This document shows, one piece after another, positions 1-64,000 of a stretch of DNA of 64,000 nucleotides. The DNA comes from Acidobacteriota bacterium (GTDB taxonomy: Bacteria; Acidobacteriota; Vicinamibacteria; Marinacidobacterales; Marinacidobacteraceae), in the NCBI GenBank assembly GCA_022820545.1, contig JAJEFG010000032.1, forward strand, positions 1 to 64,000, written 5' to 3'. A program made the translations under genes and the position numbers. The notes under the pieces were generated by a model. The model was not told the DNA's origin. It ran no database searches and saw only the letters and a list, made by a program, of their open reading frames with translations. The stretch's first letter is position 1; each line of letters opens with the position of its first letter.

Positions 1-56
1 CTTTCGCTGACCCCCCGGGCACCCCGGGCACGGCCTCCCAGCGCGGAGCGCCGCGC

Positions 57-92
57 GTGCCGGTCTGGAGACCGGCGTTCCAAGCCGGCGGC
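57..92 (+). repeat. REP-like class B element
   Basis: gtGCCGGTCTggAGACCGGCgttccaagccggcggc. Confidence 0.55.
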
Positions 93-279
93 TTCCTGCC
101 CGCGGTGGGCGCCGCCCGCTGCAGCGTGGTGGGCGCCCTCCGCGAGCAGTAGCGGCGGCCGTACCCGCCTCCCGCCGCTACGTCAAGGCGCCTCCTCCCG
201 TGGCGGCAGTGCCGCGGTCAATTGTGGACACGCTGTGACTACATCGTTAGAATGGAGTCTTCCGAGGAGGCGTCGAACC

Positions 280-558
280 GTGGAATTCGCCCTGCGCGAC
301 GCGAAGGCGCGACTCTCTGAACTCGTCGGCGCGGCGGTGGCTGGAGAGCGGGTCGTGATCACGCGGTATGGCGAGCCTGTCGTGGAACTCGTGCGGTGGC
401 GCCGGCGTGGCGCTCTCGATCTCGAGCGGCTCGCGAAGGTGTGCGCGGAGCACGGCATCGAAGAGGCGCCGCTCGACGAAGCCGAGGCGATGATCGCCGC
501 GTTTCACGATCCGGCACTCAGCCGTCAGGTGCTGGGGCTCGAGACGGAAACCGACTGA
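280..558 (+). CDS. Type II antitoxin, Phd/YefM-like
   Basis: Translation VEFALRDAKARLSELVGAAVAGERVVITRYGEPVVELV is typical of Phd/YefM; PIN toxin follows immediately. The track start at 235 is possible; the GTG at 280 fits the family better. Confidence 0.8.
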   Translation: MEFALRDAKARLSELVGAAVAGERVVITRYGEPVVELVRWRRRGALDLERLAKVCAEHGIEEAPLDEAEAMIAAFHDPALSRQVLGLETETD

Positions 559-572
559 GCGCGAGCCGGTCC

Positions 573-968
573 GTGGGCGTTCTTCTCGACACGTCCTACC
601 TCTACCGGTTGATGAGGGCCCGGGCGAGTCTGTCCGGGAGCGAGCGGCAGTTTCTTGAGCGGCAGGACACTCCGATCCACGTCAGCGCGGTTTCCATTTG
701 GGAAATGCGCCTCAAGTACCAGGCGCGCGACCGGTTGGGCCGGCGCAAGAGCCCCTTCGATCCACGAGAGGTGGTTGCCGCGCTGACCAGGCTGAACGTG
801 GTGCTGCTGCCGCTCACCATGCGCCATGCGGCCGAGCGGCTTCGCGTTCCCATCACGCACCGCGATCCCTTCGACGAGCTGCTCCTGGTCCAGGCCCAGG
901 TGGAGGGGCTGCGTCTGCTGACCGCGGATGAGCACCTGGTCGGCCATCCCCTGGCCATCACCCCGTAG
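573..968 (+). CDS. PIN-domain toxin, VapC-like
   Basis: VGVLLDTSYLYRLM...VSAVSIWEMRLKYQ...AAERLRVPITHRDPFDELLLVQAQVEGLRLLTADEHL; paired with the upstream Phd antitoxin. GTG start at 573 inside the longer track ORF. Confidence 0.82.
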   Translation: MGVLLDTSYLYRLMRARASLSGSERQFLERQDTPIHVSAVSIWEMRLKYQARDRLGRRKSPFDPREVVAALTRLNVVLLPLTMRHAAERLRVPITHRDPFDELLLVQAQVEGLRLLTADEHLVGHPLAITP

Positions 969-1029
969 CGGCGCCACGGACGGGCCCCTGAATGGAGCGA
1001 GTGACCGGGATCTCCTGACGCAGGCGGCG

Positions 1030-3153
1030 TCAGTTCAGCCCGCGGCGCCGGAGCAGGGGCTCCACCTCCGGGTCCCGCCCGCGGAAGGTGCGGAAGAGGT
1101 CCATGGCCTCGATGCTGCCCCCCTTCGAGAGCAGCGTCTCCCGGAAGTGGTCGCCGTTCTCCCGCAGGAGGCCGTTGTTCTCCCGGAACCACTCCACCGA
1201 GTCGGCGTCGAGGACCTCGCTCCAGATGTACGAGTAGTAGCCGGCCGAGTAGCCGCTGCTCCAGATGTGGGAGAAGTAGGTGGTGCGGTAGCGCGGCGGC
1301 ACCGGCGCGAAGGCGATTCCCGCCTCCTCGAGCGCCGCTTCCTCGAACGCGAGCACCCCAGCCGCATCGGGGGTCTCGCCGACCCCGAGCTGGTGCCAGG
1401 CGAGGTCGAGCAGGGTGGCGGCCAGGTACTCGGTGGTGGCGAAGCCCTGGTTGAAGGTGCGTGCCGAGAGCACCCGGTCGAGGAGGTCGCCCGGGATCGG
1501 TTCGCCGGTCTCGTGGTGGACGGCGTAGTTGCGGAGCACCTCCGGCCAGGTCGCCCACATTTCGTTCACCTGCGAGGGGTATTCCACGAAGTCGCGCGGA
1601 ACGGAGGTCCCGGCGAAGTAGGGGTAGCGGACGTTCGAGAACAGGCCGTGCAGCGCGTGCCCGAACTCGTGGAACAGCGTGATGACCTCGTCGAAGGTCA
1701 GCAGCGTAGGTTCGCCCTCCGGGGGCTTGGGGACGTTCAGGTGGTTGGCGACCACCGGCTGCGTGCCGAGCAGGCCGGACTGGGAGACGTACGCGTTCAT
1801 CCAGGCGCCGCCCCGCTTCGACGGCCGGGCGTAGAAGTCGCCGATGAAGAGCCCGAGCGGGCTGCCGTCCTCCTCGAACACCTCCCAGATGCGGACGTCG
1901 GGGTGATAGACGGGCAGTTCAGGCCGCTCCTCGAAGGTCAGCCCGAAGAGCTGGGTGGCCGCGAAGAAGACCCCGTTCACCAGCACCCCGTCCATCTCGA
2001 AGTAGGGACGGAGCTCGGAGGCGTCAAAGGAGAACCGCTCGGCTCGCAGCTTCTCGGAGTAGTAGGACCAGTCCCAGGCCGCGATCTCGATGTCGGCGCC
2101 CTCGGAGCGGGCGAGTTCCGCCAGGTCCTCGGCTTCCCGGCGCGCGTTGGCTACGGCCCTCGGCGTGAGACCGGAAAGCCGTCCGTCGACCGCCTCGATG
2201 GTCTGCGCCGTCTGTTCCTCGAGGATGAAGGCGGCGTGGTGCGGGTAGCCGAGGAGCGCGGCGCGCTCGGCGCGGAGGGCGGCGATCTGCACCACCACCT
2301 CCCGGTTGTCGTGCTCGCCGCCGCGGCTCCCCCGCGCGAGCGAGGTCGTCATGATCCGCTCGCGGAGCGCGCGGTCCTCGAGCGAGGACAGGGCGGGTTG
2401 ACCGCTGGTGTTGAGGAGCGCGATGACGTACTTGCCTTCGAGGTCGCGGGCCCTCGCGGCTTCGGCCGCCGCCGCGATTTCACCTTCCGAGAGCCCGGCG
2501 AGTTCCTCGGCGGAATCCACCACCACCGCCGAGGCGTTCACCTCGTCCAGGGTGTTCTCGCTGAAGGCTGCCGAGAGCGAAGCGAGTTCGGCGTTGATCT
2601 CCCGCATGCGGTCCTTTTCGGACTCGGAGAGCAGGGCGCCGGCGCGGGTGAAGTCCCGCCGGTACTGCTCCACGAGGCGCACCTCTTCGGGCGAGAGGCC
2701 GAGGTCGTTCCGGGACTCGTAGAGCGACTCCACCCGGGCGAAGAGATCGGCGTTCAGAAGGATCTGGTCGGAGTGCGCCGCCAGCTTGGGCGCCATCTCG
2801 GCCCGGATCGCGTTGATCTCGTCGTTCGTATCCGCGGAGGAAAGGCTGAAGAAGACCCGCGCCACCCGGTCGAACAGCCGGCCCGACCGTTCGATGGGCA
2901 CCAGGGTGTTCTCGAAGGTGGCCGGTTCGGAGGACGACGCGATGGCCTCGATCTCCTCGAGTTGCTCGGCCATGCCGCGCTCGAACGCCGCCCGGTAGTG
3001 GCCGTCGTCGATGAGGTCGAAATGGGGCAGTCCGTAGGGCAGCGTGCTCTCGGTGAAGAACGGGTTATCGCCCATCACGGTCTCGGGGGTTCCGCCGCAC
3101 CCGGCGGCGAACACGAGAGCCGCTGCTACAGCTCGCAGGGTCCTGCTGGTCAT
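1030..3153 (-). CDS. dcp: M3-family metallopeptidase (peptidyl-dipeptidase Dcp-like), predicted lipoprotein
   Basis: HEFGHALHGLFSN zinc motif, M3 architecture, N-terminal lipobox-like AAGCGG. Confidence 0.88.
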   Translation of the reverse strand: MTSRTLRAVAAALVFAAGCGGTPETVMGDNPFFTESTLPYGLPHFDLIDDGHYRAAFERGMAEQLEEIEAIASSSEPATFENTLVPIERSGRLFDRVARVFFSLSSADTNDEINAIRAEMAPKLAAHSDQILLNADLFARVESLYESRNDLGLSPEEVRLVEQYRRDFTRAGALLSESEKDRMREINAELASLSAAFSENTLDEVNASAVVVDSAEELAGLSEGEIAAAAEAARARDLEGKYVIALLNTSGQPALSSLEDRALRERIMTTSLARGSRGGEHDNREVVVQIAALRAERAALLGYPHHAAFILEEQTAQTIEAVDGRLSGLTPRAVANARREAEDLAELARSEGADIEIAAWDWSYYSEKLRAERFSFDASELRPYFEMDGVLVNGVFFAATQLFGLTFEERPELPVYHPDVRIWEVFEEDGSPLGLFIGDFYARPSKRGGAWMNAYVSQSGLLGTQPVVANHLNVPKPPEGEPTLLTFDEVITLFHEFGHALHGLFSNVRYPYFAGTSVPRDFVEYPSQVNEMWATWPEVLRNYAVHHETGEPIPGDLLDRVLSARTFNQGFATTEYLAATLLDLAWHQLGVGETPDAAGVLAFEEAALEEAGIAFAPVPPRYRTTYFSHIWSSGYSAGYYSYIWSEVLDADSVEWFRENNGLLRENGDHFRETLLSKGGSIEAMDLFRTFRGRDPEVEPLLRRRGLN

Positions 3154-3245
3154 CGTTCTTGCTCCTGTCTGGGGGAAACTGTTCGCCCGTGGCGGTCACG
3201 AGCGACACTACCGGGGCCGACACTTCCTGCGGGCCGTACGGGTCG

Positions 3246-3668
3246 CTAGACGGTCTTCCACGGATCGATGACCGACACGCCGCACTCCCGAAAGTCCTCG
3301 GCGTCGCGTGTCGCGAGGGCCGCGCCGTGGGTCTTGGCGATTGCGGCGATCTGACAATCCAGAGAACCAATGGGGTTTCCGGCTTCGCGGCGCCGCGCAC
3401 CGATCTCGCTGAATGCGGCGGCGGCAGCGCGGTCGAACGCCAGGATGCGCCCCGTGAAGGTTGCGCGGAAGAACTCATCGGCCATTGAGGCCAAGTGGCG
3501 TCGTCGTCTCCCGGCCGGCAGGATGGCGATGCCGTAGCGGAGTTCGCCTTCGCTGACGGAAGTGGTGAAGAGTTCGCCGTACGGCTGGAGCCGCGTCCAC
3601 GTGGCAACCCGAAGATCCGGCTCAGGGCGCATCAACTCCGAAATCACGTTCGTGTCAACGATGGTCAC
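3246..3668 (-). CDS. PIN-domain toxin, VapC/FitB-like
   Basis: VTIVDTNVISELMRPEPD...GRILAFDRAAAAAFSEIGARRREAGNPIGSLDCQIAAIAKTHGAALATRDAEDF; GTG start at 3668, overlapping the antitoxin stop. Confidence 0.85.
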   Translation of the reverse strand: MTIVDTNVISELMRPEPDLRVATWTRLQPYGELFTTSVSEGELRYGIAILPAGRRRRHLASMADEFFRATFTGRILAFDRAAAAAFSEIGARRREAGNPIGSLDCQIAAIAKTHGAALATRDAEDFRECGVSVIDPWKTV

Positions 3669-3925
3669 GAGAAGTCCTCGGAGCTGAAGTCCGGCGGGTC
3701 GCGCATCGGTTCGCGCGGTGGCAGTTCGAGTTCCACTCCGCCGATGGGGTCGACGATCCGCCGGATCGCGTCGTAGAGGTTCTCTGGCGGGCCGGGATCC
3801 GTCTCCACGGCACTCTTCAGAATGGTTCGCGCCTCGGCCTCCATGGATCGCCCGTTCTCCGCCGCGCGCACACGTAGCCGCTTCTTGGTGGTCTCGTCGA
3901 GGTTGCGGATCGAAAGGCTGGCCAC
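3665..3925 (-). CDS. FitA-like ribbon-helix-helix antitoxin
   Basis: MASLSIRNLDETTKKRLRVRAAENGRSMEAEARTIL is the typical FitA/VapB RHH N-terminus; stop overlaps the toxin start. Confidence 0.85.
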   Translation of the reverse strand: MASLSIRNLDETTKKRLRVRAAENGRSMEAEARTILKSAVETDPGPPENLYDAIRRIVDPIGGVELELPPREPMRDPPDFSSEDFS

Positions 3926-4037
3926 GGGGTTTCTCCTGGGAACTCCGGAATCCTAGCGCAGGCAATGCCTGCACCGCCTGGAATGAGAGCGTGACGCGTT
4001 GCTGTGAAACGTGCGGCGCTCGATGACGGGGACGGCA

Positions 4038-4070
4038 GGGAGCGCCGGTCTTCAGACCGGCGCTCCTGGG
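4038..4070. terminator. Palindromic hairpin downstream of sulfatase-TPR gene (REP-like variant)
   Basis: ggagcgccggtc-ttca-gaccggcgctcc, near-perfect inverted repeat between convergent gene ends. Confidence 0.5.
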
Positions 4071-4096
4071 CGCCTCAACGTTCTCGCCACCGGCCA

Positions 4097-6400
4097 CTAC
4101 CGCCGGTAGGACTGCGCGCGGCGTACTTCGCGCTCTGCCTCCGCGGTGCGGCCCTGCCGGTTGTAGACGTCCGCCAGTACGAAGTGGCCCAGCGGGGCCA
4201 TCTCCGGGTCGGGCTCGAGCGCGAGCCCCCGAAGCGCCGTCTCTTCCGCCTCGGCGAGTTCTCCCCTGTCGAGCAGCACCTTGGACAGGTAGAGGTAGCC
4301 GATCGCGAATTCCTCGTTGTGCTCGAGGGCGGCACGGAACGACGCCTCCATGCGCTCCGGATCTCCCATCGCCCCGTAGAGCCTGGCGACGTTGAAGTGG
4401 GACCGGAAGTCCCGAGGCGCCATTTCGAGACGGGTCTCGTAGGCCTCGATGGCGCCCGAGCCGTCGCCGCGTTCCTCGAAGAGCAGCGCCAGGTTGTACC
4501 AGGCGTCCGAGAGCTGGTCGTCCATCTCCAGCGCGAGGCGCAGTTCGGCCTCGGCCTCGTCGAGGCGTCCCAGGCTCAGCAGGCACTCGCCCTTCAGGTT
4601 CCGGGCCGGCGCCCGCTCCTCGCCGGTGGCCTCGAGTCCCGCGAGCACTTCGAGCGCCGCTTCGTACTCTCCCTCGGCCGCGTGGATCTCGGCCAGGTGG
4701 TAGTGGGCCTTGTTGTCGTTCGGGTCCAGTTCCAGCAGGCGCCGGTAGCCGGCGGCGGCTTCGTCATACCGCTCCGCCAGCCGGTAGGCGTCCGCAAGCC
4801 CCAGGATCGCGGACTTGTATTCGGGATCGAGCGCCAGCGCTTCCCGGTAGGCGCCGATCGCGCCGTCCCAGTCTTCGCGCTTGACGTGGAGGTTGCCGAG
4901 GATCAGGTGCGCTTCGAGGATGCCGGGATCCTCGGCGAGCACGCGCTGCACCTTGGCCATCGCGTCCTCGATCCGGTCCTCGGTCGAGTCGGTGCCGGCC
5001 GCCTTCAGCAGGTTGTAGAGGACGATCTTGTCCTTGGGGTCGGCGAGTTCCTCACCTTCTGCCACCCGGACGCGCGAGGAGCCGCCCAGGTAGCCGAGCG
5101 CCGCGAGCTGAGCCCGCGTCTCCTCGTCCAGGGTCTCGGGGGCCGCTTCGTCGGCTCCTTCCTTCTCGTACTCGGCCACCAGTCGGTCGAGCCGCGCCTG
5201 GAGCTGGCGCACCTGTCCCGGCCGTTCGGGGGCGAGATTCCGCGTTTGGCCCGGATCCTCGAGCACCTCGAAGAGTTCCGGCCGCGGCGCCGAGATGAAG
5301 TGGAGCAGGCCGTTGCGGAGGGCGCGGAGCGGAGCCCAGCCGTAGTGGTTCCGGGGGTAGAAGCTCTCCGAATACGCCCAGAGTCCCAGGTCGGTCTCCG
5401 TTCCGTCGGCGAGCGGCACGAGGCTCGTGCCCTGCACGTCGCCCGGGACTCCAACCCCCACCAGGTCGAGGACCGTCGGCATCAGGTCGATCCCGCGCAC
5501 CTGGGCGGGGACGCGCAGTCCGCGGCCGATCTGGCGGTAGGGCGCCCGGAGGAGGAAGGGCACCTGCATCGCGGCGTCGTAGATGAAGAACCCGTGCGCC
5601 CCCTCGCGGTGCCGGCCGAGGCTCTCCCCGTGGTCCCCGATCAGGACGAGCAGCGTGTCGTCCGCGAGTTCGTTTTCGTCCAGCCAGTCCAGAAGCTGCC
5701 CGACCAGGGAATCGGTGAACAGCACCTCCGCGTCGTAGGTAGCTTCGGGGTAGCCGCTGACCCGGGACGCCCAGGGCTCCGGCGCCTCGTAGGGCCAGTG
5801 CGGGTCGTAGAGGTGGATCCAGGAGAAGAACCGTTCCTCCTTCACCCCGCCCATCCAGTCGAGCGCCGCATCGAGGACCTCGTCCCCGGGGCGCTGCACG
5901 CTGTCGAGGCTGATCCGCTCGAACTCGCGGAAGTTGAAGTCGTCGAAGTAGCGGTCGAATCCCTGGTCGAGACCCCAGCGGGAATCGACGACGAAGGCGG
6001 CGACGAACGCGCCGGTGCGGTACCCCGCCGCGTTCAACACCTCGGCGAGGGTTTCGGAGTCCTCTCGGACGTAGTAACCGCCGTTGTCGCGCACTCCGTT
6101 GAACATCGGGTAGGTCCCGGTGAACATGGAGGTGTGGGAGGGCAGGGTGAGCGGCACGGTGGCGGTCGCCTGCTCGAAGAGGACGCCCTCCGCCGCCACC
6201 CGTCCGAACCCGGTCGTCTGGATCCGGTCGTTGCCGTACTGGGTCAGGTGACGCGCCGAAAGGGTGTCGAGGGTGACCACCACGACGTTCAGGGGCCGGA
6301 CCTCGTCGGTTCCCCCCGGTAGTCCCGCGCATCCGGCGCCGAGGAGCGCGGCCAGGCCCGCGGCGGCCAGGTCGAACCGAACGTGCGCGCGCGGGAACAT
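4097..6400 (-). CDS. Sulfatase/alkaline-phosphatase-superfamily protein with C-terminal TPR repeats
   Basis: LNVVVVTLDTLSARHLTQYGN, GDHGESLGRHREGAHG, then multiple TPR units. Confidence 0.88.
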   Translation of the reverse strand: MFPRAHVRFDLAAAGLAALLGAGCAGLPGGTDEVRPLNVVVVTLDTLSARHLTQYGNDRIQTTGFGRVAAEGVLFEQATATVPLTLPSHTSMFTGTYPMFNGVRDNGGYYVREDSETLAEVLNAAGYRTGAFVAAFVVDSRWGLDQGFDRYFDDFNFREFERISLDSVQRPGDEVLDAALDWMGGVKEERFFSWIHLYDPHWPYEAPEPWASRVSGYPEATYDAEVLFTDSLVGQLLDWLDENELADDTLLVLIGDHGESLGRHREGAHGFFIYDAAMQVPFLLRAPYRQIGRGLRVPAQVRGIDLMPTVLDLVGVGVPGDVQGTSLVPLADGTETDLGLWAYSESFYPRNHYGWAPLRALRNGLLHFISAPRPELFEVLEDPGQTRNLAPERPGQVRQLQARLDRLVAEYEKEGADEAAPETLDEETRAQLAALGYLGGSSRVRVAEGEELADPKDKIVLYNLLKAAGTDSTEDRIEDAMAKVQRVLAEDPGILEAHLILGNLHVKREDWDGAIGAYREALALDPEYKSAILGLADAYRLAERYDEAAAGYRRLLELDPNDNKAHYHLAEIHAAEGEYEAALEVLAGLEATGEERAPARNLKGECLLSLGRLDEAEAELRLALEMDDQLSDAWYNLALLFEERGDGSGAIEAYETRLEMAPRDFRSHFNVARLYGAMGDPERMEASFRAALEHNEEFAIGYLYLSKVLLDRGELAEAEETALRGLALEPDPEMAPLGHFVLADVYNRQGRTAEAEREVRRAQSYRR

Positions 6401-6470
6401 GCTGGGCGGATTATCGCCTCACGCTCGGACGCCGACCTGTTCCGATGGCGCCAAGAGTATGGAGCATCAT

Positions 6471-6497
6471 CCACATAATCATGTGGTAATATGCCAC
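6471..6497 (+). promoter_or_regulatory. Putative mazEF operator
   Basis: CCACAT-aatc-ATGTGG (6471-6486) overlaps GTGG-taatatg-CCAC (6483-6497), immediately 5' of the antitoxin ATG at 6499. Confidence 0.5.
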
Positions 6498-6498
6498 C

Positions 6499-6738
6499 AT
6501 GAAGGCGGTGCAGATCAACTTCTCCGAGGACTTGCTCGCCCGTCTCGATGCCGACGAGATCGTCCGCGAGCTCGGTCGTTCCGAGGTCGTCCGGCGGATG
6601 GTGGAGGGCTATCTCCGCCGCCGGGAATCCCAGCGCATCGACGAATCACTGATCCGCGGCTATGGGCCGGAATTCCCGCCCATCGAGGAAGAACTGGAAG
6701 GCTGGACGGAGGCTGCCGCGGCGTGGCGCGAACCGTAA
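6499..6738 (+). CDS. RHH/MazE-like antitoxin
   Basis: MKAVQINFSEDLLARLDADEIVRELGRSEVVRRMVEGYLRRRE; followed by an overlapping MazF-like gene. Confidence 0.8.
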   Translation: MKAVQINFSEDLLARLDADEIVRELGRSEVVRRMVEGYLRRRESQRIDESLIRGYGPEFPPIEEELEGWTEAAAAWREP

Positions 6739-7082
6739 GGCGCGGAGACCTCTGGCTCTACGAATTCCGTTCCCCCGATCGGCGGCGTCCGGTTCTGGTG
6801 CTGACGCGGGAGGTCATCGTGAATCGGCTCCGCACCGTTACCGTGGCGCCGATCACCTCGACGATTCGCGGGAACGCGACCGAGGTGCGCGTGGGGACGT
6901 TCGAGGGCCTGAAACACGAATCCGTGGTGAACCTCGACCACGTCCAGACGGTCCCGCGGGCGGATCTCCGCCAGTGGATCGGGCGGCTCGGCCCCGGCCG
7001 GATGTTCGAGGTCTGTCAGGCGCTGAACGCCGCTTTCGGATGCGAGGCGACGATGGTTCGCGAGGAGCTCTGGGTGTTCTGA
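6723..7082 (+). CDS. MazF/PemK-like endoribonuclease toxin
   Basis: VARTVRRGDLWLYEFRSPDRRRPVLVLTREVIVNRLRTVTVAPITSTIRG...HESVVNLDHVQTVP; GTG start at 6723. Confidence 0.87.
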   Translation: MARTVRRGDLWLYEFRSPDRRRPVLVLTREVIVNRLRTVTVAPITSTIRGNATEVRVGTFEGLKHESVVNLDHVQTVPRADLRQWIGRLGPGRMFEVCQALNAAFGCEATMVREELWVF

Positions 7083-7147
7083 GGGCGGGAGCGCCGACCC
7101 GAGGTGAGTCCGTGGCATCACTCGTTGGCTGCCAGAATCGCTCAGCC

Positions 7148-7387
7148 ATGAAACGACGGGCCACGCTCACCGTCGCCGCCGACGATCTTGAGACGATTCG
7201 CGCCGAAGCCGGGCGACGGGGAGTGTCGTTGAACGCTCTACTCAGCGAGATCGTCGCCGAGCGGGCGGCGGAACTCCGGTCCCGGCGGAAACCCCGCCTG
7301 GGACTCGGTGGTAGCGGAAGTAGCGATCTTTCGCGACAAAGCGTCGAGGACGAAGCCTCTCCGGCTCGCGCTCCCTGGCGCGGTTGA
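7148..7387 (+). CDS. Antitoxin-like small protein
   Basis: MKRRATLTVAADDLETIRAEAGRRGVSLNALLSEIVAERAAELR, Arc/CopG-like; precedes a PIN remnant. Confidence 0.55.
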   Translation: MKRRATLTVAADDLETIRAEAGRRGVSLNALLSEIVAERAAELRSRRKPRLGLGGSGSSDLSRQSVEDEASPARAPWRG

Positions 7388-7636
7388 TGGCCTTCGTCCC
7401 CGATACCGGGCCGATCGTCGAACGTGCTCGACTGCGACGATACCGAACCGCTGCGAGCCGTTGAGCTCGGGCGCCAGTACGTGGACCTCGATCTGGGGTT
7501 CGTGGATGCGGCCGTGATCGCCATGTGCGAATCGCTGGGGGAGACGAAAGTCGCGACCCTGGACCGCCGGCACTTCGGCGTCGTCCGCCCCGCGCACTGC
7601 GAACGGCTGCGGCTTCTGCCGGAGGGAAATGCCTAG
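7387..7636 (+). pseudogene. Truncated/frameshifted PIN-domain (VapC-like) remnant
   Basis: Frame 1 starts MAFVPDTGPIV (PIN N-terminus); frame 2 (7424-7636) gives VDLDLGFVDAAVIAMCESLGETKVATLDRRHFGVV (PIN C-terminus). The middle of the domain is missing. Confidence 0.6.
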
Positions 7637-7814
7637 GGCGAGCCCGCGCCCTCTGTTTTGGTCCTTGCCGGTTCCCCAAGCCTCCGCGGGCTTCTCGTTG
7701 CCGGGGTTCCGGCCGGTTGACACGCCCCCTCCCGAGTCCATACGGTTCGGAATTGGACCGGAGGCGGTTTCGGCCGTCTTCGGGGTCCGCGACTTCCATC
7801 TTCAGGGGGTTTGG

Positions 7815-10646
7815 ATGACTCAATCTCGAAGGGCAATTGGAGGCCTGCTGGCGCTGGGACTCGTCCTTGCCGCCGGCCCGGCGTTCGGCCAGATCACGGG
7901 CACGATCCTGGGCACGGTCTCCGACGACCAGGGGCTCGTGCTTCCGGGGGCGACGGTGAGCGTCGCCTCGGAACAGCTTCCCGGGGGTCCCCGGATGGCG
8001 GTAACGAACGCCTCCGGGCAATACCGCTTCCCGAACCTGCCTCCCGGCGATTACACCCTCACGGTGGAACTTCCCGGTTTCGGGACCTATATCGAGGAGG
8101 GGATGCAGGTCCTGGTGGGCGGCACCGTGGAAAGGCTCGTCTCCCTCGGCCTTGCCACCGTGGCCGAGACGGTGACCGTCACCGGTGAGACTCCGGTGGT
8201 TGACACCCGGAAATCCGGGGTGTCCACCAACTACTCCAGCGAATACATGGAGAACACGCCGCTGCGGCGGTTCAGCTTCTTCGACTTCACGAAGTCGGCC
8301 CCCGGCATGTCGGCCACGAACCCGACGAGCGGCACGAGCAGCCGGGTTTCGGCGTTCGGCTCCGGGGTGGACGAGAACAAGTACCTGATGGACGGGGTGG
8401 ACTTCACCGCGCCGGTGTCCGGCGCCGCCTGGCCGTGGCCGGCCACCGACCTGATCGAGGAAATGGAGATCGTCTCCCTCGGCGCCTCGGCGGAACACGG
8501 AAGCGCGGCCGGGGCCGTCTTCAACGTGGTGACCAAGCAGGGGACGAACGACTTCACCTTCACCGCCTCCGGTTACAAGCAGCACGCCTCGCTGACCACC
8601 CAGCCCATCAAGCTGAACGACGACGGCGAGGAGGATCCGAACGGCTGGGGATACAACCGGGACCGCTACGACGACTACACGGTCCACGGCGGGGGGCCGA
8701 TCATCCGGGATCGGGCGTGGCTCTACGCCAACTACCAGTATCTCCAGGACTGGGACACCCAGCCCGGAGCCGATCCGGCGAACCCCCGCAAATTCGGCGC
8801 CCATCGCATGTTCTGGAAGCTGACGGCGGACCTCACCCCGAACGTCAAGTTCATGCACACCTACCACGACGACATCTGGGTCATTCCGGCCACGCCGTCG
8901 GTGACGCGTCCCTTTTCCACCATCGCCACCTTCAGCGGGAAAAACCCCTCGGTGACGTTCGGGCGGATCACCCATGTCCTCAGCTCCGAGACCTTCTACG
9001 AGGTGGGGGTCTCGGGTTTCTACTCGCCGCGTGATCTCAGCGAGTCGAACAACCCCGGGGTGCCCAACACCGTCGACATCGACAACGGATTCCAATATGG
9101 CGGGTACGCCTGGTACGACATCTTCAAGCAGGCGCGGACCGATGTGAAGGCGAAGGTCAGTCACTTCGCGAGCGACTGGATGGGCGCCGACCATGACTTC
9201 AAGTTCGGCGTCGTGTACACGGACGGCTCCCACAGCGTGCACGGCGGCTATGTCCCCGGCCCCAACTACCCGGGCGGGGTCCGCTACTACATCAACGGCG
9301 ACGGCAGTCCCTACGGGATCCTCACCGGAACGACGTACAACATCGGGGGGCAGTTCAAGGAGACGTCGGCCTACGTCGAGGACGTCATCAACGTCGGGAA
9401 CCGCGTCACCGTGTCCGCGGGAGTGCGGTTCGAGTCGGTGCAGGGCCTCAGCCAGGACGTGCCCGACCTGCTCGTGAATGACCTCGTCGCGCTCACCTTC
9501 GACGAGCGGGGAACCGTCGCCGGCGCCGGGGAGCAGTTCAGTTGGACCAACATCGGGCCGAGGTTCGGCTTCAACATGCGGCTCGACGATGACGGAAAAA
9601 CCGTTCTCCGCGGCAACTGGGGCCGCTTCTACCGGACCGCCATCACCGGCGAGCTGAGCGGCATTCATCCCGGGCAGGGAAGCCAGCAGGAGTTCTACTG
9701 GAATGAGGAGACCGGGCTCTACGACATTGAGGGGCCGAAGTACGAGGCGAGCACCGACTTCGGGTACGACTCCAATTCCCGATCTCCAGTGACGGACCAG
9801 CTATCGATCGGCTTCGATCGGGAACTCGGAACCAGTCTGGCCTTCAACTTCACCTACGTCCGGAAGGACCAGAACGACCTGCTGGGCTGGAACGTGAGCA
9901 ACGCGACCTACACGACGGCGTCCCACACCTTCGACAATGGCCAGACCATTGAGGTGTATCCCATAACCTCGGATCCCAACGACCGCTTCTACAGTCTGAG
10001 CAACGTGGACTGCGAGGGCGTTTCCTACCGTTGCGATCCGATGTACATGGACTACAACGGCTTGGTGTTCGGTCTCGAAAAGCGGATGTCCGACAACTGG
10101 CAGGCCCAGATCAACTATGTCTGGTCGAAGGCCTACGGGCTCCTGCCTTCGAGCGGGTTCGGGGCGGCGTCCAGCCAGACCACCCGGGTGTTCGGCAGTT
10201 CGCTGGCCCGGGACCCGAACCAGTTCATCAACGCAACCGGCCATTTGCTGAACGACCGCACCCACACCTTCCGGATCACCGGGACGCTGATCCTGCCCTA
10301 CGACATCCTGTTCGGCTGGAACTACGCCTACTTCAACGGCAAGCCGTGGGGGACGTTCGGCAGGGTGGAACGGGACGTCCTGTCCCAGGGCGGCCGCAGC
10401 ATCTATCTCGAGAGCCCCGGCTCGCAGCGGCTCGACGACCAGAACCTGCTGGATTTCCGGGTGTCGAGGACGACGTTCGTTGCCGACACGACCCGGTTCG
10501 AGGTGTTCGTGGACGCGCTGAACCTCCTGAACTCGACGTCAACCGAGGACGTAGCGTCCCAGACCTGGGACTCCAGCGTCTTCGGCATCGGCGAGCGCTG
10601 GGTGGATCCTCGCCGGCTCATGGTGGGCGTCAAGATCACCTACTGA
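7815..10646 (+). CDS. TonB-dependent receptor, Oar-like, with N-terminal carboxypeptidase-regulatory domain
   Basis: ITGTILGTVSDDQGLVLPGATVSVAS...GQYRFPNLPPGDYTLTVELPGF, plug region, long beta-barrel. Confidence 0.87.
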   Translation: MTQSRRAIGGLLALGLVLAAGPAFGQITGTILGTVSDDQGLVLPGATVSVASEQLPGGPRMAVTNASGQYRFPNLPPGDYTLTVELPGFGTYIEEGMQVLVGGTVERLVSLGLATVAETVTVTGETPVVDTRKSGVSTNYSSEYMENTPLRRFSFFDFTKSAPGMSATNPTSGTSSRVSAFGSGVDENKYLMDGVDFTAPVSGAAWPWPATDLIEEMEIVSLGASAEHGSAAGAVFNVVTKQGTNDFTFTASGYKQHASLTTQPIKLNDDGEEDPNGWGYNRDRYDDYTVHGGGPIIRDRAWLYANYQYLQDWDTQPGADPANPRKFGAHRMFWKLTADLTPNVKFMHTYHDDIWVIPATPSVTRPFSTIATFSGKNPSVTFGRITHVLSSETFYEVGVSGFYSPRDLSESNNPGVPNTVDIDNGFQYGGYAWYDIFKQARTDVKAKVSHFASDWMGADHDFKFGVVYTDGSHSVHGGYVPGPNYPGGVRYYINGDGSPYGILTGTTYNIGGQFKETSAYVEDVINVGNRVTVSAGVRFESVQGLSQDVPDLLVNDLVALTFDERGTVAGAGEQFSWTNIGPRFGFNMRLDDDGKTVLRGNWGRFYRTAITGELSGIHPGQGSQQEFYWNEETGLYDIEGPKYEASTDFGYDSNSRSPVTDQLSIGFDRELGTSLAFNFTYVRKDQNDLLGWNVSNATYTTASHTFDNGQTIEVYPITSDPNDRFYSLSNVDCEGVSYRCDPMYMDYNGLVFGLEKRMSDNWQAQINYVWSKAYGLLPSSGFGAASSQTTRVFGSSLARDPNQFINATGHLLNDRTHTFRITGTLILPYDILFGWNYAYFNGKPWGTFGRVERDVLSQGGRSIYLESPGSQRLDDQNLLDFRVSRTTFVADTTRFEVFVDALNLLNSTSTEDVASQTWDSSVFGIGERWVDPRRLMVGVKITY

Positions 10647-10702
10647 CCGCACGGGTAGTCCGTTTCGGGGCGGGGGCCTTCGGGCCCTCGCCCCTTTCTC
10701 GT

Positions 10703-12862
10703 ATGGTCCCCGTCGTGAATCGGACGGGTCGGACGCGGCTGGCGCTCGCGCTGGCGTTTGCGGCAGTGCCGTTCACTACCGCCGTAGCGCAGGACGGCGC
10801 CGACATCCGCAAAGGGGAAGCCGAGGAGCACTTCCAGCACGGCCTCCGGATGGTGGGCCTCCGCAACAACGACCGCGCCATCGAACTCTTCCAGTACGCG
10901 ATCGCGCTGGACCCCGACCACGCCGGGGCGCACTTCTACGTGGGCCTCGCCTACATCCAGCGCGGCTACACCAGCCTGCGGCGGGCCGACCACCACCTCT
11001 CGCGCGCCATCGCGGTCGACGGGTCGAACCCGCGGCAGTACCACTGGCGGGGCATCGCCCGCTTGCGGCTCGGGGACTACCCGGCGGCCACCGCCGACTT
11101 CGAGGTGGTGCTCCGAGAGACGCCGGACAGCGCCACCACCCTGCGGGCGCTGGGGGCCGCGCTCCTCCGCATGGGCGCTCCCGGCCCGGCGGCGGCGGCG
11201 CTGCGCCAGGCCGCGGACCTCGAGCCCGAGCTGCTCGAAACGCGCTGGAACCTGATGGTCGCGGCGGAGCGCGCCGGCGACGACCCGGGTGCGCTCCCGG
11301 AGCGCTACCGGCTCGACATCCCGGACCGTGATGCGGTCTCTCCGTTCCGCTTCGAGGAAGTGTCCGCCGAGATCGGGATCGAACGCTGGTCCCGCGCCCG
11401 GGGAAGCGGCTGGGCCGACTTCGACGGTGACGGAGACCTCGATCTCGTTGCCCTCGGCATCCGGGACCCGCACGCGCTCTACCGGAACCGCCTCGTCGAA
11501 GACGGCGCCGCGACCTTCACCCCGGCGGCTCTCGACGCGGCGCTCTTCGACCCGCGCGGCGGCTGGTCGGCGCTCTTTTTCGACTACGACCGGGACGGCG
11601 ATCCCGACCTCCACGTCACGCGGGACGGCTGGGACGGTGAGGACGCGAACAGCCTGTATCGAAACGACGGCGGCCGCTTCGTGGACGTGGGCGCCGCCGC
11701 CGGGGTCGCGAGTTCGGCGGACGGGTTCACGGCGGCGGCCGCCGACGTGAACCGGGACGGTCTGCTCGATCTCTACGTCGCGAACGGGGTCGCCACCCGG
11801 GGCGGCGCCCCCAACGAGCTCTTTCTGGGCGCTCCGGAGGGCCGCTTCGTCGAGCGCGGCGAAGCGATGGGGGTGGCGGACCACGGCCGCTCCGTCGGGT
11901 CCGCCTTCGGGGACTACGACGGCGACGGCTGGCCCGACCTGCTGGTCGTCAACTTCTTCGACGGGCCGGCGCTCTACCGGAACCTCGAGGGCGCCGGATT
12001 CGAGGACGTTTCGGACGTCGCCGGCATCGCCGCTCCCCACGAGGGGTTCGTCGGGTTCTTCTTCGACTACGACAACGACGGCTGGCTGGACGTCTTCATC
12101 GTGGGTTTCACCTCCGACATGGAGACGGCCCTGCAGAGCCAGTTGGAAGGGACGGCGGTCCACGAGGGGAGCCGGCTGGCGCTCTACCGCAACGACCGCG
12201 ACGGCACCTTCACCGACATGACCGCCGAAGCTGGCCTCTCCTGGAACCTGGGCGCCATGGCGGCCACCTTCGGGGACTACGACAACGACGGCTGGCTGGA
12301 CATCTTCATCGGCGTCGGGGCGCCGCCCATGGAGCGGTTCGAGGCGAACCGGCTGTTCCGCAACCGGGGCGACGGCACCTTCGCCGACGTCAGCGCGTCG
12401 GCCGGGGTGGACGATCTGGGGAAGGGACACGGCGCCACCTTCGCCGACCCCGATCACGACGGCGACCTCGACCTCTTCGTGCCCATCGGGGGCGCCTTCC
12501 CGGGCGACCGGCAGCGAAGCCGTTTCTACCGGAATCCGGCGTCCCAGCTCCCGCATCCGAACGGCTGGCTCCACATCCTGCTCCAGGCCACGAGCCTCCA
12601 TCCCGACGCGGTAGGGGCGCAGGTGCTCGTCCGGGCTTCCGACGCGCCCGGCGCGCCGGTCCAGCTTCAGGAAGTCGCGGTCGGTGGAGGTTTCGGGGTC
12701 ACGCCCAGTCCGATCCTGGAGTTCGGCCTCGGGAGGCATCAGACGGTGGCGGAGGTCACCATCCGCTGGCCGGGTGGCGGTCACCGGGTGCTCCGGAACA
12801 TCCCCGCGAACCAGCGGATCCTCGTGATCGAGGACGAGCCGGGGTATCAGGTGCTGGAGTAG
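10703..12862 (+). CDS. TPR + FG-GAP/VCBS repeat protein with ASPIC/UnbV-like C-terminus (CRTAC1-like), secreted
   Basis: Signal peptide, TPR units, repeated DYDNDGWLDVFI / DFDGDGDLDL motifs, C-terminal VTIRWPGGGHRVLRNIPANQ. Confidence 0.87.
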   Translation: MVPVVNRTGRTRLALALAFAAVPFTTAVAQDGADIRKGEAEEHFQHGLRMVGLRNNDRAIELFQYAIALDPDHAGAHFYVGLAYIQRGYTSLRRADHHLSRAIAVDGSNPRQYHWRGIARLRLGDYPAATADFEVVLRETPDSATTLRALGAALLRMGAPGPAAAALRQAADLEPELLETRWNLMVAAERAGDDPGALPERYRLDIPDRDAVSPFRFEEVSAEIGIERWSRARGSGWADFDGDGDLDLVALGIRDPHALYRNRLVEDGAATFTPAALDAALFDPRGGWSALFFDYDRDGDPDLHVTRDGWDGEDANSLYRNDGGRFVDVGAAAGVASSADGFTAAAADVNRDGLLDLYVANGVATRGGAPNELFLGAPEGRFVERGEAMGVADHGRSVGSAFGDYDGDGWPDLLVVNFFDGPALYRNLEGAGFEDVSDVAGIAAPHEGFVGFFFDYDNDGWLDVFIVGFTSDMETALQSQLEGTAVHEGSRLALYRNDRDGTFTDMTAEAGLSWNLGAMAATFGDYDNDGWLDIFIGVGAPPMERFEANRLFRNRGDGTFADVSASAGVDDLGKGHGATFADPDHDGDLDLFVPIGGAFPGDRQRSRFYRNPASQLPHPNGWLHILLQATSLHPDAVGAQVLVRASDAPGAPVQLQEVAVGGGFGVTPSPILEFGLGRHQTVAEVTIRWPGGGHRVLRNIPANQRILVIEDEPGYQVLE

Positions 12863-12873
12863 CCGGTCGGCCT

Positions 12874-12916
12874 CGGAGCGCCAGCCTCCGGCTGGCATCG
12901 CGCGGGAGCGCGAAAC
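12874..12916 (+). repeat. REP-like two-hairpin element, copy 1
   Basis: cggagcgccagcctccggctggcATCGCGCgggaGCGCGAaac. Confidence 0.8.
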
Positions 12917-13026
12917 CCGCACCCGCTGGCGCTCCTCCCGGTGAACGTGGGCCGATTCGGCTTCTTCCGGGCGGCGTTGCGCCGGTCCGAATTGGGGTCA
13001 CGCCATCGGAACCGGCTGAGGCGTGC

Positions 13027-13073
13027 GTTTCGCGGCCGACGGCCGCGATGCCGGCCGGAGGCCGGCGCTCCGA
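13027..13073 (-). repeat. REP-like two-hairpin element, copy 2, inverted relative to copy 1
   Basis: Reverse complement: cggagcgccggcctccggccggcaTCGCGGCCgtcGGCCGCGAaac. Confidence 0.8.
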
Positions 13074-13139
13074 GTTCACAGCCGTTTCCGCTATTCGCAT
13101 CCGCAGTAGGCCTGGCCGGCCCCTTACGATACGGGCGGC

Positions 13140-14678
13140 ATGCAAACCGTTCTCGATCGCCTGGGACTCGGGGAGGGCGCTCCGGCCGCCTGCACTGGCC
13201 CGGAGGGCTGGATCCTCACCGGCGAGCGGCCGCTCGTCTCCCTGAACCCCTCGACCGGCGAGCCCATCGCCGCGGTCATTCCCGCGGACGGCAGGGCGGC
13301 CGAGCGGGTCGTGACCGAAGCGGCGAGGGCCTTCCGCTCGTTCCGCGAGTTGCCGGCGCCGAAGCGCGGCGACCTCGTGCGCGATCTGGGGAGCGCGCTG
13401 CGCGACGACAAGGAGCCGCTCGGCGACCTGATCGCGCTCGAAGCCGGCAAGATCCGGGCCGAAGGCCACGGCGAGGTCCAGGAGATGATCGACATCTGCG
13501 ACTTCGCCGTGGGGCTCTCCCGCCAGCTCTACGGGCTGACGATGGCTTCGGAGCGGCCCGGGCACCGGATGTTCGAGCAGTGGCATCCGCTCGGTCCCAT
13601 CGGCGTCATCACCGCGTTCAACTTCCCCATGGCGGTCTGGTCCTGGAACGCGGCGATCGCCACCGTCTGCGGCGATCCGGTGGTCTGGAAGCCGTCGGAG
13701 CACACCCCGCTCTGTTCCGTCGCGGTTCAGAACATCGCCAACCGGGTGATGGACGACCACGGCGTCTCCGGGGTCTTCAACCTGCTCGTGGGCGGCGGCG
13801 AGCTCGGGGCCGCGCTCGCCGCCGACCGGAGGCTGCCGCTGATTTCCTTTACCGGTTCCACGCGGGTCGGGCGGAAGGTGGCCACCGAGGTCGCCGGCCG
13901 GCTGGGCCGCTGCCTGCTGGAGCTTGGCGGCAACAACGCCGTGGTGGTGAGCCGGAACGCCGATCTGGACCTCGCGGTCCGGGCCATCGTCTTCGGATCG
14001 GTGGGCACCACCGGGCAGCGCTGCACCACCACCCGCCGGGTGCTCGCCGACCGGGAGGTCGCCGGACCCCTGGTGGAACGGCTCCGGGACGCCTACCGGC
14101 AGGTCCCCATCGGGGATCCCCTCGATCCGGCCACCCTCATGGGGCCGCTGATCTCGGACGGTGCCGTCGAGGCGATGCAGAAGGCGCTGGAGCGGGTGGT
14201 CGCCGACGGAGGAACCGTCGTCTGCGGCGGCGAGCGGCGTCCCGATATCGGCCCGAATCATGTCGAGCCGGCGATCGTGAGAATGTCCGCCCAGACGCCG
14301 CTGGTGGCCGAGGAGACGTTTGCTCCCATCCTCTATGTCCTGGAAACCGAATCGCTCGAGCAGGCGATCGCCCTCCACAACGACGTGCCGCAGGGGCTCT
14401 CCTCGGCGATCTTCACCGACAGCCTCCGCGAGGCCGAGACGTTCCTCTCGGCGCGGGGTTCGGACTGCGGGATCGCCAACGTGAACATCGGCACCTCGGG
14501 GGCCGAGATCGGTGGGGCCTTCGGCGGCGAGAAGGACACCGGCGGCGGCCGCGAATCCGGCTCGGACGCCTGGAAGGCCTACATGCGCCGCCAGACGAAC
14601 ACCATCAACTGGTCGAAGGACCTGCCGCTCGCCCAGGGGATCGAGTTCGGTGGATCCACCGGCCAAGGAGGCGCGTGA
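13140..14678 (+). CDS. Aldehyde dehydrogenase, ALDH7/aminoadipate-semialdehyde dehydrogenase-like
   Basis: FTGSTRVGRKV, LELGGNNAVVV, GQRCTTTRRV motifs. Confidence 0.9.
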   Translation: MQTVLDRLGLGEGAPAACTGPEGWILTGERPLVSLNPSTGEPIAAVIPADGRAAERVVTEAARAFRSFRELPAPKRGDLVRDLGSALRDDKEPLGDLIALEAGKIRAEGHGEVQEMIDICDFAVGLSRQLYGLTMASERPGHRMFEQWHPLGPIGVITAFNFPMAVWSWNAAIATVCGDPVVWKPSEHTPLCSVAVQNIANRVMDDHGVSGVFNLLVGGGELGAALAADRRLPLISFTGSTRVGRKVATEVAGRLGRCLLELGGNNAVVVSRNADLDLAVRAIVFGSVGTTGQRCTTTRRVLADREVAGPLVERLRDAYRQVPIGDPLDPATLMGPLISDGAVEAMQKALERVVADGGTVVCGGERRPDIGPNHVEPAIVRMSAQTPLVAEETFAPILYVLETESLEQAIALHNDVPQGLSSAIFTDSLREAETFLSARGSDCGIANVNIGTSGAEIGGAFGGEKDTGGGRESGSDAWKAYMRRQTNTINWSKDLPLAQGIEFGGSTGQGGA

Positions 14679-15439
14679 TGCCGAGAATCTGCCTGATGGC
14701 TCTCTTGATGGGAGCTCTCCCGGGATGCGCCGGCGAGCCGGCGGCTCCCGAGCCCGAGCCGCCGGGGCCCGACGTTTCCGCCGCCGAGGAGCTGATCGCC
14801 AGGTCCATCGCCTACCACGATCCGGACGGACTCTGGGACAGCGGCGAGATCGCGCTCCGGATCATGGAGTCGCGGCCGAACGGGGTCACCCGCACGGTCG
14901 AAGTGGGAATGGCGCCCGGGAGCGGCGCGATGGAGGTGCGTCGCGAGACCGACGCCGCGGTGGTGTCGTTTGCGGTCAGCGGTGAGGAGGTCCTGCGGCG
15001 AGCCGTGGACGGCGACGAGGAACTCGACGAGGCGGCGCTCGGCGAGCACGGCCTCGACGCCGAACGCGTGATGTGGCTGCGGAACTACTACCTGTTCGTC
15101 TGGGGGCTGCCGATGAAACTGCGCGATCCGGGGACCATCGTGGACCCGGAGCCGGTGCCCGAGGCCTACGACGGCCAGGATGCGCTCAAGGTCCGGGTCA
15201 CCTACGACCCCGACGTCGGCGGCGACACCTGGTACTTCTACTTCCACCCGGAGACCGCCCGGATGATCGGCTACCGCTTCTACCACGACGAGTCGGCCAA
15301 CGACGGGGAGTACATCCACCTGGAAGGGGAGATCGCGAACCGCGGACTGCGGCTGCCGGCGAAGCGGAGCTGGTACTTCCATTCGAACGAGGAGTACCTC
15401 GGCGAAGACGAGGCCGTTTCGCTCACCGTGACACGCTGA
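14678..15439 (+). CDS. Lipoprotein of unknown function (DUF6503-like)
   Basis: Lipobox LMGALPGCAG; WYFYFHPETARMIGYRFYHDES; ATG overlaps the stop of the aldehyde dehydrogenase gene. Confidence 0.6.
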   Translation: MPRICLMALLMGALPGCAGEPAAPEPEPPGPDVSAAEELIARSIAYHDPDGLWDSGEIALRIMESRPNGVTRTVEVGMAPGSGAMEVRRETDAAVVSFAVSGEEVLRRAVDGDEELDEAALGEHGLDAERVMWLRNYYLFVWGLPMKLRDPGTIVDPEPVPEAYDGQDALKVRVTYDPDVGGDTWYFYFHPETARMIGYRFYHDESANDGEYIHLEGEIANRGLRLPAKRSWYFHSNEEYLGEDEAVSLTVTR

Positions 15440-15464
15440 CCGGGACGGTCGCGGACCGGCGGCC

Positions 15465-17228
15465 ATGACGGCCTTCGCACTCACTCTGCTGCTGGGAGGA
15501 ATGCCGGGGCCGGCGCAACCGGACGCGCGCTTGCTGACCGAGGTCAGCCAGCTGCTCGCTGACGGGGATTTCGCCTCGGCTCTCGCGGCTCTGGATGCGG
15601 CGGGACCGGACGGATCGCACCCCGCGCTGCTCCGCCTGCGCGCCGAGGCGTACGTGGGACTCCTCGACTACCCGGCGGCCGTCGTCGTTCTCGAGGACGC
15701 GCTCCCGGAACCGGACAGCCTGGCGCTCCGCGCCCGGTTGCTCGCCATGCTGGGCCGGGACGACGAGGTGCGGGCGGCGGTCTCCGAACTGCTGGAGCTT
15801 GATGAGCGGCTCCCGGACGAGTCCCGGGTGGAGCTCGCGGCACAGCTCCGTGAGTCCGGCCTGGCGCCGGAGTCGCGCCGCGTCCTTGGTCCTCCGGTGC
15901 CCGGCGAGTCCGCCGCGGCGGTTCTGGAGCGCGCGAGGCTGCGAATCGAGGAGGACGACTATGAGGGAGCCCTGCCCGTCCTCGAAGCCGTCCTCGACGC
16001 GCCCCGTCCGCCGCCAGGAGCCGCCCATGAGCTCGGTCGCGCCCTTGCGCTCCTCGGCCGGCGCCTGGAAGCCATTCGCTGGCTCCGCCGGGCGGTCGCG
16101 GAATCGGCACAGGACACCGCCGCCCGGTTCCGGCTCGGCCAGTTGCTGGCCCAGGATCCGGATCCCGCCCTCGCCGCCGAGGGGCGGCGCCTCCTCACGG
16201 GCTACGAGGAGAGCCGGCTCCGGGCGCGGCGGCGCGACCTGTTGCTCGCGACGCTCGGTGAAGGGGGCCGGAACGAGTGGGCGGAACTGCTGGGACTCCT
16301 GCTCGACGGTGGGGACCTCGCGGAGGCGGCCCGGGTGGCCCAGGCGGCGTCGATCCGGCATCCGGAGGATCCGGTGTTCGCCATCGGGATGGCTCGGGTG
16401 CACCTGCTGTCCGGAGATCCCGGCGCGGCCGCCGGCTTGCTCGTCCCGCTCGTGCCCGGGCCCGGCGAGCCGCTCGCAGGAGCGTCGCTTAGCGCGGCTC
16501 GCTGGCTCGCGGACGCCCGGCTGCGTGGAGGCGATCCGGCCGCCGCGGCGGTTCTCTTCGACCGCGTTCTGACGGCGGGCGGCGACGCGATCTCCCCCCG
16601 GATTCGCGCCGCCGCCGCCACCGCGTTCGCGATGACGGGGGATCCCGAACGCGCGCTGGCCCTCTTCGACCAGGTGCTCGAACGCACCTCCGGCCCGGCG
16701 CGCGCCGGGCCGCTGGCGGACAGCGCGCTCGTGCTGGAGATGCTGGGGCGTCCCGCGGACGCCGAATCCCGCTACCGGGAATCCCTGGAAGCCGATCCGG
16801 CGAACACGGCGGCGTCGCTGGGCCTTGCCGAACTGCTGTTCCGCACCGGACGAAGCGCGGCCGCCGTTGCCGTCGTGGAAGCCGCGCTGGAACGCGCCCC
16901 CGAGGATCCGGCCCTCCGCGAACTCCTTTCGCGGGTGACGGGACCCGGTGCCGGTCAGGGTTCTTCCGAGGGAGCCCGGGCAGCGGCGAACAACTCGGTG
17001 ACTTCGTTCCAGGCCTCCCTGCCGAGGATGAGCGTCCGGTCGTCGCCCGCCCGGAGCGCCCGCACCTCGCCGCTCGCTGAGACTGTCAGGTGGACCGTTT
17101 CCGGCTCCGTCTCCCCGGTTTCGCCGTCCGTTTCGATTTCTTCGGTGACCGCGATGGTCCAGGCGGCGCCGTCTCCGGAAAGGCCCTCTTCGCCCGCGTC
17201 CTCGGCCTCGGTGGAGTTCAGCTCGTAG
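15465..17228 (+). CDS. TPR-repeat protein
   Basis: Repeated TPR-like helices up to about residue 490; the tail overlaps the convergent DUF4340 gene. Confidence 0.7.
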   Translation: MTAFALTLLLGGMPGPAQPDARLLTEVSQLLADGDFASALAALDAAGPDGSHPALLRLRAEAYVGLLDYPAAVVVLEDALPEPDSLALRARLLAMLGRDDEVRAAVSELLELDERLPDESRVELAAQLRESGLAPESRRVLGPPVPGESAAAVLERARLRIEEDDYEGALPVLEAVLDAPRPPPGAAHELGRALALLGRRLEAIRWLRRAVAESAQDTAARFRLGQLLAQDPDPALAAEGRRLLTGYEESRLRARRRDLLLATLGEGGRNEWAELLGLLLDGGDLAEAARVAQAASIRHPEDPVFAIGMARVHLLSGDPGAAAGLLVPLVPGPGEPLAGASLSAARWLADARLRGGDPAAAAVLFDRVLTAGGDAISPRIRAAAATAFAMTGDPERALALFDQVLERTSGPARAGPLADSALVLEMLGRPADAESRYRESLEADPANTAASLGLAELLFRTGRSAAAVAVVEAALERAPEDPALRELLSRVTGPGAGQGSSEGARAAANNSVTSFQASLPRMSVRSSPARSARTSPLAETVRWTVSGSVSPVSPSVSISSVTAMVQAAPSPERPSSPASSASVEFSS

Positions 17229-18352
17229 AGCAGGTCCTCGACCGCCACGGTGTCCACGACGACCGGCGCGGCGTCGCCGCGCTCCATCGTCCATTCCCGG
17301 CCTTCCTCTCCCTCCCGGCGGTGGAACGTCGTCTCGCCGTCAGGGGTCCCGAACCGGAGCGCGACGGTCCGGAAGGCCGCGAACCGGAAGAGATCCAGGG
17401 AACGAAGGTTCGCCATTTCGGTCTCGGCCGCGTCGCGGAGCGCATCGAAGAGTGGCTTCCGCGCCACGAAGACGAGAGGATCCGTTCCCAGGCGGGCGAA
17501 GACGCCCGGCGGCGTGCGGCTCTCGCCGCCGAAATGGAGGGTCCGGGAGACGGCCTCTTCCCGCGGCCCGGCGACGAGGTCCAGTTCCGCCGTGAGCCGG
17601 GGCGAAGCCAGACCGAAGGGATCCTCCTCCCCCGCATCCGGTTGCCGCGCCACGCCGGCCATCTCCGCATCCAGCAGTTCCGACGCGAACTGCGAGGCCT
17701 CATAGGGGTCCGCGGCGAAGCGGTAGGGGCGCAGGATGTTCCAGACGCCGTCTTCCCGGGCGACCTCCGCCGTGGTTCCTCCCCCGGTGCTGACCCGGAG
17801 GCGCCGCGCCGCCGCCATGTCCAGCCGGAATACCCGTTTGTCCCGGAGATCCCAGGCGCTTCGGTCGAAGTTGTCCCTGGCGAAGGCGGACGTCACCAGC
17901 ACCCGCTCGCCGAGCTGCAGGTAGCGGTTTCCCGCCGCCGGGGTTTCGTCCCCGAATCGGGCGGTGAGCGGATCGGCGTCCGACTCGGGGAACACCCGCA
18001 ACAGAAGTCCGGACGGATCGAGCCCGAATCCGGCGAGGTCCTCTCCGGCCACGTTCTCGATCTCCCGCTCGAAACGCAGCGAGGCGGCGTTCTGGAGGAA
18101 GAGGTCCGCCTCCCCGGCGTCGGCGGCCGACTCCGGGCCATCGCCTTCGCCGACGACGAACCCCTCACCGTCCCGGGCCAGGCGGACGGTCGGTTCGCCG
18201 GGGCGCTCGATCTCGATGGCCTGGATCCCGGACTCGTCGAGGCCGAAGGCCGGGTGTCCCTCGTCGCCGGCGCCCTCTTCGCGCTCGAACAGCGCGATCC
18301 AGCCGGCGACCGCCAGCGCGGCCAGGAGCGCGAGGAGCGTTGTCCTCCGCAC
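16955..18352 (-). CDS. DUF4340-domain protein
   Basis: N-terminal TM, GLDESGIQAIEIERPGEPTVRLARDGEGFVV; downstream of GldG-like ORF in the same operon. Confidence 0.8.
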   Translation of the reverse strand: MRRTTLLALLAALAVAGWIALFEREEGAGDEGHPAFGLDESGIQAIEIERPGEPTVRLARDGEGFVVGEGDGPESAADAGEADLFLQNAASLRFEREIENVAGEDLAGFGLDPSGLLLRVFPESDADPLTARFGDETPAAGNRYLQLGERVLVTSAFARDNFDRSAWDLRDKRVFRLDMAAARRLRVSTGGGTTAEVAREDGVWNILRPYRFAADPYEASQFASELLDAEMAGVARQPDAGEEDPFGLASPRLTAELDLVAGPREEAVSRTLHFGGESRTPPGVFARLGTDPLVFVARKPLFDALRDAAETEMANLRSLDLFRFAAFRTVALRFGTPDGETTFHRREGEEGREWTMERGDAAPVVVDTVAVEDLLYELNSTEAEDAGEEGLSGDGAAWTIAVTEEIETDGETGETEPETVHLTVSASGEVRALRAGDDRTLILGREAWNEVTELFAAARAPSEEP

Positions 18353-18358
18353 CTCACC

Positions 18359-19867
18359 TCACCTTCGCGACCACCAGACGGTGACGCCCCAGATCAGGAA
18401 GAACCCGGGGAGGAACACCAGGCTCAGCAGCACCACGTTCCGTACCTGCGCCGATGTCATGGTGATCCGCCGGTCCTCGGCCGCGCGCGGACGGATCGCG
18501 ATGAGGTCCTCGTCCTCGGTGAGCCAGTTCACCATGTTGAGGAACAGATCGGCGTTGCCGAGCGGCGCGAGGGCCAGGTTGTTCCCGATGAAGTCGGAGT
18601 CCCCGACGATGACCAGGCGCCCCTCCGGGGTTTCGGCGGGTTCCTCGTCCGACGACGCGTCCTCAGGGCGCGCCTCCTCCGCCGGATCTTCCGAATCACC
18701 GGTCGGAACGTGGACCGCGTAGGCGAGCCTCAGCGGTCCGGCCCGCTCGTCCTCTCCGGCGTTCACTTCGCCGGTCTCCAGTTCCTCGGGATCGACTTCT
18801 CCCCACGCGACGTCGGAGCTGAGGACGAGCTCCGAGAGACGCATCCCCCGCGGAAGTTCGTCGGGCGGGGTGGCGATGAGGCTCTGCGCGAGCGGAAAGA
18901 CGGTGGCCGCGTTCACGAAACCCCGGGTGATCGGATGGAATCCGTAGGAGGCGGCGAGGGGAACCTCCACCCCGAAGCCGAAGAGCTGACCCACCCCGCT
19001 GGCGTCGATCACCACGTCCCCGGCCGGCGTCGCCCCGAACTCTCCCGCCAATCCGGTGAGCTCCTGCATTTCGTCGGGGGTTCCCGGCGGATCCGGTGGA
19101 TCGAGGAGCAGCATGGCCTTCCCGCCCGCCCGGACGTGGGCGGCGAGGGCCGCGGCCTCCGCCTCCAGGAGATCGAGGCGGGGACCGGCGACGATCACGA
19201 CGGCCGCATCCTCGGGAATCCGGACCTCGCCGTCCTCGATGTGCTCGAGCAGCGCCAGCGCGGCAACCTCGTAGTTGGACTCCTCGAGCCGCGACCCGAT
19301 GGCGGAGAGGCCGCCGGCGCCCGTCTCCTCGAGCGACCGCTCCTGGTGCCCGGTCGTGAAGTAGACCTTCCTGGTCTCGCCCTTCAGGATCTTCACGATG
19401 GCGTTCGTGATGTCCTGCTCCTGGGGCGCGGCGACGCGTTCCTGCCGTTCGCCGCTTTCCACGACGATGGTGCCGAAGGGGATTCCGGCTTCGGCGGTCG
19501 CCTGGTAGGCCCGGGCGCGGGCGGGTTCCGCCTCCTGGTCGATGACCTCCCAGGCGACCCGGTCGCTCCGGTCGGCGTAGCGCTCGAAGAGTTCGACGGT
19601 GCGTCCGGCGGCGCGCGGCTGGTCGAGCACGACGAGGCGTATGTCGCGGTCGAGTTCTTCGAGAATGCGGACCGTCTGCGGGGAGAGGCTGAACTGGCCG
19701 CCGGCTGTGAGGTCCCAGGAGACACTGCGCCGGTTCGCCACGTAGTTGACCCCCACCAGGACGCCGAGGAGCAGGAGCGCCGTCACCCCGAGGTTCGCCC
19801 CTTCGCGCGCGCTCCGCCTGCCGAAGGCGGTGCGCAGCCGGGCGAGCGGACCGCTCATCCGCGCCAC
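18359..19867 (-). CDS. GldG-family ABC transporter auxiliary protein
   Basis: NYVANRRSVSWDLTAGGQFSLSPQTVRILEELDRDIRLVV; C-terminal TM. Confidence 0.83.
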   Translation of the reverse strand: MARMSGPLARLRTAFGRRSAREGANLGVTALLLLGVLVGVNYVANRRSVSWDLTAGGQFSLSPQTVRILEELDRDIRLVVLDQPRAAGRTVELFERYADRSDRVAWEVIDQEAEPARARAYQATAEAGIPFGTIVVESGERQERVAAPQEQDITNAIVKILKGETRKVYFTTGHQERSLEETGAGGLSAIGSRLEESNYEVAALALLEHIEDGEVRIPEDAAVVIVAGPRLDLLEAEAAALAAHVRAGGKAMLLLDPPDPPGTPDEMQELTGLAGEFGATPAGDVVIDASGVGQLFGFGVEVPLAASYGFHPITRGFVNAATVFPLAQSLIATPPDELPRGMRLSELVLSSDVAWGEVDPEELETGEVNAGEDERAGPLRLAYAVHVPTGDSEDPAEEARPEDASSDEEPAETPEGRLVIVGDSDFIGNNLALAPLGNADLFLNMVNWLTEDEDLIAIRPRAAEDRRITMTSAQVRNVVLLSLVFLPGFFLIWGVTVWWSRR

Positions 19868-20625
19868 CTGCGGGAGCGCACCGACTCCCGGGCGAGGTAC
19901 AGCCAGAAGGCGGCGAACGACAGGTAGAACACGAGGTCCCGCGTCGTGATCACCCCGCGCGCGAAGCCCTCCATGTGTCCGGTCACGGACAGATAGGCCA
20001 GGACGCGCCCGAGATCGCCCCCGCGAGCCCCCGCGAACTCCACCAGCCAGAGGACGAGCACCGCCCCGAAGGTCAAAAGCCCCGCCACGATCTGGTTCCG
20101 GGTGAGGCTCGAGAAGAAGAGGCCGAGCGCCAGCAGACCGGCCCCGAGGAGCAGCAGACCCAGATAGGCGGCGAGGACGGGCGCGATCTCGGGCCGGGAA
20201 AACCAGAACAGGACGCCCACGTGGAGTCCCGTGAGCGCCAGCATCCCGGCGTAGAGGGCGAACGCGGCCAGGAACTTGCCCACCACGATCTGGCCGTCGG
20301 TGATCGGCGCGGTGAGCAGCAGCTCCATGGTGCCCGAGCGGATCTCCTCGGACACCGTGCGCATGGAGAGCAGGGGCAGCAGGAAGAGCACCAGAATCGC
20401 GGTGCTCGCCATCAGCCAGCGGAGCAGGTCGGTGTTCACGTTCAGCGTTCCGCCGCTGAAGCCACCCATCTGGCTCATCCGCATCCCGGCCTCCACGAAG
20501 CTCTGGAGGTAGTCGGCGAAGAAGTACCCGTAGAGGAAGGCGAAGGCGCCGAAGAGGACGTAGGCCACCGGCGAGGCCAGCGCGGCCCCGATCTCGCGCC
20601 GGGCGATGGTCAGCGCGTTCCTCAC
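19855..20625 (-). CDS. ABC-2 type permease (GldF-like)
   Basis: VRNALTIARREIGAALASPVAYVLFGAFAFLYGYFFADYL; GTG start at 20625. Confidence 0.83.
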   Translation of the reverse strand: MRNALTIARREIGAALASPVAYVLFGAFAFLYGYFFADYLQSFVEAGMRMSQMGGFSGGTLNVNTDLLRWLMASTAILVLFLLPLLSMRTVSEEIRSGTMELLLTAPITDGQIVVGKFLAAFALYAGMLALTGLHVGVLFWFSRPEIAPVLAAYLGLLLLGAGLLALGLFFSSLTRNQIVAGLLTFGAVLVLWLVEFAGARGGDLGRVLAYLSVTGHMEGFARGVITTRDLVFYLSFAAFWLYLARESVRSRRWRG

Positions 20626-21638
20626 GGGTGTTCCTCCGGAGGTCCGGGCGTCTCCGTGCGGTCGCCGGTCCCGTTCGCCTCCGTCTCCTCGGTGGTGAGC
20701 GCCAGGAAGACGTCCTCGAGGCTCGCGCCGCCCCGGCGCAGGCCGTAGAGCGGACATCCGGCTTCGAGGAGCGCCCGCGCCAGGCCGGTGGCGATCGCGC
20801 GGTCTCCGGCCGCTTCGACCTGGAGCACCAGCGTCCGCTCCGCCGTCTCGGGGCCCGCCTCCACCCGGGCGACGCCGGGGACGGCCCGCAGCGCGGCCTC
20901 CGCCGCCTCCGCCGCCGGCGCCGTTTCGATTTCCCAGGCTCCGCGGCCGCGCTCGGCGGCGCCCAGCCGCGCCACCAGCCTCTCGGGAGTGTCTTCGGCG
21001 CGCAGCCGGCCGCCGGCGATGATGACCACCCGGTCGCAGGTGACGGCGACCTCGGGAAGGATGTGCGTGGAGAGCACCACGGTCCGTTCCCCCGCCAGGG
21101 TGCGGATCAGCTTGCGCGTCTCGTGGATCTGCTTGGGGTCGAGGCCGGCGGTCGGCTCGTCGAGGACCAGCAGCTCGGGTTCGTGGACGAGCGCCTGCGC
21201 GAGGCCCACCCGCTGGCGGTAGCCGCGGCTCAGCTTCCCGATGATGCGCTCCCGGGCCTCCCCGAGGGCGCAGCGCTCGATCGCGCGCTCCACGGCCGGC
21301 CGGATCCTGGTCTTCGGGACGCCCCGGAGCCGCGCCGCGAAATCGAGGAAGGCGGTGACCTCCATTTCCGGGTAGAGCGGCGGGTTCTCCGGCAGGTACC
21401 CGATCCGCCGCCGGACCTCGAGCGGGGCCTCCGCGATGTCCAGACCGCCGACGAGCACCCGTCCTTCGCTCGGCGGCATGAAGCCGGTGATGACCCGCAT
21501 GGTCGTCGTCTTCCCGGCGCCGTTCGGTCCCAGGAAGCCCAGGACCTCGCCCTTCGCGACGCCGAAGCTGAGGTCCGCTACCGCGAGCGTTCTCCCGTAG
21601 CGCTTGGCGACTCGCTCCACCAGGACGAGGGGTTCCAC
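20622..21638 (-). CDS. ABC transporter ATP-binding protein (GldA/CcmA-like)
   Basis: GFLGPNGAGKTTTMRVITGFM, LSRGYRQRVGLAQALVHEPELLVLDEPTAGLD; start approximate (GTG 21638). Confidence 0.87.
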   Translation of the reverse strand: MEPLVLVERVAKRYGRTLAVADLSFGVAKGEVLGFLGPNGAGKTTTMRVITGFMPPSEGRVLVGGLDIAEAPLEVRRRIGYLPENPPLYPEMEVTAFLDFAARLRGVPKTRIRPAVERAIERCALGEARERIIGKLSRGYRQRVGLAQALVHEPELLVLDEPTAGLDPKQIHETRKLIRTLAGERTVVLSTHILPEVAVTCDRVVIIAGGRLRAEDTPERLVARLGAAERGRGAWEIETAPAAEAAEAALRAVPGVARVEAGPETAERTLVLQVEAAGDRAIATGLARALLEAGCPLYGLRRGGASLEDVFLALTTEETEANGTGDRTETPGPPEEHP

Positions 21639-21764
21639 GGCTGTTTCGAGGGGAGGGTTCTCGATGACGTTCGCTACTCGCCGGCTCGGGTCGCTCGGGT
21701 GGACGGGAGGTGGCCGGCCCGGCAGTCTATACTGGCGGCGGGGCGGTTCCCGCCCGAGACTGCC

Positions 21765-22415
21765 ATGCGTTTTCGCCGCCTGCTTCTCCCGTCCGGCGTC
21801 GGCTTGGCCGTGCTGCTGGCCGGCCTGCTCCCGGTCGCGATCGCGGCTTCCGGCTGCGTCAACCAGGAGGACAACGCGACCGCCTCGCGGATGCGGCTGA
21901 CCGAACTCGTCGCCTACTGGGCGGTGCGCGGCCGGGATTCCGAGGGGAACAACTACATCCGGCCGGCGGTCCGTTTCCGGGTCACCAACACGAACGCGGA
22001 ACCGGTCGAGTACGTCCAGGTGATGTCCGTCTTCCGCCGCGAGTCCGCGCCGGACGAGGCCTGGGGTACCGGGTACGTTCACTCGGTCGCCGACGAGGCG
22101 CTCTCTCCGGGCGAAGCGAGCGGGGAACACACCCTGCGGGCGGATTCCAACTACCTCTCGCAGGGCGCGCCGGAGCGCATGTTCGAAAACGAACTCTGGG
22201 AGGACGTCGAGGTCGAGATGTTCGTGCGGGTGGGCGCTTCTTCGTGGATCTCACAGGGGAAGACCGTGGCGCTCCGCCGGCTCGGTCCGCCCGGGGTCGA
22301 GAAGTACCTCGAACCCATCGAGGACGAGCCCATCTACGGCATCGCTCCGGGGCCGGATGACGTGCAGGAGCCCGAACCGGAGCCGTCGCCGGAAAACCCT
22401 TCGGAACAGCGCTGA
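21765..22415 (+). CDS. Lipoprotein of unknown function
   Basis: Lipobox-like IAASGC; LTELVAYWAVRGRDSEGNNYIRPAVRFRVTN. Confidence 0.6.
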   Translation: MRFRRLLLPSGVGLAVLLAGLLPVAIAASGCVNQEDNATASRMRLTELVAYWAVRGRDSEGNNYIRPAVRFRVTNTNAEPVEYVQVMSVFRRESAPDEAWGTGYVHSVADEALSPGEASGEHTLRADSNYLSQGAPERMFENELWEDVEVEMFVRVGASSWISQGKTVALRRLGPPGVEKYLEPIEDEPIYGIAPGPDDVQEPEPEPSPENPSEQR

Positions 22416-22426
22416 CGCCGCCGGCG

Positions 22427-23560
22427 TCAACGGGCGCCGGATTCGCCGAAGCGCCGCTGGTGGTCCCAGGTGGCGAAGCGGTCGGTCATGCCGGCGATGT
22501 AGTCGCAGACCACCCGTTCCCGCGAGGATCGCCCGATCCGCTGCCGGAAGTGAGCCGGCAGGTCCTCCGGCCGTTCCAGGTAGTGGCGGAAGAGACCGGG
22601 CAACCGCCGCGTTTCGGCCTCGGTCGTGTCGGCTACGCGCGGGTGGCGGTAGAGGCGCTGGTGGAGGATTGCCTTGAGTTCCCGGAGTTCGCCGTCGTGT
22701 CGGGCCGGAAGCTCGACGACGGGTGACGCGGACCCGGGCGCCTCCGGACCGCTTCCGCCAGGTTCCTCGATTCCGGCGTCCCGAATGCGCCGCTCCGTCT
22801 CGCCGACGAGCGCGATCACGAGGTCGGCGATGACCGCGCGAAGCAGGGTGCGGACCTTGACGCGCCCGTAGTGCTGTCCCTTCTCGAAGGATCCCGGCCA
22901 GTGCCTCCGGAAGAGCGCCGCTTCCTCCAGGTCCGAAACGCCGATCAGCCCCGAGGAGAGGCCGTCTTCCATGTCGTGGGCGCTGTAGGCGATCTCGTCG
23001 GCGAGGTCCGCGACCTGCGCCTCGAGGGGCGGCGGCCCGAGACCCTGAAGATCGTCCGGAACGAATCCCGCCCGGCTCGAGTGGGCGAAGATCCCGTGCC
23101 GCGATTCGCGGGTCAGATTGAGGCCCGGGAAGCCCGGATAGGCGCGTTCGAGTTCGTCCACGATGCGGAAGGACTGGATGTTGTGCTCGAACCCGCCGTG
23201 GTTCCGCATCAGGCGGTCCAGCACCTCTTCTCCCGCGTGGCCGAAGGGGGTGTGGCCGAGGTCGTGGGCCAGCGCGACCGCCTCGGTGAGGTCCTCGTTG
23301 AGGCGGAGCCTCCTGGCGATCGTCCGCGCGATCTGGGCGACCTCGAGGGTGTGCGTGAGCCGGGTGCGGTAGTGGTCGCCTTCGTGGTTGATGAAGACCT
23401 GGGTCTTGTACTGGAGCCGGCGGAAGGCGCTCGAATGGATGATCCGGTCGCGGTCGCGCTGGTACGCCGTCCGGAACGGGTCGGGTGCCTCCGGCCAGCG
23501 GCGTCCGGCGCTGCGGGTGCTGCGGCAGGCGGCGGGGCGGAGGCCCCTTTCTAGCTCCAC
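22427..23560 (-). CDS. dgt: Deoxyguanosinetriphosphate triphosphohydrolase-like protein
   Basis: RDRDRIIHSSAFRRLQYKTQVF, RTRLTHTLEVAQIAR, ALAHDLGHTPFGHAGEEVL (HD). Start uncertain. Confidence 0.88.
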   Translation of the reverse strand: MELERGLRPAACRSTRSAGRRWPEAPDPFRTAYQRDRDRIIHSSAFRRLQYKTQVFINHEGDHYRTRLTHTLEVAQIARTIARRLRLNEDLTEAVALAHDLGHTPFGHAGEEVLDRLMRNHGGFEHNIQSFRIVDELERAYPGFPGLNLTRESRHGIFAHSSRAGFVPDDLQGLGPPPLEAQVADLADEIAYSAHDMEDGLSSGLIGVSDLEEAALFRRHWPGSFEKGQHYGRVKVRTLLRAVIADLVIALVGETERRIRDAGIEEPGGSGPEAPGSASPVVELPARHDGELRELKAILHQRLYRHPRVADTTEAETRRLPGLFRHYLERPEDLPAHFRQRIGRSSRERVVCDYIAGMTDRFATWDHQRRFGESGAR

Positions 23561-23574
23561 ACGTACCGGTGCGG

Positions 23575-24522
23575 TTAGCCCGGCGCGTAGTAGCCGAGCT
23601 TCGTCCGCACCCGGAGGTCCGGGCGGTTCGTCTGCACCACGATGCGCCGCCAGGCGCCGTCCTGCCGGGGATTGTTGGAGATGTAGCCGACGTTGTACTG
23701 GCTCTTGAGTTCTTCGGCGATCCGGGCGTAAACCGAGTCCAGTTCGGCCAGCTCGGCGGGGAAGAACCACTGGCCGCCGGTCTCTTCGGCCAGGTTCTTG
23801 AGGACGTGCTCGGCTTCGGAGAAGCGTCTTCCGCGCCGTCGCGCGGTGTTCTGCAGCGAGATGGAGTAGATGACGACGTCCGTGTCCTTGGTCAGGTCGA
23901 GCACCTGTTCGAAGGTGACGAGCGAGCTGGTGTCCCGGCCGTCGGACAGCAGGATGATGGCCTGCCGGCGAGCCTCCATCCGCTGGCGTTCGAGCGAGCG
24001 GAGCGAGATGTACATGGCGTTGTGCAGCTTGGTGGTGCCGCCCGCCTGGGTCATCCGGATGGCGTGCTCGAGTTCGCCGTGGTCGTTCGTGAACTTCTGC
24101 AGGATGTTGGCGTTGCTGCCGAACTCGACCACCTGCGCCACGTCCTCCAGCCGCAGGGTCTGGGTGAACCGGACCGCCGCCTCCTGGGCGAAGTTCATCT
24201 TGTCCACCATGCTCGCCGAGGTGTCGAGCAGCAGCACCATGCGGATCGGCAGGTCCTCGCGGGAGAAGGCCTCGATTTCCTGCAGGATCCCGTCCTCGTA
24301 GACCGAGAAGTCCTCTTCGATCAGGTCCGTGATGAACCGCTCGCGCGCGTCGGTGACGGTCACGTTGAGCGAGATCAGGTCCACCGTCACCCGGAACTGG
24401 TAGGCCTGCTGGACGAGAGGACCGGCCGCCGCGGCCAGGCCGCCGAGGACGAGGGTCAGGGCGCCGGCGGCGACGATCCCCCGCCATCCCCGAAAGGACC
24501 GGCGGCCCGCGCGGAATTCCAT
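23575..24522 (-). CDS. VWFA-related domain protein (acidobacterial type)
   Basis: FRVTVDLISLNVTVTDARERFITDLIEEDFSVYEDGILQEIEAFSREDLPIRMVLLLDTSASM. Confidence 0.85.
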   Translation of the reverse strand: MEFRAGRRSFRGWRGIVAAGALTLVLGGLAAAAGPLVQQAYQFRVTVDLISLNVTVTDARERFITDLIEEDFSVYEDGILQEIEAFSREDLPIRMVLLLDTSASMVDKMNFAQEAAVRFTQTLRLEDVAQVVEFGSNANILQKFTNDHGELEHAIRMTQAGGTTKLHNAMYISLRSLERQRMEARRQAIILLSDGRDTSSLVTFEQVLDLTKDTDVVIYSISLQNTARRRGRRFSEAEHVLKNLAEETGGQWFFPAELAELDSVYARIAEELKSQYNVGYISNNPRQDGAWRRIVVQTNRPDLRVRTKLGYYAPG

Positions 24523-24610
24523 GAGCAACCCGCTATTCTGACGCAATTCCCGCGCCCTCTCCCGTGTTCCCCGTCCCTTTTCCGGGCTTGCCGGAAAGCC
24601 GCCAATCCGG

Positions 24611-25162
24611 GTGACGGTGTCCGATCCCTCCGGACCGGGCGCCGGCGCCGCGGTCTCGGACCCGACCGCCGCGGTTCTGACCGCGAGCGACGGGTGCGCC
24701 GCCGGGGTGGTTCCCGACCGTTCGGGGGTCGTCGCCCGCCGGATCCTCCTTGAACTCGGGTTTCGCATCGCCGACTCGGCGATCGTGCCCGACGAGGTGG
24801 ACGCCATCCGGGAAAAGGTGAGCGGCTGGGCCGCGTCCGGCATTCGCCTGGTGCTGACGACCGGCGGCACCGGGCTCGGCCCCCGGGACCGCACGCCGGA
24901 GGCGGTTAAGCCCCTGCTGGACCGTGAACTCCCCGGCTACGGCGAATTGCTGCGGTCGGAGGGTCTCCGGGACACGCCCATGGCGGTCCTCTCCCGGAGC
25001 CTCGCGGGGAGCATCGGCGCCACCCTGGTGATCGTCCTTCCGGGGAGTCCGCGGGCCGTCGAAAGCGGGCTCCGGACGCTGGCTCCGACGGTGCCCCACG
25101 CGCTGCAACTCCTGGCCGGAGATACCGCGCATCCGCGTTCCGTAAACGCTCGTAACGATTGA
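24611..25162 (+). CDS. MogA/MoaB-family molybdopterin adenylyltransferase-like protein
   Basis: VLTTGGTGLGPRDRTPEAVKPLLDRELPGYGELLR, VIVLPGSPRAVESGLRTLAPTVPHALQLL. Confidence 0.85.
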   Translation: MTVSDPSGPGAGAAVSDPTAAVLTASDGCAAGVVPDRSGVVARRILLELGFRIADSAIVPDEVDAIREKVSGWAASGIRLVLTTGGTGLGPRDRTPEAVKPLLDRELPGYGELLRSEGLRDTPMAVLSRSLAGSIGATLVIVLPGSPRAVESGLRTLAPTVPHALQLLAGDTAHPRSVNARND

Positions 25163-25221
25163 TATACTTGGCCAATTCCAGCGCGTCGCACCCGGCTTGA
25201 GCCGGTGCGCAGACTCCGAAA

Positions 25222-25554
25222 ATGACACCCGAAGAACTGCAACTGCACGAGGCGAACCTTCTTGCCAAGAAGGCCGCCATCGAGAAGCTCGTGCACACGC
25301 GCGCCTTCTCGCGGACCCCGCCGCACGGAGATGACGGGGACCGCTCGATGGTGGCGAACGACGACGAGATCGTGATCCAGCTTCAGCAGAACGACGCGAA
25401 GCTGCTCCGAGCCATCGACAAGGCGCTCGCCCGTATCGAGGCCGGCGAGTTCGGCATCTGTTCCGACTGCGAGGAGGAGATTCCGCGCCTCCGGCTGGAG
25501 GCGGTTCCCTGGACGCGCGTCTGCGTCCCCTGCAAGGAACGGCAGTACTCCTGA
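25222..25554 (+). CDS. DksA/TraR C4 zinc-finger family protein
   Basis: GEFGICSDCEEEIPRLRLEAVPWTRVCVPCKERQ. Confidence 0.85.
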   Translation: MTPEELQLHEANLLAKKAAIEKLVHTRAFSRTPPHGDDGDRSMVANDDEIVIQLQQNDAKLLRAIDKALARIEAGEFGICSDCEEEIPRLRLEAVPWTRVCVPCKERQYS

Positions 25555-25565
25555 CCGCGCCGGTT

Positions 25566-25607
25566 CGGAGCGCCGGCCTCCGGCCGGCATCGCGCGGTAG
25601 CGCGAAA
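25566..25607 (+). repeat. REP-like two-hairpin element, copy 3
   Basis: cggagcgccggcctccggccggcaTCGCGCggtaGCGCGAaac. Confidence 0.8.
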
Positions 25608-25653
25608 CGCGCCCCCACAGCCCCAAGCCAGGCGAACCAGGGCTGACTCCCGC

Positions 25654-26445
25654 ATGGACCTCGGGATCGCCGGCCGCGCCGCCGTCATCGCCGCGGGAAG
25701 CCAGGGACTCGGCCGCGCGGTCGCCGAGGCGCTGGCGGCGGAGGGAGCCCGGGTCGCGATCGGCGCGCGGGGCCGGGACGCGCTCGAGCGCACGGCCGCG
25801 GAGATCCGGGACCGGCACGGGGTCGAGGTCCTCGCGCACCGGGTGGACGTCGGCGATCCGGATGCCGCCTTCGGGTTCGTCCGGGCGGCGGAGGAGCGCT
25901 TCGGGCAGGTGGACATCCTGGTGACGAACGCGGGAGGGCCCCCGCCGACCCGGCTGAAGGACACGACGCCCCAGCAGTGGCGCGACGCGCTGGAAGCGAA
26001 CCTGCTCTCCTGCGTGAACCTGGTGCGCGCCGCCCTTCCGGGCATGATCTCCCGCCGCTGGGGGCGGATCCTCGCCATCGCCTCGGTCTCGGTGAAGCAG
26101 CCGGTCCCGGACATCATCCTGTCCAACACCGCGCGGTCCGGGATCGCCGGTTTCATGAAGTCGCTCGCCAACGAGGCTGCGCCCCACGGGGTGCTCGCCA
26201 ACGTGCTCTGTCCCGGGTACACGCGCACCGCGCGGCTCGTCGAGCTGGCGGACCACATAGCGGCGAGGCGCGGCTGTTCCGTGGACGAGGTGTACGCCGA
26301 ATGGTCCGCGGACATCCCTCTCGGACGGGTCGGAGAACCCGAGGAGTTCGCCGCCGCGGCCGCCTTCCTCGTTTCCGAGCGCGCCAGCTACATCACGGGG
26401 ACAGTGCTCGCCGTGGACGGCGGCCACATCAAGAGCGTCACCTGA
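25654..26445 (+). CDS. Short-chain dehydrogenase/reductase
   Basis: Rossmann motif (AAGSQGLGRAVAEALAAEG), NAGG, C-terminal YITGTVLAVDGG. Confidence 0.87.
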   Translation: MDLGIAGRAAVIAAGSQGLGRAVAEALAAEGARVAIGARGRDALERTAAEIRDRHGVEVLAHRVDVGDPDAAFGFVRAAEERFGQVDILVTNAGGPPPTRLKDTTPQQWRDALEANLLSCVNLVRAALPGMISRRWGRILAIASVSVKQPVPDIILSNTARSGIAGFMKSLANEAAPHGVLANVLCPGYTRTARLVELADHIAARRGCSVDEVYAEWSADIPLGRVGEPEEFAAAAAFLVSERASYITGTVLAVDGGHIKSVT

Positions 26446-26494
26446 TCGCCGTAGTCCGGAAATCTCGGAGGACCGGCCGGATCGGGGCTCCCGA

Positions 26495-26932
26495 TCACGC
26501 GGGGAGAGTCTCGAAAGGACTCACCACCCGAGCCCCGAGCGGTGCAAAGTCCCGTGCGTTGCGGGTGAGAACCGTCAGTTCCCTACTCTCGGCAGTCGCC
26601 GCGATGGCGACATCGGCAAGACCCGGGGCGCGGCCCGATGCCCGCGCCCGGTCGAGCAGCCTTCCGGCGATGCGGGCTGCTGCCACGTCAAACGGCAGTA
26701 CGCGGCCACCGTAGAGATGGAGAACCAGATCCAGCCAGTCACTGAGGCGGGTGGCCCTGCCGGCTGCCCCGGCACGCTTTACCCTGGCGATTCCGTCGCA
26801 GACTTCGGCCACCGTGATCGTGGACAGGAACAGCGCCTCTGAATGGGCGTCCATCCAGGGGACCCAGCCGGCGGGCGCTTCCCGGCTGTCGGGTGCTCCG
26901 ATGGAGAGAATGTTGGTATCGACCAGATACAC
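26495..26932 (-). CDS. PIN-domain toxin, VapC-like
   Basis: VYLVDTNILSIGAPDSREAPAGWVPWMDAHSEALFLSTITVAEVCDGIARVKR...GLADVAIAATAESRELTVLTRNARDFAPLG; GTG start at 26932. Confidence 0.83.
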   Translation of the reverse strand: MYLVDTNILSIGAPDSREAPAGWVPWMDAHSEALFLSTITVAEVCDGIARVKRAGAAGRATRLSDWLDLVLHLYGGRVLPFDVAAARIAGRLLDRARASGRAPGLADVAIAATAESRELTVLTRNARDFAPLGARVVSPFETLPA

Positions 26933-26939
26933 GAGCCGG

Positions 26940-27182
26940 TCAGAACGGTGGCGGACGAGCGGGGCTCGGGCTCCGCGGCGCAAGGTCAGCGTCCTCCAGC
27001 CCGGACGAGCACAGGAGCCGGCCAAAGGAGGGGACGCTCCGGAGCCGTTCCCATTCGGCAACTCCGAGGAGGACCGCACGCGGTTGCCCGCGACGGGTGA
27101 TCAGGGCGGCCTCTCCGTGCGCCGCTCCCTCAACGAGGGCCGACAGCGTGGCCTTGGCATCACGCAACTGGATTCTCCGCAT
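26940..27182 (-). CDS. Phd/YefM-like antitoxin
   Basis: MRRIQLRDAKATLSALVEGAAHGEAALITRRGQPRAVLLGVAEWERL. Confidence 0.8.
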   Translation of the reverse strand: MRRIQLRDAKATLSALVEGAAHGEAALITRRGQPRAVLLGVAEWERLRSVPSFGRLLCSSGLEDADLAPRSPSPARPPPF

Positions 27183-27260
27183 GGAACCTCCCAAAAGAAC
27201 CAATGTAGTCATCTTGGCAGTCCGCGGAATTGGACCGCCGGACGCAATGCCATCAACGCC

Positions 27261-27303
27261 GTTTCGCGCTCCCGCGCGATGCCGACCGGAGGTCGGCGCT
27301 CCA
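27261..27303 (-). repeat. REP-like two-hairpin element, copy 4
   Basis: Reverse complement: tggagcgccgacctccggtcggcaTCGCGCgggaGCGCGAaac. Confidence 0.78.
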
Positions 27304-27465
27304 GGCCGACAGCGCCATCTGCGCCGGTTGAGGGATCGCGGGGACGGAATTTCGCGGCAATTGGCCGGCGTTCCAGCGACTTCCCCACGTTGACCTAAAG
27401 CCCCCGATCCGGTACCTTCCGCGCGCCGTCCGTTCCCGTATTTCAGGAGTGCTCCGTAGCCCGTT

Positions 27466-29490
27466 TTGAACTCCCTGCTCTGGCTCATCCCGGTCCTTCC
27501 CGGGGTGGGTGCCGCGATCAACGGTCTCTTCGGAAACCGCCTCGGCAAGCGGCTCAGCGGCCTGCTCGCCTGCGGGTCGGTGGCCGCCTCCTTCCTGATC
27601 GCGCTGGGGTTCTTCTTCACGGTCTTCCTCGCCGAGGGCGGGGCGTCGGCCAGGGTCGAGCAGTCGCTCTTCTCCTGGATCCCGAGCATGGGGGTGGACT
27701 GGGCGTACCGCCTCGATTCGCTCTCGATGCTGATGACCCTGGTGGTCACCGGGATCGGCCTGCTGATCCACATCTACTCGCTCGGCTACATGAGCCACGA
27801 CGCGGGTTTCAGCCGGTTCTTCAGCTACCTGAACCTGTTCACCTTCTTCATGCTGAACCTGGTGCTGGGCGCGAACATGCTGCTCCTGTTCATCGGCTGG
27901 GAGGGAGTGGGGCTCTGCTCCTACCTGCTGATCGGGTTCTGGTTCGAGCGGCCGGCGGCGGCGCAGGCAGGGAAGAAGGCGTTCATCGTGAACCGGATCG
28001 GGGACGCCGGCTTCATCATGGCGGTGTTCCTCACCTTCGTCACCTTCGGGACGCTCGACTTCTACGGGGTGATGGGGCAGATCTCCGCTTCGGAGATGCA
28101 CGGCGGGGTGCTGACCGCGATCGGGGTGCTGCTCTTCGTCGGCGCCGCCGGCAAGTCCGCGCAGATTCCCCTCTACGTCTGGTTGCCGGACGCGATGGAG
28201 GGCCCGACCCCGGTCTCCGCGCTGATCCACGCGGCGACCATGGTGACCGCGGGCGTCTACATGGTGGCCCGCAGCGGCGTCCTCTTCTCGCACGCTCCGG
28301 CGGCGATGGCGCTGGTCGCCACGATCGGGGCCCTGACCGCGATCTTCGCGGCGTCCATCGCGCTCTTCCAGAACGACATCAAGAAGGTCCTCGCCTACTC
28401 GACCGTCTCGCAGCTCGGCTACATGTTCCTGGGCGCGGGCGTCGGGGCCTTCGCGGCGGCGATCTTCCACCTGATGACCCACGCCTTCTTCAAGGCCTGC
28501 CTCTTCCTCGGTTCCGGCAGCGTGATCCACACCATGGAGCACGCCGAACACGCCTCCGGCGGGCATCGCCACTACACCGAGATGCAGGACATGCGGAACA
28601 TGGGCGGCCTCGCCCGTCACATGCCCCGGACCGCGTACACCTTCATGATCGCGACCGTCGCGATCGCCGGGATTCCGCCGCTCGCCGGGTTCTTCAGCAA
28701 GGACGAGATCCTCTGGAAGACCTTCGAGGGCGGCCACTTCGCCCTCTGGGCGCTCGCCGCGGCGGCCGCCGCGATGACCGCCTTCTACATGAGCCGCCAG
28801 GTGATCATGACCTTCTGGGGCGACTTCCGGGGCGGCGCGGCGATGGAGAAGCACCTCCACGAGTCGGCGCCCTCTATGACCGTCCCGCTGATCGTCCTGG
28901 CGGCCGGCTCGGTGGTCGCCGGCTTCGTCGGCGTCCCCGCGGCGCTCGGCGGGGCGAACCGCATCGAGCACTTCCTCGAGCCCGCCATCTACGTCGGCGG
29001 TCACGGCCCGGCCCCGATCCCCCACGCCTCCTACGCCGTGGAGTACGCCCTGATGGGGCTTTCGGTGGCGCTGGCGGCCGCCGGAATCTTCTACGCCTAC
29101 CGCCGCTACTGGACCGGACCGACGCGGGACTCGGCGCTCGCCGGGAGCCGCGCCTACCGCACGCTGCTCAACAAGTACTACGTGGACGAGATCTACGACG
29201 CGACCGCCGTCTCCGGCACGGTGCGCGGCGGCGAGGGCCTCTTCCGCTTCGACCAGAAGGTGGTGGACGGGGCCGTGAACGGTTCCGCGTCGCTCACCCG
29301 CCTCGGCGGGGACCTTTCCGATCTGAGCGATCAGAACCTCGTGGACCGGGCCGTGAACCTGGTCGCCGAAATCCTGGCCGCCGCCTCCACGCGGTTCCGG
29401 CGGCTCCAGACCGGGCTGTTCCAGAACTACGCCCTTCTCATGCTGTTCGCCGTGGTCCTGCTCGCCGGGGCCCTCACCCTGTGGAGTTGA
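27466..29490 (+). CDS. nuoL: NADH-quinone oxidoreductase subunit L
   Basis: YMSHDAGFSRFFSYLNLFTFFMLNLVLGANMLLLFIGWEGVGLCSYLLIGFW; antiporter-like core motifs. Confidence 0.93.
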   Translation: MNSLLWLIPVLPGVGAAINGLFGNRLGKRLSGLLACGSVAASFLIALGFFFTVFLAEGGASARVEQSLFSWIPSMGVDWAYRLDSLSMLMTLVVTGIGLLIHIYSLGYMSHDAGFSRFFSYLNLFTFFMLNLVLGANMLLLFIGWEGVGLCSYLLIGFWFERPAAAQAGKKAFIVNRIGDAGFIMAVFLTFVTFGTLDFYGVMGQISASEMHGGVLTAIGVLLFVGAAGKSAQIPLYVWLPDAMEGPTPVSALIHAATMVTAGVYMVARSGVLFSHAPAAMALVATIGALTAIFAASIALFQNDIKKVLAYSTVSQLGYMFLGAGVGAFAAAIFHLMTHAFFKACLFLGSGSVIHTMEHAEHASGGHRHYTEMQDMRNMGGLARHMPRTAYTFMIATVAIAGIPPLAGFFSKDEILWKTFEGGHFALWALAAAAAAMTAFYMSRQVIMTFWGDFRGGAAMEKHLHESAPSMTVPLIVLAAGSVVAGFVGVPAALGGANRIEHFLEPAIYVGGHGPAPIPHASYAVEYALMGLSVALAAAGIFYAYRRYWTGPTRDSALAGSRAYRTLLNKYYVDEIYDATAVSGTVRGGEGLFRFDQKVVDGAVNGSASLTRLGGDLSDLSDQNLVDRAVNLVAEILAAASTRFRRLQTGLFQNYALLMLFAVVLLAGALTLWS

Positions 29491-29531
29491 CCGTAGTCCG
29501 CGACTAGCGCCGCCCACTCCGGATAAGCCGA

Positions 29532-31121
29532 ATGTTCGAGAACAACCCCTTCAACTTCCCGATCCTTTCGCTGGTGGTCTTCTTCCCGGCGATCGCGGCG
29601 CTCTTCATCCTGTTCTTCGTCAAGAAGACCGACGAGGACCGGATCCGCTGGCTCGCGAACGGCGCGGCGCTCATCGGGTTCCTGATCTCGCTGCCGCTGT
29701 GGTTCGCGTTCGACGCGGCCGGGCCGCAGTTCCAGTTCGGAGAGCGCTACGAGTGGATCCCGAGCATCGGCGTCGAATACAACCTCGGCCTCGACGGGAT
29801 CAGCCTGCTGCTGGTCCTGATGACCACGCTGCTCGGCTTCATCGCCATCCTGTCGTCCTGGAAGGCGGTCACCGAGCGGGTCAAGCAGTACTACGTCTTC
29901 CTGCTGCTGCTGCAGACCGGAATGCTCGGCGTCTTCGTCGCGCTCGACTTCTTCCTCTTCTACGTGTTCTGGGAAGTGATGCTGGTCCCGATGTACTTCC
30001 TGATCGGGGTCTGGGGCGGCCCGAGGAAGCTCTACGCGGCCATCAAGTTCTTCCTCTACACGCTGGTGGGCAGCGTCCTGATGCTGCTCGGCATCCTGGC
30101 GCTCTATTTCGCCCACCACGGGGCGACCGGCGAATACACCTTCGACCTGCTCCGCCTCATGGAGACCTCATACGCGTCGGGTCTCCAGTTCTGGGTGTTC
30201 CTCGCCTTCTTCATCGGGTTCGCGATCAAGGTCCCGATGTTCCCGTTCCACACCTGGCTTCCGGACGCCCACGTCGAGGCGCCCACCGCCGGCTCGGTGA
30301 TCCTGGCCGGGGTGCTGCTGAAGATGGGGACCTACGGTTTCGTGCGGTTCTCGATTCCGCTCCTGCCGGAAGCGAGCCGCGAAGCGGTGTGGTGGGTCGC
30401 CACCCTCGCGATCATCGGGATCATCTACGGAGCGCTGGTCGCTCTCGTGCAGAAGGACTGGAAGAGCCTCGTCGCCTACAGCTCGGTGAGCCACCTCGGG
30501 TTCGTGATGCTCGGCGTCTTCGCCCTGAACACCCTGGGGCTCGAGGGCGGCATCCTCCAGATGATCAACCACGGTCTCTCCACCGGGGGACTCTTCCTGC
30601 TCGTCGGCATCATGTACGAGCAGCGCCACACCCGGGACATCGCGGCCTACGGCGGGATCGCCAAGGTGGTGCCGAAGTACGCGGCGCTCTTCCTGATCAT
30701 CGCGCTCGCCTCCATGGGTCTTCCCATGCTGAACGGGTTCATCGGCGAGTTCCTGATCCTGCAGGGCGTCTTCCAGGTGGACTGGGTGTACGCCGCGTTC
30801 GCCGTCTCCGGAATCGTGCTCGGCGCCGCGTATCTGCTGTGGCTCTACCAGCGGGTCATGTTCGGCAAGCTGGACAAGGAAGAGAACAAGTCGCTCGCCG
30901 ACGTGACCAGCCGCGAGAACGCCACCCTGGTCCCGATCGTCGCGCTCTGCATCTTCATCGGCGTCTATCCCAAGCCGTTCCTCGACAAGCTCGCCGTTCC
31001 GGTGGCCGCCATCGTCGAGCGCGTCTCTCCCGAGAGCGCGCAGACCGCCGAGGCGCCGCCGCTGCCGGCCGAGCTGGAGGAGGAGCTTCGGGACGCCGCT
31101 CCCGTTCCGAGCGACGACTGA
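29532..31121 (+). CDS. nuoM: NADH-quinone oxidoreductase subunit M
   Basis: FWEVMLVPMYFLIGVWGGPRKLYAAIKFFLYTLVGS, FAIKVPMFPFHTWLPDAHVEAPTAGSVILAGVLLKMGTYG. Confidence 0.94.
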   Translation: MFENNPFNFPILSLVVFFPAIAALFILFFVKKTDEDRIRWLANGAALIGFLISLPLWFAFDAAGPQFQFGERYEWIPSIGVEYNLGLDGISLLLVLMTTLLGFIAILSSWKAVTERVKQYYVFLLLLQTGMLGVFVALDFFLFYVFWEVMLVPMYFLIGVWGGPRKLYAAIKFFLYTLVGSVLMLLGILALYFAHHGATGEYTFDLLRLMETSYASGLQFWVFLAFFIGFAIKVPMFPFHTWLPDAHVEAPTAGSVILAGVLLKMGTYGFVRFSIPLLPEASREAVWWVATLAIIGIIYGALVALVQKDWKSLVAYSSVSHLGFVMLGVFALNTLGLEGGILQMINHGLSTGGLFLLVGIMYEQRHTRDIAAYGGIAKVVPKYAALFLIIALASMGLPMLNGFIGEFLILQGVFQVDWVYAAFAVSGIVLGAAYLLWLYQRVMFGKLDKEENKSLADVTSRENATLVPIVALCIFIGVYPKPFLDKLAVPVAAIVERVSPESAQTAEAPPLPAELEEELRDAAPVPSDD

Positions 31122-31163
31122 GCCAGCACTTCACCGGTCCCTGCTGGCGGGAGACCTCCGCCC

Positions 31164-31421
31164 GTGACGGGCGAGCCGCCGGTGGCGCCGCGCGCCCGGT
31201 TGTTGACCTTGCTGAGCCTCGGCTTTTCGGTGCCCATGGCGATCGTCATCGGTGGCGGAGCCGGCTGGCTGCTCGACCGCTGGCTCGGGACGGCGCCGTG
31301 GCTCTTCCTGGTTTTCCTGGCCTTCGGGATCGTCGCCGGCCTCCGGAACGTGGTCCGGGCCGCCTCGGCGGTAGCGGACAGCGACGCGCCGCCTGAGGAT
31401 TCGGGCGGAGAGGGCTCGTGA
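31164..31421 (+). CDS. AtpZ/AtpI-type F0F1 ATPase accessory subunit
   Basis: Two-TM protein with GGGAGWLLDRWLGTAPWLFLVFLAFGIVAGLRNVVR; immediately upstream of atpB cluster. Confidence 0.75.
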   Translation: MTGEPPVAPRARLLTLLSLGFSVPMAIVIGGGAGWLLDRWLGTAPWLFLVFLAFGIVAGLRNVVRAASAVADSDAPPEDSGGEGS

Positions 31422-31864
31422 CGGATTCGGGGAAGCCGGCGGAAGTGGGCCGCGAAGAGCGGCTCACGCGGCGGGCGCTCGCCCTCGGAGCGGCCGCCGC
31501 GCTGATCGCACTCGCTTTCGGCCCCCGCATCGGGCTCTCGGTGCTGGGCGGGGCCACCATCTCCGTCCTCAACATCGTCGCGCTCCGCCGGGTGGCCGCC
31601 GGTCTGACCGCCGACCACTCCGCCCGGTCGGCCATCGTGCTGGCCGCGCTTACCGGGGTTCGTTATCTCTTGCTCGGCGGCGCGCTGGTTGCGATAATTG
31701 CCGTCTGGAACGCCGACGTGATCGGCGTCGTGTGCGGGTTGGGCGCGCCGAACCTGGCCGTCCTGCTGGAACTGCGAAACGGGGGCCTCCGGGGCCTTCG
31801 TGCACCGCAGGCCTCTCCTCCCCCGGATGATCCGGAGGACAGGGAGAACCCGCCAGGCATCTGA
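31418..31864 (+). CDS. ATP synthase protein I-like membrane protein
   Basis: Short multi-TM protein (GGATISVLNIVALRRVAAG) between atpZ-like gene and atpB. Confidence 0.6.
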   Translation: MTDSGKPAEVGREERLTRRALALGAAAALIALAFGPRIGLSVLGGATISVLNIVALRRVAAGLTADHSARSAIVLAALTGVRYLLLGGALVAIIAVWNADVIGVVCGLGAPNLAVLLELRNGGLRGLRAPQASPPPDDPEDRENPPGI

Positions 31865-31887
31865 ACGCACGTACTCCCGGCCCGACC

Positions 31888-32577
31888 ATGGAAATCCACC
31901 ACTACTCAGCCTTCACCCTCTGGATCGAGGAGTGGTTCCATGTCCATCCGCCGGACCACGTCGTGATGGCGGTCTTCGTGGCGCTTTTCCTGTCCGGGTT
32001 CGCGATCTTTTTCCGCCGCCGGATCTCGGTGGAGAACCCCGGCCGGCTCCAGTTGATCCTCGAGGCGCTCGTCGGGGGCCTGCTCTCGCTCCTGCGCGAG
32101 AACGTGGGTCCGAAAGGCCGGCGGTTCCTCGGCCTGGTGGGCACGCTCGCCCTCTTCATCTGGATCAGCAATCTGTGCGGGCTGGTGCCCTATCTCTCAT
32201 CCCCCACGGTGAGCATCAACATGCCGGTGGGATGCGCGATCGTCGCGTTCCTCTACTACAACTACCAGGGGATCCGGGCCCACGGAGCGAAGAAGTACTT
32301 CGCCCACTTCCTCGGGCCGAGCCCCTGGCTCGCGATCGTGATGCTGCCGGTCGAGATCATCAGCCATGTCAGCCGCATCCTCTCGCTTTCGGTCCGCCTC
32401 TTCGGAAACATCTTCGGTGAAGAGCTGGTCGTCATCGTGCTGGCGTTCCTGATCCCGTTCGTGGTGCCGCTCCCGATGATGGCCTTTGGCGTCTTCGGCA
32501 GCACGCTGCAGGCATTCGTCTTCACCATGCTCACTGTCATCTATCTCGGCGGCGCGGTCGCGGCCGAGGAACATTGA
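31888..32577 (+). CDS. atpB: F0F1 ATP synthase subunit a
   Basis: EIISHVSRILSLSVRLFGNIFGEELVVIVL with the essential Arg. Confidence 0.93.
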   Translation: MEIHHYSAFTLWIEEWFHVHPPDHVVMAVFVALFLSGFAIFFRRRISVENPGRLQLILEALVGGLLSLLRENVGPKGRRFLGLVGTLALFIWISNLCGLVPYLSSPTVSINMPVGCAIVAFLYYNYQGIRAHGAKKYFAHFLGPSPWLAIVMLPVEIISHVSRILSLSVRLFGNIFGEELVVIVLAFLIPFVVPLPMMAFGVFGSTLQAFVFTMLTVIYLGGAVAAEEH

Positions 32578-32612
32578 TTCGGCCGCGTAATCAGTTCAAG
32601 GAGAAAAGAATC

Positions 32613-32936
32613 GTGTCCAAGAAGTTTCGGACGACCCTGCTGGCTGGCTTCGGCGTGCTCGCCGCGTCCCCGGCCTTCGCCCAAGGGGCCTGGGATCCGG
32701 TAGTCAGCCAGTGGGCGCTGATCTCGGCGGGTGGCGCGATCGCCATCGCCGCCGCCTTCGGCGCCACGGCGCAGGGACGCGCGGTGGTCGGCGCCTGCGA
32801 GAGCCTCGCCCGGAACCCCGGCGCCGCGCCGCAGATCCGGTTCTCGCTGCTTCTCGGCCTGGTGCTGATCGAGTCCCTCGTCATCTACGCCTTCGTCACC
32901 GCGCTGATCATCTTCTTCGTTCTCTGGAACGGCTGA
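32613..32936 (+). CDS. atpE: F0F1 ATP synthase subunit c with N-terminal signal-like extension
   Basis: GACESLARNPGAAPQIRFSLLLGLVLIESLVIYAFVTALIIFFVLWNG; GTG start at 32613 with upstream AAGGAG. Confidence 0.93.
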   Translation: MSKKFRTTLLAGFGVLAASPAFAQGAWDPVVSQWALISAGGAIAIAAAFGATAQGRAVVGACESLARNPGAAPQIRFSLLLGLVLIESLVIYAFVTALIIFFVLWNG

Positions 32937-32989
32937 GTCCGAACTGGTGTGGAACGGGCACTGGCCCGTTCCACTCCAGTCGGACTCAG
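32933..32989 (+). terminator. Long imperfect hairpin overlapping the atpE stop codon
   Basis: Core GTGGAACGGGC-actg-GCCCGTTCCAC (32949-32974), extended by TGAGTCCGAACTGG / CCAGTCGGACTCA; no U-tract seen. Confidence 0.6.
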
Positions 32990-32991
32990 TT

Positions 32992-33040
32992 CGGAGCGCC
33001 GGCCTCTGGCCGGCATCGACCGCCGGGAGGCGGTCGAAAC
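32992..33040 (+). repeat. REP-like two-hairpin element, copy 5
   Basis: cggagcgccggcctctggccggcaTCGACCGCCgggaGGCGGTCGAaac. Confidence 0.78.
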
Positions 33041-33074
33041 CGCCTGCGTCAGGCCCTCGCACGGCGTCCGCGGC

Positions 33075-33130
33075 TTGGAGCGCCGCCCTCCGGCTGTCAT
33101 GGCCGTACGCGTGCGATAGCCGCGTGCCGC
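33075..33130 (+). repeat. Degenerate REP-like element
   Basis: ttggagcgccgccctccggctgtcatggccgtacgcgtgcgatagccgcg; resembles the family but stems are imperfect. Confidence 0.4.
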
Positions 33131-33148
33131 GCCGCTGGATCAAGGGTT

Positions 33149-33197
33149 GTTTCGCCTCCCTTCGGTCGGCGATGCCAGCCGGAGGCTGGCGCTCCGA
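33149..33197 (-). repeat. REP-like two-hairpin element, copy 6, inverted relative to copy 5
   Basis: Reverse complement: cggagcgccagcctccggctggcatcgccgaccgaagggaggcgaaac; second stem partly decayed. Confidence 0.7.
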
Positions 33198-33215
33198 GAC
33201 TGGTAGGGTGAACCC

Positions 33216-34289
33216 ATGGTCCGCCCCTTCCGCTGGGACTCCGAGCGCAAGGTCCTCCACCTCCTGGACCAGCGCCGGCTCCCCTCCGAGGAGACGTGGA
33301 TCGAGTGCGCCGAAGCGGACCAGGTTGGGGACGCGATCCGCGAGATGGTCGTTCGCGGGGCCCCGGCCATCGGCATCGCGGCCGCGTACGCGCTGGTGCT
33401 GGGGTTCGTCCGTGACGCCGGGGACTCGCCCGCGGCCCGGTTCGAGGACCTGGCCGCCGGACTGCTGAATACCCGGCCCACCGCCGTCAACCTGGGGGCC
33501 GCTATCGCGCGCATGCGCACCCGGCTGGAAGCGCTCTCCAGCGCTTCGGCCGCGGAACGGGTTCGCGGACTGGAGGCGGAGGCGGACCGGATCGCCGCCG
33601 AGGACCTGCAGGCGAACCGCCGCCTTGGCGCGCTCGGCGCCGGCCTGCTGCCTCGCGAGGGGCCAGCCCGCGTCCTGACCCACTGCAACGCGGGAAGCCT
33701 CGCCACCTCGGGCTACGGGACCGCCCTCGGCGTCGTCCGGGCGCTGGTCGAGTCGGGCCGCGAGGTGCAGGTATTTGCCCCCGAAACCCGGCCCTATCTG
33801 CAGGGCGCCCGGCTCACCGCCTGGGAACTGATGGCGGACCAAATCCCGGTCACCCTCGTCACCGACGGAATGGTTGGTTCCCTGCTCGCCGGCGGGGACA
33901 TGGACGCCGTCATCGTGGGCGCCGATCGGATCGCGGCGAACGGGGATTCCGCCAACAAGATCGGCACCTACCAGGCTGCGGTCCTCGCGAAGGAACACGG
34001 CGTGCCGTTCCTGGTGGCCGCGCCCTTTTCGAGCGTGGATCTCGAGACGCCCACCGGTGCGGAGATCCCCATCGAGGAACGCCAGCCCGAGGAAATCGTG
34101 GAGATCGCCGGAAGGCGGATCGCCCCGGAGGGCGTTCCCGTCTGGAATCCGGCCTTCGACGTGACTCCGGCCCGCTACATCACCGCGATCGTCACGGAAC
34201 GGGGCGTCGCCCGCCCGCCTTTCGCGGCATCCCTCGCCCGTTTTGCCGCGACTCCCGGAAACGCGCCAGCAGATATGACAGCGATTTGA
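33216..34289 (+). CDS. mtnA: S-methyl-5-thioribose-1-phosphate isomerase
   Basis: MVVRGAPAIGIAAAYALVLG, LTHCNAGSLATSGYGTALGVVRA, VGADRIAANGDSANKIGTYQAAVLAKEHGVPFLVAAP. Confidence 0.92.
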   Translation: MVRPFRWDSERKVLHLLDQRRLPSEETWIECAEADQVGDAIREMVVRGAPAIGIAAAYALVLGFVRDAGDSPAARFEDLAAGLLNTRPTAVNLGAAIARMRTRLEALSSASAAERVRGLEAEADRIAAEDLQANRRLGALGAGLLPREGPARVLTHCNAGSLATSGYGTALGVVRALVESGREVQVFAPETRPYLQGARLTAWELMADQIPVTLVTDGMVGSLLAGGDMDAVIVGADRIAANGDSANKIGTYQAAVLAKEHGVPFLVAAPFSSVDLETPTGAEIPIEERQPEEIVEIAGRRIAPEGVPVWNPAFDVTPARYITAIVTERGVARPPFAASLARFAATPGNAPADMTAI

Positions 34290-34326
34290 TAACGTATCGA
34301 TGTCAAACCGCTGCGGAGGTGCTGTC

Positions 34327-35034
34327 ATGGGTAACCTTACGATCCGAAACTTGGCCGATTCTGTAATTCAGGCGCTCAAGGCGGAGGCCAGGGCGAACGA
34401 ACGTTCGATGGAAGCCGAGGCTCGCCGCGCGCTGACCGAGCGATTCGACCGGATCCAGCGGATGGTTCGGCTTCGGGAGCGCACCGATGCGCTTTCGCGG
34501 GCCACCGAAGGGATTCCACAAACCGATAGCGTCCTGCTGCTGCGCGAAGACCGAACGAGCCTGAAGGAGAAGTCAGTTGCCGAACTCCTCGCTCTCCAAG
34601 TCGCGGTCTTGAAGAAGCTGCGCGCGCGCAGAGTGCTGAGAACGGAGAACAATCCGACCGGCGATCTTGCGGAGTACCTGTTTTGCGCCGCCTACGGGTG
34701 GGAACATGAACCCGGGAAAGCGCTTGATGCGACAGACGCGGATGGCAAGCGGTACCAGATCAAGGGACGCCGCCTCGCTCGCCGCGATTCCTCTCGGCAG
34801 CTTTCGGCAATCCGCGATCTCGACGGGTTCGACATCCTTGCCGCGGTGCTATTCGACGAAAACTACCGCGTGGTGCGGGCGGCCCTGATCCCGGTCGGCG
34901 TCGTTCGCGACCATTCCAAGTACGCCGAGCACACAAACAGTCACACGTTCCTTCTGCAGGACCAGGTGTGGGACGCGCCCGATGTCATCGACGCCACGGA
35001 TTGTCTCCGGGTGCAGGAAGCGCTCTATTCTTGA
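34327..35034 (+). CDS. FitA-like RHH domain fused to DUF6998-like putative nuclease domain
   Basis: MGNLTIRNLADSVIQALKAEARANERSMEAEARRALTERF (RHH) then GDLAEYLFCAAYGW...ALDATDADGKRYQIKGRRLARRDSSRQLSAIRDLDGFDILAAVLFDENYRVVRAALIP. Confidence 0.72.
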   Translation: MGNLTIRNLADSVIQALKAEARANERSMEAEARRALTERFDRIQRMVRLRERTDALSRATEGIPQTDSVLLLREDRTSLKEKSVAELLALQVAVLKKLRARRVLRTENNPTGDLAEYLFCAAYGWEHEPGKALDATDADGKRYQIKGRRLARRDSSRQLSAIRDLDGFDILAAVLFDENYRVVRAALIPVGVVRDHSKYAEHTNSHTFLLQDQVWDAPDVIDATDCLRVQEALYS

Positions 35035-35121
35035 TTCGGGATCCAGGATGCCAGCGTACCGTCGTTGCACGTTGAGGCAGCAGGGGTACGACCGGCTACT
35101 CGACGCTGCTCCATAACTGCC

Positions 35122-36186
35122 ATGCTCATCCTCGGCATCGAGACCTCCTGCGACGAGACCTCGGCGGCAGTGGTCCAGGACGGCCGGCGCATCCTGTCGA
35201 ACGTCGTCTCGTCCCAGGTTGCCCAGCACGCGCAGTTCGGAGGGGTGGTGCCCGAGATCGCTTCCCGGCAGCACCTCCTCAACCTGTCGCCGGTGGTGCG
35301 GCAAGCGCTGAGCGAGGCCGAGGTTGGCCTCGATGACATCGAGGCGGTGGCGGTCACGAACGGTCCGGGCCTCATCGGAGCCCTGCTTGCCGGCGTCTCC
35401 TTCGCCAAGGCGTTTGCCTTCGCGCGCGGGATTCCGCTCGTGGGCGTGGACCACATCGAAGGGCACATCCGGGCTTGCTACCTCGAAGGCGGCGAGGTTC
35501 CCCATCCCGCGCTCGCGCTCGTGGTCTCCGGGGGGCACACGAACCTCTTCCTGCTCGAGGCCGAGAGTTCCTACCGGTTGCTCGGCAAGACCCGCGACGA
35601 CGCGGCGGGGGAGGCCTACGACAAGCTCGCCAAGCGGCTCGGGCTCGGGTACCCGGGGGGTCCGATCCTCGACCGGTTGGCGCAGCGCGGCAATGCGAGC
35701 CGCCACCTCTTCTCGCTCCCGCACTTTTCGGACGGGGCAAAGCTGGACTTCAGTTTCTCGGGCCTCAAGACCCAGGTTCTCCGGCTCATCGAGCACGAGG
35801 GCATCGAGCCGCTCGCCGAGGGCGACGATCCTTTCGCCCGCGAAGACCTCCGCGACCTCGCCGCCAGCTTCCAGTCGGCGGTCGTCCGCGCCCTGCGCCG
35901 GTCGGTGGACCGGGCGCTTCGCATGTTCGAGGTGAAGGCCGTGCTGTTGACCGGCGGGGTCGCCGCCAACTCGGCCCTGCGGGCCAACTTCCAGACGCTC
36001 GGCGAGGAGCGCGGCCTGCCGGTCTTCTATCCCACCATCGCCCTCTCCACCGACAACGCCGCCATGATCGCGGCGGCCGGTCACCTGGCGCTTCTCCGCG
36101 GCGAGACCGCGGGCCCCGATCTCACCGCGGATACCGAACTGCGGCTCGGCGAGACCGGGCCACGCCGGTCCCGGCGCCACCGCTGA
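35122..36186 (+). CDS. tsaD: tRNA N6-adenosine threonylcarbamoyltransferase
   Basis: MLILGIETSCDETSAAVV, GVVPEIASRQHL, VDHIEGHIRA, VVSGGHTNLFL. Confidence 0.95.
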   Translation: MLILGIETSCDETSAAVVQDGRRILSNVVSSQVAQHAQFGGVVPEIASRQHLLNLSPVVRQALSEAEVGLDDIEAVAVTNGPGLIGALLAGVSFAKAFAFARGIPLVGVDHIEGHIRACYLEGGEVPHPALALVVSGGHTNLFLLEAESSYRLLGKTRDDAAGEAYDKLAKRLGLGYPGGPILDRLAQRGNASRHLFSLPHFSDGAKLDFSFSGLKTQVLRLIEHEGIEPLAEGDDPFAREDLRDLAASFQSAVVRALRRSVDRALRMFEVKAVLLTGGVAANSALRANFQTLGEERGLPVFYPTIALSTDNAAMIAAAGHLALLRGETAGPDLTADTELRLGETGPRRSRRHR

Positions 36187-36188
36187 TC

Positions 36189-37763
36189 GTGGACCCATAC
36201 GAGAGCCGGCCCGATCCCGACCGGGTCACGGCCGTCTACCGCGTTCGCCCGGGGGCGGCCGCGCCCGAGGAACTCGCCCGCCTCATCGCGATCGAGCAGA
36301 CCGTCGAGATTCCGGAGGCGCTCATTCCGCCGGGGCGGATCCAGGACGAGATCGTCGGCCGGGTCGAGTCGGTGACCTGCGAACCCGAGGACCCGGGCGC
36401 GCACCGCATCACGATCAGCTACGGAGCCGAACTGGCCCGGGATCTCTTCGGACTGCTGGCGGTCGCGATCGGCAACGCCCCCATGTATGGCGGGGTGCGG
36501 CTCGTGGAACTGCAACCGCCGCGGGCGCTGCTCGATTCTCTTCCCGGCCCCAATCACGGCGTGGAGGGTGTGCGGCGGATGTGCGGAGTCCTGGGACGGC
36601 CGCTGCTGGCCACCGCGCTCAAGCCGCAGGGATCGAGCGTCGCCGAACTTGCGGCCATCGGCGAGGCGTTCGCCCGCGGCGGCGGCGACCTGGTGAAGGA
36701 CGACCAGAACCTCACCGATCCCTTCGAGGCCTTTCGCTCCCGCGTGCTCGCGTGCGCCGAGGCCGTGGACCGCGGCAACCAGGCCACCGGCCGGAGGTGC
36801 CTCTACCTCCCACACGTCGGCGCCCGCGCCGAGGAACTCGAGCGGTACGTCGAGTTCGTCGCCGAGGCCGGGCTTCCCGGGGTCCTGGTCTGTCCGATGA
36901 TCACCGGGCTCGACGCCGTGCGCGCCCTGGCGGAGCGCTATCCGCTCATCTTCCTGGGACATCCGTCGCTGACCGGGGTCTATACCCATGCCCCCGACCA
37001 CGGGGTGGGCCACGGCGTTCTTCTGGGGACCCTGTTCCGGCTGGCCGGCGCCGACGTTTCGGTGTTCCCGGACGCGGGCGGCCGCTTTCAGTACACCGAA
37101 GCTGCCTGCGCGGAGATCAAGAGCCGCCTCCGCGAGCCGCTCGGAGGGCTCCGGCCCGCGTGGCCGGCGCCCGCCGGCGGGATGGGACCCGCCGATGTCG
37201 GCCGCATCTCAACGACCTACGGCCCGGACACGGTGCTGCTGATCGGCGGCGCCCTGCTCGGCCATCCAGACGGAATCGAAGCGGGAACCGGCGAGATCCT
37301 CGACCGCATTCGCGAGGTCCACCCGGAGGTGTCCATCGAGCCCGCCGAGACGCCGCTGTCCTCGTTGCCCGAGCCGAGACGCCTGGCCTTCCGGAAGGAC
37401 TGGAACTGGGAGGGCCGGAACAGTTCGCCCTACAAGGACGCCGGCGACCTCGCCTTCCGGGGCGTGCGGCGGGTCGAGCTGGTCGGCAGGTTCGGGGAGC
37501 GCACGCGCTCCGACCTGCGCTACTTCGAGGTCGAGCCGGGCGGCCACACGAGCCTCGAGAAGCACGTCCACACCCACGTCGTCATCGGGGCCCGCGGCGA
37601 AGGGGTCCTCCTGCTCGGAGACCGCCGGATGCCGCTCAAACACCTCGACGTGGCCTGTGTCGGTCCCCTGGAGGCCCACCAGTTGCGGAACGAGACCGAG
37701 GAGCCGTTCGGCTTCTTCTGCGTCGTGGACCACGACCGCGACCGCCCCATGCGGGCGGGATAG
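36189..37763 (+). CDS. RuBisCO-like protein (form IV) with C-terminal cupin domain
   Basis: RLP: GRPLLATALKPQGSS, GGGDLVKDDQNLTDPFEAF, LGHPSLTGVY, PAGGMGPADVGRISTTYGPDTVLLIGGALLGHPDGI. Cupin: GGHTSLEKHVHTHVVIGARGEGVLLLGDRRMPLKHLDVACVGPLEAHQLRNETEEP. GTG start 3 nt after the tsaD stop. Confidence 0.9.
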   Translation: MDPYESRPDPDRVTAVYRVRPGAAAPEELARLIAIEQTVEIPEALIPPGRIQDEIVGRVESVTCEPEDPGAHRITISYGAELARDLFGLLAVAIGNAPMYGGVRLVELQPPRALLDSLPGPNHGVEGVRRMCGVLGRPLLATALKPQGSSVAELAAIGEAFARGGGDLVKDDQNLTDPFEAFRSRVLACAEAVDRGNQATGRRCLYLPHVGARAEELERYVEFVAEAGLPGVLVCPMITGLDAVRALAERYPLIFLGHPSLTGVYTHAPDHGVGHGVLLGTLFRLAGADVSVFPDAGGRFQYTEAACAEIKSRLREPLGGLRPAWPAPAGGMGPADVGRISTTYGPDTVLLIGGALLGHPDGIEAGTGEILDRIREVHPEVSIEPAETPLSSLPEPRRLAFRKDWNWEGRNSSPYKDAGDLAFRGVRRVELVGRFGERTRSDLRYFEVEPGGHTSLEKHVHTHVVIGARGEGVLLLGDRRMPLKHLDVACVGPLEAHQLRNETEEPFGFFCVVDHDRDRPMRAG

Positions 37764-37788
37764 TCTCGACGGCGGCCGGTCTCCCCGC

Positions 37789-38271
37789 TCAGGCTGGATC
37801 CAAAGCGCTCATGAAGCGCTCGAACCGTCCGAGATCTCGTGTGACCAGCGGATGGGCCTGCCGCAGTTTGGCGATGAGAAAATCCAGGCGATCCCAGTCG
37901 TATTCCAGCTCGACGTAGTAGCGCTTGAAGTGGCGGAACCGGAGTAGTTCCGAAAGTGGGGACAACGCAGTCTCCGACACCGCCGCCACCCGCACCCCCT
38001 CGATCTCCAGGGTCATCTTCTCCAGCAGGTCCTTGTGCCAGCGATCCGGCGCGAGATCGTTCTCGAAGTGCTGCGAGATGCGCAGGAAGACGGTCTCAAG
38101 GCAGGTGTAGTAGTTCTTCAGCAGGCCGGCGGCGATGAGAGCAGACGCCGGCGTCCTGCCGAGCCGGACGATCTCGTCGGCGAGCGCGTCCTCGAGGGCG
38201 TCCCGAACTGCTTCCAGCCGCTGCCGGTGGAGGGCGACGAGGGCCGTGAGCTCACGGATCGCTGCGTTCAT
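37789..38271 (-). CDS. HepT-like HEPN toxin
   Basis: ALIAAGLLKNYYTCLETVFLRISQHFEN...LRFRHFKRYYVELEYDWDRL; overlaps an upstream MNT nucleotidyltransferase gene. Confidence 0.75.
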   Translation of the reverse strand: MNAAIRELTALVALHRQRLEAVRDALEDALADEIVRLGRTPASALIAAGLLKNYYTCLETVFLRISQHFENDLAPDRWHKDLLEKMTLEIEGVRVAAVSETALSPLSELLRFRHFKRYYVELEYDWDRLDFLIAKLRQAHPLVTRDLGRFERFMSALDPA

Positions 38272-38641
38272 GGACCAGTGCGCCCCCCGTGCGAATGCGC
38301 TCGGCGATGTCCTCGGGCACCTTCTCCAGTTCGATCACGTCCACCGGAAGGGTCGTTCCGTCCGTCGCGATACCAAGCGTCCGAAAGAACTCGGCCGGCC
38401 CGCGCAGCCCCTCAACCGCAATGTCAATGTCCGAGATCTCGCTGAACCGCGACCGATCGAGCAGTGAACCCCACTGGTAGATGCGGCGCGGGTTCACCTG
38501 TTCCGCGATTGCCGCGACGATTGCGCTTGCGTCCCGGGTGGCTCGCTCGAAGCGCACGCCAATTCGCGCCCGGCGACGCCTTTCCTTCTCCGCCTGAAAT
38601 GCCCGGGCTCGATCGAGATCGATGGCGAACTCGTTGTCCAT
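38252..38641 (-). CDS. MntA-like nucleotidyltransferase antitoxin
   Basis: YQWGSLLDRSRFSEISDIDIAVEGL, the NTase GS...DxD motif; ATG at 38641. Confidence 0.8.
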   Translation of the reverse strand: MDNEFAIDLDRARAFQAEKERRRRARIGVRFERATRDASAIVAAIAEQVNPRRIYQWGSLLDRSRFSEISDIDIAVEGLRGPAEFFRTLGIATDGTTLPVDVIELEKVPEDIAERIRTGGALVHERSDP

Positions 38642-38714
38642 CACCTCAGTATAAGTGGCGGAAACGCGCCCTTCCGGCGGCCGGTTCCGGGGATCCGGCC
38701 ACCGGTCCGCCGGC

Positions 38715-41700
38715 CTAAGCGACCTCCTCCGCGTGTTCGCGGAATCGGCAGAACGCGTTGGCGAGCCGCATCTGGTGCGGCGTCTTGCACTCGGGAAAAA
38801 AGAGTTCCGGGCTCGCGACCACGACCGCAAGGCAGCGGGCGCGGGAAGTCGCCACGTTGAGCCGGTTCAGCGAGTAGAGGAAGTCCATCCCCCGCGGGGC
38901 CGCATCCGGGGTCGAGGTGGCGAGCGAGTAGAAGACCACCGGGGCTTCCTGTCCCTGGAACTTGTCCACGGTTCCCACCCGAGCCCGTCCGTCGAGGACC
39001 CCGGCGAGGCGGTCCACCTGGGCGTTGTAGGGAGCGACGATCAGGATGTCCTCGGGGGTGATCCGCCGGGTCGCTCCACCGGCGTCCGTCCAGGAAGCGG
39101 CATCGAGCAGCCCGGCGACGAGCGACGCGATCCGGCCGGCCTCTTCCGGTGACTCGCGCTGGTTCCCGTCGTGCTCGACGGGGACGAAACGAAGCCCGGC
39201 GCCGGGGAGCGGACCTCCGGCAATCGTCTGCCGCTTTAGTCCGGGCCGCGACCCGAGTCGGTCGTCGTAGAAGAGTTCCGAGGTGAACCGGCCGATGTCG
39301 GGGTGCATCCGCCAGGTGTGGTCGAGGAAGAGGCCGCGTTCCGGTGGAATCGTCTTCTCTCCGGCAAGCAGGTGGCCGAGCGCGGAGGCGGAGGATCCCT
39401 CCGGGTGGATCCCCTGGGTGACCTGATCGAGCTGGCGCGGATCGCCGAGCAGGACGAGGCTCGCCGCGGCCGGCGCGGAGGCGAGGGCGCCCGCGAGGGA
39501 GAACTGTCCGGCTTCGTCCACCACCAGCACGTCCACCGCGTCCTGCATGTCCTCCCGCGCCCAGACCCAGGTCGTGCCCGCGATCAGCCGCACATCCGGG
39601 TCTTGGACGGCGTCGACGGCGTTTCCGGAACCCGCCTTCCGTTCGATGCGGTGATCGGCGCAGCCTGCGTGCGAGGCGATCTGAACTCCCTGGAACGCGA
39701 CGCCCTCCTCATCGGCGGCGGCGCAGACCTGGTCGAGCAGGTTGGTGATGACCTGGTGGCTCTGCGCCGTCACCCCCACCCGCCGGCCAGCCGCCAGGAG
39801 CGCAGTGATGACGCGGGCGCCGAGGTAGGTCTTGCCGCTTCCCGGCGGCCCTTGCACCGGCAGCACCTCCCGGTCGAGGCCGAGCGCCAGGCGCCTGGCC
39901 CCGTGAACCAGGTCTTCCCCGGGCTGCACCAGGGGTGTGCCGTTGCCCCCATTCCGCGGCGGAACCCTCCGGAGCAGATCGAACGCGGCGCGCCGCGGGT
40001 GGCCGTCCGGGAATCCCTGCTCGGCAACCAACTCGCCCAGGCGGAACAGGGAATCGCGCATCGTGCGGGTGGGCAGAATGTCCACCGGAACGAGCGCCGC
40101 GGGATGGGGCTGGAGCACCTTCCGGCGGCTGCGCTTCAGGATCAGCGCGTCCTCGGCCATCTCGAAGACCTCGCCGGGCGACGCTCCCGTCGCGGGGTCG
40201 CGGACGCTCGTGCCGACGTCGATTCCATGGTCCTGGGGCGGAAACCGGTAGTGATGGAGTACGGACTGCTTCTCGGGGCCGATCTCCGCCTCGAACGCCA
40301 GACCGCCCAGCGTCGTCCGTTCCTCGAAGAGTTGCTCGGCATCCAGCCCGCAGAGGTGGAAGAACTCCCACCACGCCGATTTGTCCTCCCGCCGGTGGTA
40401 GTCGAGGAGGAATCGCAGGAGTTGCCGGGCCTCGGACTCGTCCGGTGGACCGCCGGACACGAGGCGGGTCCCGAGGTGTTCGACCCGCGCCGCGGCCTCG
40501 CTCTGCTCGAGCTCCTTTTCCGGCGCGATCTCGACGGTCGGGCGACTCCGCGGGCCGATCTCGCGGGTGAGTTCCCGGCGCAGGTCCTCGAGCCAGTCGT
40601 GGAGCGCGAGGGTGGAAAGGCAGTCCTCGCGGTTGTAGCGCCGGATGACCTCCAGGTCGGCCGCCTCCGCGCGGCCGCCCGAGTCCAGTGCGGTGTCCAT
40701 CCGGGCGCGCGCCCGGATGGACTCGATGAGGTCCTGTTTCCGGGTGAACCCGTAGAACCGTTCCATTTCCTTCAGGGAGTAGCTCTCCACCGACGCAACC
40801 AGCCCCTGCCGGACCACCTGGAGGAGGTCCACGAACACGTGGTGGCGAAGGAGCACGTCCATCGCGTCCTCGCGGCTCGCGTAGCGGCTCATCAGGCGCT
40901 TCAGCGCCCCGGTCTCGTAGCCCCCGTAGTGGTAGACGTGGAGACCTCCGAACCGTTCCCGCCGCTCGGCCACCAGGTCCATGAAGGACTCGAAGACCTC
41001 GCGCTCTCCGCCGCGGTCGAAAGCCCAGCGGTCGTCATAGTCGCCGTCCCGATCCACGAGGCCGAAGAGGTACTCGAGGCCGCCGTCCGCCGTCGGCCGG
41101 GAACTCTCGATGTCGAAGAACAGGTCGCCGTCGGAAGGCTCGGGGAGCGCGAGCAGACCGCGGCCCTCCTCCGGCGGTGCGGTCAGCTCGCGAAAGGGCC
41201 GGCCCGACGCGCGCTCGGTGAGCTGCGCCTTCGCCTGGCGATGGATGCGCTTCAGCGAGGCGGGCTGGACCCCGTCGAGCGGCGGGTCGAGGGGCAGGGC
41301 GATCCCGGCCAGCGCCGCCAGGGTCGTGATGCCGCGGTCTTCCAGGCGCCGGCGCTGGTGGCGGGAAGCTCCGGCAACCAGCGAGAGGTGGTCGTCCGCC
41401 CGTCGCCGATCGCGGCACACCTGGGTCCAGTCGCAGCGGGGGCACAGGTCCACGGGCTCCGGATAGGTCGGCCCCGGGTCCGTGCAGTGGCCCTCGAACT
41501 GCCGCCGGAGCGCGCGTTCGAATGCCGCGAAGTCCGCAACGCGGAAAGGCTCCACATCGCCGGCGCCGCCGAGCGCTAGGTGCATTTCGACCGGCGCCGC
41601 TCCCTGCACCTGCTCCAGCAGCCACGAATACACCGCGATCTGCAGGACGGCGTCCGCTTTCGCGACCGCTGCGAGTTTGGCGTCCACCACCTCGTAGGAC

Positions 41701-42083
41701 CAGTCACCGAGCGCGCTCGGGCGTCGGGCGCGGACCAGGAAATCGGGGTAGCCGCCCCACTTCCCGCGGCCGAGCCTCCCCTGGTGGACCACCTCCACGC
41801 CGCGCCGCATGGCGTCGAGGGTCCGCTCGCTTCGTTCCGCGAAACCTCCGGACGCGCCGATGGTCTCGATGGTGCGCCCTCTGATGCGCAATCGCTCGAG
41901 CACTCGGGCCTCGTGCTCCTGCCCTGCCTCGGCGAGCGCGTCGCGGCGGGGGTCTTCGAAGATGGGTGGCGGGGACGTCTCTCCGAGCGCGACGCTCCGG
42001 GAGAGGCTCGTCAGGCGCCGGCAGGCGAGGAAACGGCTGAGGTCGGTGGGAGCGAAGAAGAGTTTGCCGTTTCGTGCGCGCAT
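38715..42083 (-). CDS. TM0106-like RecB-family nuclease/RNase H-like domain fused to SF1 (UPF1-like) helicase
   Basis: Nuclease part with CPRCDWTQVCRDRR; DLFFDIESSRP; Walker A VQGPPGSGKTYLGARV; VLVVDEAGQFSLAGAL; VGTVDKFQGQEAPVVFYSLATS. Confidence 0.85.
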   Translation of the reverse strand: MRARNGKLFFAPTDLSRFLACRRLTSLSRSVALGETSPPPIFEDPRRDALAEAGQEHEARVLERLRIRGRTIETIGASGGFAERSERTLDAMRRGVEVVHQGRLGRGKWGGYPDFLVRARRPSALGDWSYEVVDAKLAAVAKADAVLQIAVYSWLLEQVQGAAPVEMHLALGGAGDVEPFRVADFAAFERALRRQFEGHCTDPGPTYPEPVDLCPRCDWTQVCRDRRRADDHLSLVAGASRHQRRRLEDRGITTLAALAGIALPLDPPLDGVQPASLKRIHRQAKAQLTERASGRPFRELTAPPEEGRGLLALPEPSDGDLFFDIESSRPTADGGLEYLFGLVDRDGDYDDRWAFDRGGEREVFESFMDLVAERRERFGGLHVYHYGGYETGALKRLMSRYASREDAMDVLLRHHVFVDLLQVVRQGLVASVESYSLKEMERFYGFTRKQDLIESIRARARMDTALDSGGRAEAADLEVIRRYNREDCLSTLALHDWLEDLRRELTREIGPRSRPTVEIAPEKELEQSEAAARVEHLGTRLVSGGPPDESEARQLLRFLLDYHRREDKSAWWEFFHLCGLDAEQLFEERTTLGGLAFEAEIGPEKQSVLHHYRFPPQDHGIDVGTSVRDPATGASPGEVFEMAEDALILKRSRRKVLQPHPAALVPVDILPTRTMRDSLFRLGELVAEQGFPDGHPRRAAFDLLRRVPPRNGGNGTPLVQPGEDLVHGARRLALGLDREVLPVQGPPGSGKTYLGARVITALLAAGRRVGVTAQSHQVITNLLDQVCAAADEEGVAFQGVQIASHAGCADHRIERKAGSGNAVDAVQDPDVRLIAGTTWVWAREDMQDAVDVLVVDEAGQFSLAGALASAPAAASLVLLGDPRQLDQVTQGIHPEGSSASALGHLLAGEKTIPPERGLFLDHTWRMHPDIGRFTSELFYDDRLGSRPGLKRQTIAGGPLPGAGLRFVPVEHDGNQRESPEEAGRIASLVAGLLDAASWTDAGGATRRITPEDILIVAPYNAQVDRLAGVLDGRARVGTVDKFQGQEAPVVFYSLATSTPDAAPRGMDFLYSLNRLNVATSRARCLAVVVASPELFFPECKTPHQMRLANAFCRFREHAEEVA

Positions 42084-42143
42084 CGCTTGGGGCGGCGAAG
42101 TCTATGGATGCGTTGCGCACCCGCCACCGAGCCGTCTCGCGGC

Positions 42144-43397
42144 CTACTTCGGCGGACGCTCCCACAGCCGCCGGATCGGCACGGCATGGAGCCGCTCACC
42201 GAAGCGGGCGCTCGTCATCCCGTCGTAGAGCACCACGCCGCCCGCGAATCGCTTCCCGACCACACTCGCGAGTTTGCGGAGCCCCCGAAAATCCCGTCCT
42301 CTCACCGTGGACGATGCCTTGACCTCGACCCCGGCCAACGTTCCGCCCGCCCGTTCGAGGACGAGATCCACTTCGACGCCGTCCCGGTCGCGGAAGTGGA
42401 ACAGCCCGGTCGGCTCGTCCCGCCAGCCGGCCTGGCGTTTCAGCTCCTGAAAGACGAACGTCTCGAGAAGCTGGCCCAGCAGGCGCCGGTCCCCGTGCAT
42501 CTCCTCGGCGCCGACTCCGAGTAGCGCGCATGCCAGCCCCGTGTCGGAGAGGTGGAGCTTCGGCGTCTTCACCAGGCGGCTCGCGCCATCGCCTTGCCAG
42601 GATGGAAGGCGCTCCAGCAGGAAGATGCGCTCGAGCAAGGTCAGGTAGCTGCGGATGGTGGGGCGGGTGAGCTGAAAGTGCGATGCGAGATCGTTGGCGT
42701 TGAAGAGCCCGGCGGTCTGGGCGGCCGCGTACCCGAGGAGGCGGGGAAGGGCTTCCAGCTCCCCGATCCTCGCCAGGTTCGGGACGTCGCGCTCCACCAG
42801 CGCCGCCAGGTAATCGCGGTGCCAGCCAGCCCGGCGCCGTCCCGGCGGGAGAGCGAGCGCCGCCGGATAACCACCGGCGGCGATCCGTTCTGCCAGTTGC
42901 CTTCCGAGCCGCTCGCTCGGCGCCAGGGGAAAGCCCTCGCCAAACAGTGCTTCAAGAAAATCGGGTGCCGACTGCGCGATCTCTGCCTGCGACAGCGGGT
43001 GGAGCCGCACGACGCGGAGGCGGCCGGCCAGGGAGTCCGAGAGCCGCGGCAGGAGCAGCACGTGGGTGGAAGCCGCCATCAGGAAACGGCCCGGCGCGCG
43101 TCTCCGGTCGATCTCCATCCTGAGGGTCCGGAAGAGCGCCGGCGTCCGTTGCACCTCGTCCAGGATGACCCGCTCGGGCAGGTCCGCCACGAAGCCGATC
43201 GGATCCGCCTCGGCCGCGTCCCGCAGCGTGTCGTCGTCGAGATCGAGATGGGCGTAACCGCGGTCCTGCCCGACCCGCCGGGCCAGCGTGGTCTTTCCGG
43301 ATTGGCGGGGTCCGTGGATCAGGACCGCCGGAGAATCTTCAAGCGCCTCCGACAGTCGAGGCTCCGCGAAGCGCGGGTAGATGGTGTCCTCGGGCAC
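42144..43397 (-). CDS. AAA ATPase with DUF4143-type C-terminus
   Basis: AVLIHGPRQSGKTTLARRV, VILDEVQRTPALFRTLRMEIDRRRAPGRFLMAAS, LETFVFQELKRQAGWRDEPTGLFHFRDRDGVEVDLVLE. Start uncertain; the track ORF to 43643 overlaps the RelE gene. Confidence 0.83.
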   Translation of the reverse strand: MPEDTIYPRFAEPRLSEALEDSPAVLIHGPRQSGKTTLARRVGQDRGYAHLDLDDDTLRDAAEADPIGFVADLPERVILDEVQRTPALFRTLRMEIDRRRAPGRFLMAASTHVLLLPRLSDSLAGRLRVVRLHPLSQAEIAQSAPDFLEALFGEGFPLAPSERLGRQLAERIAAGGYPAALALPPGRRRAGWHRDYLAALVERDVPNLARIGELEALPRLLGYAAAQTAGLFNANDLASHFQLTRPTIRSYLTLLERIFLLERLPSWQGDGASRLVKTPKLHLSDTGLACALLGVGAEEMHGDRRLLGQLLETFVFQELKRQAGWRDEPTGLFHFRDRDGVEVDLVLERAGGTLAGVEVKASSTVRGRDFRGLRKLASVVGKRFAGGVVLYDGMTSARFGERLHAVPIRRLWERPPK

Positions 43398-43572
43398 CGG
43401 CAGATTGTAAAAGTTGGCTTCGGCCAAATGAAAACAGTGCCGCCGGCAGAATGAAAGGTAACCGGTCGGCCAACCGGAAGGATCCTCGAGGGTGAGTGAG
43501 GGTGTCGCCTCCCCGAGGGCGACCCCTCGTGTCGGGCCGGACCAGACCGTGAACCGCGGATCAGGCGCTCGG

Positions 43573-43866
43573 CTACTGCCGTCCCGCCCAATAGGCTGGT
43601 CGTCGTTTGGTGTGCATGACAGCCAGTATCCGAATGTCGTCACCGGTGACCTTGTAGATCACCGCGTAGGGGAAGCCACGCACCAGTCGCTGACGGATGT
43701 CTCCTCGCATGACGCGGCCCGAGCCGGGGAATGCGACGATGGATTGCGTGCAGGCCTCGACTGAGTCCACGAAGAGCGTCCCCAAGCCGCCGCTTCGGCT
43801 CTCGTAGTAATGCGCCGCCTCCGCCAACTCGAACTCGGCGAGACGGTGAAACGCGAGTTCCGGCAA
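43573..43866 (-). CDS. RelE/ParE-family toxin
   Basis: MPELAFHRLAEFELAEAAHYYESRSGGLGTLFVDSVEACTQSIVAFPGSGRVMRGDIRQRLVRGFPYAVIYKV. Confidence 0.85.
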   Translation of the reverse strand: MPELAFHRLAEFELAEAAHYYESRSGGLGTLFVDSVEACTQSIVAFPGSGRVMRGDIRQRLVRGFPYAVIYKVTGDDIRILAVMHTKRRPAYWAGRQ

Positions 43867-44082
43867 CTACGCGAGTTGTTTCCGCAACTCTCCGAAGACC
43901 TGCTCCGCCGGGCGGTCCGCAGACGCGGGTTCTGCGTCCCGCCTGGCAGCCTCTTCCGCCCAGACTGCCTCGTGCTGTTCGGCAGTCAGTTCATCCAGAC
44001 TCTCCAGCAGCCTTCCGGCCAGTCGCGCACGTGACTCCGGGTTGAGTCTGAGGGCTTCCTGCACGAGGTCGTCCAGTCGCAT
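43867..44082 (-). CDS. Addiction-module antitoxin component
   Basis: ALRLNPESRARLAGRLLESLDELTAEQHEAVWAEEAARRDAE; abuts the RelE/ParE gene. Confidence 0.78.
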   Translation of the reverse strand: MRLDDLVQEALRLNPESRARLAGRLLESLDELTAEQHEAVWAEEAARRDAEPASADRPAEQVFGELRKQLA

Positions 44083-44173
44083 CCATCCAGTTTACCCGGA
44101 CGGAGCCGTCCTCCGGTGCCCGGCACGGTGATATAACGCCGGACCGCCCAACCCCTCACCCCAAGGAGGCGTC

Positions 44174-46120
44174 ATGGCGAACTCATCCGGCAGCACCCGC
44201 GAGTTCACGCTCCGGGCTCTTCTCCTCGGCCTGTTCATGGCCGTCGTGCTGGGAGCCGCGAATGCCTACCTCGGCATCCGCGCCGGCCAGACGGTCGCGG
44301 CCACCTTCCCGGCGGCGGTCGTTTCCATGGTCGTCATCCGGGGGCTCTTCAAAGGCAGCCTGCTCGAAGAGAACATCGCCCGGACCACGGCCTCGGTAGG
44401 CGAGGCGCTGGCCGCGGGGGCGATCTTCACGCTGCCGGCGTTCCTGATGGCGGGCGCCTGGGAAGAGTTCAACTACTGGGAGAGCACCCTGCTGATGCTG
44501 GTCGGGGGTCTGCTCGGCATCCTCTTCGTCGTCATCCTGCGGCGGAGCATGGTCACCGACCCCGAGCTGCCGTTCCCCGAGTCGGTCGCCGCCGCCGAGA
44601 TTCACCGCGCTGGCCAGGGCGCGAGCGGGGGAAGGCTGCTCTTCCAGATGATGGGCGTCGGCGCGCTGATCGAGGTGCTCAAGAACTCGAAGGGGATCCA
44701 GCTCTTCACCGACCGCATTTCGGGGGCCTTCGGTTACGGCTCCTTCCAGGGGTCGGTCGCCGTCGGGGGCCAGTCCTTCGGGGCGGCGGCCCAGCCGGGG
44801 GTCCTGCCGTTCTCGACGCCGGCCGCTTCGCCCGCTTATCTCGGCGTCGGTTACATCATCGGTTTCCGGCTGGCGGCGCTCACCTTCTCGGGCGGGGTCT
44901 TCGCCTGGTGGTTCATGATCCCGGCGGTCCTCTTCTTCAATCCGGAGTTCGCCGACGCGGGCCGGCTGGCGGCGGCGGGCGCCGACTGGACCGCGGTGAG
45001 CACGGTGGTCTGGGCCGAACTCGTGCGGCCGATCGCGGTGGGGGCCATGATCGCCGGCGCGGTCTGGACGCTGCTCCGGATGCGGAAGTCGCTCGGCGAA
45101 GGACTCAAGCGGTCCATCGGCGAGCTGAAGACCGGGCGCCCGGCCGGCTCGGGAGAAGAGAAGGACCGCGACATCCCGTTCAGCTGGACGACCGCCGGGG
45201 TGGTCGCGCTGATCATCCCGACCTTCTTCCTCTACAACTACTACACGGGACAGCCGCTCGGGGCGCTCGGCTCGGCGATCGTGATGATCGTGGCCGGGTT
45301 CTTCTTCTCGGCGGTGGCCGGCTACCTCGTCGGCGTCATCGGCAGCTCCTCGAACCCGGTGTCGGGACTCACGATCTCGACGCTGCTCTTGGCGGCGCTG
45401 CTGATGACCTTCCTCGGGGTCACCGGGACCGAAGGCGTGGCGGCGGTGCTCGGGGTCGCCGCGGTCGTCTGCTGCGCCTGCGCGGTCGCGGGGGACATGC
45501 TCCAGGACCTGAAGGTGGGGCAGATCCTCGGCGGCACACCGTTCCGCATGGAGTGGGCCGAGATCATCGGCGTGGTCTTCGCGTCGATGTTCCTGGTGCT
45601 GCCGATGATGCTGCTCCACCAGGGGGACATCGCCGCGGGCGGCATCGGGGTCGGCGGGGAAGAGCTGCCGGCGCCCCAGGCGGGTCTGATGGCCCTCCTT
45701 TCCCAGGGAATCGTCGGCGGCGACATGCGCTGGCCGCTCGTGGTCTTCGGGATCGCGCTCTGCTTCTTCCTGATCCTGATCCAGGCCCCCTCCCCGATGC
45801 TGATCGCGGTGGGGATGTACCTGCCGCTCCAGACCACCTTCGCGATCTTCGTCGGCGGTTTCTTCCGCTGGCTCAGCGACCGTCAGATGGCGAAGCTGCC
45901 CGCCGAACGGCGAACGCTTGGAGAAAGCGCCGGGACGCTCATCGCATCCGGGCTCATTGCCGGCGAGGCGTTGATGGGCGTCGGGCTGTCCGGGTTCGCG
46001 GTCGCGGAGTTCCAGTTGCCGGTGCTGGTGTCCACGCCCTCCGGCATCCCGGGATTCCTGGTGTTCGTCGTGCTCGGGTGGTTCCTGATCCGGATCCCGT
46101 TCCGCCACGCGCGGGGGTAG
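44174..46120 (+). CDS. OPT-family oligopeptide/metal-chelate transporter
   Basis: EFTLRALLLGLFMAVVLGAANAYLGIRAGQTVAATFPAAVVSM, VGVIGSSSNPVSGLTISTLL. Confidence 0.93.
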   Translation: MANSSGSTREFTLRALLLGLFMAVVLGAANAYLGIRAGQTVAATFPAAVVSMVVIRGLFKGSLLEENIARTTASVGEALAAGAIFTLPAFLMAGAWEEFNYWESTLLMLVGGLLGILFVVILRRSMVTDPELPFPESVAAAEIHRAGQGASGGRLLFQMMGVGALIEVLKNSKGIQLFTDRISGAFGYGSFQGSVAVGGQSFGAAAQPGVLPFSTPAASPAYLGVGYIIGFRLAALTFSGGVFAWWFMIPAVLFFNPEFADAGRLAAAGADWTAVSTVVWAELVRPIAVGAMIAGAVWTLLRMRKSLGEGLKRSIGELKTGRPAGSGEEKDRDIPFSWTTAGVVALIIPTFFLYNYYTGQPLGALGSAIVMIVAGFFFSAVAGYLVGVIGSSSNPVSGLTISTLLLAALLMTFLGVTGTEGVAAVLGVAAVVCCACAVAGDMLQDLKVGQILGGTPFRMEWAEIIGVVFASMFLVLPMMLLHQGDIAAGGIGVGGEELPAPQAGLMALLSQGIVGGDMRWPLVVFGIALCFFLILIQAPSPMLIAVGMYLPLQTTFAIFVGGFFRWLSDRQMAKLPAERRTLGESAGTLIASGLIAGEALMGVGLSGFAVAEFQLPVLVSTPSGIPGFLVFVVLGWFLIRIPFRHARG

Positions 46121-46136
46121 AGCTGTGGTGGAGCCC

Positions 46137-46195
46137 GGGACCGCCGGTCTTCAGACCGGCACCGCCAGCCCAAGGCTGGCGAAGCGCGCGGCGCT
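46137..46195. repeat. Palindromic REP-like variant (two short hairpins)
   Basis: GCCGGTCTtcAGACCGGC followed by cGCCAGCCcaaGGCTGGCg. Confidence 0.6.
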
Positions 46196-46226
46196 GTGCT
46201 GCCCTTGAAGAGGAGTTGATGCCAAG

Positions 46227-47018
46227 ATGGCTGACATGACGTGGCACGCTGCGATTCAAAAGGTCCTCGGTGCGTCACCCACCCCGCTCCACTACAAGCA
46301 AATCACGGAGCGGATTCTGGAAGAGGGCCTCAGGAAGAAGGTTGGGGCGACCCCGGAGGCTACGGTGAACGCTCAGATCGCGGCGTCCATCAAGCACGAC
46401 GGCGAAGACTCTCCCTATCGACGGGTGGACAAGGGCACATATGTACTGAGCGATTCGCCCCCGCCTCCGCCACCCACGGAAGACCCGGATGACAATGAAG
46501 ATGGAGTGGTCATCTCGTTCGGGGCTTTCTGGGAGCGCGACAAAGTGAACTGGAAGGCAAACCCTCGTCTGCTTGGCGTGTTTCAGACTGAGGGTGCCAC
46601 CAAGGCCAATCCGACCCAGGTGGATTTCTCCGGTCAGCACGGTGTGTACCTGCTTCACGACATCCGTGAAGTCATCTACGTCGGACGCACCACGGACGGC
46701 GATCTCGGAAAGCGACTCCTTGCACATACCCAGGGCCGGTTGCAGGGAAGGTGGAGTCGGTTCTCGTGGTTCGGCTTTCGTCCGGTGTCCACCGAGGGAA
46801 AACTGGGCGACAAGATGCAGTCTCTTCCGACCGCCTACGGAATGGAAAACCTGATCTTCACGCTCGAAGCCGTTCTCATCGAGTCGCTTGAGCCCCGACA
46901 AAACCGAAAAAGGGGGGATCGGGTACCGGCAGTGGAGTATCGGCAGGTCCAGGATCCCGAGATAGCGAAGCGAGCGCGCAAGGAACTGCTCGAACGCATG
47001 ATGCGCGACGCGACCTGA
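46227..47018 (+). CDS. HARE-HTH domain fused to GIY-YIG-like nuclease domain
   Basis: TWHAAIQKVLGASPTPLHYKQITERILEEGLRKKVGATPEATVNAQIAASIKHDGEDSPYRRVDKGTYVL, then GVYLLHDIREVIYVGRTTDGDLGKRLLAHTQGRLQGRWSRFSWFGFRPV. Confidence 0.8.
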   Translation: MADMTWHAAIQKVLGASPTPLHYKQITERILEEGLRKKVGATPEATVNAQIAASIKHDGEDSPYRRVDKGTYVLSDSPPPPPPTEDPDDNEDGVVISFGAFWERDKVNWKANPRLLGVFQTEGATKANPTQVDFSGQHGVYLLHDIREVIYVGRTTDGDLGKRLLAHTQGRLQGRWSRFSWFGFRPVSTEGKLGDKMQSLPTAYGMENLIFTLEAVLIESLEPRQNRKRGDRVPAVEYRQVQDPEIAKRARKELLERMMRDAT

Positions 47019-47210
47019 CGCCATGATGGAGGCATTGCCGACCAATCTGGCTGAGGCTGAAGAGACACGGAAAACTGACGCAGTCGGGAGACACCTCCTC
47101 TTGAGCGCCCCGGGTTTCGGGCCGGAAGGTCGTTTCGGGTCGGCGAAGGGCGAGGCGGACGGAGCGGAGCGGCCGGCGCTACGCCGCGCCCGGTCGGCGC
47201 GGCCGTCCGG

Positions 47211-48584
47211 TCAGCCGGGGCCGCCGAGCCGCCCCGCGACGCTCCCGGGGTTTTCCAGCATCCATTCGTAGGCTGGCTGCACGATCACCTCCGGCGGCGG
47301 GTCGAGCGGGAGTGGCTCGCCGGTCAGGGTGAGCAGCCGTCTGCGGGCGCGGGGAAACATCGCGCCCGCCTCGACGAGTCCCCGGATCTCCCGCTCGGCA
47401 ACCGCCGGGTCGAAGACGTCCGCACTCACCTGGATGAGTTCCTCCGTTCCATCGGGAGTGCGCGCCAGAAAATCCACTTCCCTCCCCGCCGGCGTGCGTA
47501 CGTAGGTCACCCTGACGCCTCTCCGTTCGAGTTCCGCGTGCACCGCGGTCTCCAGGGCGCGGCCCCGGTTGTCCCGGCCGACCCGTTCCCACGCCGCGAT
47601 GAGGCCGGAGTCCACCGGATAGGCCTTGCGGGGATTCACCATCCGCTGGCGTGCTGACGCGGACTCCATCCACACCAGGCGGATGAGGAAGCAGTCCGCC
47701 AGATACGCCAGCAGTTCATGCACGGTGTCCTTCGAGATCGCAAGGCCCTCGGCACGCATTCTCCGGTGGAACTTCTCCGCGCTGAAGAGCCCTGCCGGCG
47801 ACCCGAGGAGCTGCCCGACCAGCCAGCGAAGCGCCGTCGGATTCCGGACGCTATGGCGTTCGATGACGTCGCGAAGCACCGCGATGTCCACATAGTCCCG
47901 CAACAACCGGACGCGGTTCTCGACATCGAGGCCCTGGGCTTCGGGGAATCCGCCGGTGGCGAGCCAGTTGCGGAAGAATCCCTCCAGCCTGGCGCGCGCC
48001 GCCCCCACGAGACCAGACGCGTCCGCTGGAACCGGCTCCCCGTGGTGGCGGAGCGCCTCCTCGAACGAGAACGGAAAGATGCGCACTTCCCATCCACGAC
48101 CCCGGAGCGAAGTCGCGACCTCACGCGACAGGAGGGCGGCGGAGGACCCGGTCACGACGACTTCGGTTCCACCCGAATCCAGCAGCCGGCGGACGAAGGT
48201 CTCCCATCCGGGGACGTTCTGTATTTCGTCGAAGTGCCAGACGACGGGGCCGCGCTCCCTGGCGTTCAGGAAACGGCGGGCGCGTTCATCCTCCAGGAAG
48301 CCAAGGTCGCTGCCGTCAAGGCCCCGGAGCCGTTCGTCCTCGAAGCTGACGTAGGGCACGTTCTCCGGGGACAGGCCGCCGGCCAGACGCTCGCGCCGCA
48401 GTTGATGGACGAAGGTGGTCTTTCCGGCGCGCCGCATCCCGACCACCGCCGTGGCCTTGCCCGCAAAGCGGACGAGGCCGGGAATGCGCCGCCGGGTTCC
48501 GGGATCGGCTGGGATTTCCGGCGACGCCGCAACGCTCTCGACCAAGGCTTCGCGCAGTCGTGGCGACAGGTGGTGGAGAACCAT
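47211..48584 (-). CDS. AAA ATPase with DUF4143-type C-terminus (second copy)
   Basis: AVVGMRRAGKTTFVHQLRRERLAGGLSPENVPYVSFEDERL, VVWHFDEIQNVPGWETFVRRLLDSGGTEVVVTGSSAALLSREVATSLRGR. Confidence 0.85.
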   Translation of the reverse strand: MVLHHLSPRLREALVESVAASPEIPADPGTRRRIPGLVRFAGKATAVVGMRRAGKTTFVHQLRRERLAGGLSPENVPYVSFEDERLRGLDGSDLGFLEDERARRFLNARERGPVVWHFDEIQNVPGWETFVRRLLDSGGTEVVVTGSSAALLSREVATSLRGRGWEVRIFPFSFEEALRHHGEPVPADASGLVGAARARLEGFFRNWLATGGFPEAQGLDVENRVRLLRDYVDIAVLRDVIERHSVRNPTALRWLVGQLLGSPAGLFSAEKFHRRMRAEGLAISKDTVHELLAYLADCFLIRLVWMESASARQRMVNPRKAYPVDSGLIAAWERVGRDNRGRALETAVHAELERRGVRVTYVRTPAGREVDFLARTPDGTEELIQVSADVFDPAVAEREIRGLVEAGAMFPRARRRLLTLTGEPLPLDPPPEVIVQPAYEWMLENPGSVAGRLGGPG

Positions 48585-48649
48585 GTTTCTCCTTTGTGCG
48601 AGGATGTTGGATTATTACATTTATCCTCACACTAAGGAGATATATGGTT
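48579..48649. repeat. 28-bp imperfect inverted repeat flanking an AT-rich centre
   Basis: Left aaccatgtttctcctttgtgcgaggatg; right arm reverse-complemented aaccatatatctccttagtgtgaggata (about 22/28 match by eye). Confidence 0.75.
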
Positions 48650-48656
48650 CGCCGGC

Positions 48657-49817
48657 TCACTCCACGGCGCAGGTCGGCTCGGATCCGATCCGGCTCCGGT
48701 TGCGGGCGACGAGGTCGTACGCCGCCTGGCCGATCCGGTCGAAAGCCGGGAAGAAGAACGCGATCATGCCGGCGATCGCAAGGCTCCGCGCCCACGCCGG
48801 ACCCCAGTGCAGGCTCAGGAGGACCCCGAGCATCACGAAGTAGGTGACCGGGTTGTAGAGCAGCATCAGCTTGAAGGCCTGGAAGCCATCGGCGATGCGC
48901 TCCCCGTCAACGACGACGTGCAGGCGCTTCGCGAGGGCGTCCCGGGAGATCCCGAAGCGGTCGCCGGCTCCGCTCTGGAACGTGGTCCACCGGAAGGCTC
49001 CCTCGAAGTCGAGAGCCTCGAACCAGCGCTTCGTCTTCGCGCAGATGCCGCAGTCGCCGTCGTAGATGACCTCCGTCGTCGTCCTGGGCCAGCGGGCGAA
49101 GGCGAAGTAGGCGGCTGGCGCCACGTAGAGGAACAGGACGAAGGTGATCCCGGTGAAGAGCGTCATCGCCGCGTGAAAGAGGATCCCGAGCCAGATCGCG
49201 AAGACCCACAGCCGCGGCCACGCGAAGCCCGTGAAGAGGCTCCACTCGGTCGCGATCGTGGCCCAGCACATGAACTTCGACAGCGCCATCGGCGGCAGCA
49301 GCGCCGCGGCGCGCAGGTAGAGGTCGTGCTCGAGGTTGACGGTCCAGTGCTCGAAGAACTGGCCGGAGAGCCAGTCGGGGTCGAGGATCTTGTTGAGTCC
49401 GGCGCCGAAATAGATCATCGCTACCTGGATCCGCAGGAGCCAGACCGACCGCTGCGACGTGTAGAGGCCGATCAGCGTGAGCACCGCCCCCATGAAGAAG
49501 GTGTTGTTGGCCCAGTAGACCCTCGACGACGCGATCCCCACGAGGATCGTCATGCCGACCACGAAGGAAGCGAGCCGCACCCCGCGGTTGAAGAGCAGCG
49601 CGGCCGAGCCGGCGAGGAACAGGACCTGCAGCGCGGTTCGGAAAAGCTCGGGATCGCCGATCCGGTCGAAGATCGACAGGAAGGGAAGGAACGGATCCGG
49701 AAGCGTCGTCACGTGGCCGGTCGCCAGCATCGTGACCACGAGGAGCTTCGCCGCCAGCAGGAGCGGCACGGGGAGCGCCGTACCCGCGAGCCGCAGCGGG
49801 TTCCACGACGGTGTCAC
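48657..49817 (-). CDS. HTTM-like membrane protein with C-terminal DCC1/DUF393 thiol-oxidoreductase-like domain
   Basis: Multi-TM N-terminus (MIYFGAGLNKILDPDWLSGQFFEHW) and VIYDGDCGICAKTKRWFEALDFEGAFRWTTFQS (DxxCxxC). Confidence 0.8.
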   Translation of the reverse strand: MTPSWNPLRLAGTALPVPLLLAAKLLVVTMLATGHVTTLPDPFLPFLSIFDRIGDPELFRTALQVLFLAGSAALLFNRGVRLASFVVGMTILVGIASSRVYWANNTFFMGAVLTLIGLYTSQRSVWLLRIQVAMIYFGAGLNKILDPDWLSGQFFEHWTVNLEHDLYLRAAALLPPMALSKFMCWATIATEWSLFTGFAWPRLWVFAIWLGILFHAAMTLFTGITFVLFLYVAPAAYFAFARWPRTTTEVIYDGDCGICAKTKRWFEALDFEGAFRWTTFQSGAGDRFGISRDALAKRLHVVVDGERIADGFQAFKLMLLYNPVTYFVMLGVLLSLHWGPAWARSLAIAGMIAFFFPAFDRIGQAAYDLVARNRSRIGSEPTCAVE

Positions 49818-49824
49818 GGCGATT

Positions 49825-50166
49825 TCAGCGGGGCGGCCAGGTCCAGGTCTCCTCCGGATGCCCGTTGACGGTGTAGGTGACGACGACCTCGGCGCCGTCG
49901 TCCCGGCCGTAGGTCTCCTCGTACTGCCGGACCTTGTCGAGCGCGTGCTGGATGGCCTGCCAGTTGCCTCCCTCGGCCGGTTGGCGGTAGCGCGCCTCGA
50001 TCTCTTCGGGCCCGAGCTCGCGGCCGTCGATGACCACCGCGATCGAGTAGAGGTTCTGCGAGTCCATCGGCGCCCAGCAGAAGTAGCGGGACGGGACGAA
50101 GCGCGCGTAGCCGATCATGGCAACCTGGAAGGCGAGGAGCGCGATCGCGGCGAGCGTGCGGGTCAT
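49825..50166 (-). CDS. Small hypothetical protein, signal-anchored
   Basis: MTRTLAAIALLAFQVAMIGYARFVPSRYFCWAPMDSQNLYSIAVVIDGRELGPEEI; overlaps the symporter stop. Confidence 0.6.
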   Translation of the reverse strand: MTRTLAAIALLAFQVAMIGYARFVPSRYFCWAPMDSQNLYSIAVVIDGRELGPEEIEARYRQPAEGGNWQAIQHALDKVRQYEETYGRDDGAEVVVTYTVNGHPEETWTWPPR

Positions 50167-51686
50167 GAACCGAGCGTACCCCGCCGCGGCTTCGGGTTTT
50201 CCCACACCGTGCTCACGGCCCAGCCGACGGCGACCTGGACCAGGAGCGACGCCGAGGCGACCCACTGGAAGCTCACCGGGTCGCCCCCGGTCTCGGGGTC
50301 GAAACCGAAGATGGGCCCGGAGAAGGCGACGAGCGCCGCCGCGACGATGCCCGCGACGGTGCCGGCGGCCGCTCCGATGGCGCGCACCCGGGGGATGAAC
50401 AGCGCGAAGAGGAAGAGGCCGAAGATGGGCCCCGTCAGGAGGTTCGACGTCTTGGACGTCACCTCGGTGATGTTGCCGGGGACCAGGTCCATGACGAAGC
50501 TGCCGAGCACGATGAGTCCGCCGGCCGCTGCGGCGAGCCAGCGGGCCTGCCGGAGTTCCTTCGCGTCGTCGCGCTCGCGCTTCCGGAAACGTCCCACGAA
50601 GTCGGTCAGCACCACCGCCGAGATCGAGTTCACGCCGGAGTCCACGCTGGACATGGCGGCCGCGAACATGGCGGCGACCACGAGTCCCGCGACGCCGGCC
50701 GGAAGCCGGTTGGCGATGAAGAACGGGAACACGTGGTCCGCGTCGGCGCGGAGCGACATGCCCTCGCCAAGCTGCGCGGGGAAGGCCTCGAAGTAGCCGA
50801 GGAGCGCCACGCCGACCAGCGCGAGCACGATCGTGACCACCGCGATGGCCAGGAGCTGGGTCCCGTAGGCCCGCCGGGCCGCGCGCAGGTCGGTCGTCGC
50901 CATGAATCGCTGCACCGAGACCTGGTCGCCGCCCGCGGTGGCCGCGTACCAGACCATCGTGGAGACGACCGTCCCGAACGCCGTCACCCGCGTGGCCGGG
51001 TCGAAGCTGAACAGGGGCTGCGTGTCCCAGTTGGCCTGCCAGGTCGTCGGGAACCACCCGAAGCCGCCGAGCTCCACGGTCACGATGCCGAGCACCAGGA
51101 GGGCCCCTCCGAAGAGGAGCAGGGACTGGATGCAGTCGGTGACGACGACGGCCCGCAGACCTCCGAGGGATGTGTAGATGACGGCCACGGTTGCGGTGAA
51201 GAGGACGACGAGGGGTACTGCCGAGGGGCCGGCGCCGATCATCACCGTCAGCGCCACCGCAGCCGCGTAGACCACGAGCGACATCCACGCGAGCCGCAGC
51301 ACGATGAACATCGAGGCGCCCAGAAGCCGGACTCCGGGGCCGAGACGCACTTCGAGAAGCTCGTAGGCGCTCGTCACCCGGTGCTTCATGTAGACCGGCA
51401 GCAGGCCGTAGCAGACGACGAAATAGACGAGGGGAAGTCCCAGGAGCTGGACGAGCAGCACCGGCCCCCGCCCGAGCGTTTCGCCCGGCACGGAGAGGTA
51501 GGACACCGTGCTGACGAGGGTCGCGAACAGCGAGACCCCCACCGCGACAGGGTGGAGCCGGCCGCCCCCGATGAAGTACTCCTCTGTCGAGGACTGGCGC
51601 CGGCCGTAGAACCAGCCGAGCCAGAGGGTGAGGCCCGCGTAAGCCGCGAGCACGAGCCAGTCGATGGCGGCCAGACCCTGATTCAT
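50163..51686 (-). CDS. Sodium:solute symporter family protein
   Basis: IDWLVLAAYAGLTLWLGWFYGRRQSSTEEYFIGGGRLHPVAVGVSLFATLVSTVSYLSVPGE; SSS fold. Confidence 0.9.
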   Translation of the reverse strand: MNQGLAAIDWLVLAAYAGLTLWLGWFYGRRQSSTEEYFIGGGRLHPVAVGVSLFATLVSTVSYLSVPGETLGRGPVLLVQLLGLPLVYFVVCYGLLPVYMKHRVTSAYELLEVRLGPGVRLLGASMFIVLRLAWMSLVVYAAAVALTVMIGAGPSAVPLVVLFTATVAVIYTSLGGLRAVVVTDCIQSLLLFGGALLVLGIVTVELGGFGWFPTTWQANWDTQPLFSFDPATRVTAFGTVVSTMVWYAATAGGDQVSVQRFMATTDLRAARRAYGTQLLAIAVVTIVLALVGVALLGYFEAFPAQLGEGMSLRADADHVFPFFIANRLPAGVAGLVVAAMFAAAMSSVDSGVNSISAVVLTDFVGRFRKRERDDAKELRQARWLAAAAGGLIVLGSFVMDLVPGNITEVTSKTSNLLTGPIFGLFLFALFIPRVRAIGAAAGTVAGIVAAALVAFSGPIFGFDPETGGDPVSFQWVASASLLVQVAVGWAVSTVWENPKPRRGTLGS

Positions 51687-51733
51687 CAGGCCTCGGATAT
51701 AACACAGACGCCCAGCGAAGGGAGACCCGCACC

Positions 51734-52669
51734 ATGACGCCGGCGGACGCCAGAAAGACCATCTGTGGACCGTTGATTCCGGTCATCACCAACTACGCGG
51801 ACGACCTCAGCGTCGATCACGACGCCATCCGCGAGAACGTCAACCACGTCGTGGACCGGGGCGTCCGCACCGGCAGCGGGGCGCTCCTCGCCGCCGGCGC
51901 CGGGGGCGACTTCCCGATGCTGACGCTCGACGAGCGGAAGGCGGTGAGCGAGACCATCCTGCGGGCCGCCGCCGGCCGGACCCCCGTGCTCGTGGGAGCC
52001 CAGGACACGAACCCCGCCGTGTCCGTCGAGCTCGCGCGCTTCGCCGAGGACATCGGCGCCTGGGGCATCCAGCTCGCGCCGGGCTACTACTACGAGTCGT
52101 CGCCGGAGGACTGCTACCGGCTGTTCGAGACGGTGCACGAAGCCACCAGCACGCTGGGGATCATGATCTACAACACCCACTGGGAGGCCTACGACATGTC
52201 GCTCGACGATGTCGAACGGCTCGCCGAGCTGCCCCGCTGCCTCGCCCTCAAGTGGTCCACCGCGCGCGGCACCCTGGACTACCAGCGCGGGGTGGTGCGT
52301 TTCCGGGACCGCCTCGCCGTCATCGACAACCACGGGGTTCAGGCACTGACCCACATGCTCGGCGGGCGGGGATACATCACGCACCTGTGCACCGTCTGGC
52401 CCGAGCACGACCTCGAGGTTTTTCGGCTCATGGAGGCGGGCGACTACGCCGCGGCGCAGAACCTTCTCAGCACCGTCAACTGGCCGTGGTACGACTTCCG
52501 GGTGCGGATGTGGCGCCGCACCGGAGCCGAGAGCCCCGTCGTCAACGCGGCGCTCGAGTTGACCGGGCGGAAGGGCGGGCCGAGCCGGCTCCCCACCCGC
52601 CGCCTCGACGAGTCCGAGCGCGAGGAACTGCGAACGCTCCTGATCGAGATCGGGGTTCCCGGCGCTTAG
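51734..52669 (+). CDS. Dihydrodipicolinate synthase/N-acetylneuraminate lyase family protein
   Basis: GPLIPVITNYADDLSVDHDAIRENVNHVVDRGVRTGSGALLAAGAGGDFPMLTLDERKAVSE; candidate Schiff-base Lys in CLALKWST. Confidence 0.87.
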   Translation: MTPADARKTICGPLIPVITNYADDLSVDHDAIRENVNHVVDRGVRTGSGALLAAGAGGDFPMLTLDERKAVSETILRAAAGRTPVLVGAQDTNPAVSVELARFAEDIGAWGIQLAPGYYYESSPEDCYRLFETVHEATSTLGIMIYNTHWEAYDMSLDDVERLAELPRCLALKWSTARGTLDYQRGVVRFRDRLAVIDNHGVQALTHMLGGRGYITHLCTVWPEHDLEVFRLMEAGDYAAAQNLLSTVNWPWYDFRVRMWRRTGAESPVVNAALELTGRKGGPSRLPTRRLDESEREELRTLLIEIGVPGA

Positions 52670-52755
52670 GGAGCGTCCACTTTCAGTCGGCACGCGCTGG
52701 CCGGGGCCAGCGCGTCGTCTCTCCTACTTCGGACCCCCAATGCTGTTTGCGCTCT

Positions 52756-52789
52756 AGCGTATAATGGTGAGACATACGCTGTGGCGTAT
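52756..52789 (+). promoter_or_regulatory. Putative hipBA promoter/operator
   Basis: TATAAT (52760-52765) overlapped by AGCGTAT (52756-52762) with inverted ATACGCT (52774-52780) and a further GCGTAT (52784-52789). Confidence 0.55.
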
Positions 52790-52802
52790 TCCAGGCAGCA
52801 CC

Positions 52803-53051
52803 ATGGAGCCCATCGCGACAAGTCCGCGTGGCCTCGGCCAGGCCATCCGCGTCCTCCGGCGGCGGCAGGGCATGACCCAGGCCGAATTGGCGGAAGCGTG
52901 CGTCCTGCGGCAGGCGACCGTTTCCGCCGCCGAGAACGGCGCGCCGGGAACGCGGCTGGACACGGTCTTCCGACTGCTCGCGGTGCTCGGCCGCGAAGTG
53001 GCCCTGCGAGACCGCGAACAAGTACTCGGTGAACCGGATCGTCTCGAATGA
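52803..53051 (+). CDS. hipB: HipB-like XRE-family antitoxin
   Basis: GLGQAIRVLRRRQGMTQAELAEACVLRQATVSAAENGAPGTRLDTVFRLLAVLGREV. The track ATG at 52764 lies within the promoter; ATG 52803 preferred. Confidence 0.8.
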   Translation: MEPIATSPRGLGQAIRVLRRRQGMTQAELAEACVLRQATVSAAENGAPGTRLDTVFRLLAVLGREVALRDREQVLGEPDRLE

Positions 53052-53067
53052 ATCGGAGCTGTCGAAC

Positions 53068-54366
53068 ATGAGGTCTGCGGTTCGGACCCTCCAACTCTTC
53101 GAGAACGGAAGGCGTCTCGGGAAGCTCACCCGAACGGCGTCGGGACTCGCGCTCCAATACGACCCGGATTGGCTCGCCTGGGAGGGCGCCACGCCGGCCT
53201 CGCTCTCTTTACCGCTTGACCCGGCCGGCCACCGAGGCGAGCCGGTATTCCGGTTTCTCGACAATCTGCTGCCCGACTCCGAAGGGATGCGTGCTCGGCT
53301 GGCAGTGCGCGTGGACGCGCCGGACACGCACCCGTACACCCTGCTCGCCTATCTGGGCCGGTGTTCGGCCGGCGCCCTGACCTTCGTTCCGGACGGGGAG
53401 GATCCCGGCCCGCCCGGCGCTGTCGCCGGAACGCCCGTTTCGGACGAAGAGGTGGCGAGATTCGTCTCGGAGTTGGATCGGCGTCCACTCGGAGTCGGTC
53501 CGCGCTTTCGTATCTCGCTTGCCGGGGCACAGCGGAAGACAGCGCTGCTGTTCGCGGATGGGATTTGGCAATTCCCGCTCGGATTCACGCCGACGACCCA
53601 CATCCTGAAACCCCAGATCGGTTCGCTACCGGGAGTCGACTTCAGCCAGAGCGTCGAGAACGAGTTCCTGTGCCTGCGCGTGGCGTCGGCGTTCGGGTTG
53701 GATGTGGCGCCTGCCCGCATTGCGGACTTCGATGAGGTCCGGGTGTTGGTGGTCGAACGATTCGACCGGCGCTGGACGAACGATGGACGGCTCCTGCGGG
53801 TTCCCCACGAAGATCTCGCCCAGGCGCTCGCCGTGCCGTCCGGGCGGAAGTACGAGATGGACGGGGGACCGGGCATGACCCGGCTACTCGGCTTGCTCGA
53901 GGGCTCGGCGTCCCCCGACGCGGACCGTCAAGGTTTCCTGCGGGCGCAGATCGTCTTCTGGCTGCTCGCGGCGATTGACGGCCACGCCAAGAACTACAGC
54001 CTCCGACTGCTCCCGCGCGGCCGATTCCGGCTGGCGCCGTTCTACGACGTGGTGTCCGTCCAGCCCGCGCTCACCGGAGGGGAACTTCCCGAGGACGAAG
54101 CCGTGATGTCCCTCGCCGCAGGAAACGCGGGGATTCGGGGAGTGGCGCATATCGAGCCGGAGCATTTCGTCGAGAGCGGGAGAGCCGCCGGTGTTCCGAA
54201 GCGTGCGGTTCGCGGTCTGTTCGCGGACTTGGTCGAAGGCCGCGCCGGAGCCTTCGATACCGTTCGCGCGAGCCTGCCGGAGAACTTCCCGCCGGCGCTG
54301 GAGGCTGTGGTCTTCGATGCCGTCACCGTTCGTCTAGGGCAAATCGAGCGCTATCTGGCCGGATGA
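53068..54366 (+). CDS. hipA: HipA-family serine/threonine kinase toxin
   Basis: HILKPQIGSLPGVDFSQSVENEFLCLRVASAFGLDVAPARI, FDRRW, EDLAQALAVPSGRKYE, FWLLAAIDGHAKNYSL. Confidence 0.92.
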   Translation: MRSAVRTLQLFENGRRLGKLTRTASGLALQYDPDWLAWEGATPASLSLPLDPAGHRGEPVFRFLDNLLPDSEGMRARLAVRVDAPDTHPYTLLAYLGRCSAGALTFVPDGEDPGPPGAVAGTPVSDEEVARFVSELDRRPLGVGPRFRISLAGAQRKTALLFADGIWQFPLGFTPTTHILKPQIGSLPGVDFSQSVENEFLCLRVASAFGLDVAPARIADFDEVRVLVVERFDRRWTNDGRLLRVPHEDLAQALAVPSGRKYEMDGGPGMTRLLGLLEGSASPDADRQGFLRAQIVFWLLAAIDGHAKNYSLRLLPRGRFRLAPFYDVVSVQPALTGGELPEDEAVMSLAAGNAGIRGVAHIEPEHFVESGRAAGVPKRAVRGLFADLVEGRAGAFDTVRASLPENFPPALEAVVFDAVTVRLGQIERYLAG

Positions 54367-54378
54367 GGGTGAACCACC

Positions 54379-54425
54379 CGCGGCGCTGTGCGCCGCGGTG
54401 CCGGCTGAAGCCGGCGTTCCAAGCC
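54379..54425 (+). repeat. REP-like class B element (downstream of hipA)
   Basis: CCGCGGCGC-tgt-GCGCCGCGG then GTGCCGGCtgaaGCCGGCGTTCCAAGCC. Confidence 0.65.
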
Positions 54426-54494
54426 GTTTCCGCCATTTGTCATGCCGGGAATTGCGGGGGGATCCGATGATCGGAGTTCCTCCGCCGAGGTGCC

Positions 54495-55895
54495 CTAACG
54501 CGCGGCGTGGCGGGCGACGACCGTGGCCACCGCTTCCGTGAGGCGCTTGGCGTAGGCGATCTCGAGGAACTCGTTGGGCCCGTGGGCGTTCGAGTTCGGG
54601 CCGAGCACGCCGGTGATCACGAACTGCGCCTCGGGGAACTGCTCGCCGAGCATGCCCATGAAGGGGATCGAGCCGCCCTCGCCCATGTACATGGCCGGCT
54701 TGCCGTAGGCGCCCATCGAGGCGTCGTGGAGGGCGTCGCCGAGCCACGGCGCGAGCGCGGGAGCGGACCAGCCCTGGGCGGGCTCGTGGAAGTGCAGGGT
54801 GACCTTCGCGCCGTAGGGCGGATCCGGTTCCACGACTTCCCGGATCGCTTCCTGGGCCGCCCGGGGGTCCACCGTCGGGGGAATCCGGATGGAGAGGTTC
54901 AGCGTCACCTGGGGCAGCAGGACGTTACCGGCCTTCTCGAGCGACGGCAGCCCGCCCTGTCCGGTCACCGCGAGGTTCGGGCGCCAGGTGCGGTTCAGGA
55001 TCAGTTCGCTGGTGGGGACTCCCGGTCGGCCGGTGTTTCCCGCCCAGGGGAAACGCGTGAAGGTGTCCGCGCCCAGGGTCTCGGCCGCGGCCTCCGCCTG
55101 GGCAATCCGTTCCGCGGGGATCTCGGCGTGGAGCGCCTCGGGAATGATGCGGTCGGTCACCGGGTCCTCGAGCCGGTCGAGCAGCTTGCGCAGGATCAGG
55201 AAGGGCGGGGGCACGACTCCGCCGGCGTCGCCCGAGTGCACGCCCTCGGTGAGCACCTCGGCCTGCAGGGTGCCGCCCACCATCCCGCGGAGCGAGGTGG
55301 TGGACCAGAGCTGGTCGTAGTTGCCGGCGCCCGAGTCGAGGCAGATCACGAGGTCGGGGCTGCCGATGACGTCGGCGAAGGACTCCATGTAGGCGGGCAG
55401 GTCCGGGGAGCCGCTCTCCTCGGAGAACTCGACGAGCAGGACCACGCGGGCGCGCTTCTTGCCCTCGCGGCGCACCGCCTCGAGCGCGGCGAGCGCGCAG
55501 TAGAGCGCGTACCCGTCGTCCGCGCCGCCCCGGCCGTAGAGCTTGTCGCCCTCGCGGACCGGGCTCCAGGGGCCGAGCCCCTCCCGCCAGCCGACCATCT
55601 CGGGCTGCTTGTCGAGGTGGCCGTACATCAGGATCGTGCCGTCTGCCTCGCCCGGGCAGTCGAGCAGCAGCAGGGGCGTCCTTCCCGGGATCCGTCCCAC
55701 GTGGAGGGTCGCGTCGTCCGGGGCGTGCTTGTCCATGAACGCCTTGCCCATCTGGAGCGCGTCCTCCATGTGGCCGTTCGCCTCCCAGTTCGGGTCGAAC
55801 AGCACCGAGACGTTGGGGACGGCGACGTACTCGGTGAGGGAGGGGAGGATCTCGTCCTCCCAGAAACGGTCCAGGAACTCGCGGGTGTCGGTCAT
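54495..55895 (-). CDS. M20-family dipeptidase
   Basis: ILMYGHLDKQPEMVGW, LYGRGGADDGYALYCALAALEAV, VVLLVEFSEESGSPDLPAYM. Confidence 0.92.
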   Translation of the reverse strand: MTDTREFLDRFWEDEILPSLTEYVAVPNVSVLFDPNWEANGHMEDALQMGKAFMDKHAPDDATLHVGRIPGRTPLLLLDCPGEADGTILMYGHLDKQPEMVGWREGLGPWSPVREGDKLYGRGGADDGYALYCALAALEAVRREGKKRARVVLLVEFSEESGSPDLPAYMESFADVIGSPDLVICLDSGAGNYDQLWSTTSLRGMVGGTLQAEVLTEGVHSGDAGGVVPPPFLILRKLLDRLEDPVTDRIIPEALHAEIPAERIAQAEAAAETLGADTFTRFPWAGNTGRPGVPTSELILNRTWRPNLAVTGQGGLPSLEKAGNVLLPQVTLNLSIRIPPTVDPRAAQEAIREVVEPDPPYGAKVTLHFHEPAQGWSAPALAPWLGDALHDASMGAYGKPAMYMGEGGSIPFMGMLGEQFPEAQFVITGVLGPNSNAHGPNEFLEIAYAKRLTEAVATVVARHAAR

Positions 55896-55918
55896 GGCCG
55901 GCGATTGTAGGGCGCAGG

Positions 55919-55966
55919 GCGGAGCGCCGGCCTCCGGCCGGCATCGCTCGCGCAGCGAGCGAAACT
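55919..55966 (+). repeat. REP-like two-hairpin element, copy 7
   Basis: gcggagcgccggcctccggccggcaTCGCTCGCgcaGCGAGCGAaac. Confidence 0.8.
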
Positions 55967-56040
55967 CCAGGCCTCACGTTGGCGTATGGCGCAACGTCAC
56001 ACGGGATGGCGCCACGCCATGCGGGAGAGCGCCGGCACGC

Positions 56041-56087
56041 GTTTCGCGGCCTGCGGCCGCGATGCCGGCCGGAGGCCGGCGCTCCGA
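56041..56087 (-). repeat. REP-like two-hairpin element, copy 8, inverted relative to copy 7
   Basis: Reverse complement: cggagcgccggcctccggccggcaTCGCGGCCgcaGGCCGCGAaac. Confidence 0.8.
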
Positions 56088-56135
56088 GCGGCCGCTCCGG
56101 TAGAGTCGCCAGCGGCCCTCCGCCATGCAGGACTC

Positions 56136-56603
56136 ATGAACCGCCTCTGGCGAGCGCTCGAGACCGGGGCGGCGATCGCCCTCGGACTCATGGCGGCGCT
56201 CGTGATCTACCAGGTGGGGGCCCGCTACCTCTTCGGGAGTCCACCGAGCTGGACCGAAGAACTCGCGCGCTTCCTGCAGGTCTGGCTGGTGCTGCTGGCG
56301 TCCCCGATCTGCGTGCGGCGCGGGATGCACCTCGCGGTGGACTACGTGACGCCGCGCCTGCCGCCGGGGGCGGCGCTGGCCCTCCGGACCGGCGTGCTGC
56401 TGATCTCGGCGCTGTTCTGCCTGGGACTGGCTTTCTACGGAATTCGTCTGCTGGCGGTCGCGGGCCTCCAGACCTCGCCGGCCCTCGGGATCTCGATGGT
56501 CTGGCCCTATCTGGCGGTCCCGGTCAGCGGAGTCCTGATGGCGGCGGCCGCTGGGGTCCTCATCGTGTCCGGACTCCGCCGGAGCGAGGACGACGAGCGG
56601 TGA
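56136..56603 (+). CDS. TRAP transporter small permease (DctQ-like)
   Basis: ALVIYQVGARYLFGSPPSWTEELARFLQVWLVLLASPICVRRGMHLAVD. Confidence 0.88.
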   Translation: MNRLWRALETGAAIALGLMAALVIYQVGARYLFGSPPSWTEELARFLQVWLVLLASPICVRRGMHLAVDYVTPRLPPGAALALRTGVLLISALFCLGLAFYGIRLLAVAGLQTSPALGISMVWPYLAVPVSGVLMAAAAGVLIVSGLRRSEDDER

Positions 56604-57883
56604 TCCCGGCCCTCCTCATCACCCTCGCCGTCCTGCTCCTGCTCGGGGTGCCGGTCGCCTTCGCGATCGGGCTGAGCGGCATGGCGGCGCTCGTCGCCGA
56701 CGGTCAGATCCCCTTCGAGATCATCCCGCAGCGGGCCTTCGCGGCGCTGAACTCCTGGGCGCTCATGGCGGTGCCGCTCTTCATCTTCGCCGGGGAACTC
56801 ATGAACGCCTGCGGGATCTCCCGGCGGACGGTCGAGGTGGTGGGACGGCTGCGCGGCGGGCTCCCCATCGTCTCGGTGGTCTCGTCCATGTTCTTCGCGA
56901 GCATCTCCGGCAGCTCGAGCGCCAGCACCGCGGCGGTGGGCTCCATGATGATCCCGGCGATGCAGGAGCGGGGGTATCCCACCGGCTTCGCCACCGCGCT
57001 CCAGGCGGCGGGCGGGGCGCTGGGGCCGATCATTCCGCCGAGCATCATCATGATCGTGATGGGCTACGTGACGGAGACCTCGATCGCGGCGCTCTTCGTG
57101 GGCGGCATCGTGCCCGGATTCCTCATGGCGGCCGCGCTGATCGGCATCAACATCCGGCGGTCGCGCCGCTACGAGGCCGCGTTCGCGGCGTCCGGAAACG
57201 CGCCCCCCGCCCAGGACGGCTCCCTCGGCCGGGCGATCCTGGGGGCGGTGCCGGCGCTCGGGATGCCGGTGGTGGTGCTCGGCGGCATCCTGGCCGGCAT
57301 CTTCACCGCCACCGAGGCCGCCGGGGTGGCGGTCGCCTACGGCCTCGCGGTGGGGTTCTTCATCTACCGGGAACTCCGTCTCCGGGACCTGCGCCCGCTG
57401 CTGGTGAGCGCGGCGCTCCGTTCCTGCGTCGTGCTCTTCGTCGCCACCAGCGCCTTCCTGCTCGCCTGGATCATCGCGGTGGGCCGGGTGCCCGATCAGG
57501 TGGGAGGACAGGTGGAAGCCCTGGCCGGCGGCCAGCTCTCCTTCCTGATCGTCTGCAACATCATCCTCATCGTGGTGGGCATGTTCATGGAGAGCATCTC
57601 GGCGATCATCGTGATCATGCCCATCCTGTTCCCGCTGGCGCTCCAGCTCGGGGTCGATCCGATCCACTTCGGGGTGCTGGCTTCGGTCAACCTCTGCATC
57701 GGCATGGTGACGCCCCCTTACGGCGCGACCCTGTTCGTCGCCTGCACGATCGCCAAGCGGAGCATCAGCGACATCGCGGGATGGACGGTGCGTCCGGTGC
57801 TCGCCATGGTGGCGGTGCTGGTGCTGATGACCGTCTTCCCGGACGCGGTGACGGTCCTGCCGCGTTGGCTGGGGATGCTGTGA
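56600..57883 (+). CDS. TRAP transporter large permease (DctM-like)
   Basis: VPVAFAIGLSGMAALVADGQIPFEIIPQRAFAALNSWALMAVPLFIFAGELMNACGIS, GPIIPPSIIMIVMGYVTETSIAALFVGGIVPG. Confidence 0.93.
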   Translation: MIPALLITLAVLLLLGVPVAFAIGLSGMAALVADGQIPFEIIPQRAFAALNSWALMAVPLFIFAGELMNACGISRRTVEVVGRLRGGLPIVSVVSSMFFASISGSSSASTAAVGSMMIPAMQERGYPTGFATALQAAGGALGPIIPPSIIMIVMGYVTETSIAALFVGGIVPGFLMAAALIGINIRRSRRYEAAFAASGNAPPAQDGSLGRAILGAVPALGMPVVVLGGILAGIFTATEAAGVAVAYGLAVGFFIYRELRLRDLRPLLVSAALRSCVVLFVATSAFLLAWIIAVGRVPDQVGGQVEALAGGQLSFLIVCNIILIVVGMFMESISAIIVIMPILFPLALQLGVDPIHFGVLASVNLCIGMVTPPYGATLFVACTIAKRSISDIAGWTVRPVLAMVAVLVLMTVFPDAVTVLPRWLGML

Positions 57884-58869
57884 CGGTGCGCCCGTTCCTT
57901 CCCGCCGTCGCGGCTCTTGCAATGTTCGCCGGCTGCGCGCCGCCGGAAGAGCGCCGGATCACGATCAAGGCCAGCACCAGCACCGCCGCGAACGAACCGG
58001 CGGTGAAGGGGCTCGAGGTGTTCGCGGAAGAGGTCGCCGCCGCCACCGATGGCCGCATCGCGGTCGAGATCTACCCGAACAACGCGCTCGGGAACGAGCG
58101 GGACGTCATCGAGCTCACGATCATCGGAGCGGTCGAGCTCACCACGCCCTCAAACGCCCCGCTCGCGACTTTCGTGCCCGAGCTGCTCGTCTTCGACCTG
58201 CCCTACCTGTTCCGTGACCGCCCGCACATGTACGAGGTGCTCGACGGCCCGATCGGGCGGCGTTTCGAGGGACCGCTCGCGGAGCGGGGGCTGGTGCTGC
58301 TCGGCTACTTCGAGGCGGGACTCCGCCACGTGATGACCCGGGACCGGCCGGTCGAGAGAACGGAGGACCTCGCGGGGCTCAAGATCCGGACCATGGAGAA
58401 CCCGCTCCACCTGCGGGCCTTCGAGGCATTCGGCGCGAACCCGCTGCCGATGGCCTACGGGGAGGTCTACACGGCGCTCGAACAGGGGGTCATCGACGGC
58501 GCCGAGGCCGCCCGCTCGAACTACCTTTCGAAGCGCTTCTTCGAGGTGGCGCCCAACTGGTCGGAGATCGGCTGGATGTACCTCGTGCAGCCGCTGGTGA
58601 TGAGCGAGCGGTTCTTCTCGTCGCTGTCCCCGGAAGATCAGGCAGCGGTCCGCGCGGCGGCCCGGAAGGCGGTGGACGCCGAGCGCGAGGAGTACCAGCG
58701 TCAGGACGCGGAGGCGCTCACCACTCTCGAAGCCGCGGGGGTGCGGTTCTCCCATCCGGAAACCGGCGTTCTCCTGGAGTTGGCGCGCGAGGTGTGGCGG
58801 AACGCGGGGGACGACGTGGACCTGACGCTCGTCGAGGCCATCACGGGGCACGACGTCGAAGCGCCGTAG
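57880..58869 (+). CDS. TRAP transporter substrate-binding protein (DctP-like), lipoprotein
   Basis: Lipobox LAMFAGCAP; GLKIRTMENPLHLRAFEAFGANPLPMAYGEVYTALEQGVIDGAE. Confidence 0.92.
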   Translation: MTVRPFLPAVAALAMFAGCAPPEERRITIKASTSTAANEPAVKGLEVFAEEVAAATDGRIAVEIYPNNALGNERDVIELTIIGAVELTTPSNAPLATFVPELLVFDLPYLFRDRPHMYEVLDGPIGRRFEGPLAERGLVLLGYFEAGLRHVMTRDRPVERTEDLAGLKIRTMENPLHLRAFEAFGANPLPMAYGEVYTALEQGVIDGAEAARSNYLSKRFFEVAPNWSEIGWMYLVQPLVMSERFFSSLSPEDQAAVRAAARKAVDAEREEYQRQDAEALTTLEAAGVRFSHPETGVLLELAREVWRNAGDDVDLTLVEAITGHDVEAP

Positions 58870-58872
58870 GCC

Positions 58873-60087
58873 ATGGACCCCCGCCGCGCGCTGGAACTGG
58901 CGGAGGGTTCTCGCACGGAGCTGCTTCGGCTCCTCCAAGCACTGATCGAGGCGCCGAGTCCGTACGGCGCGTCCGGCAGGGAGGCCCAGGAACGGTTTGG
59001 GGCCTACCTGGAGCGGAACGGGTTTGCGGTTGAAACGACCGGGGACTCGCGGGAACCGCTTCGCGATCACGCCGAGTTCAGCCCGCCGCCCGCAGCGGTC
59101 GAGGCGCCGGTGAACCTTGTCGCCGAGCCTCCGGAGTCCTCGGGCCTCACGCTCTTTGCCCACGTGGACACCGAGGCCGCATCGGAGGGCTGGAGTTCGC
59201 CACCCACCCGTGCCACGGTGCGCGACGGACGCGTCCACGGTCTGGGTGCGGCGGACGACAAGGGCGGGCTTGCCGCGGCGGCGGTGGCCGCCGCGGTCCT
59301 CGCGCGGGACTCAGGGAAAGCGCCCCGGGTGGCGAGCGTCCACGGCAAGGGCGGCGGAGCGCGGGGGACCCTCCCGGTCTTTTCCCGGATGGAGCCGGGA
59401 GACTCCGTCTACGTGCATCCGCCCGAGAACGGGGCGGGGCTCGGCGTGCTCAAGAGCGCGAGCCGGGGGGTCGTGGACCTGCATCTCCGGGTCACCGGCT
59501 GGTCCGGGCGGCCTCGGGAGATCGGGACCCCGGAGAGCGCACCCTTCGCGGAGGGCGGCGACGCGCTGGCGGCGTGCCTCCGCTGGGTCGAGCGTCTGCG
59601 CCGGGGCGAGCTTTCCGACTCCGAGATCAACCTCGGGCGCGTGGTTGCCGGTCAAGCCGCCGGACTGACCCCGGTTCGGTGCGAAGCCGAGGTCCGGGTC
59701 CTTTTCCGCGGGAAGAACACGGCGCGCGGGGTGCTGGAGGCCTTCCGCCGTGCCGCCGAAGATCAGCCGGCACAGGCGTCCGGAGGACGCTTCGGGTACG
59801 AGGCGACAGCCCCCGGACTCCGCGCGAACCCGGCCGAGACCGGCTGGGACGATTCCCCCGCCATCGAGTTGCGTTCCGCGGTCGTCGGCATCACGGGCCG
59901 CGAACCGGTCCCCTACGCCGATCACCTGGCGAGCGACATCCGCTTCCCGATCCGGCTTTGGGACGCGGCGTCGCTCGGAATCGGATCGCTGGGCGGGAAC
60001 TTCTACGGCCCCGACGAATGGGTGGACCTGGAAGACCTGGTGCGCCTGGTCGCGGTGCTGGTGCTCTTCGTCGCGCGTGCCGGCTGA
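58873..60087 (+). CDS. M20-family peptidase-like protein with divergent active site
   Basis: LTLFAHVDTEAAS, VHGLGAADDKGGLAAAAVAAAVLA, GPDEWVDLEDLVRLVAVLV; expected EE motif not seen. Confidence 0.8.
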   Translation: MDPRRALELAEGSRTELLRLLQALIEAPSPYGASGREAQERFGAYLERNGFAVETTGDSREPLRDHAEFSPPPAAVEAPVNLVAEPPESSGLTLFAHVDTEAASEGWSSPPTRATVRDGRVHGLGAADDKGGLAAAAVAAAVLARDSGKAPRVASVHGKGGGARGTLPVFSRMEPGDSVYVHPPENGAGLGVLKSASRGVVDLHLRVTGWSGRPREIGTPESAPFAEGGDALAACLRWVERLRRGELSDSEINLGRVVAGQAAGLTPVRCEAEVRVLFRGKNTARGVLEAFRRAAEDQPAQASGGRFGYEATAPGLRANPAETGWDDSPAIELRSAVVGITGREPVPYADHLASDIRFPIRLWDAASLGIGSLGGNFYGPDEWVDLEDLVRLVAVLVLFVARAG

Positions 60088-60112
60088 AGCTGGCGTTCCA
60101 GGCCGGCGGCGC
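60077..60112 (+). repeat. REP-like class B element containing the stop codon of the M20-like gene
   Basis: gtgccggcTGAagctggcgttccaggccggcggcgc. Confidence 0.6.
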
Positions 60113-60122
60113 CATCACGTCC

Positions 60123-60917
60123 CTACCGCGTAGCCAGCAGGAAGAGACGCGGGAACGGATACACCGTCGAGCCGTCCGCACGGCGCGGATACGCGTCACG
60201 CAGCCTTTCCCGGTACACCTTCAGGAACCGCTCGAGGTCGGCGCCGGCCAGTCCATTCAGGACCGGCCGCAGCCCGGTCGCCCTGACCCATTCGAGGACG
60301 GCGTCCTCACCCTCCAGCCGGTGGAGGTATTCGGTCTCCCAAACGTCCAGCTCCGAGGAGTGCGGGGCCAGCAGTTCGTAGTACGCACGGGAATCGAGTA
60401 CCCAGTCGCGCGCAGCGGCGGCCGCCACCGCTTCGTCCCCGAGCGGCGACCCGCCGATCCCCCCGTTCACCAGGGTCTCGCACATCAGCGTGTGGGATTG
60501 CTGGGCGTGACTGAGCGGCATCTGCACCGCGAGGCAGCCGCCCGGCGCGAGAGCGCCGAGCAGCCGGGGAAACAACCCGGGGTGATCCTCGAGCCAGTGG
60601 AGGACGGCATTGGAGAAGATGAGGTCCGGGGCCCGTTCCGGTTCCCACTCCGTGATGTTGCCCCGCACCCATTCGATGCGGCCCGGTTCCGCGCGCACCC
60701 TCGCCAGCATCTCGGCAGAACTGTCGAGACCGATCACGCGGGCGCCGGGGAACCGCTCCGCGATGATCCGGGTGACGGCCCCCGAGCCGCAGCCGAGGTC
60801 GTAGACGAGCGACGCCCGGGTGATGGGAACCCGGTCCAGGAGCTCGAGCGCCGGCCGGAGGCGAAAGTCGCGGAACCTGTCGTACTGGGCCGGATCCCAA
60901 TCGGCGCCCGGCATCAC
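60123..60917 (-). CDS. Trans-aconitate 2-methyltransferase-like SAM methyltransferase
   Basis: WDPAQYDRFRDFRLRPALELLDRVP, VYDLGCGSGAVTRIIAERFPGARVIGLDSSAEML, LIFSNAVLHWLEDH. Confidence 0.88.
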   Translation of the reverse strand: MMPGADWDPAQYDRFRDFRLRPALELLDRVPITRASLVYDLGCGSGAVTRIIAERFPGARVIGLDSSAEMLARVRAEPGRIEWVRGNITEWEPERAPDLIFSNAVLHWLEDHPGLFPRLLGALAPGGCLAVQMPLSHAQQSHTLMCETLVNGGIGGSPLGDEAVAAAAARDWVLDSRAYYELLAPHSSELDVWETEYLHRLEGEDAVLEWVRATGLRPVLNGLAGADLERFLKVYRERLRDAYPRRADGSTVYPFPRLFLLATR

Positions 60918-60960
60918 CCGGATGCAGCGAGGACCACGCGGAGCACGCCGTCGGCGTACG

Positions 60961-62052
60961 TCATTCCCCCGACACTTCCGCGAAGAGATTCACGAAGTCG
61001 GTGTGAATGTAGTAGGCGTTTCGGCCAGCGCGAACTTTCCTCACGAAACCGTGTCGTGTGAGCAGCTCCAGGTACTTGGTCGCCGTGGCGCGACTGACGT
61101 TCAGATCGGCTTGTACGAACGCGGTCCGTGTATACGGGTGCCGGAACAGGTTGTTCAGCAGGTCCTGCGAGTAGAGGCGCGGCAGTTCGGAACGCATCCG
61201 TTCCTTGACGGCCGCCATCTGCTCCCGGATCCCGTCGACCAGACGTAGCGTCACTTGCGCTGTTTCGGCGACCGCTTGCAGCATATAGAGGATCCAGTCC
61301 TCCCACGCGTCGTCGGTCCGGACGGCTTGCAGGAGCCGGTAGTAGTCGGGTTTCGTGCGGGTAATGTGGCGGCTCAGATAGAGGATGGGCAGCTCGAGCA
61401 ACCCGGTGCGCGTGAGATAAAGGACGTTGAGGATGCGCCCGATCCGTCCGTTGCCGTCGAAGAAGGGATGGATCGATTCGAACTGGTGATGGATGAGCGC
61501 CATCTTGACGAGGGGATCGAGGGGGCTTAGTGAATCGTCGTTGACGAACCGCTCGAGCGCAGTCATGGAATCCCGGACCTCGTTCGCGTCCTGGGGTGGC
61601 GTGTAAACCACCGCTCCGGTCGCCTGGTTCCGCAACACCGTGCCAGGCACCGTGCGGAAACCAGCGCTGCTCTGTTTCAGCAACTGGAACATCTCGATGA
61701 GGGTGCGATTGCTGAGGATTCCCTGTCTCTCGCGCAACTGCCGGTATCCCAGATTCAGCGCTTCGCGATAGCGGGCGACCTCTTTCGCCGCCGGGGATCC
61801 GGCGCCGTTCGGCTCGAGGCTGGCCCGGAACAACTCGTCCTGCGTAGTTACGACGTTTTCGATCTCCGAACTTGCTCTCGCCTCCTGCAGAGTGAGGGTG
61901 TCGATCAGGATGCGCTGGTTGGGGATGGCGGCGGCCCGACCCTTGAGTTCGGCGAGCCCGCGGGTCGCGGTCGCGAGCGCCTTCAGAATGGGTACCGTTT
62001 CCAGATCGACCGGCGGCGGCAGGGGCGGGAGCGACTGGGTTTGGAGGCTCAT
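60961..62052 (-). CDS. Fic-family protein with N-terminal DUF4172-like region and C-terminal winged HTH
   Basis: HPFFDGNGRIGRILNVLYL (canonical Fic motif), ASSEIENVVTT, C-terminal DLNVSRATATKYLELLTRHGFVRKVRAGRNAYYIH. Confidence 0.92.
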   Translation of the reverse strand: MSLQTQSLPPLPPPVDLETVPILKALATATRGLAELKGRAAAIPNQRILIDTLTLQEARASSEIENVVTTQDELFRASLEPNGAGSPAAKEVARYREALNLGYRQLRERQGILSNRTLIEMFQLLKQSSAGFRTVPGTVLRNQATGAVVYTPPQDANEVRDSMTALERFVNDDSLSPLDPLVKMALIHHQFESIHPFFDGNGRIGRILNVLYLTRTGLLELPILYLSRHITRTKPDYYRLLQAVRTDDAWEDWILYMLQAVAETAQVTLRLVDGIREQMAAVKERMRSELPRLYSQDLLNNLFRHPYTRTAFVQADLNVSRATATKYLELLTRHGFVRKVRAGRNAYYIHTDFVNLFAEVSGE

Positions 62053-62081
62053 GGCGTGGACAGGAGACAGATTCAGGTAGT

Positions 62082-62115
62082 TTTCTAGGCAGGTCAGGCC
62101 TGACCTGCCTAGAAA
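62082..62115. promoter_or_regulatory. Perfect 34-bp palindrome upstream of fic gene
   Basis: TTTCTAGGCAGGTCAGG|CCTGACCTGCCTAGAAA. Confidence 0.85.
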
Positions 62116-62312
62116 TCGACGTTATTTTGACAAATCACACTCAACGTGTAAACGAAATCACCGTATCGTTGACGAGTGCTTTCACGGCTACCTCGGGAGC
62201 ACATGGGGCGCGTCGTTCCCTGGCTACGGGGTCGAACGTGCGCACAGATCGGCCTTTTCTGGACATGTGACGTCGGACATGTCAACGATTCGGGCATTTG
62301 GTTGACACGTAT

Positions 62313-62798
62313 TCACTGCTCGCTCAGCACCACGTAGAGCGCGCCGCTGCCCCCGTCCTCCCGGCGCGCGTGGCCCCAGGCGGCGACCAGTTCCGGCTTC
62401 CATTCGGCGAGCCATTCGGGCACGCGGCGCGCCAGCACCGGCTGGCCATCGGGAGAGCTGTAGCCCTTCCCGTGGATCACGCTTACGAAGCGGTCTCCCC
62501 GGATCTGCCGGGCGCGGAGGAAGTTCTCGAGGAGCCGTCGCGCCTCTTCCCGGGTCTTCTGGCGCAGCGAGATCGCGCAGTCGTCCCGCACCCGGCGTCG
62601 GCCGCTCTGCAGTTCGCGGAGCAGCGTGTGCGGCGAAGGGAGCGCGACGGCCACCGGCAGGTCGCGGACGGCGACCACGAGTTCCGCCGGAGTTTCGGCA
62701 ACCGCCTCGGCGAACTCGGCCCGATCGCGTTCCGTCGGGCCCTCCGCCTCGGGGAATTCCAGGCGAGGCGGCTTGCGTTTCCTCGATGGGTCAGGCAC
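62313..62798 (-). CDS. Smr-domain protein
   Basis: TREEARRLLENFLRARQIRGDRFVSVIHGKGYSSPDGQPVLARRVPEWL...GGSGALYVVL; GTG start at 62798. Confidence 0.82.
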   Translation of the reverse strand: MPDPSRKRKPPRLEFPEAEGPTERDRAEFAEAVAETPAELVVAVRDLPVAVALPSPHTLLRELQSGRRRVRDDCAISLRQKTREEARRLLENFLRARQIRGDRFVSVIHGKGYSSPDGQPVLARRVPEWLAEWKPELVAAWGHARREDGGSGALYVVLSEQ

Positions 62799-62848
62799 GC
62801 ATAGACTCCGAAAAAGGCGACCGGCTCGGTTCGAGGGAGGGTATCGCC

Positions 62849-64000
62849 ATGAGGAAGTGGAGGAATGAGGCCTTCTTCGGCGCAGTTTGCGCCGTCCTGC
62901 TCCTGCTTGCGGCCGTCGGTTGCGGGGTGCAGGTCGGTGACCCGGATTCACTCCGATCCGCCGGCGCGGACTACGGCATCCCCGACTCGAAGGAGCGCTT
63001 CGCCATCCAGCGGGACGCCATCGCCGAGAAGCTCCGGACGGCGCTCCTGCCGGCGATGCGGAACCACGGGATCGACATGTGGATCGTGCTGGACCGGGAG
63101 AACAACGAGGAACCGCTCCACGTCGAACTCGGAGGCGGCTTCGCCGGGGTGCGCGGCGCCTTCATCTTTCACGACAACGGCTCGGACACGGTCGAGAAGC
63201 TCTACTACGGCTCGCACGAGCAGCCGGCGAACTCGGTCATCGCCCAGGTCTACGACGAGACCATCTACTACGGCTACAGCCGCGAAGGTTTGACCCCGCA
63301 CCTCCGGAAGGCGGTCGAGGACCGGGACCCGCAGCGGATCGGGGTGAACACCTCGCACACGCTCCCCGAGGCGGACGGCCTCACGGTGGGCCTCAGGAAC
63401 TTCCTGGTCGACGCCATCGGCCCCGAGTACGCGAGCCGCCTCGTCTCCGCCGAGTTGCTGGTCCGTGATTTCCGGCTGCGGCGGACCCCCGCGGAGACGG
63501 TGATCTACACCCAACTGCTGGAGTGGACCGCCCGCTGGATGGAGGAGGCGCTCTCCACCGGGAACGTGACCACCGGGGTCACCACCGCGGAGGACGTCGC
63601 CTGGTGGCTGCGGGACCGGGCGCTCGAACTGGGGCTTACCGGCGGGGGCACCGTGCGCGTCGTGCGGGAGGGCGAACTGCTCCCGATCCACGATCCCGAC
63701 ATTCCGCTCGAGCCCGGCGACATCGTCGGGATCGACGGCGGTCTGCGTTACCTCCACTACGCGATCGACATCAAGCGGACCGCCTACATCCTCCGGCCCG
63801 GTGAGACGGAGATGCCGGAGAGCCTCCAGGAGGTCTGGCGCACCACCCACGAGATCGGCGACTACTACGCGAGCCTGATGGTGCCCGGCGCCGTCGGTTC
63901 CGAGACCTGGTCGGCGATCGGCGCCGAGATGTCGAGCCGCGGCTACCGGGCCGTCGGCCCCGACGCCGGCGGCGACGCGGTCACCACCACGGAACCGGAG
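62849..64000 (+). CDS. M24-family Xaa-Pro aminopeptidase-like lipoprotein, truncated by window end
   Basis: Manual translation from ATG 62849: MRKWRNEAFFGAVCAVLLLLAAVGCG...HGIDMWIVLDRENNEEPLHVELGGG...LEPGDIVGIDGGLRYLHYAIDIKRTAYIL; frame open to the window end, absent from the ORF track. Confidence 0.85.
   Translation, partial: MRKWRNEAFFGAVCAVLLLLAAVGCGVQVGDPDSLRSAGADYGIPDSKERFAIQRDAIAEKLRTALLPAMRNHGIDMWIVLDRENNEEPLHVELGGGFAGVRGAFIFHDNGSDTVEKLYYGSHEQPANSVIAQVYDETIYYGYSREGLTPHLRKAVEDRDPQRIGVNTSHTLPEADGLTVGLRNFLVDAIGPEYASRLVSAELLVRDFRLRRTPAETVIYTQLLEWTARWMEEALSTGNVTTGVTTAEDVAWWLRDRALELGLTGGGTVRVVREGELLPIHDPDIPLEPGDIVGIDGGLRYLHYAIDIKRTAYILRPGETEMPESLQEVWRTTHEIGDYYASLMVPGAVGSETWSAIGAEMSSRGYRAVGPDAGGDAVTTTEPE

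Follow-up and report, generated by a model that had tools for sequence, protein, structure and literature searches.

A RuBisCO-like protein fused to a methylsulfurylase-type cupin: a probable bifunctional MTA-isoprenoid shunt enzyme

The MTA-isoprenoid shunt converts methylthioadenosine (MTA), a by-product left over when methionine is used, into an isoprenoid building block. Two of its steps are performed by a RuBisCO-like protein (RLP) and a cupin, as in the pairs Rru_A1998/Rru_A2000 and RPA2169/RPA2170 (PMC4958253, PMC5893883). We analyzed a stretch of 64,000 nucleotides from an Acidobacteriota genome (contig JAJEFG010000032.1; here called the window) in which an RLP and a cupin appear to be encoded by one gene, and asked whether that gene could carry both steps on a single polypeptide. 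A preliminary description, made from the letters of the DNA, had proposed that it does. Our analysis indicates that the fusion is probably a bifunctional MTA-isoprenoid shunt enzyme, with both activities, their order and the use of 1-deoxyxylulose-5-P (DXP) assigned by homology. The gene is then a bifunctional version of a known two-enzyme shunt; the chemistry itself is not new.

Architecture and spread of the fusion gene

The fusion gene (36189..37763, + strand) begins with a GTG codon two bases past the tsaD stop, and it translates to 524 aa in a single frame with no internal stop. A RuBisCO-like domain, classed as DeepYkr type (about residues 9-383; 36213..37337, +), is followed by a short linker (residues 384-393; 37338..37367, +; pLDDT <50) and by a cupin domain, classed as methylsulfurylase type (about residues 394-524; 37368..37760, +). 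Pfam matches fall inside both parts, with RuBisCO_large (PF00016) at residues 126-367 (1.2e-23) and Cupin_2 (PF07883) at residues 445-513 (2.3e-6). The AlphaFold model of the full fusion, built on a 53-row alignment, has a mean pLDDT of 91.6, with high confidence in both domains and the linker as its single floppy stretch. Codon-position GC is coding-like in the RLP part and the cupin part alike. The fusion is the sole RuBisCO-type gene that our search detected in its own genome, and scans of the locus for promoters, terminators and repeats revealed no notable feature.

Because other lineages carry the two genes adjacent but separate, such a frame could be an accident of assembly or annotation. 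When 85,462 species genomes were scanned, 13 further full-length fusions, 48-92% identical to this one, came up in Acidobacteria (L002-L008; six at 83-92% and one at 65% identity), Gammaproteobacteria (L009 and L011-L014; 48-53%) and Planctomycetes (L010; 48%). The same unbroken frame is thus found on 14 separate contigs from three phyla, including one complete chromosome (OY282433.1, L011). The fused RLP halves form a single clade (support 99/95), as do the fused cupin halves (100/99), and an accident has almost no probability left. The in-frame fusion is real and not a chance read-through. The RLP-then-cupin order in one reading frame, which the preliminary description had reported, is borne out by the stop-free frame, by Pfam, by AlphaFold and by the 13 further fusions.

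The fusion is also old. Save for the variable Gln of KDDQ, none of the catalytic motifs in either part differs among the 14 fusions. When fused and unfused RLP/cupin pairs were thinned to 14, the distance matrices of the two parts were correlated with r = 0.79, a value reached in none of 5000 permutations. The persistence of two shunt enzymes on one chain across three phyla is a strong and independent indication that the two function together. The preliminary description knew of no such fusion, and our search, made in the literature, likewise gave no description of one.

Within the fused RLP clade there is also an Elusimicrobia protein (L015) that stops short of the cupin and has no adjoining cupin gene. 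Its RLP nests among fused ones and no cupin lies beside it, so its cupin half was likely lost.

Identity of the two domains

The closest PDB sequence to the RLP part is 3qfw (1.1e-59; 38% identity), an R. palustris RLP other than RLP2; the same entry is the structure best covered by the RLP model (Foldseek, TM 0.93). The tree has 59 rows. In it, a 36-row clade (support 100/99) unites the fusion RLPs with 3qfw, and a nested 27-row clade (100/98) takes in the fusion RLPs together with every cupin-linked RLP that we found. Outside the 36-row clade lie MtnW, the photo RLPs (1tel, 2qyg), the OiaX/non-photo group with 3nwr, and RuBisCO forms I and III. Judged by its sequence, the RLP part is assigned to the DeepYkr type, the clade that holds the R. 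palustris RLP of 5-methylthioribulose-1-P isomerase type, where DeepYkr is represented in the tree by R. palustris 3qfw and the R. rubrum RLP is not among the rows. R. palustris RLP1 belongs to the DeepYkr clade and performs the 1,3-isomerisation of 5-methylthioribulose-1-P (PMC5893883).

Other RLP identities were considered and rejected. An MtnW identity is contradicted by a score of 139.6 bits against a cut-off of 513.6, and an OiaX/non-photo identity by 83.8 bits against 700; in both cases the tree agrees. The tree likewise places the RLP away from the photo RLPs and from true RuBisCO of forms I and III. The placement in a form IV tree that had been proposed as a check thus puts the domain outside the OiaX and MtnW clades and inside that of 3qfw.

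The EQTVE, ALKPxG, KDD[HQN] and GRF motifs are common to the fusions and the DeepYkr clade. Lys145 of ALKPQG (36621..36623, +), aligned with the active-site Lys of the RuBisCO superfamily, is invariant in the 14 fusions. The carbamylated-Lys and metal-ligand site reads K170-D171-D172-Q173 in the alignment (36696..36707, +). Its last position is Glu in RuBisCO, His in DeepYkr RLPs and Gln in most fusions, the exceptions being an acidobacterial Asn (L007) and the His of the planctomycete fusion. G298-R299-F300 (37080..37088, +), shared by all aligned DeepYkr RLPs, occupies the position of the RuBisCO loop-6 GKxEG, which is absent; the region reads GGRFQY. The KDDQ site and the missing loop-6 motif are therefore as first described. 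With Gln at the Glu-ligand position, and with GRF where RuBisCO has its loop-6 Lys, CO2 fixation by the fusion appears very unlikely, in agreement with the earlier view. The Gln is also a small departure from DeepYkr itself, and to that extent it counts against assignment to the shunt.

For the cupin part, the PDB matches by sequence are 3ibm (1e-30), 3jzv (2e-20) and 3kgz (2.5e-18), which correspond to H. halophila Hhal_0468, Rru_A2000 and an R. palustris cupin, respectively. A cupin-only model (pLDDT 90) has 3jzv as its top structural match in Foldseek, followed by 3kgz and 3ibm. Identity to Rru_A2000 and 3kgz is about 34-36% (36% to 3kgz). The metal motif E457-x-H459-x-H461-x-H463 (37557..37577, +) is invariant in the fusions; in the second motif, H497-Q498 (37677..37682, +), the His is invariant in the family; and C511 (37719..37721, +) is invariant in both the fusions and the Rru_A2000-type cupins. 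The ExHxHxH motif, the later His and the Cys are also present in 3jzv, 3kgz and 3ibm. Sequence and model together support a cupin of the methylsulfurylase (Rru_A2000) type, with a corresponding activity predicted from homology. In the MTA-isoprenoid shunt, Rru_A2000 serves as the 1-methylthioxylulose-5-P methylsulfurylase (PMC4958253). A cupin of the sugar-isomerase type, named beforehand as an outcome that would speak against the shunt, is not what the structural matches indicate.

Methionine salvage offers another pairing of these two folds, namely an MtnW-type enolase fused to a cupin resembling MtnD, the acireductone dioxygenase. The best NCBIfam match of the RLP part is indeed the MtnW family (NF007095, 185 bits), and MtnD is also a cupin. 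That score is far under its cut-off of 409, as are the 139.6 bits given above under theirs of 513.6, and the RLP branches outside the MtnW clade with support of 100/99. The cupin, for its part, has no acireductone dioxygenase match in Pfam, where only Cupin_2 and a weak AraC_binding match appear, and it matches Rru_A2000 instead. We regard a fusion of this kind as highly improbable, and an MtnD identity for the cupin was rejected.

Some genomes with related cupins, Nitrospirota included, have no DeepYkr RLP at all, and the cupin family is therefore broader than the shunt; like the modest identity to Rru_A2000 and 3kgz, this counts against the shunt assignment. One Rru_A2000-like cupin in such a genome (L022) adjoins metK-ahcY, and three others (L020, L030, L031) lie beside zinc-dependent dehydrogenases. 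Five genomes of one Acidobacteriota family (G058, G070, G103, G130 and G172) encode a methylsulfurylase-like cupin that is 43-45% identical; they have HMG-CoA reductase, no match to a DeepYkr RLP and no Dxs over the cut-off.

Genomic context and metabolic supply

The gene for the enzyme that would make the RLP substrate lies close by. mtnA (S-methyl-5-thioribose-1-phosphate isomerase; 33216..34289, +) scores 434.6 bits against the TIGR00512 cut-off of 279 and ends 1.9 kb upstream of the fusion on the same strand. The position and identity that had been claimed for mtnA thus stand, and the gene is kept upstream across the genus. Between the two lies tsaD (35122..36186, +; TIGR03723), which has this place throughout the genus and no metabolic link to the pathway. 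The genus retains the order mtnA-tsaD-fusion, uninterrupted in L002 and L006; the mtnA-tsaD gap holds a FitA-like ORF in the window and in L005, and extra DNA in L003 and L004 (with a PIN gene in L004). Outside the genus, no mtnA was seen beside the fusion, a point against the shunt assignment.

Other genes around the locus were noted in passing. The ORF in the mtnA-tsaD gap of the window (34300-35034) has a FitA-like ribbon-helix-helix N-terminus. Just downstream of the fusion, on the opposite strand (37789-38830, -), lie a HepT-like gene and a weak MntA-type nucleotidyltransferase partner, likely a toxin-antitoxin pair. The same strand carries a gene for a 1122-aa protein (38715-42083, -) with RNase_H_2 and AAA_11/AAA_12 helicase domains, which is found beside the fusion in L002 and L004 as well.

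Unfused relatives of the two domains offer a second view of their role. In one genome (G205), the gene order is speE-RLP-cupin, with SpeE scoring 337 bits against a cut-off of 249.55. In Fibrobacter (L017), it is cupin-metY-CoA-binding-RLP, with metY (O-acetylhomoserine sulfhydrylase) scoring 600 bits against 495.1, and in Terrarubrum it is RLP-cupin-cysE. These neighbours are predicted to make MTA, to use methanethiol or to assimilate sulfur, and they support the proposed function independently.

Sister RLPs have other surroundings. Four (L083, L084, L085 and L088) have no adjoining cupin and lie with sugar transporters. In Brucella anthropi (pOANT04) and Mariluticola, the cluster reads mtnK-mtnA-transketolase(N)-transketolase(C)-RLP; a Ponticoccus sister cluster has mtnA with no mtnK seen; and Vibrio nigripulchritudo has an FGGY kinase. 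Such clusters perhaps send methylthio- or deoxy-ketose phosphates down a different route. More distantly, a group of Acidobacteriota RuBisCO relatives (L052-L060, L063 and L064) branches beside forms I and III, and most of its members adjoin a gene for an MtnA/eIF2B-like isomerase, as in the archaeal AMP pathway.

The fusion could itself be a diverged shunt enzyme, with a Gln-type metal site and a distant cupin that act on another phosphorylated ketose. Nearly all fusions do have Gln or Asn at the ligand position, RLP-free relatives of the cupin sit beside metK-ahcY or zinc dehydrogenases, and related RLPs are encoded in operons of the mtnK-mtnA-transketolase kind or together with an FGGY kinase. 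Against a different substrate, mtnA is nearby in the genus, the planctomycete fusion retains the DeepYkr His within the same architecture, and, among characterised proteins, those nearest to the two domains are of the two shunt enzyme types. On balance, a different ketose is an unlikely substrate.

The steps that would supply MTA are weaker than the preliminary description had assumed. No MtnP scored over the TIGR01694 cut-off in any of the eight genus genomes, and the genus has no dedicated spermidine synthase (SpeE); the only spermidine-synthase-like match lies inside a >1000-aa MFS/spermidine-synthase-like membrane protein, and we rejected it. The genome of the window (G000) encodes a purine nucleoside phosphorylase (NF006054, 262.6 bits against a cut-off of 218). 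With no MtnP over the cut-off and no dedicated SpeE, the supply of MTA is therefore unproven. The shunt identity first proposed is thus upheld by the RLP clade, the cupin match and mtnA, and weakened at the MtnP and SpeE steps.

This profile of genes, a purine nucleoside phosphorylase with no MtnP over the cut-off and no dedicated SpeE, would also fit the salvage of 5-deoxyadenosine. The radical-SAM by-product 5'-deoxyadenosine would pass through a nucleoside phosphorylase and MtnA to 5-deoxyribulose-1-P, which the RLP would turn directly into DXP, leaving the cupin unneeded and MTA as a minor substrate or none. By chemical reasoning, the same 1,3-isomerisation on the 5-deoxy analogue would yield DXP itself, and enzymes of MTA salvage can have a second role in 5-deoxyribose metabolism (PMC6079011). 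Yet such a route leaves the cupin without a role, when neither its metal motif nor its Cys varies in any of the 14 fusions, and the ties of the unfused relatives to speE and metY point to methylthio chemistry. We give 5-deoxyadenosine salvage a small share of the probability and retain the MTA-isoprenoid shunt as the probable function.

Downstream, the fate of DXP bears on the isoprenoid part of the proposal. A check for dxs had been suggested, and no Dxs scored over the curated cut-off in any of the eight genus genomes, that of the window included. The Dxs-like matches in the latter were a PDH E1 beta, an E1 alpha/beta fusion and a transketolase, none of them Dxs. Dxr was over the cut-off in seven of the eight, and HMG-CoA reductase was found in none. 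The missing Dxs strengthens the isoprenoid link of the fusion; with neither Dxs nor HMG-CoA reductase and with Dxr present, the fusion may therefore feed the MEP pathway in the genus, as an attractive source of DXP.

Loss of Dxs is not, however, a trait of fusion carriers. Among 31 class-mates without an RLP-cupin, none has Dxs over the cut-off, all have Dxr and two have HMG-CoA reductase. Consequently, the fusion alone does not explain the absence of Dxs, and the class may have another source of DXP. The Vicinamibacteraceae genome with a fusion (L008) also had no Dxs that we could find. Six fusion carriers belong to other phyla. The planctomycete and four of the Gammaproteobacteria have Dxs, a point against the shunt assignment; in the fifth gammaproteobacterium (L013) no Dxs turned up. 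Many bacteria have an MEP pathway without Dxs, with the DXP source unknown for most; among 181 Dxs-lacking species counted, both shunt genes were present in only five (PMC10663253).

A stronger proposal is that this dxs-less, mevalonate-less genus obtains most or all of its DXP from the fused enzyme. Isoprenoids and DXP-derived cofactors would then be made from the ribose of SAM-derived nucleosides, and not from pyruvate and glyceraldehyde-3-P, with the intermediate turned over on one polypeptide. We consider this conceivable and somewhat doubtful. The genus is nonetheless a clean case for the question of how the MEP pathway runs without Dxs, as it combines dxr, no dxs, no HMG-CoA reductase and a fused shunt enzyme.

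Proposed mechanism and comparison with known systems

In the proposed mechanism, the MtnA product 5-methylthioribulose-1-P would enter the RLP site, where proton transfers would move the carbonyl in a 1,3-isomerisation and yield 1-methylthioxylulose-5-P. The metal cupin would take up this intermediate after its release, and a thiol would there remove the methylthio group, giving DXP and either methanethiol or a thiol adduct. Dxr would then pass DXP into the MEP pathway and on to isoprenoids. Channelling between the RLP and cupin sites, argued for in the preliminary description, may occur, with the fusion itself as the one observation in its favour. If both activities are present, one gene would serve as a tool to obtain DXP and methanethiol from MTA.

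Rhodospirillum rubrum uses the same two families in consecutive steps after MtnA, with Rru_A1998 as the RLP that acts as MTRu-1P 1,3-isomerase (PMC4958253, PMC5893883, PMC4334135). There, Rru_A1998 and Rru_A2000 are separate genes, whereas here the two are one chain. The fusion has Gln in place of the usual DeepYkr His at the RLP metal site, and the two Dxs isozymes of R. rubrum (PMC4958253) compare with none found in this genus. In vivo, the R. rubrum methylsulfurylase draws on glutathione, and what it sets free is a glutathione-methylthiol adduct (PMC4334135).

In Rhodopseudomonas palustris, RLP1 and the cupin (RPA2169-RPA2170) are again separate genes, with consecutive locus numbers, and deletion strains show the shunt in vivo (PMC5893883). 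The R. palustris structure 3qfw lies in the RLP clade of the fusion, and 3qfw and 3kgz may not be exactly RPA2169 and RPA2170. Halorhodospira halophila is among the species that have RLP and cupin genes in a similar order (PMC4958253); its Hhal_0468 (3ibm), the closest PDB sequence to the cupin part, is a separate protein. Tetrahymena MtnBD (PMC3698126) is also a fusion of methionine-salvage enzymes, but it joins a dehydratase to a dioxygenase and belongs to a different branch of the pathway.
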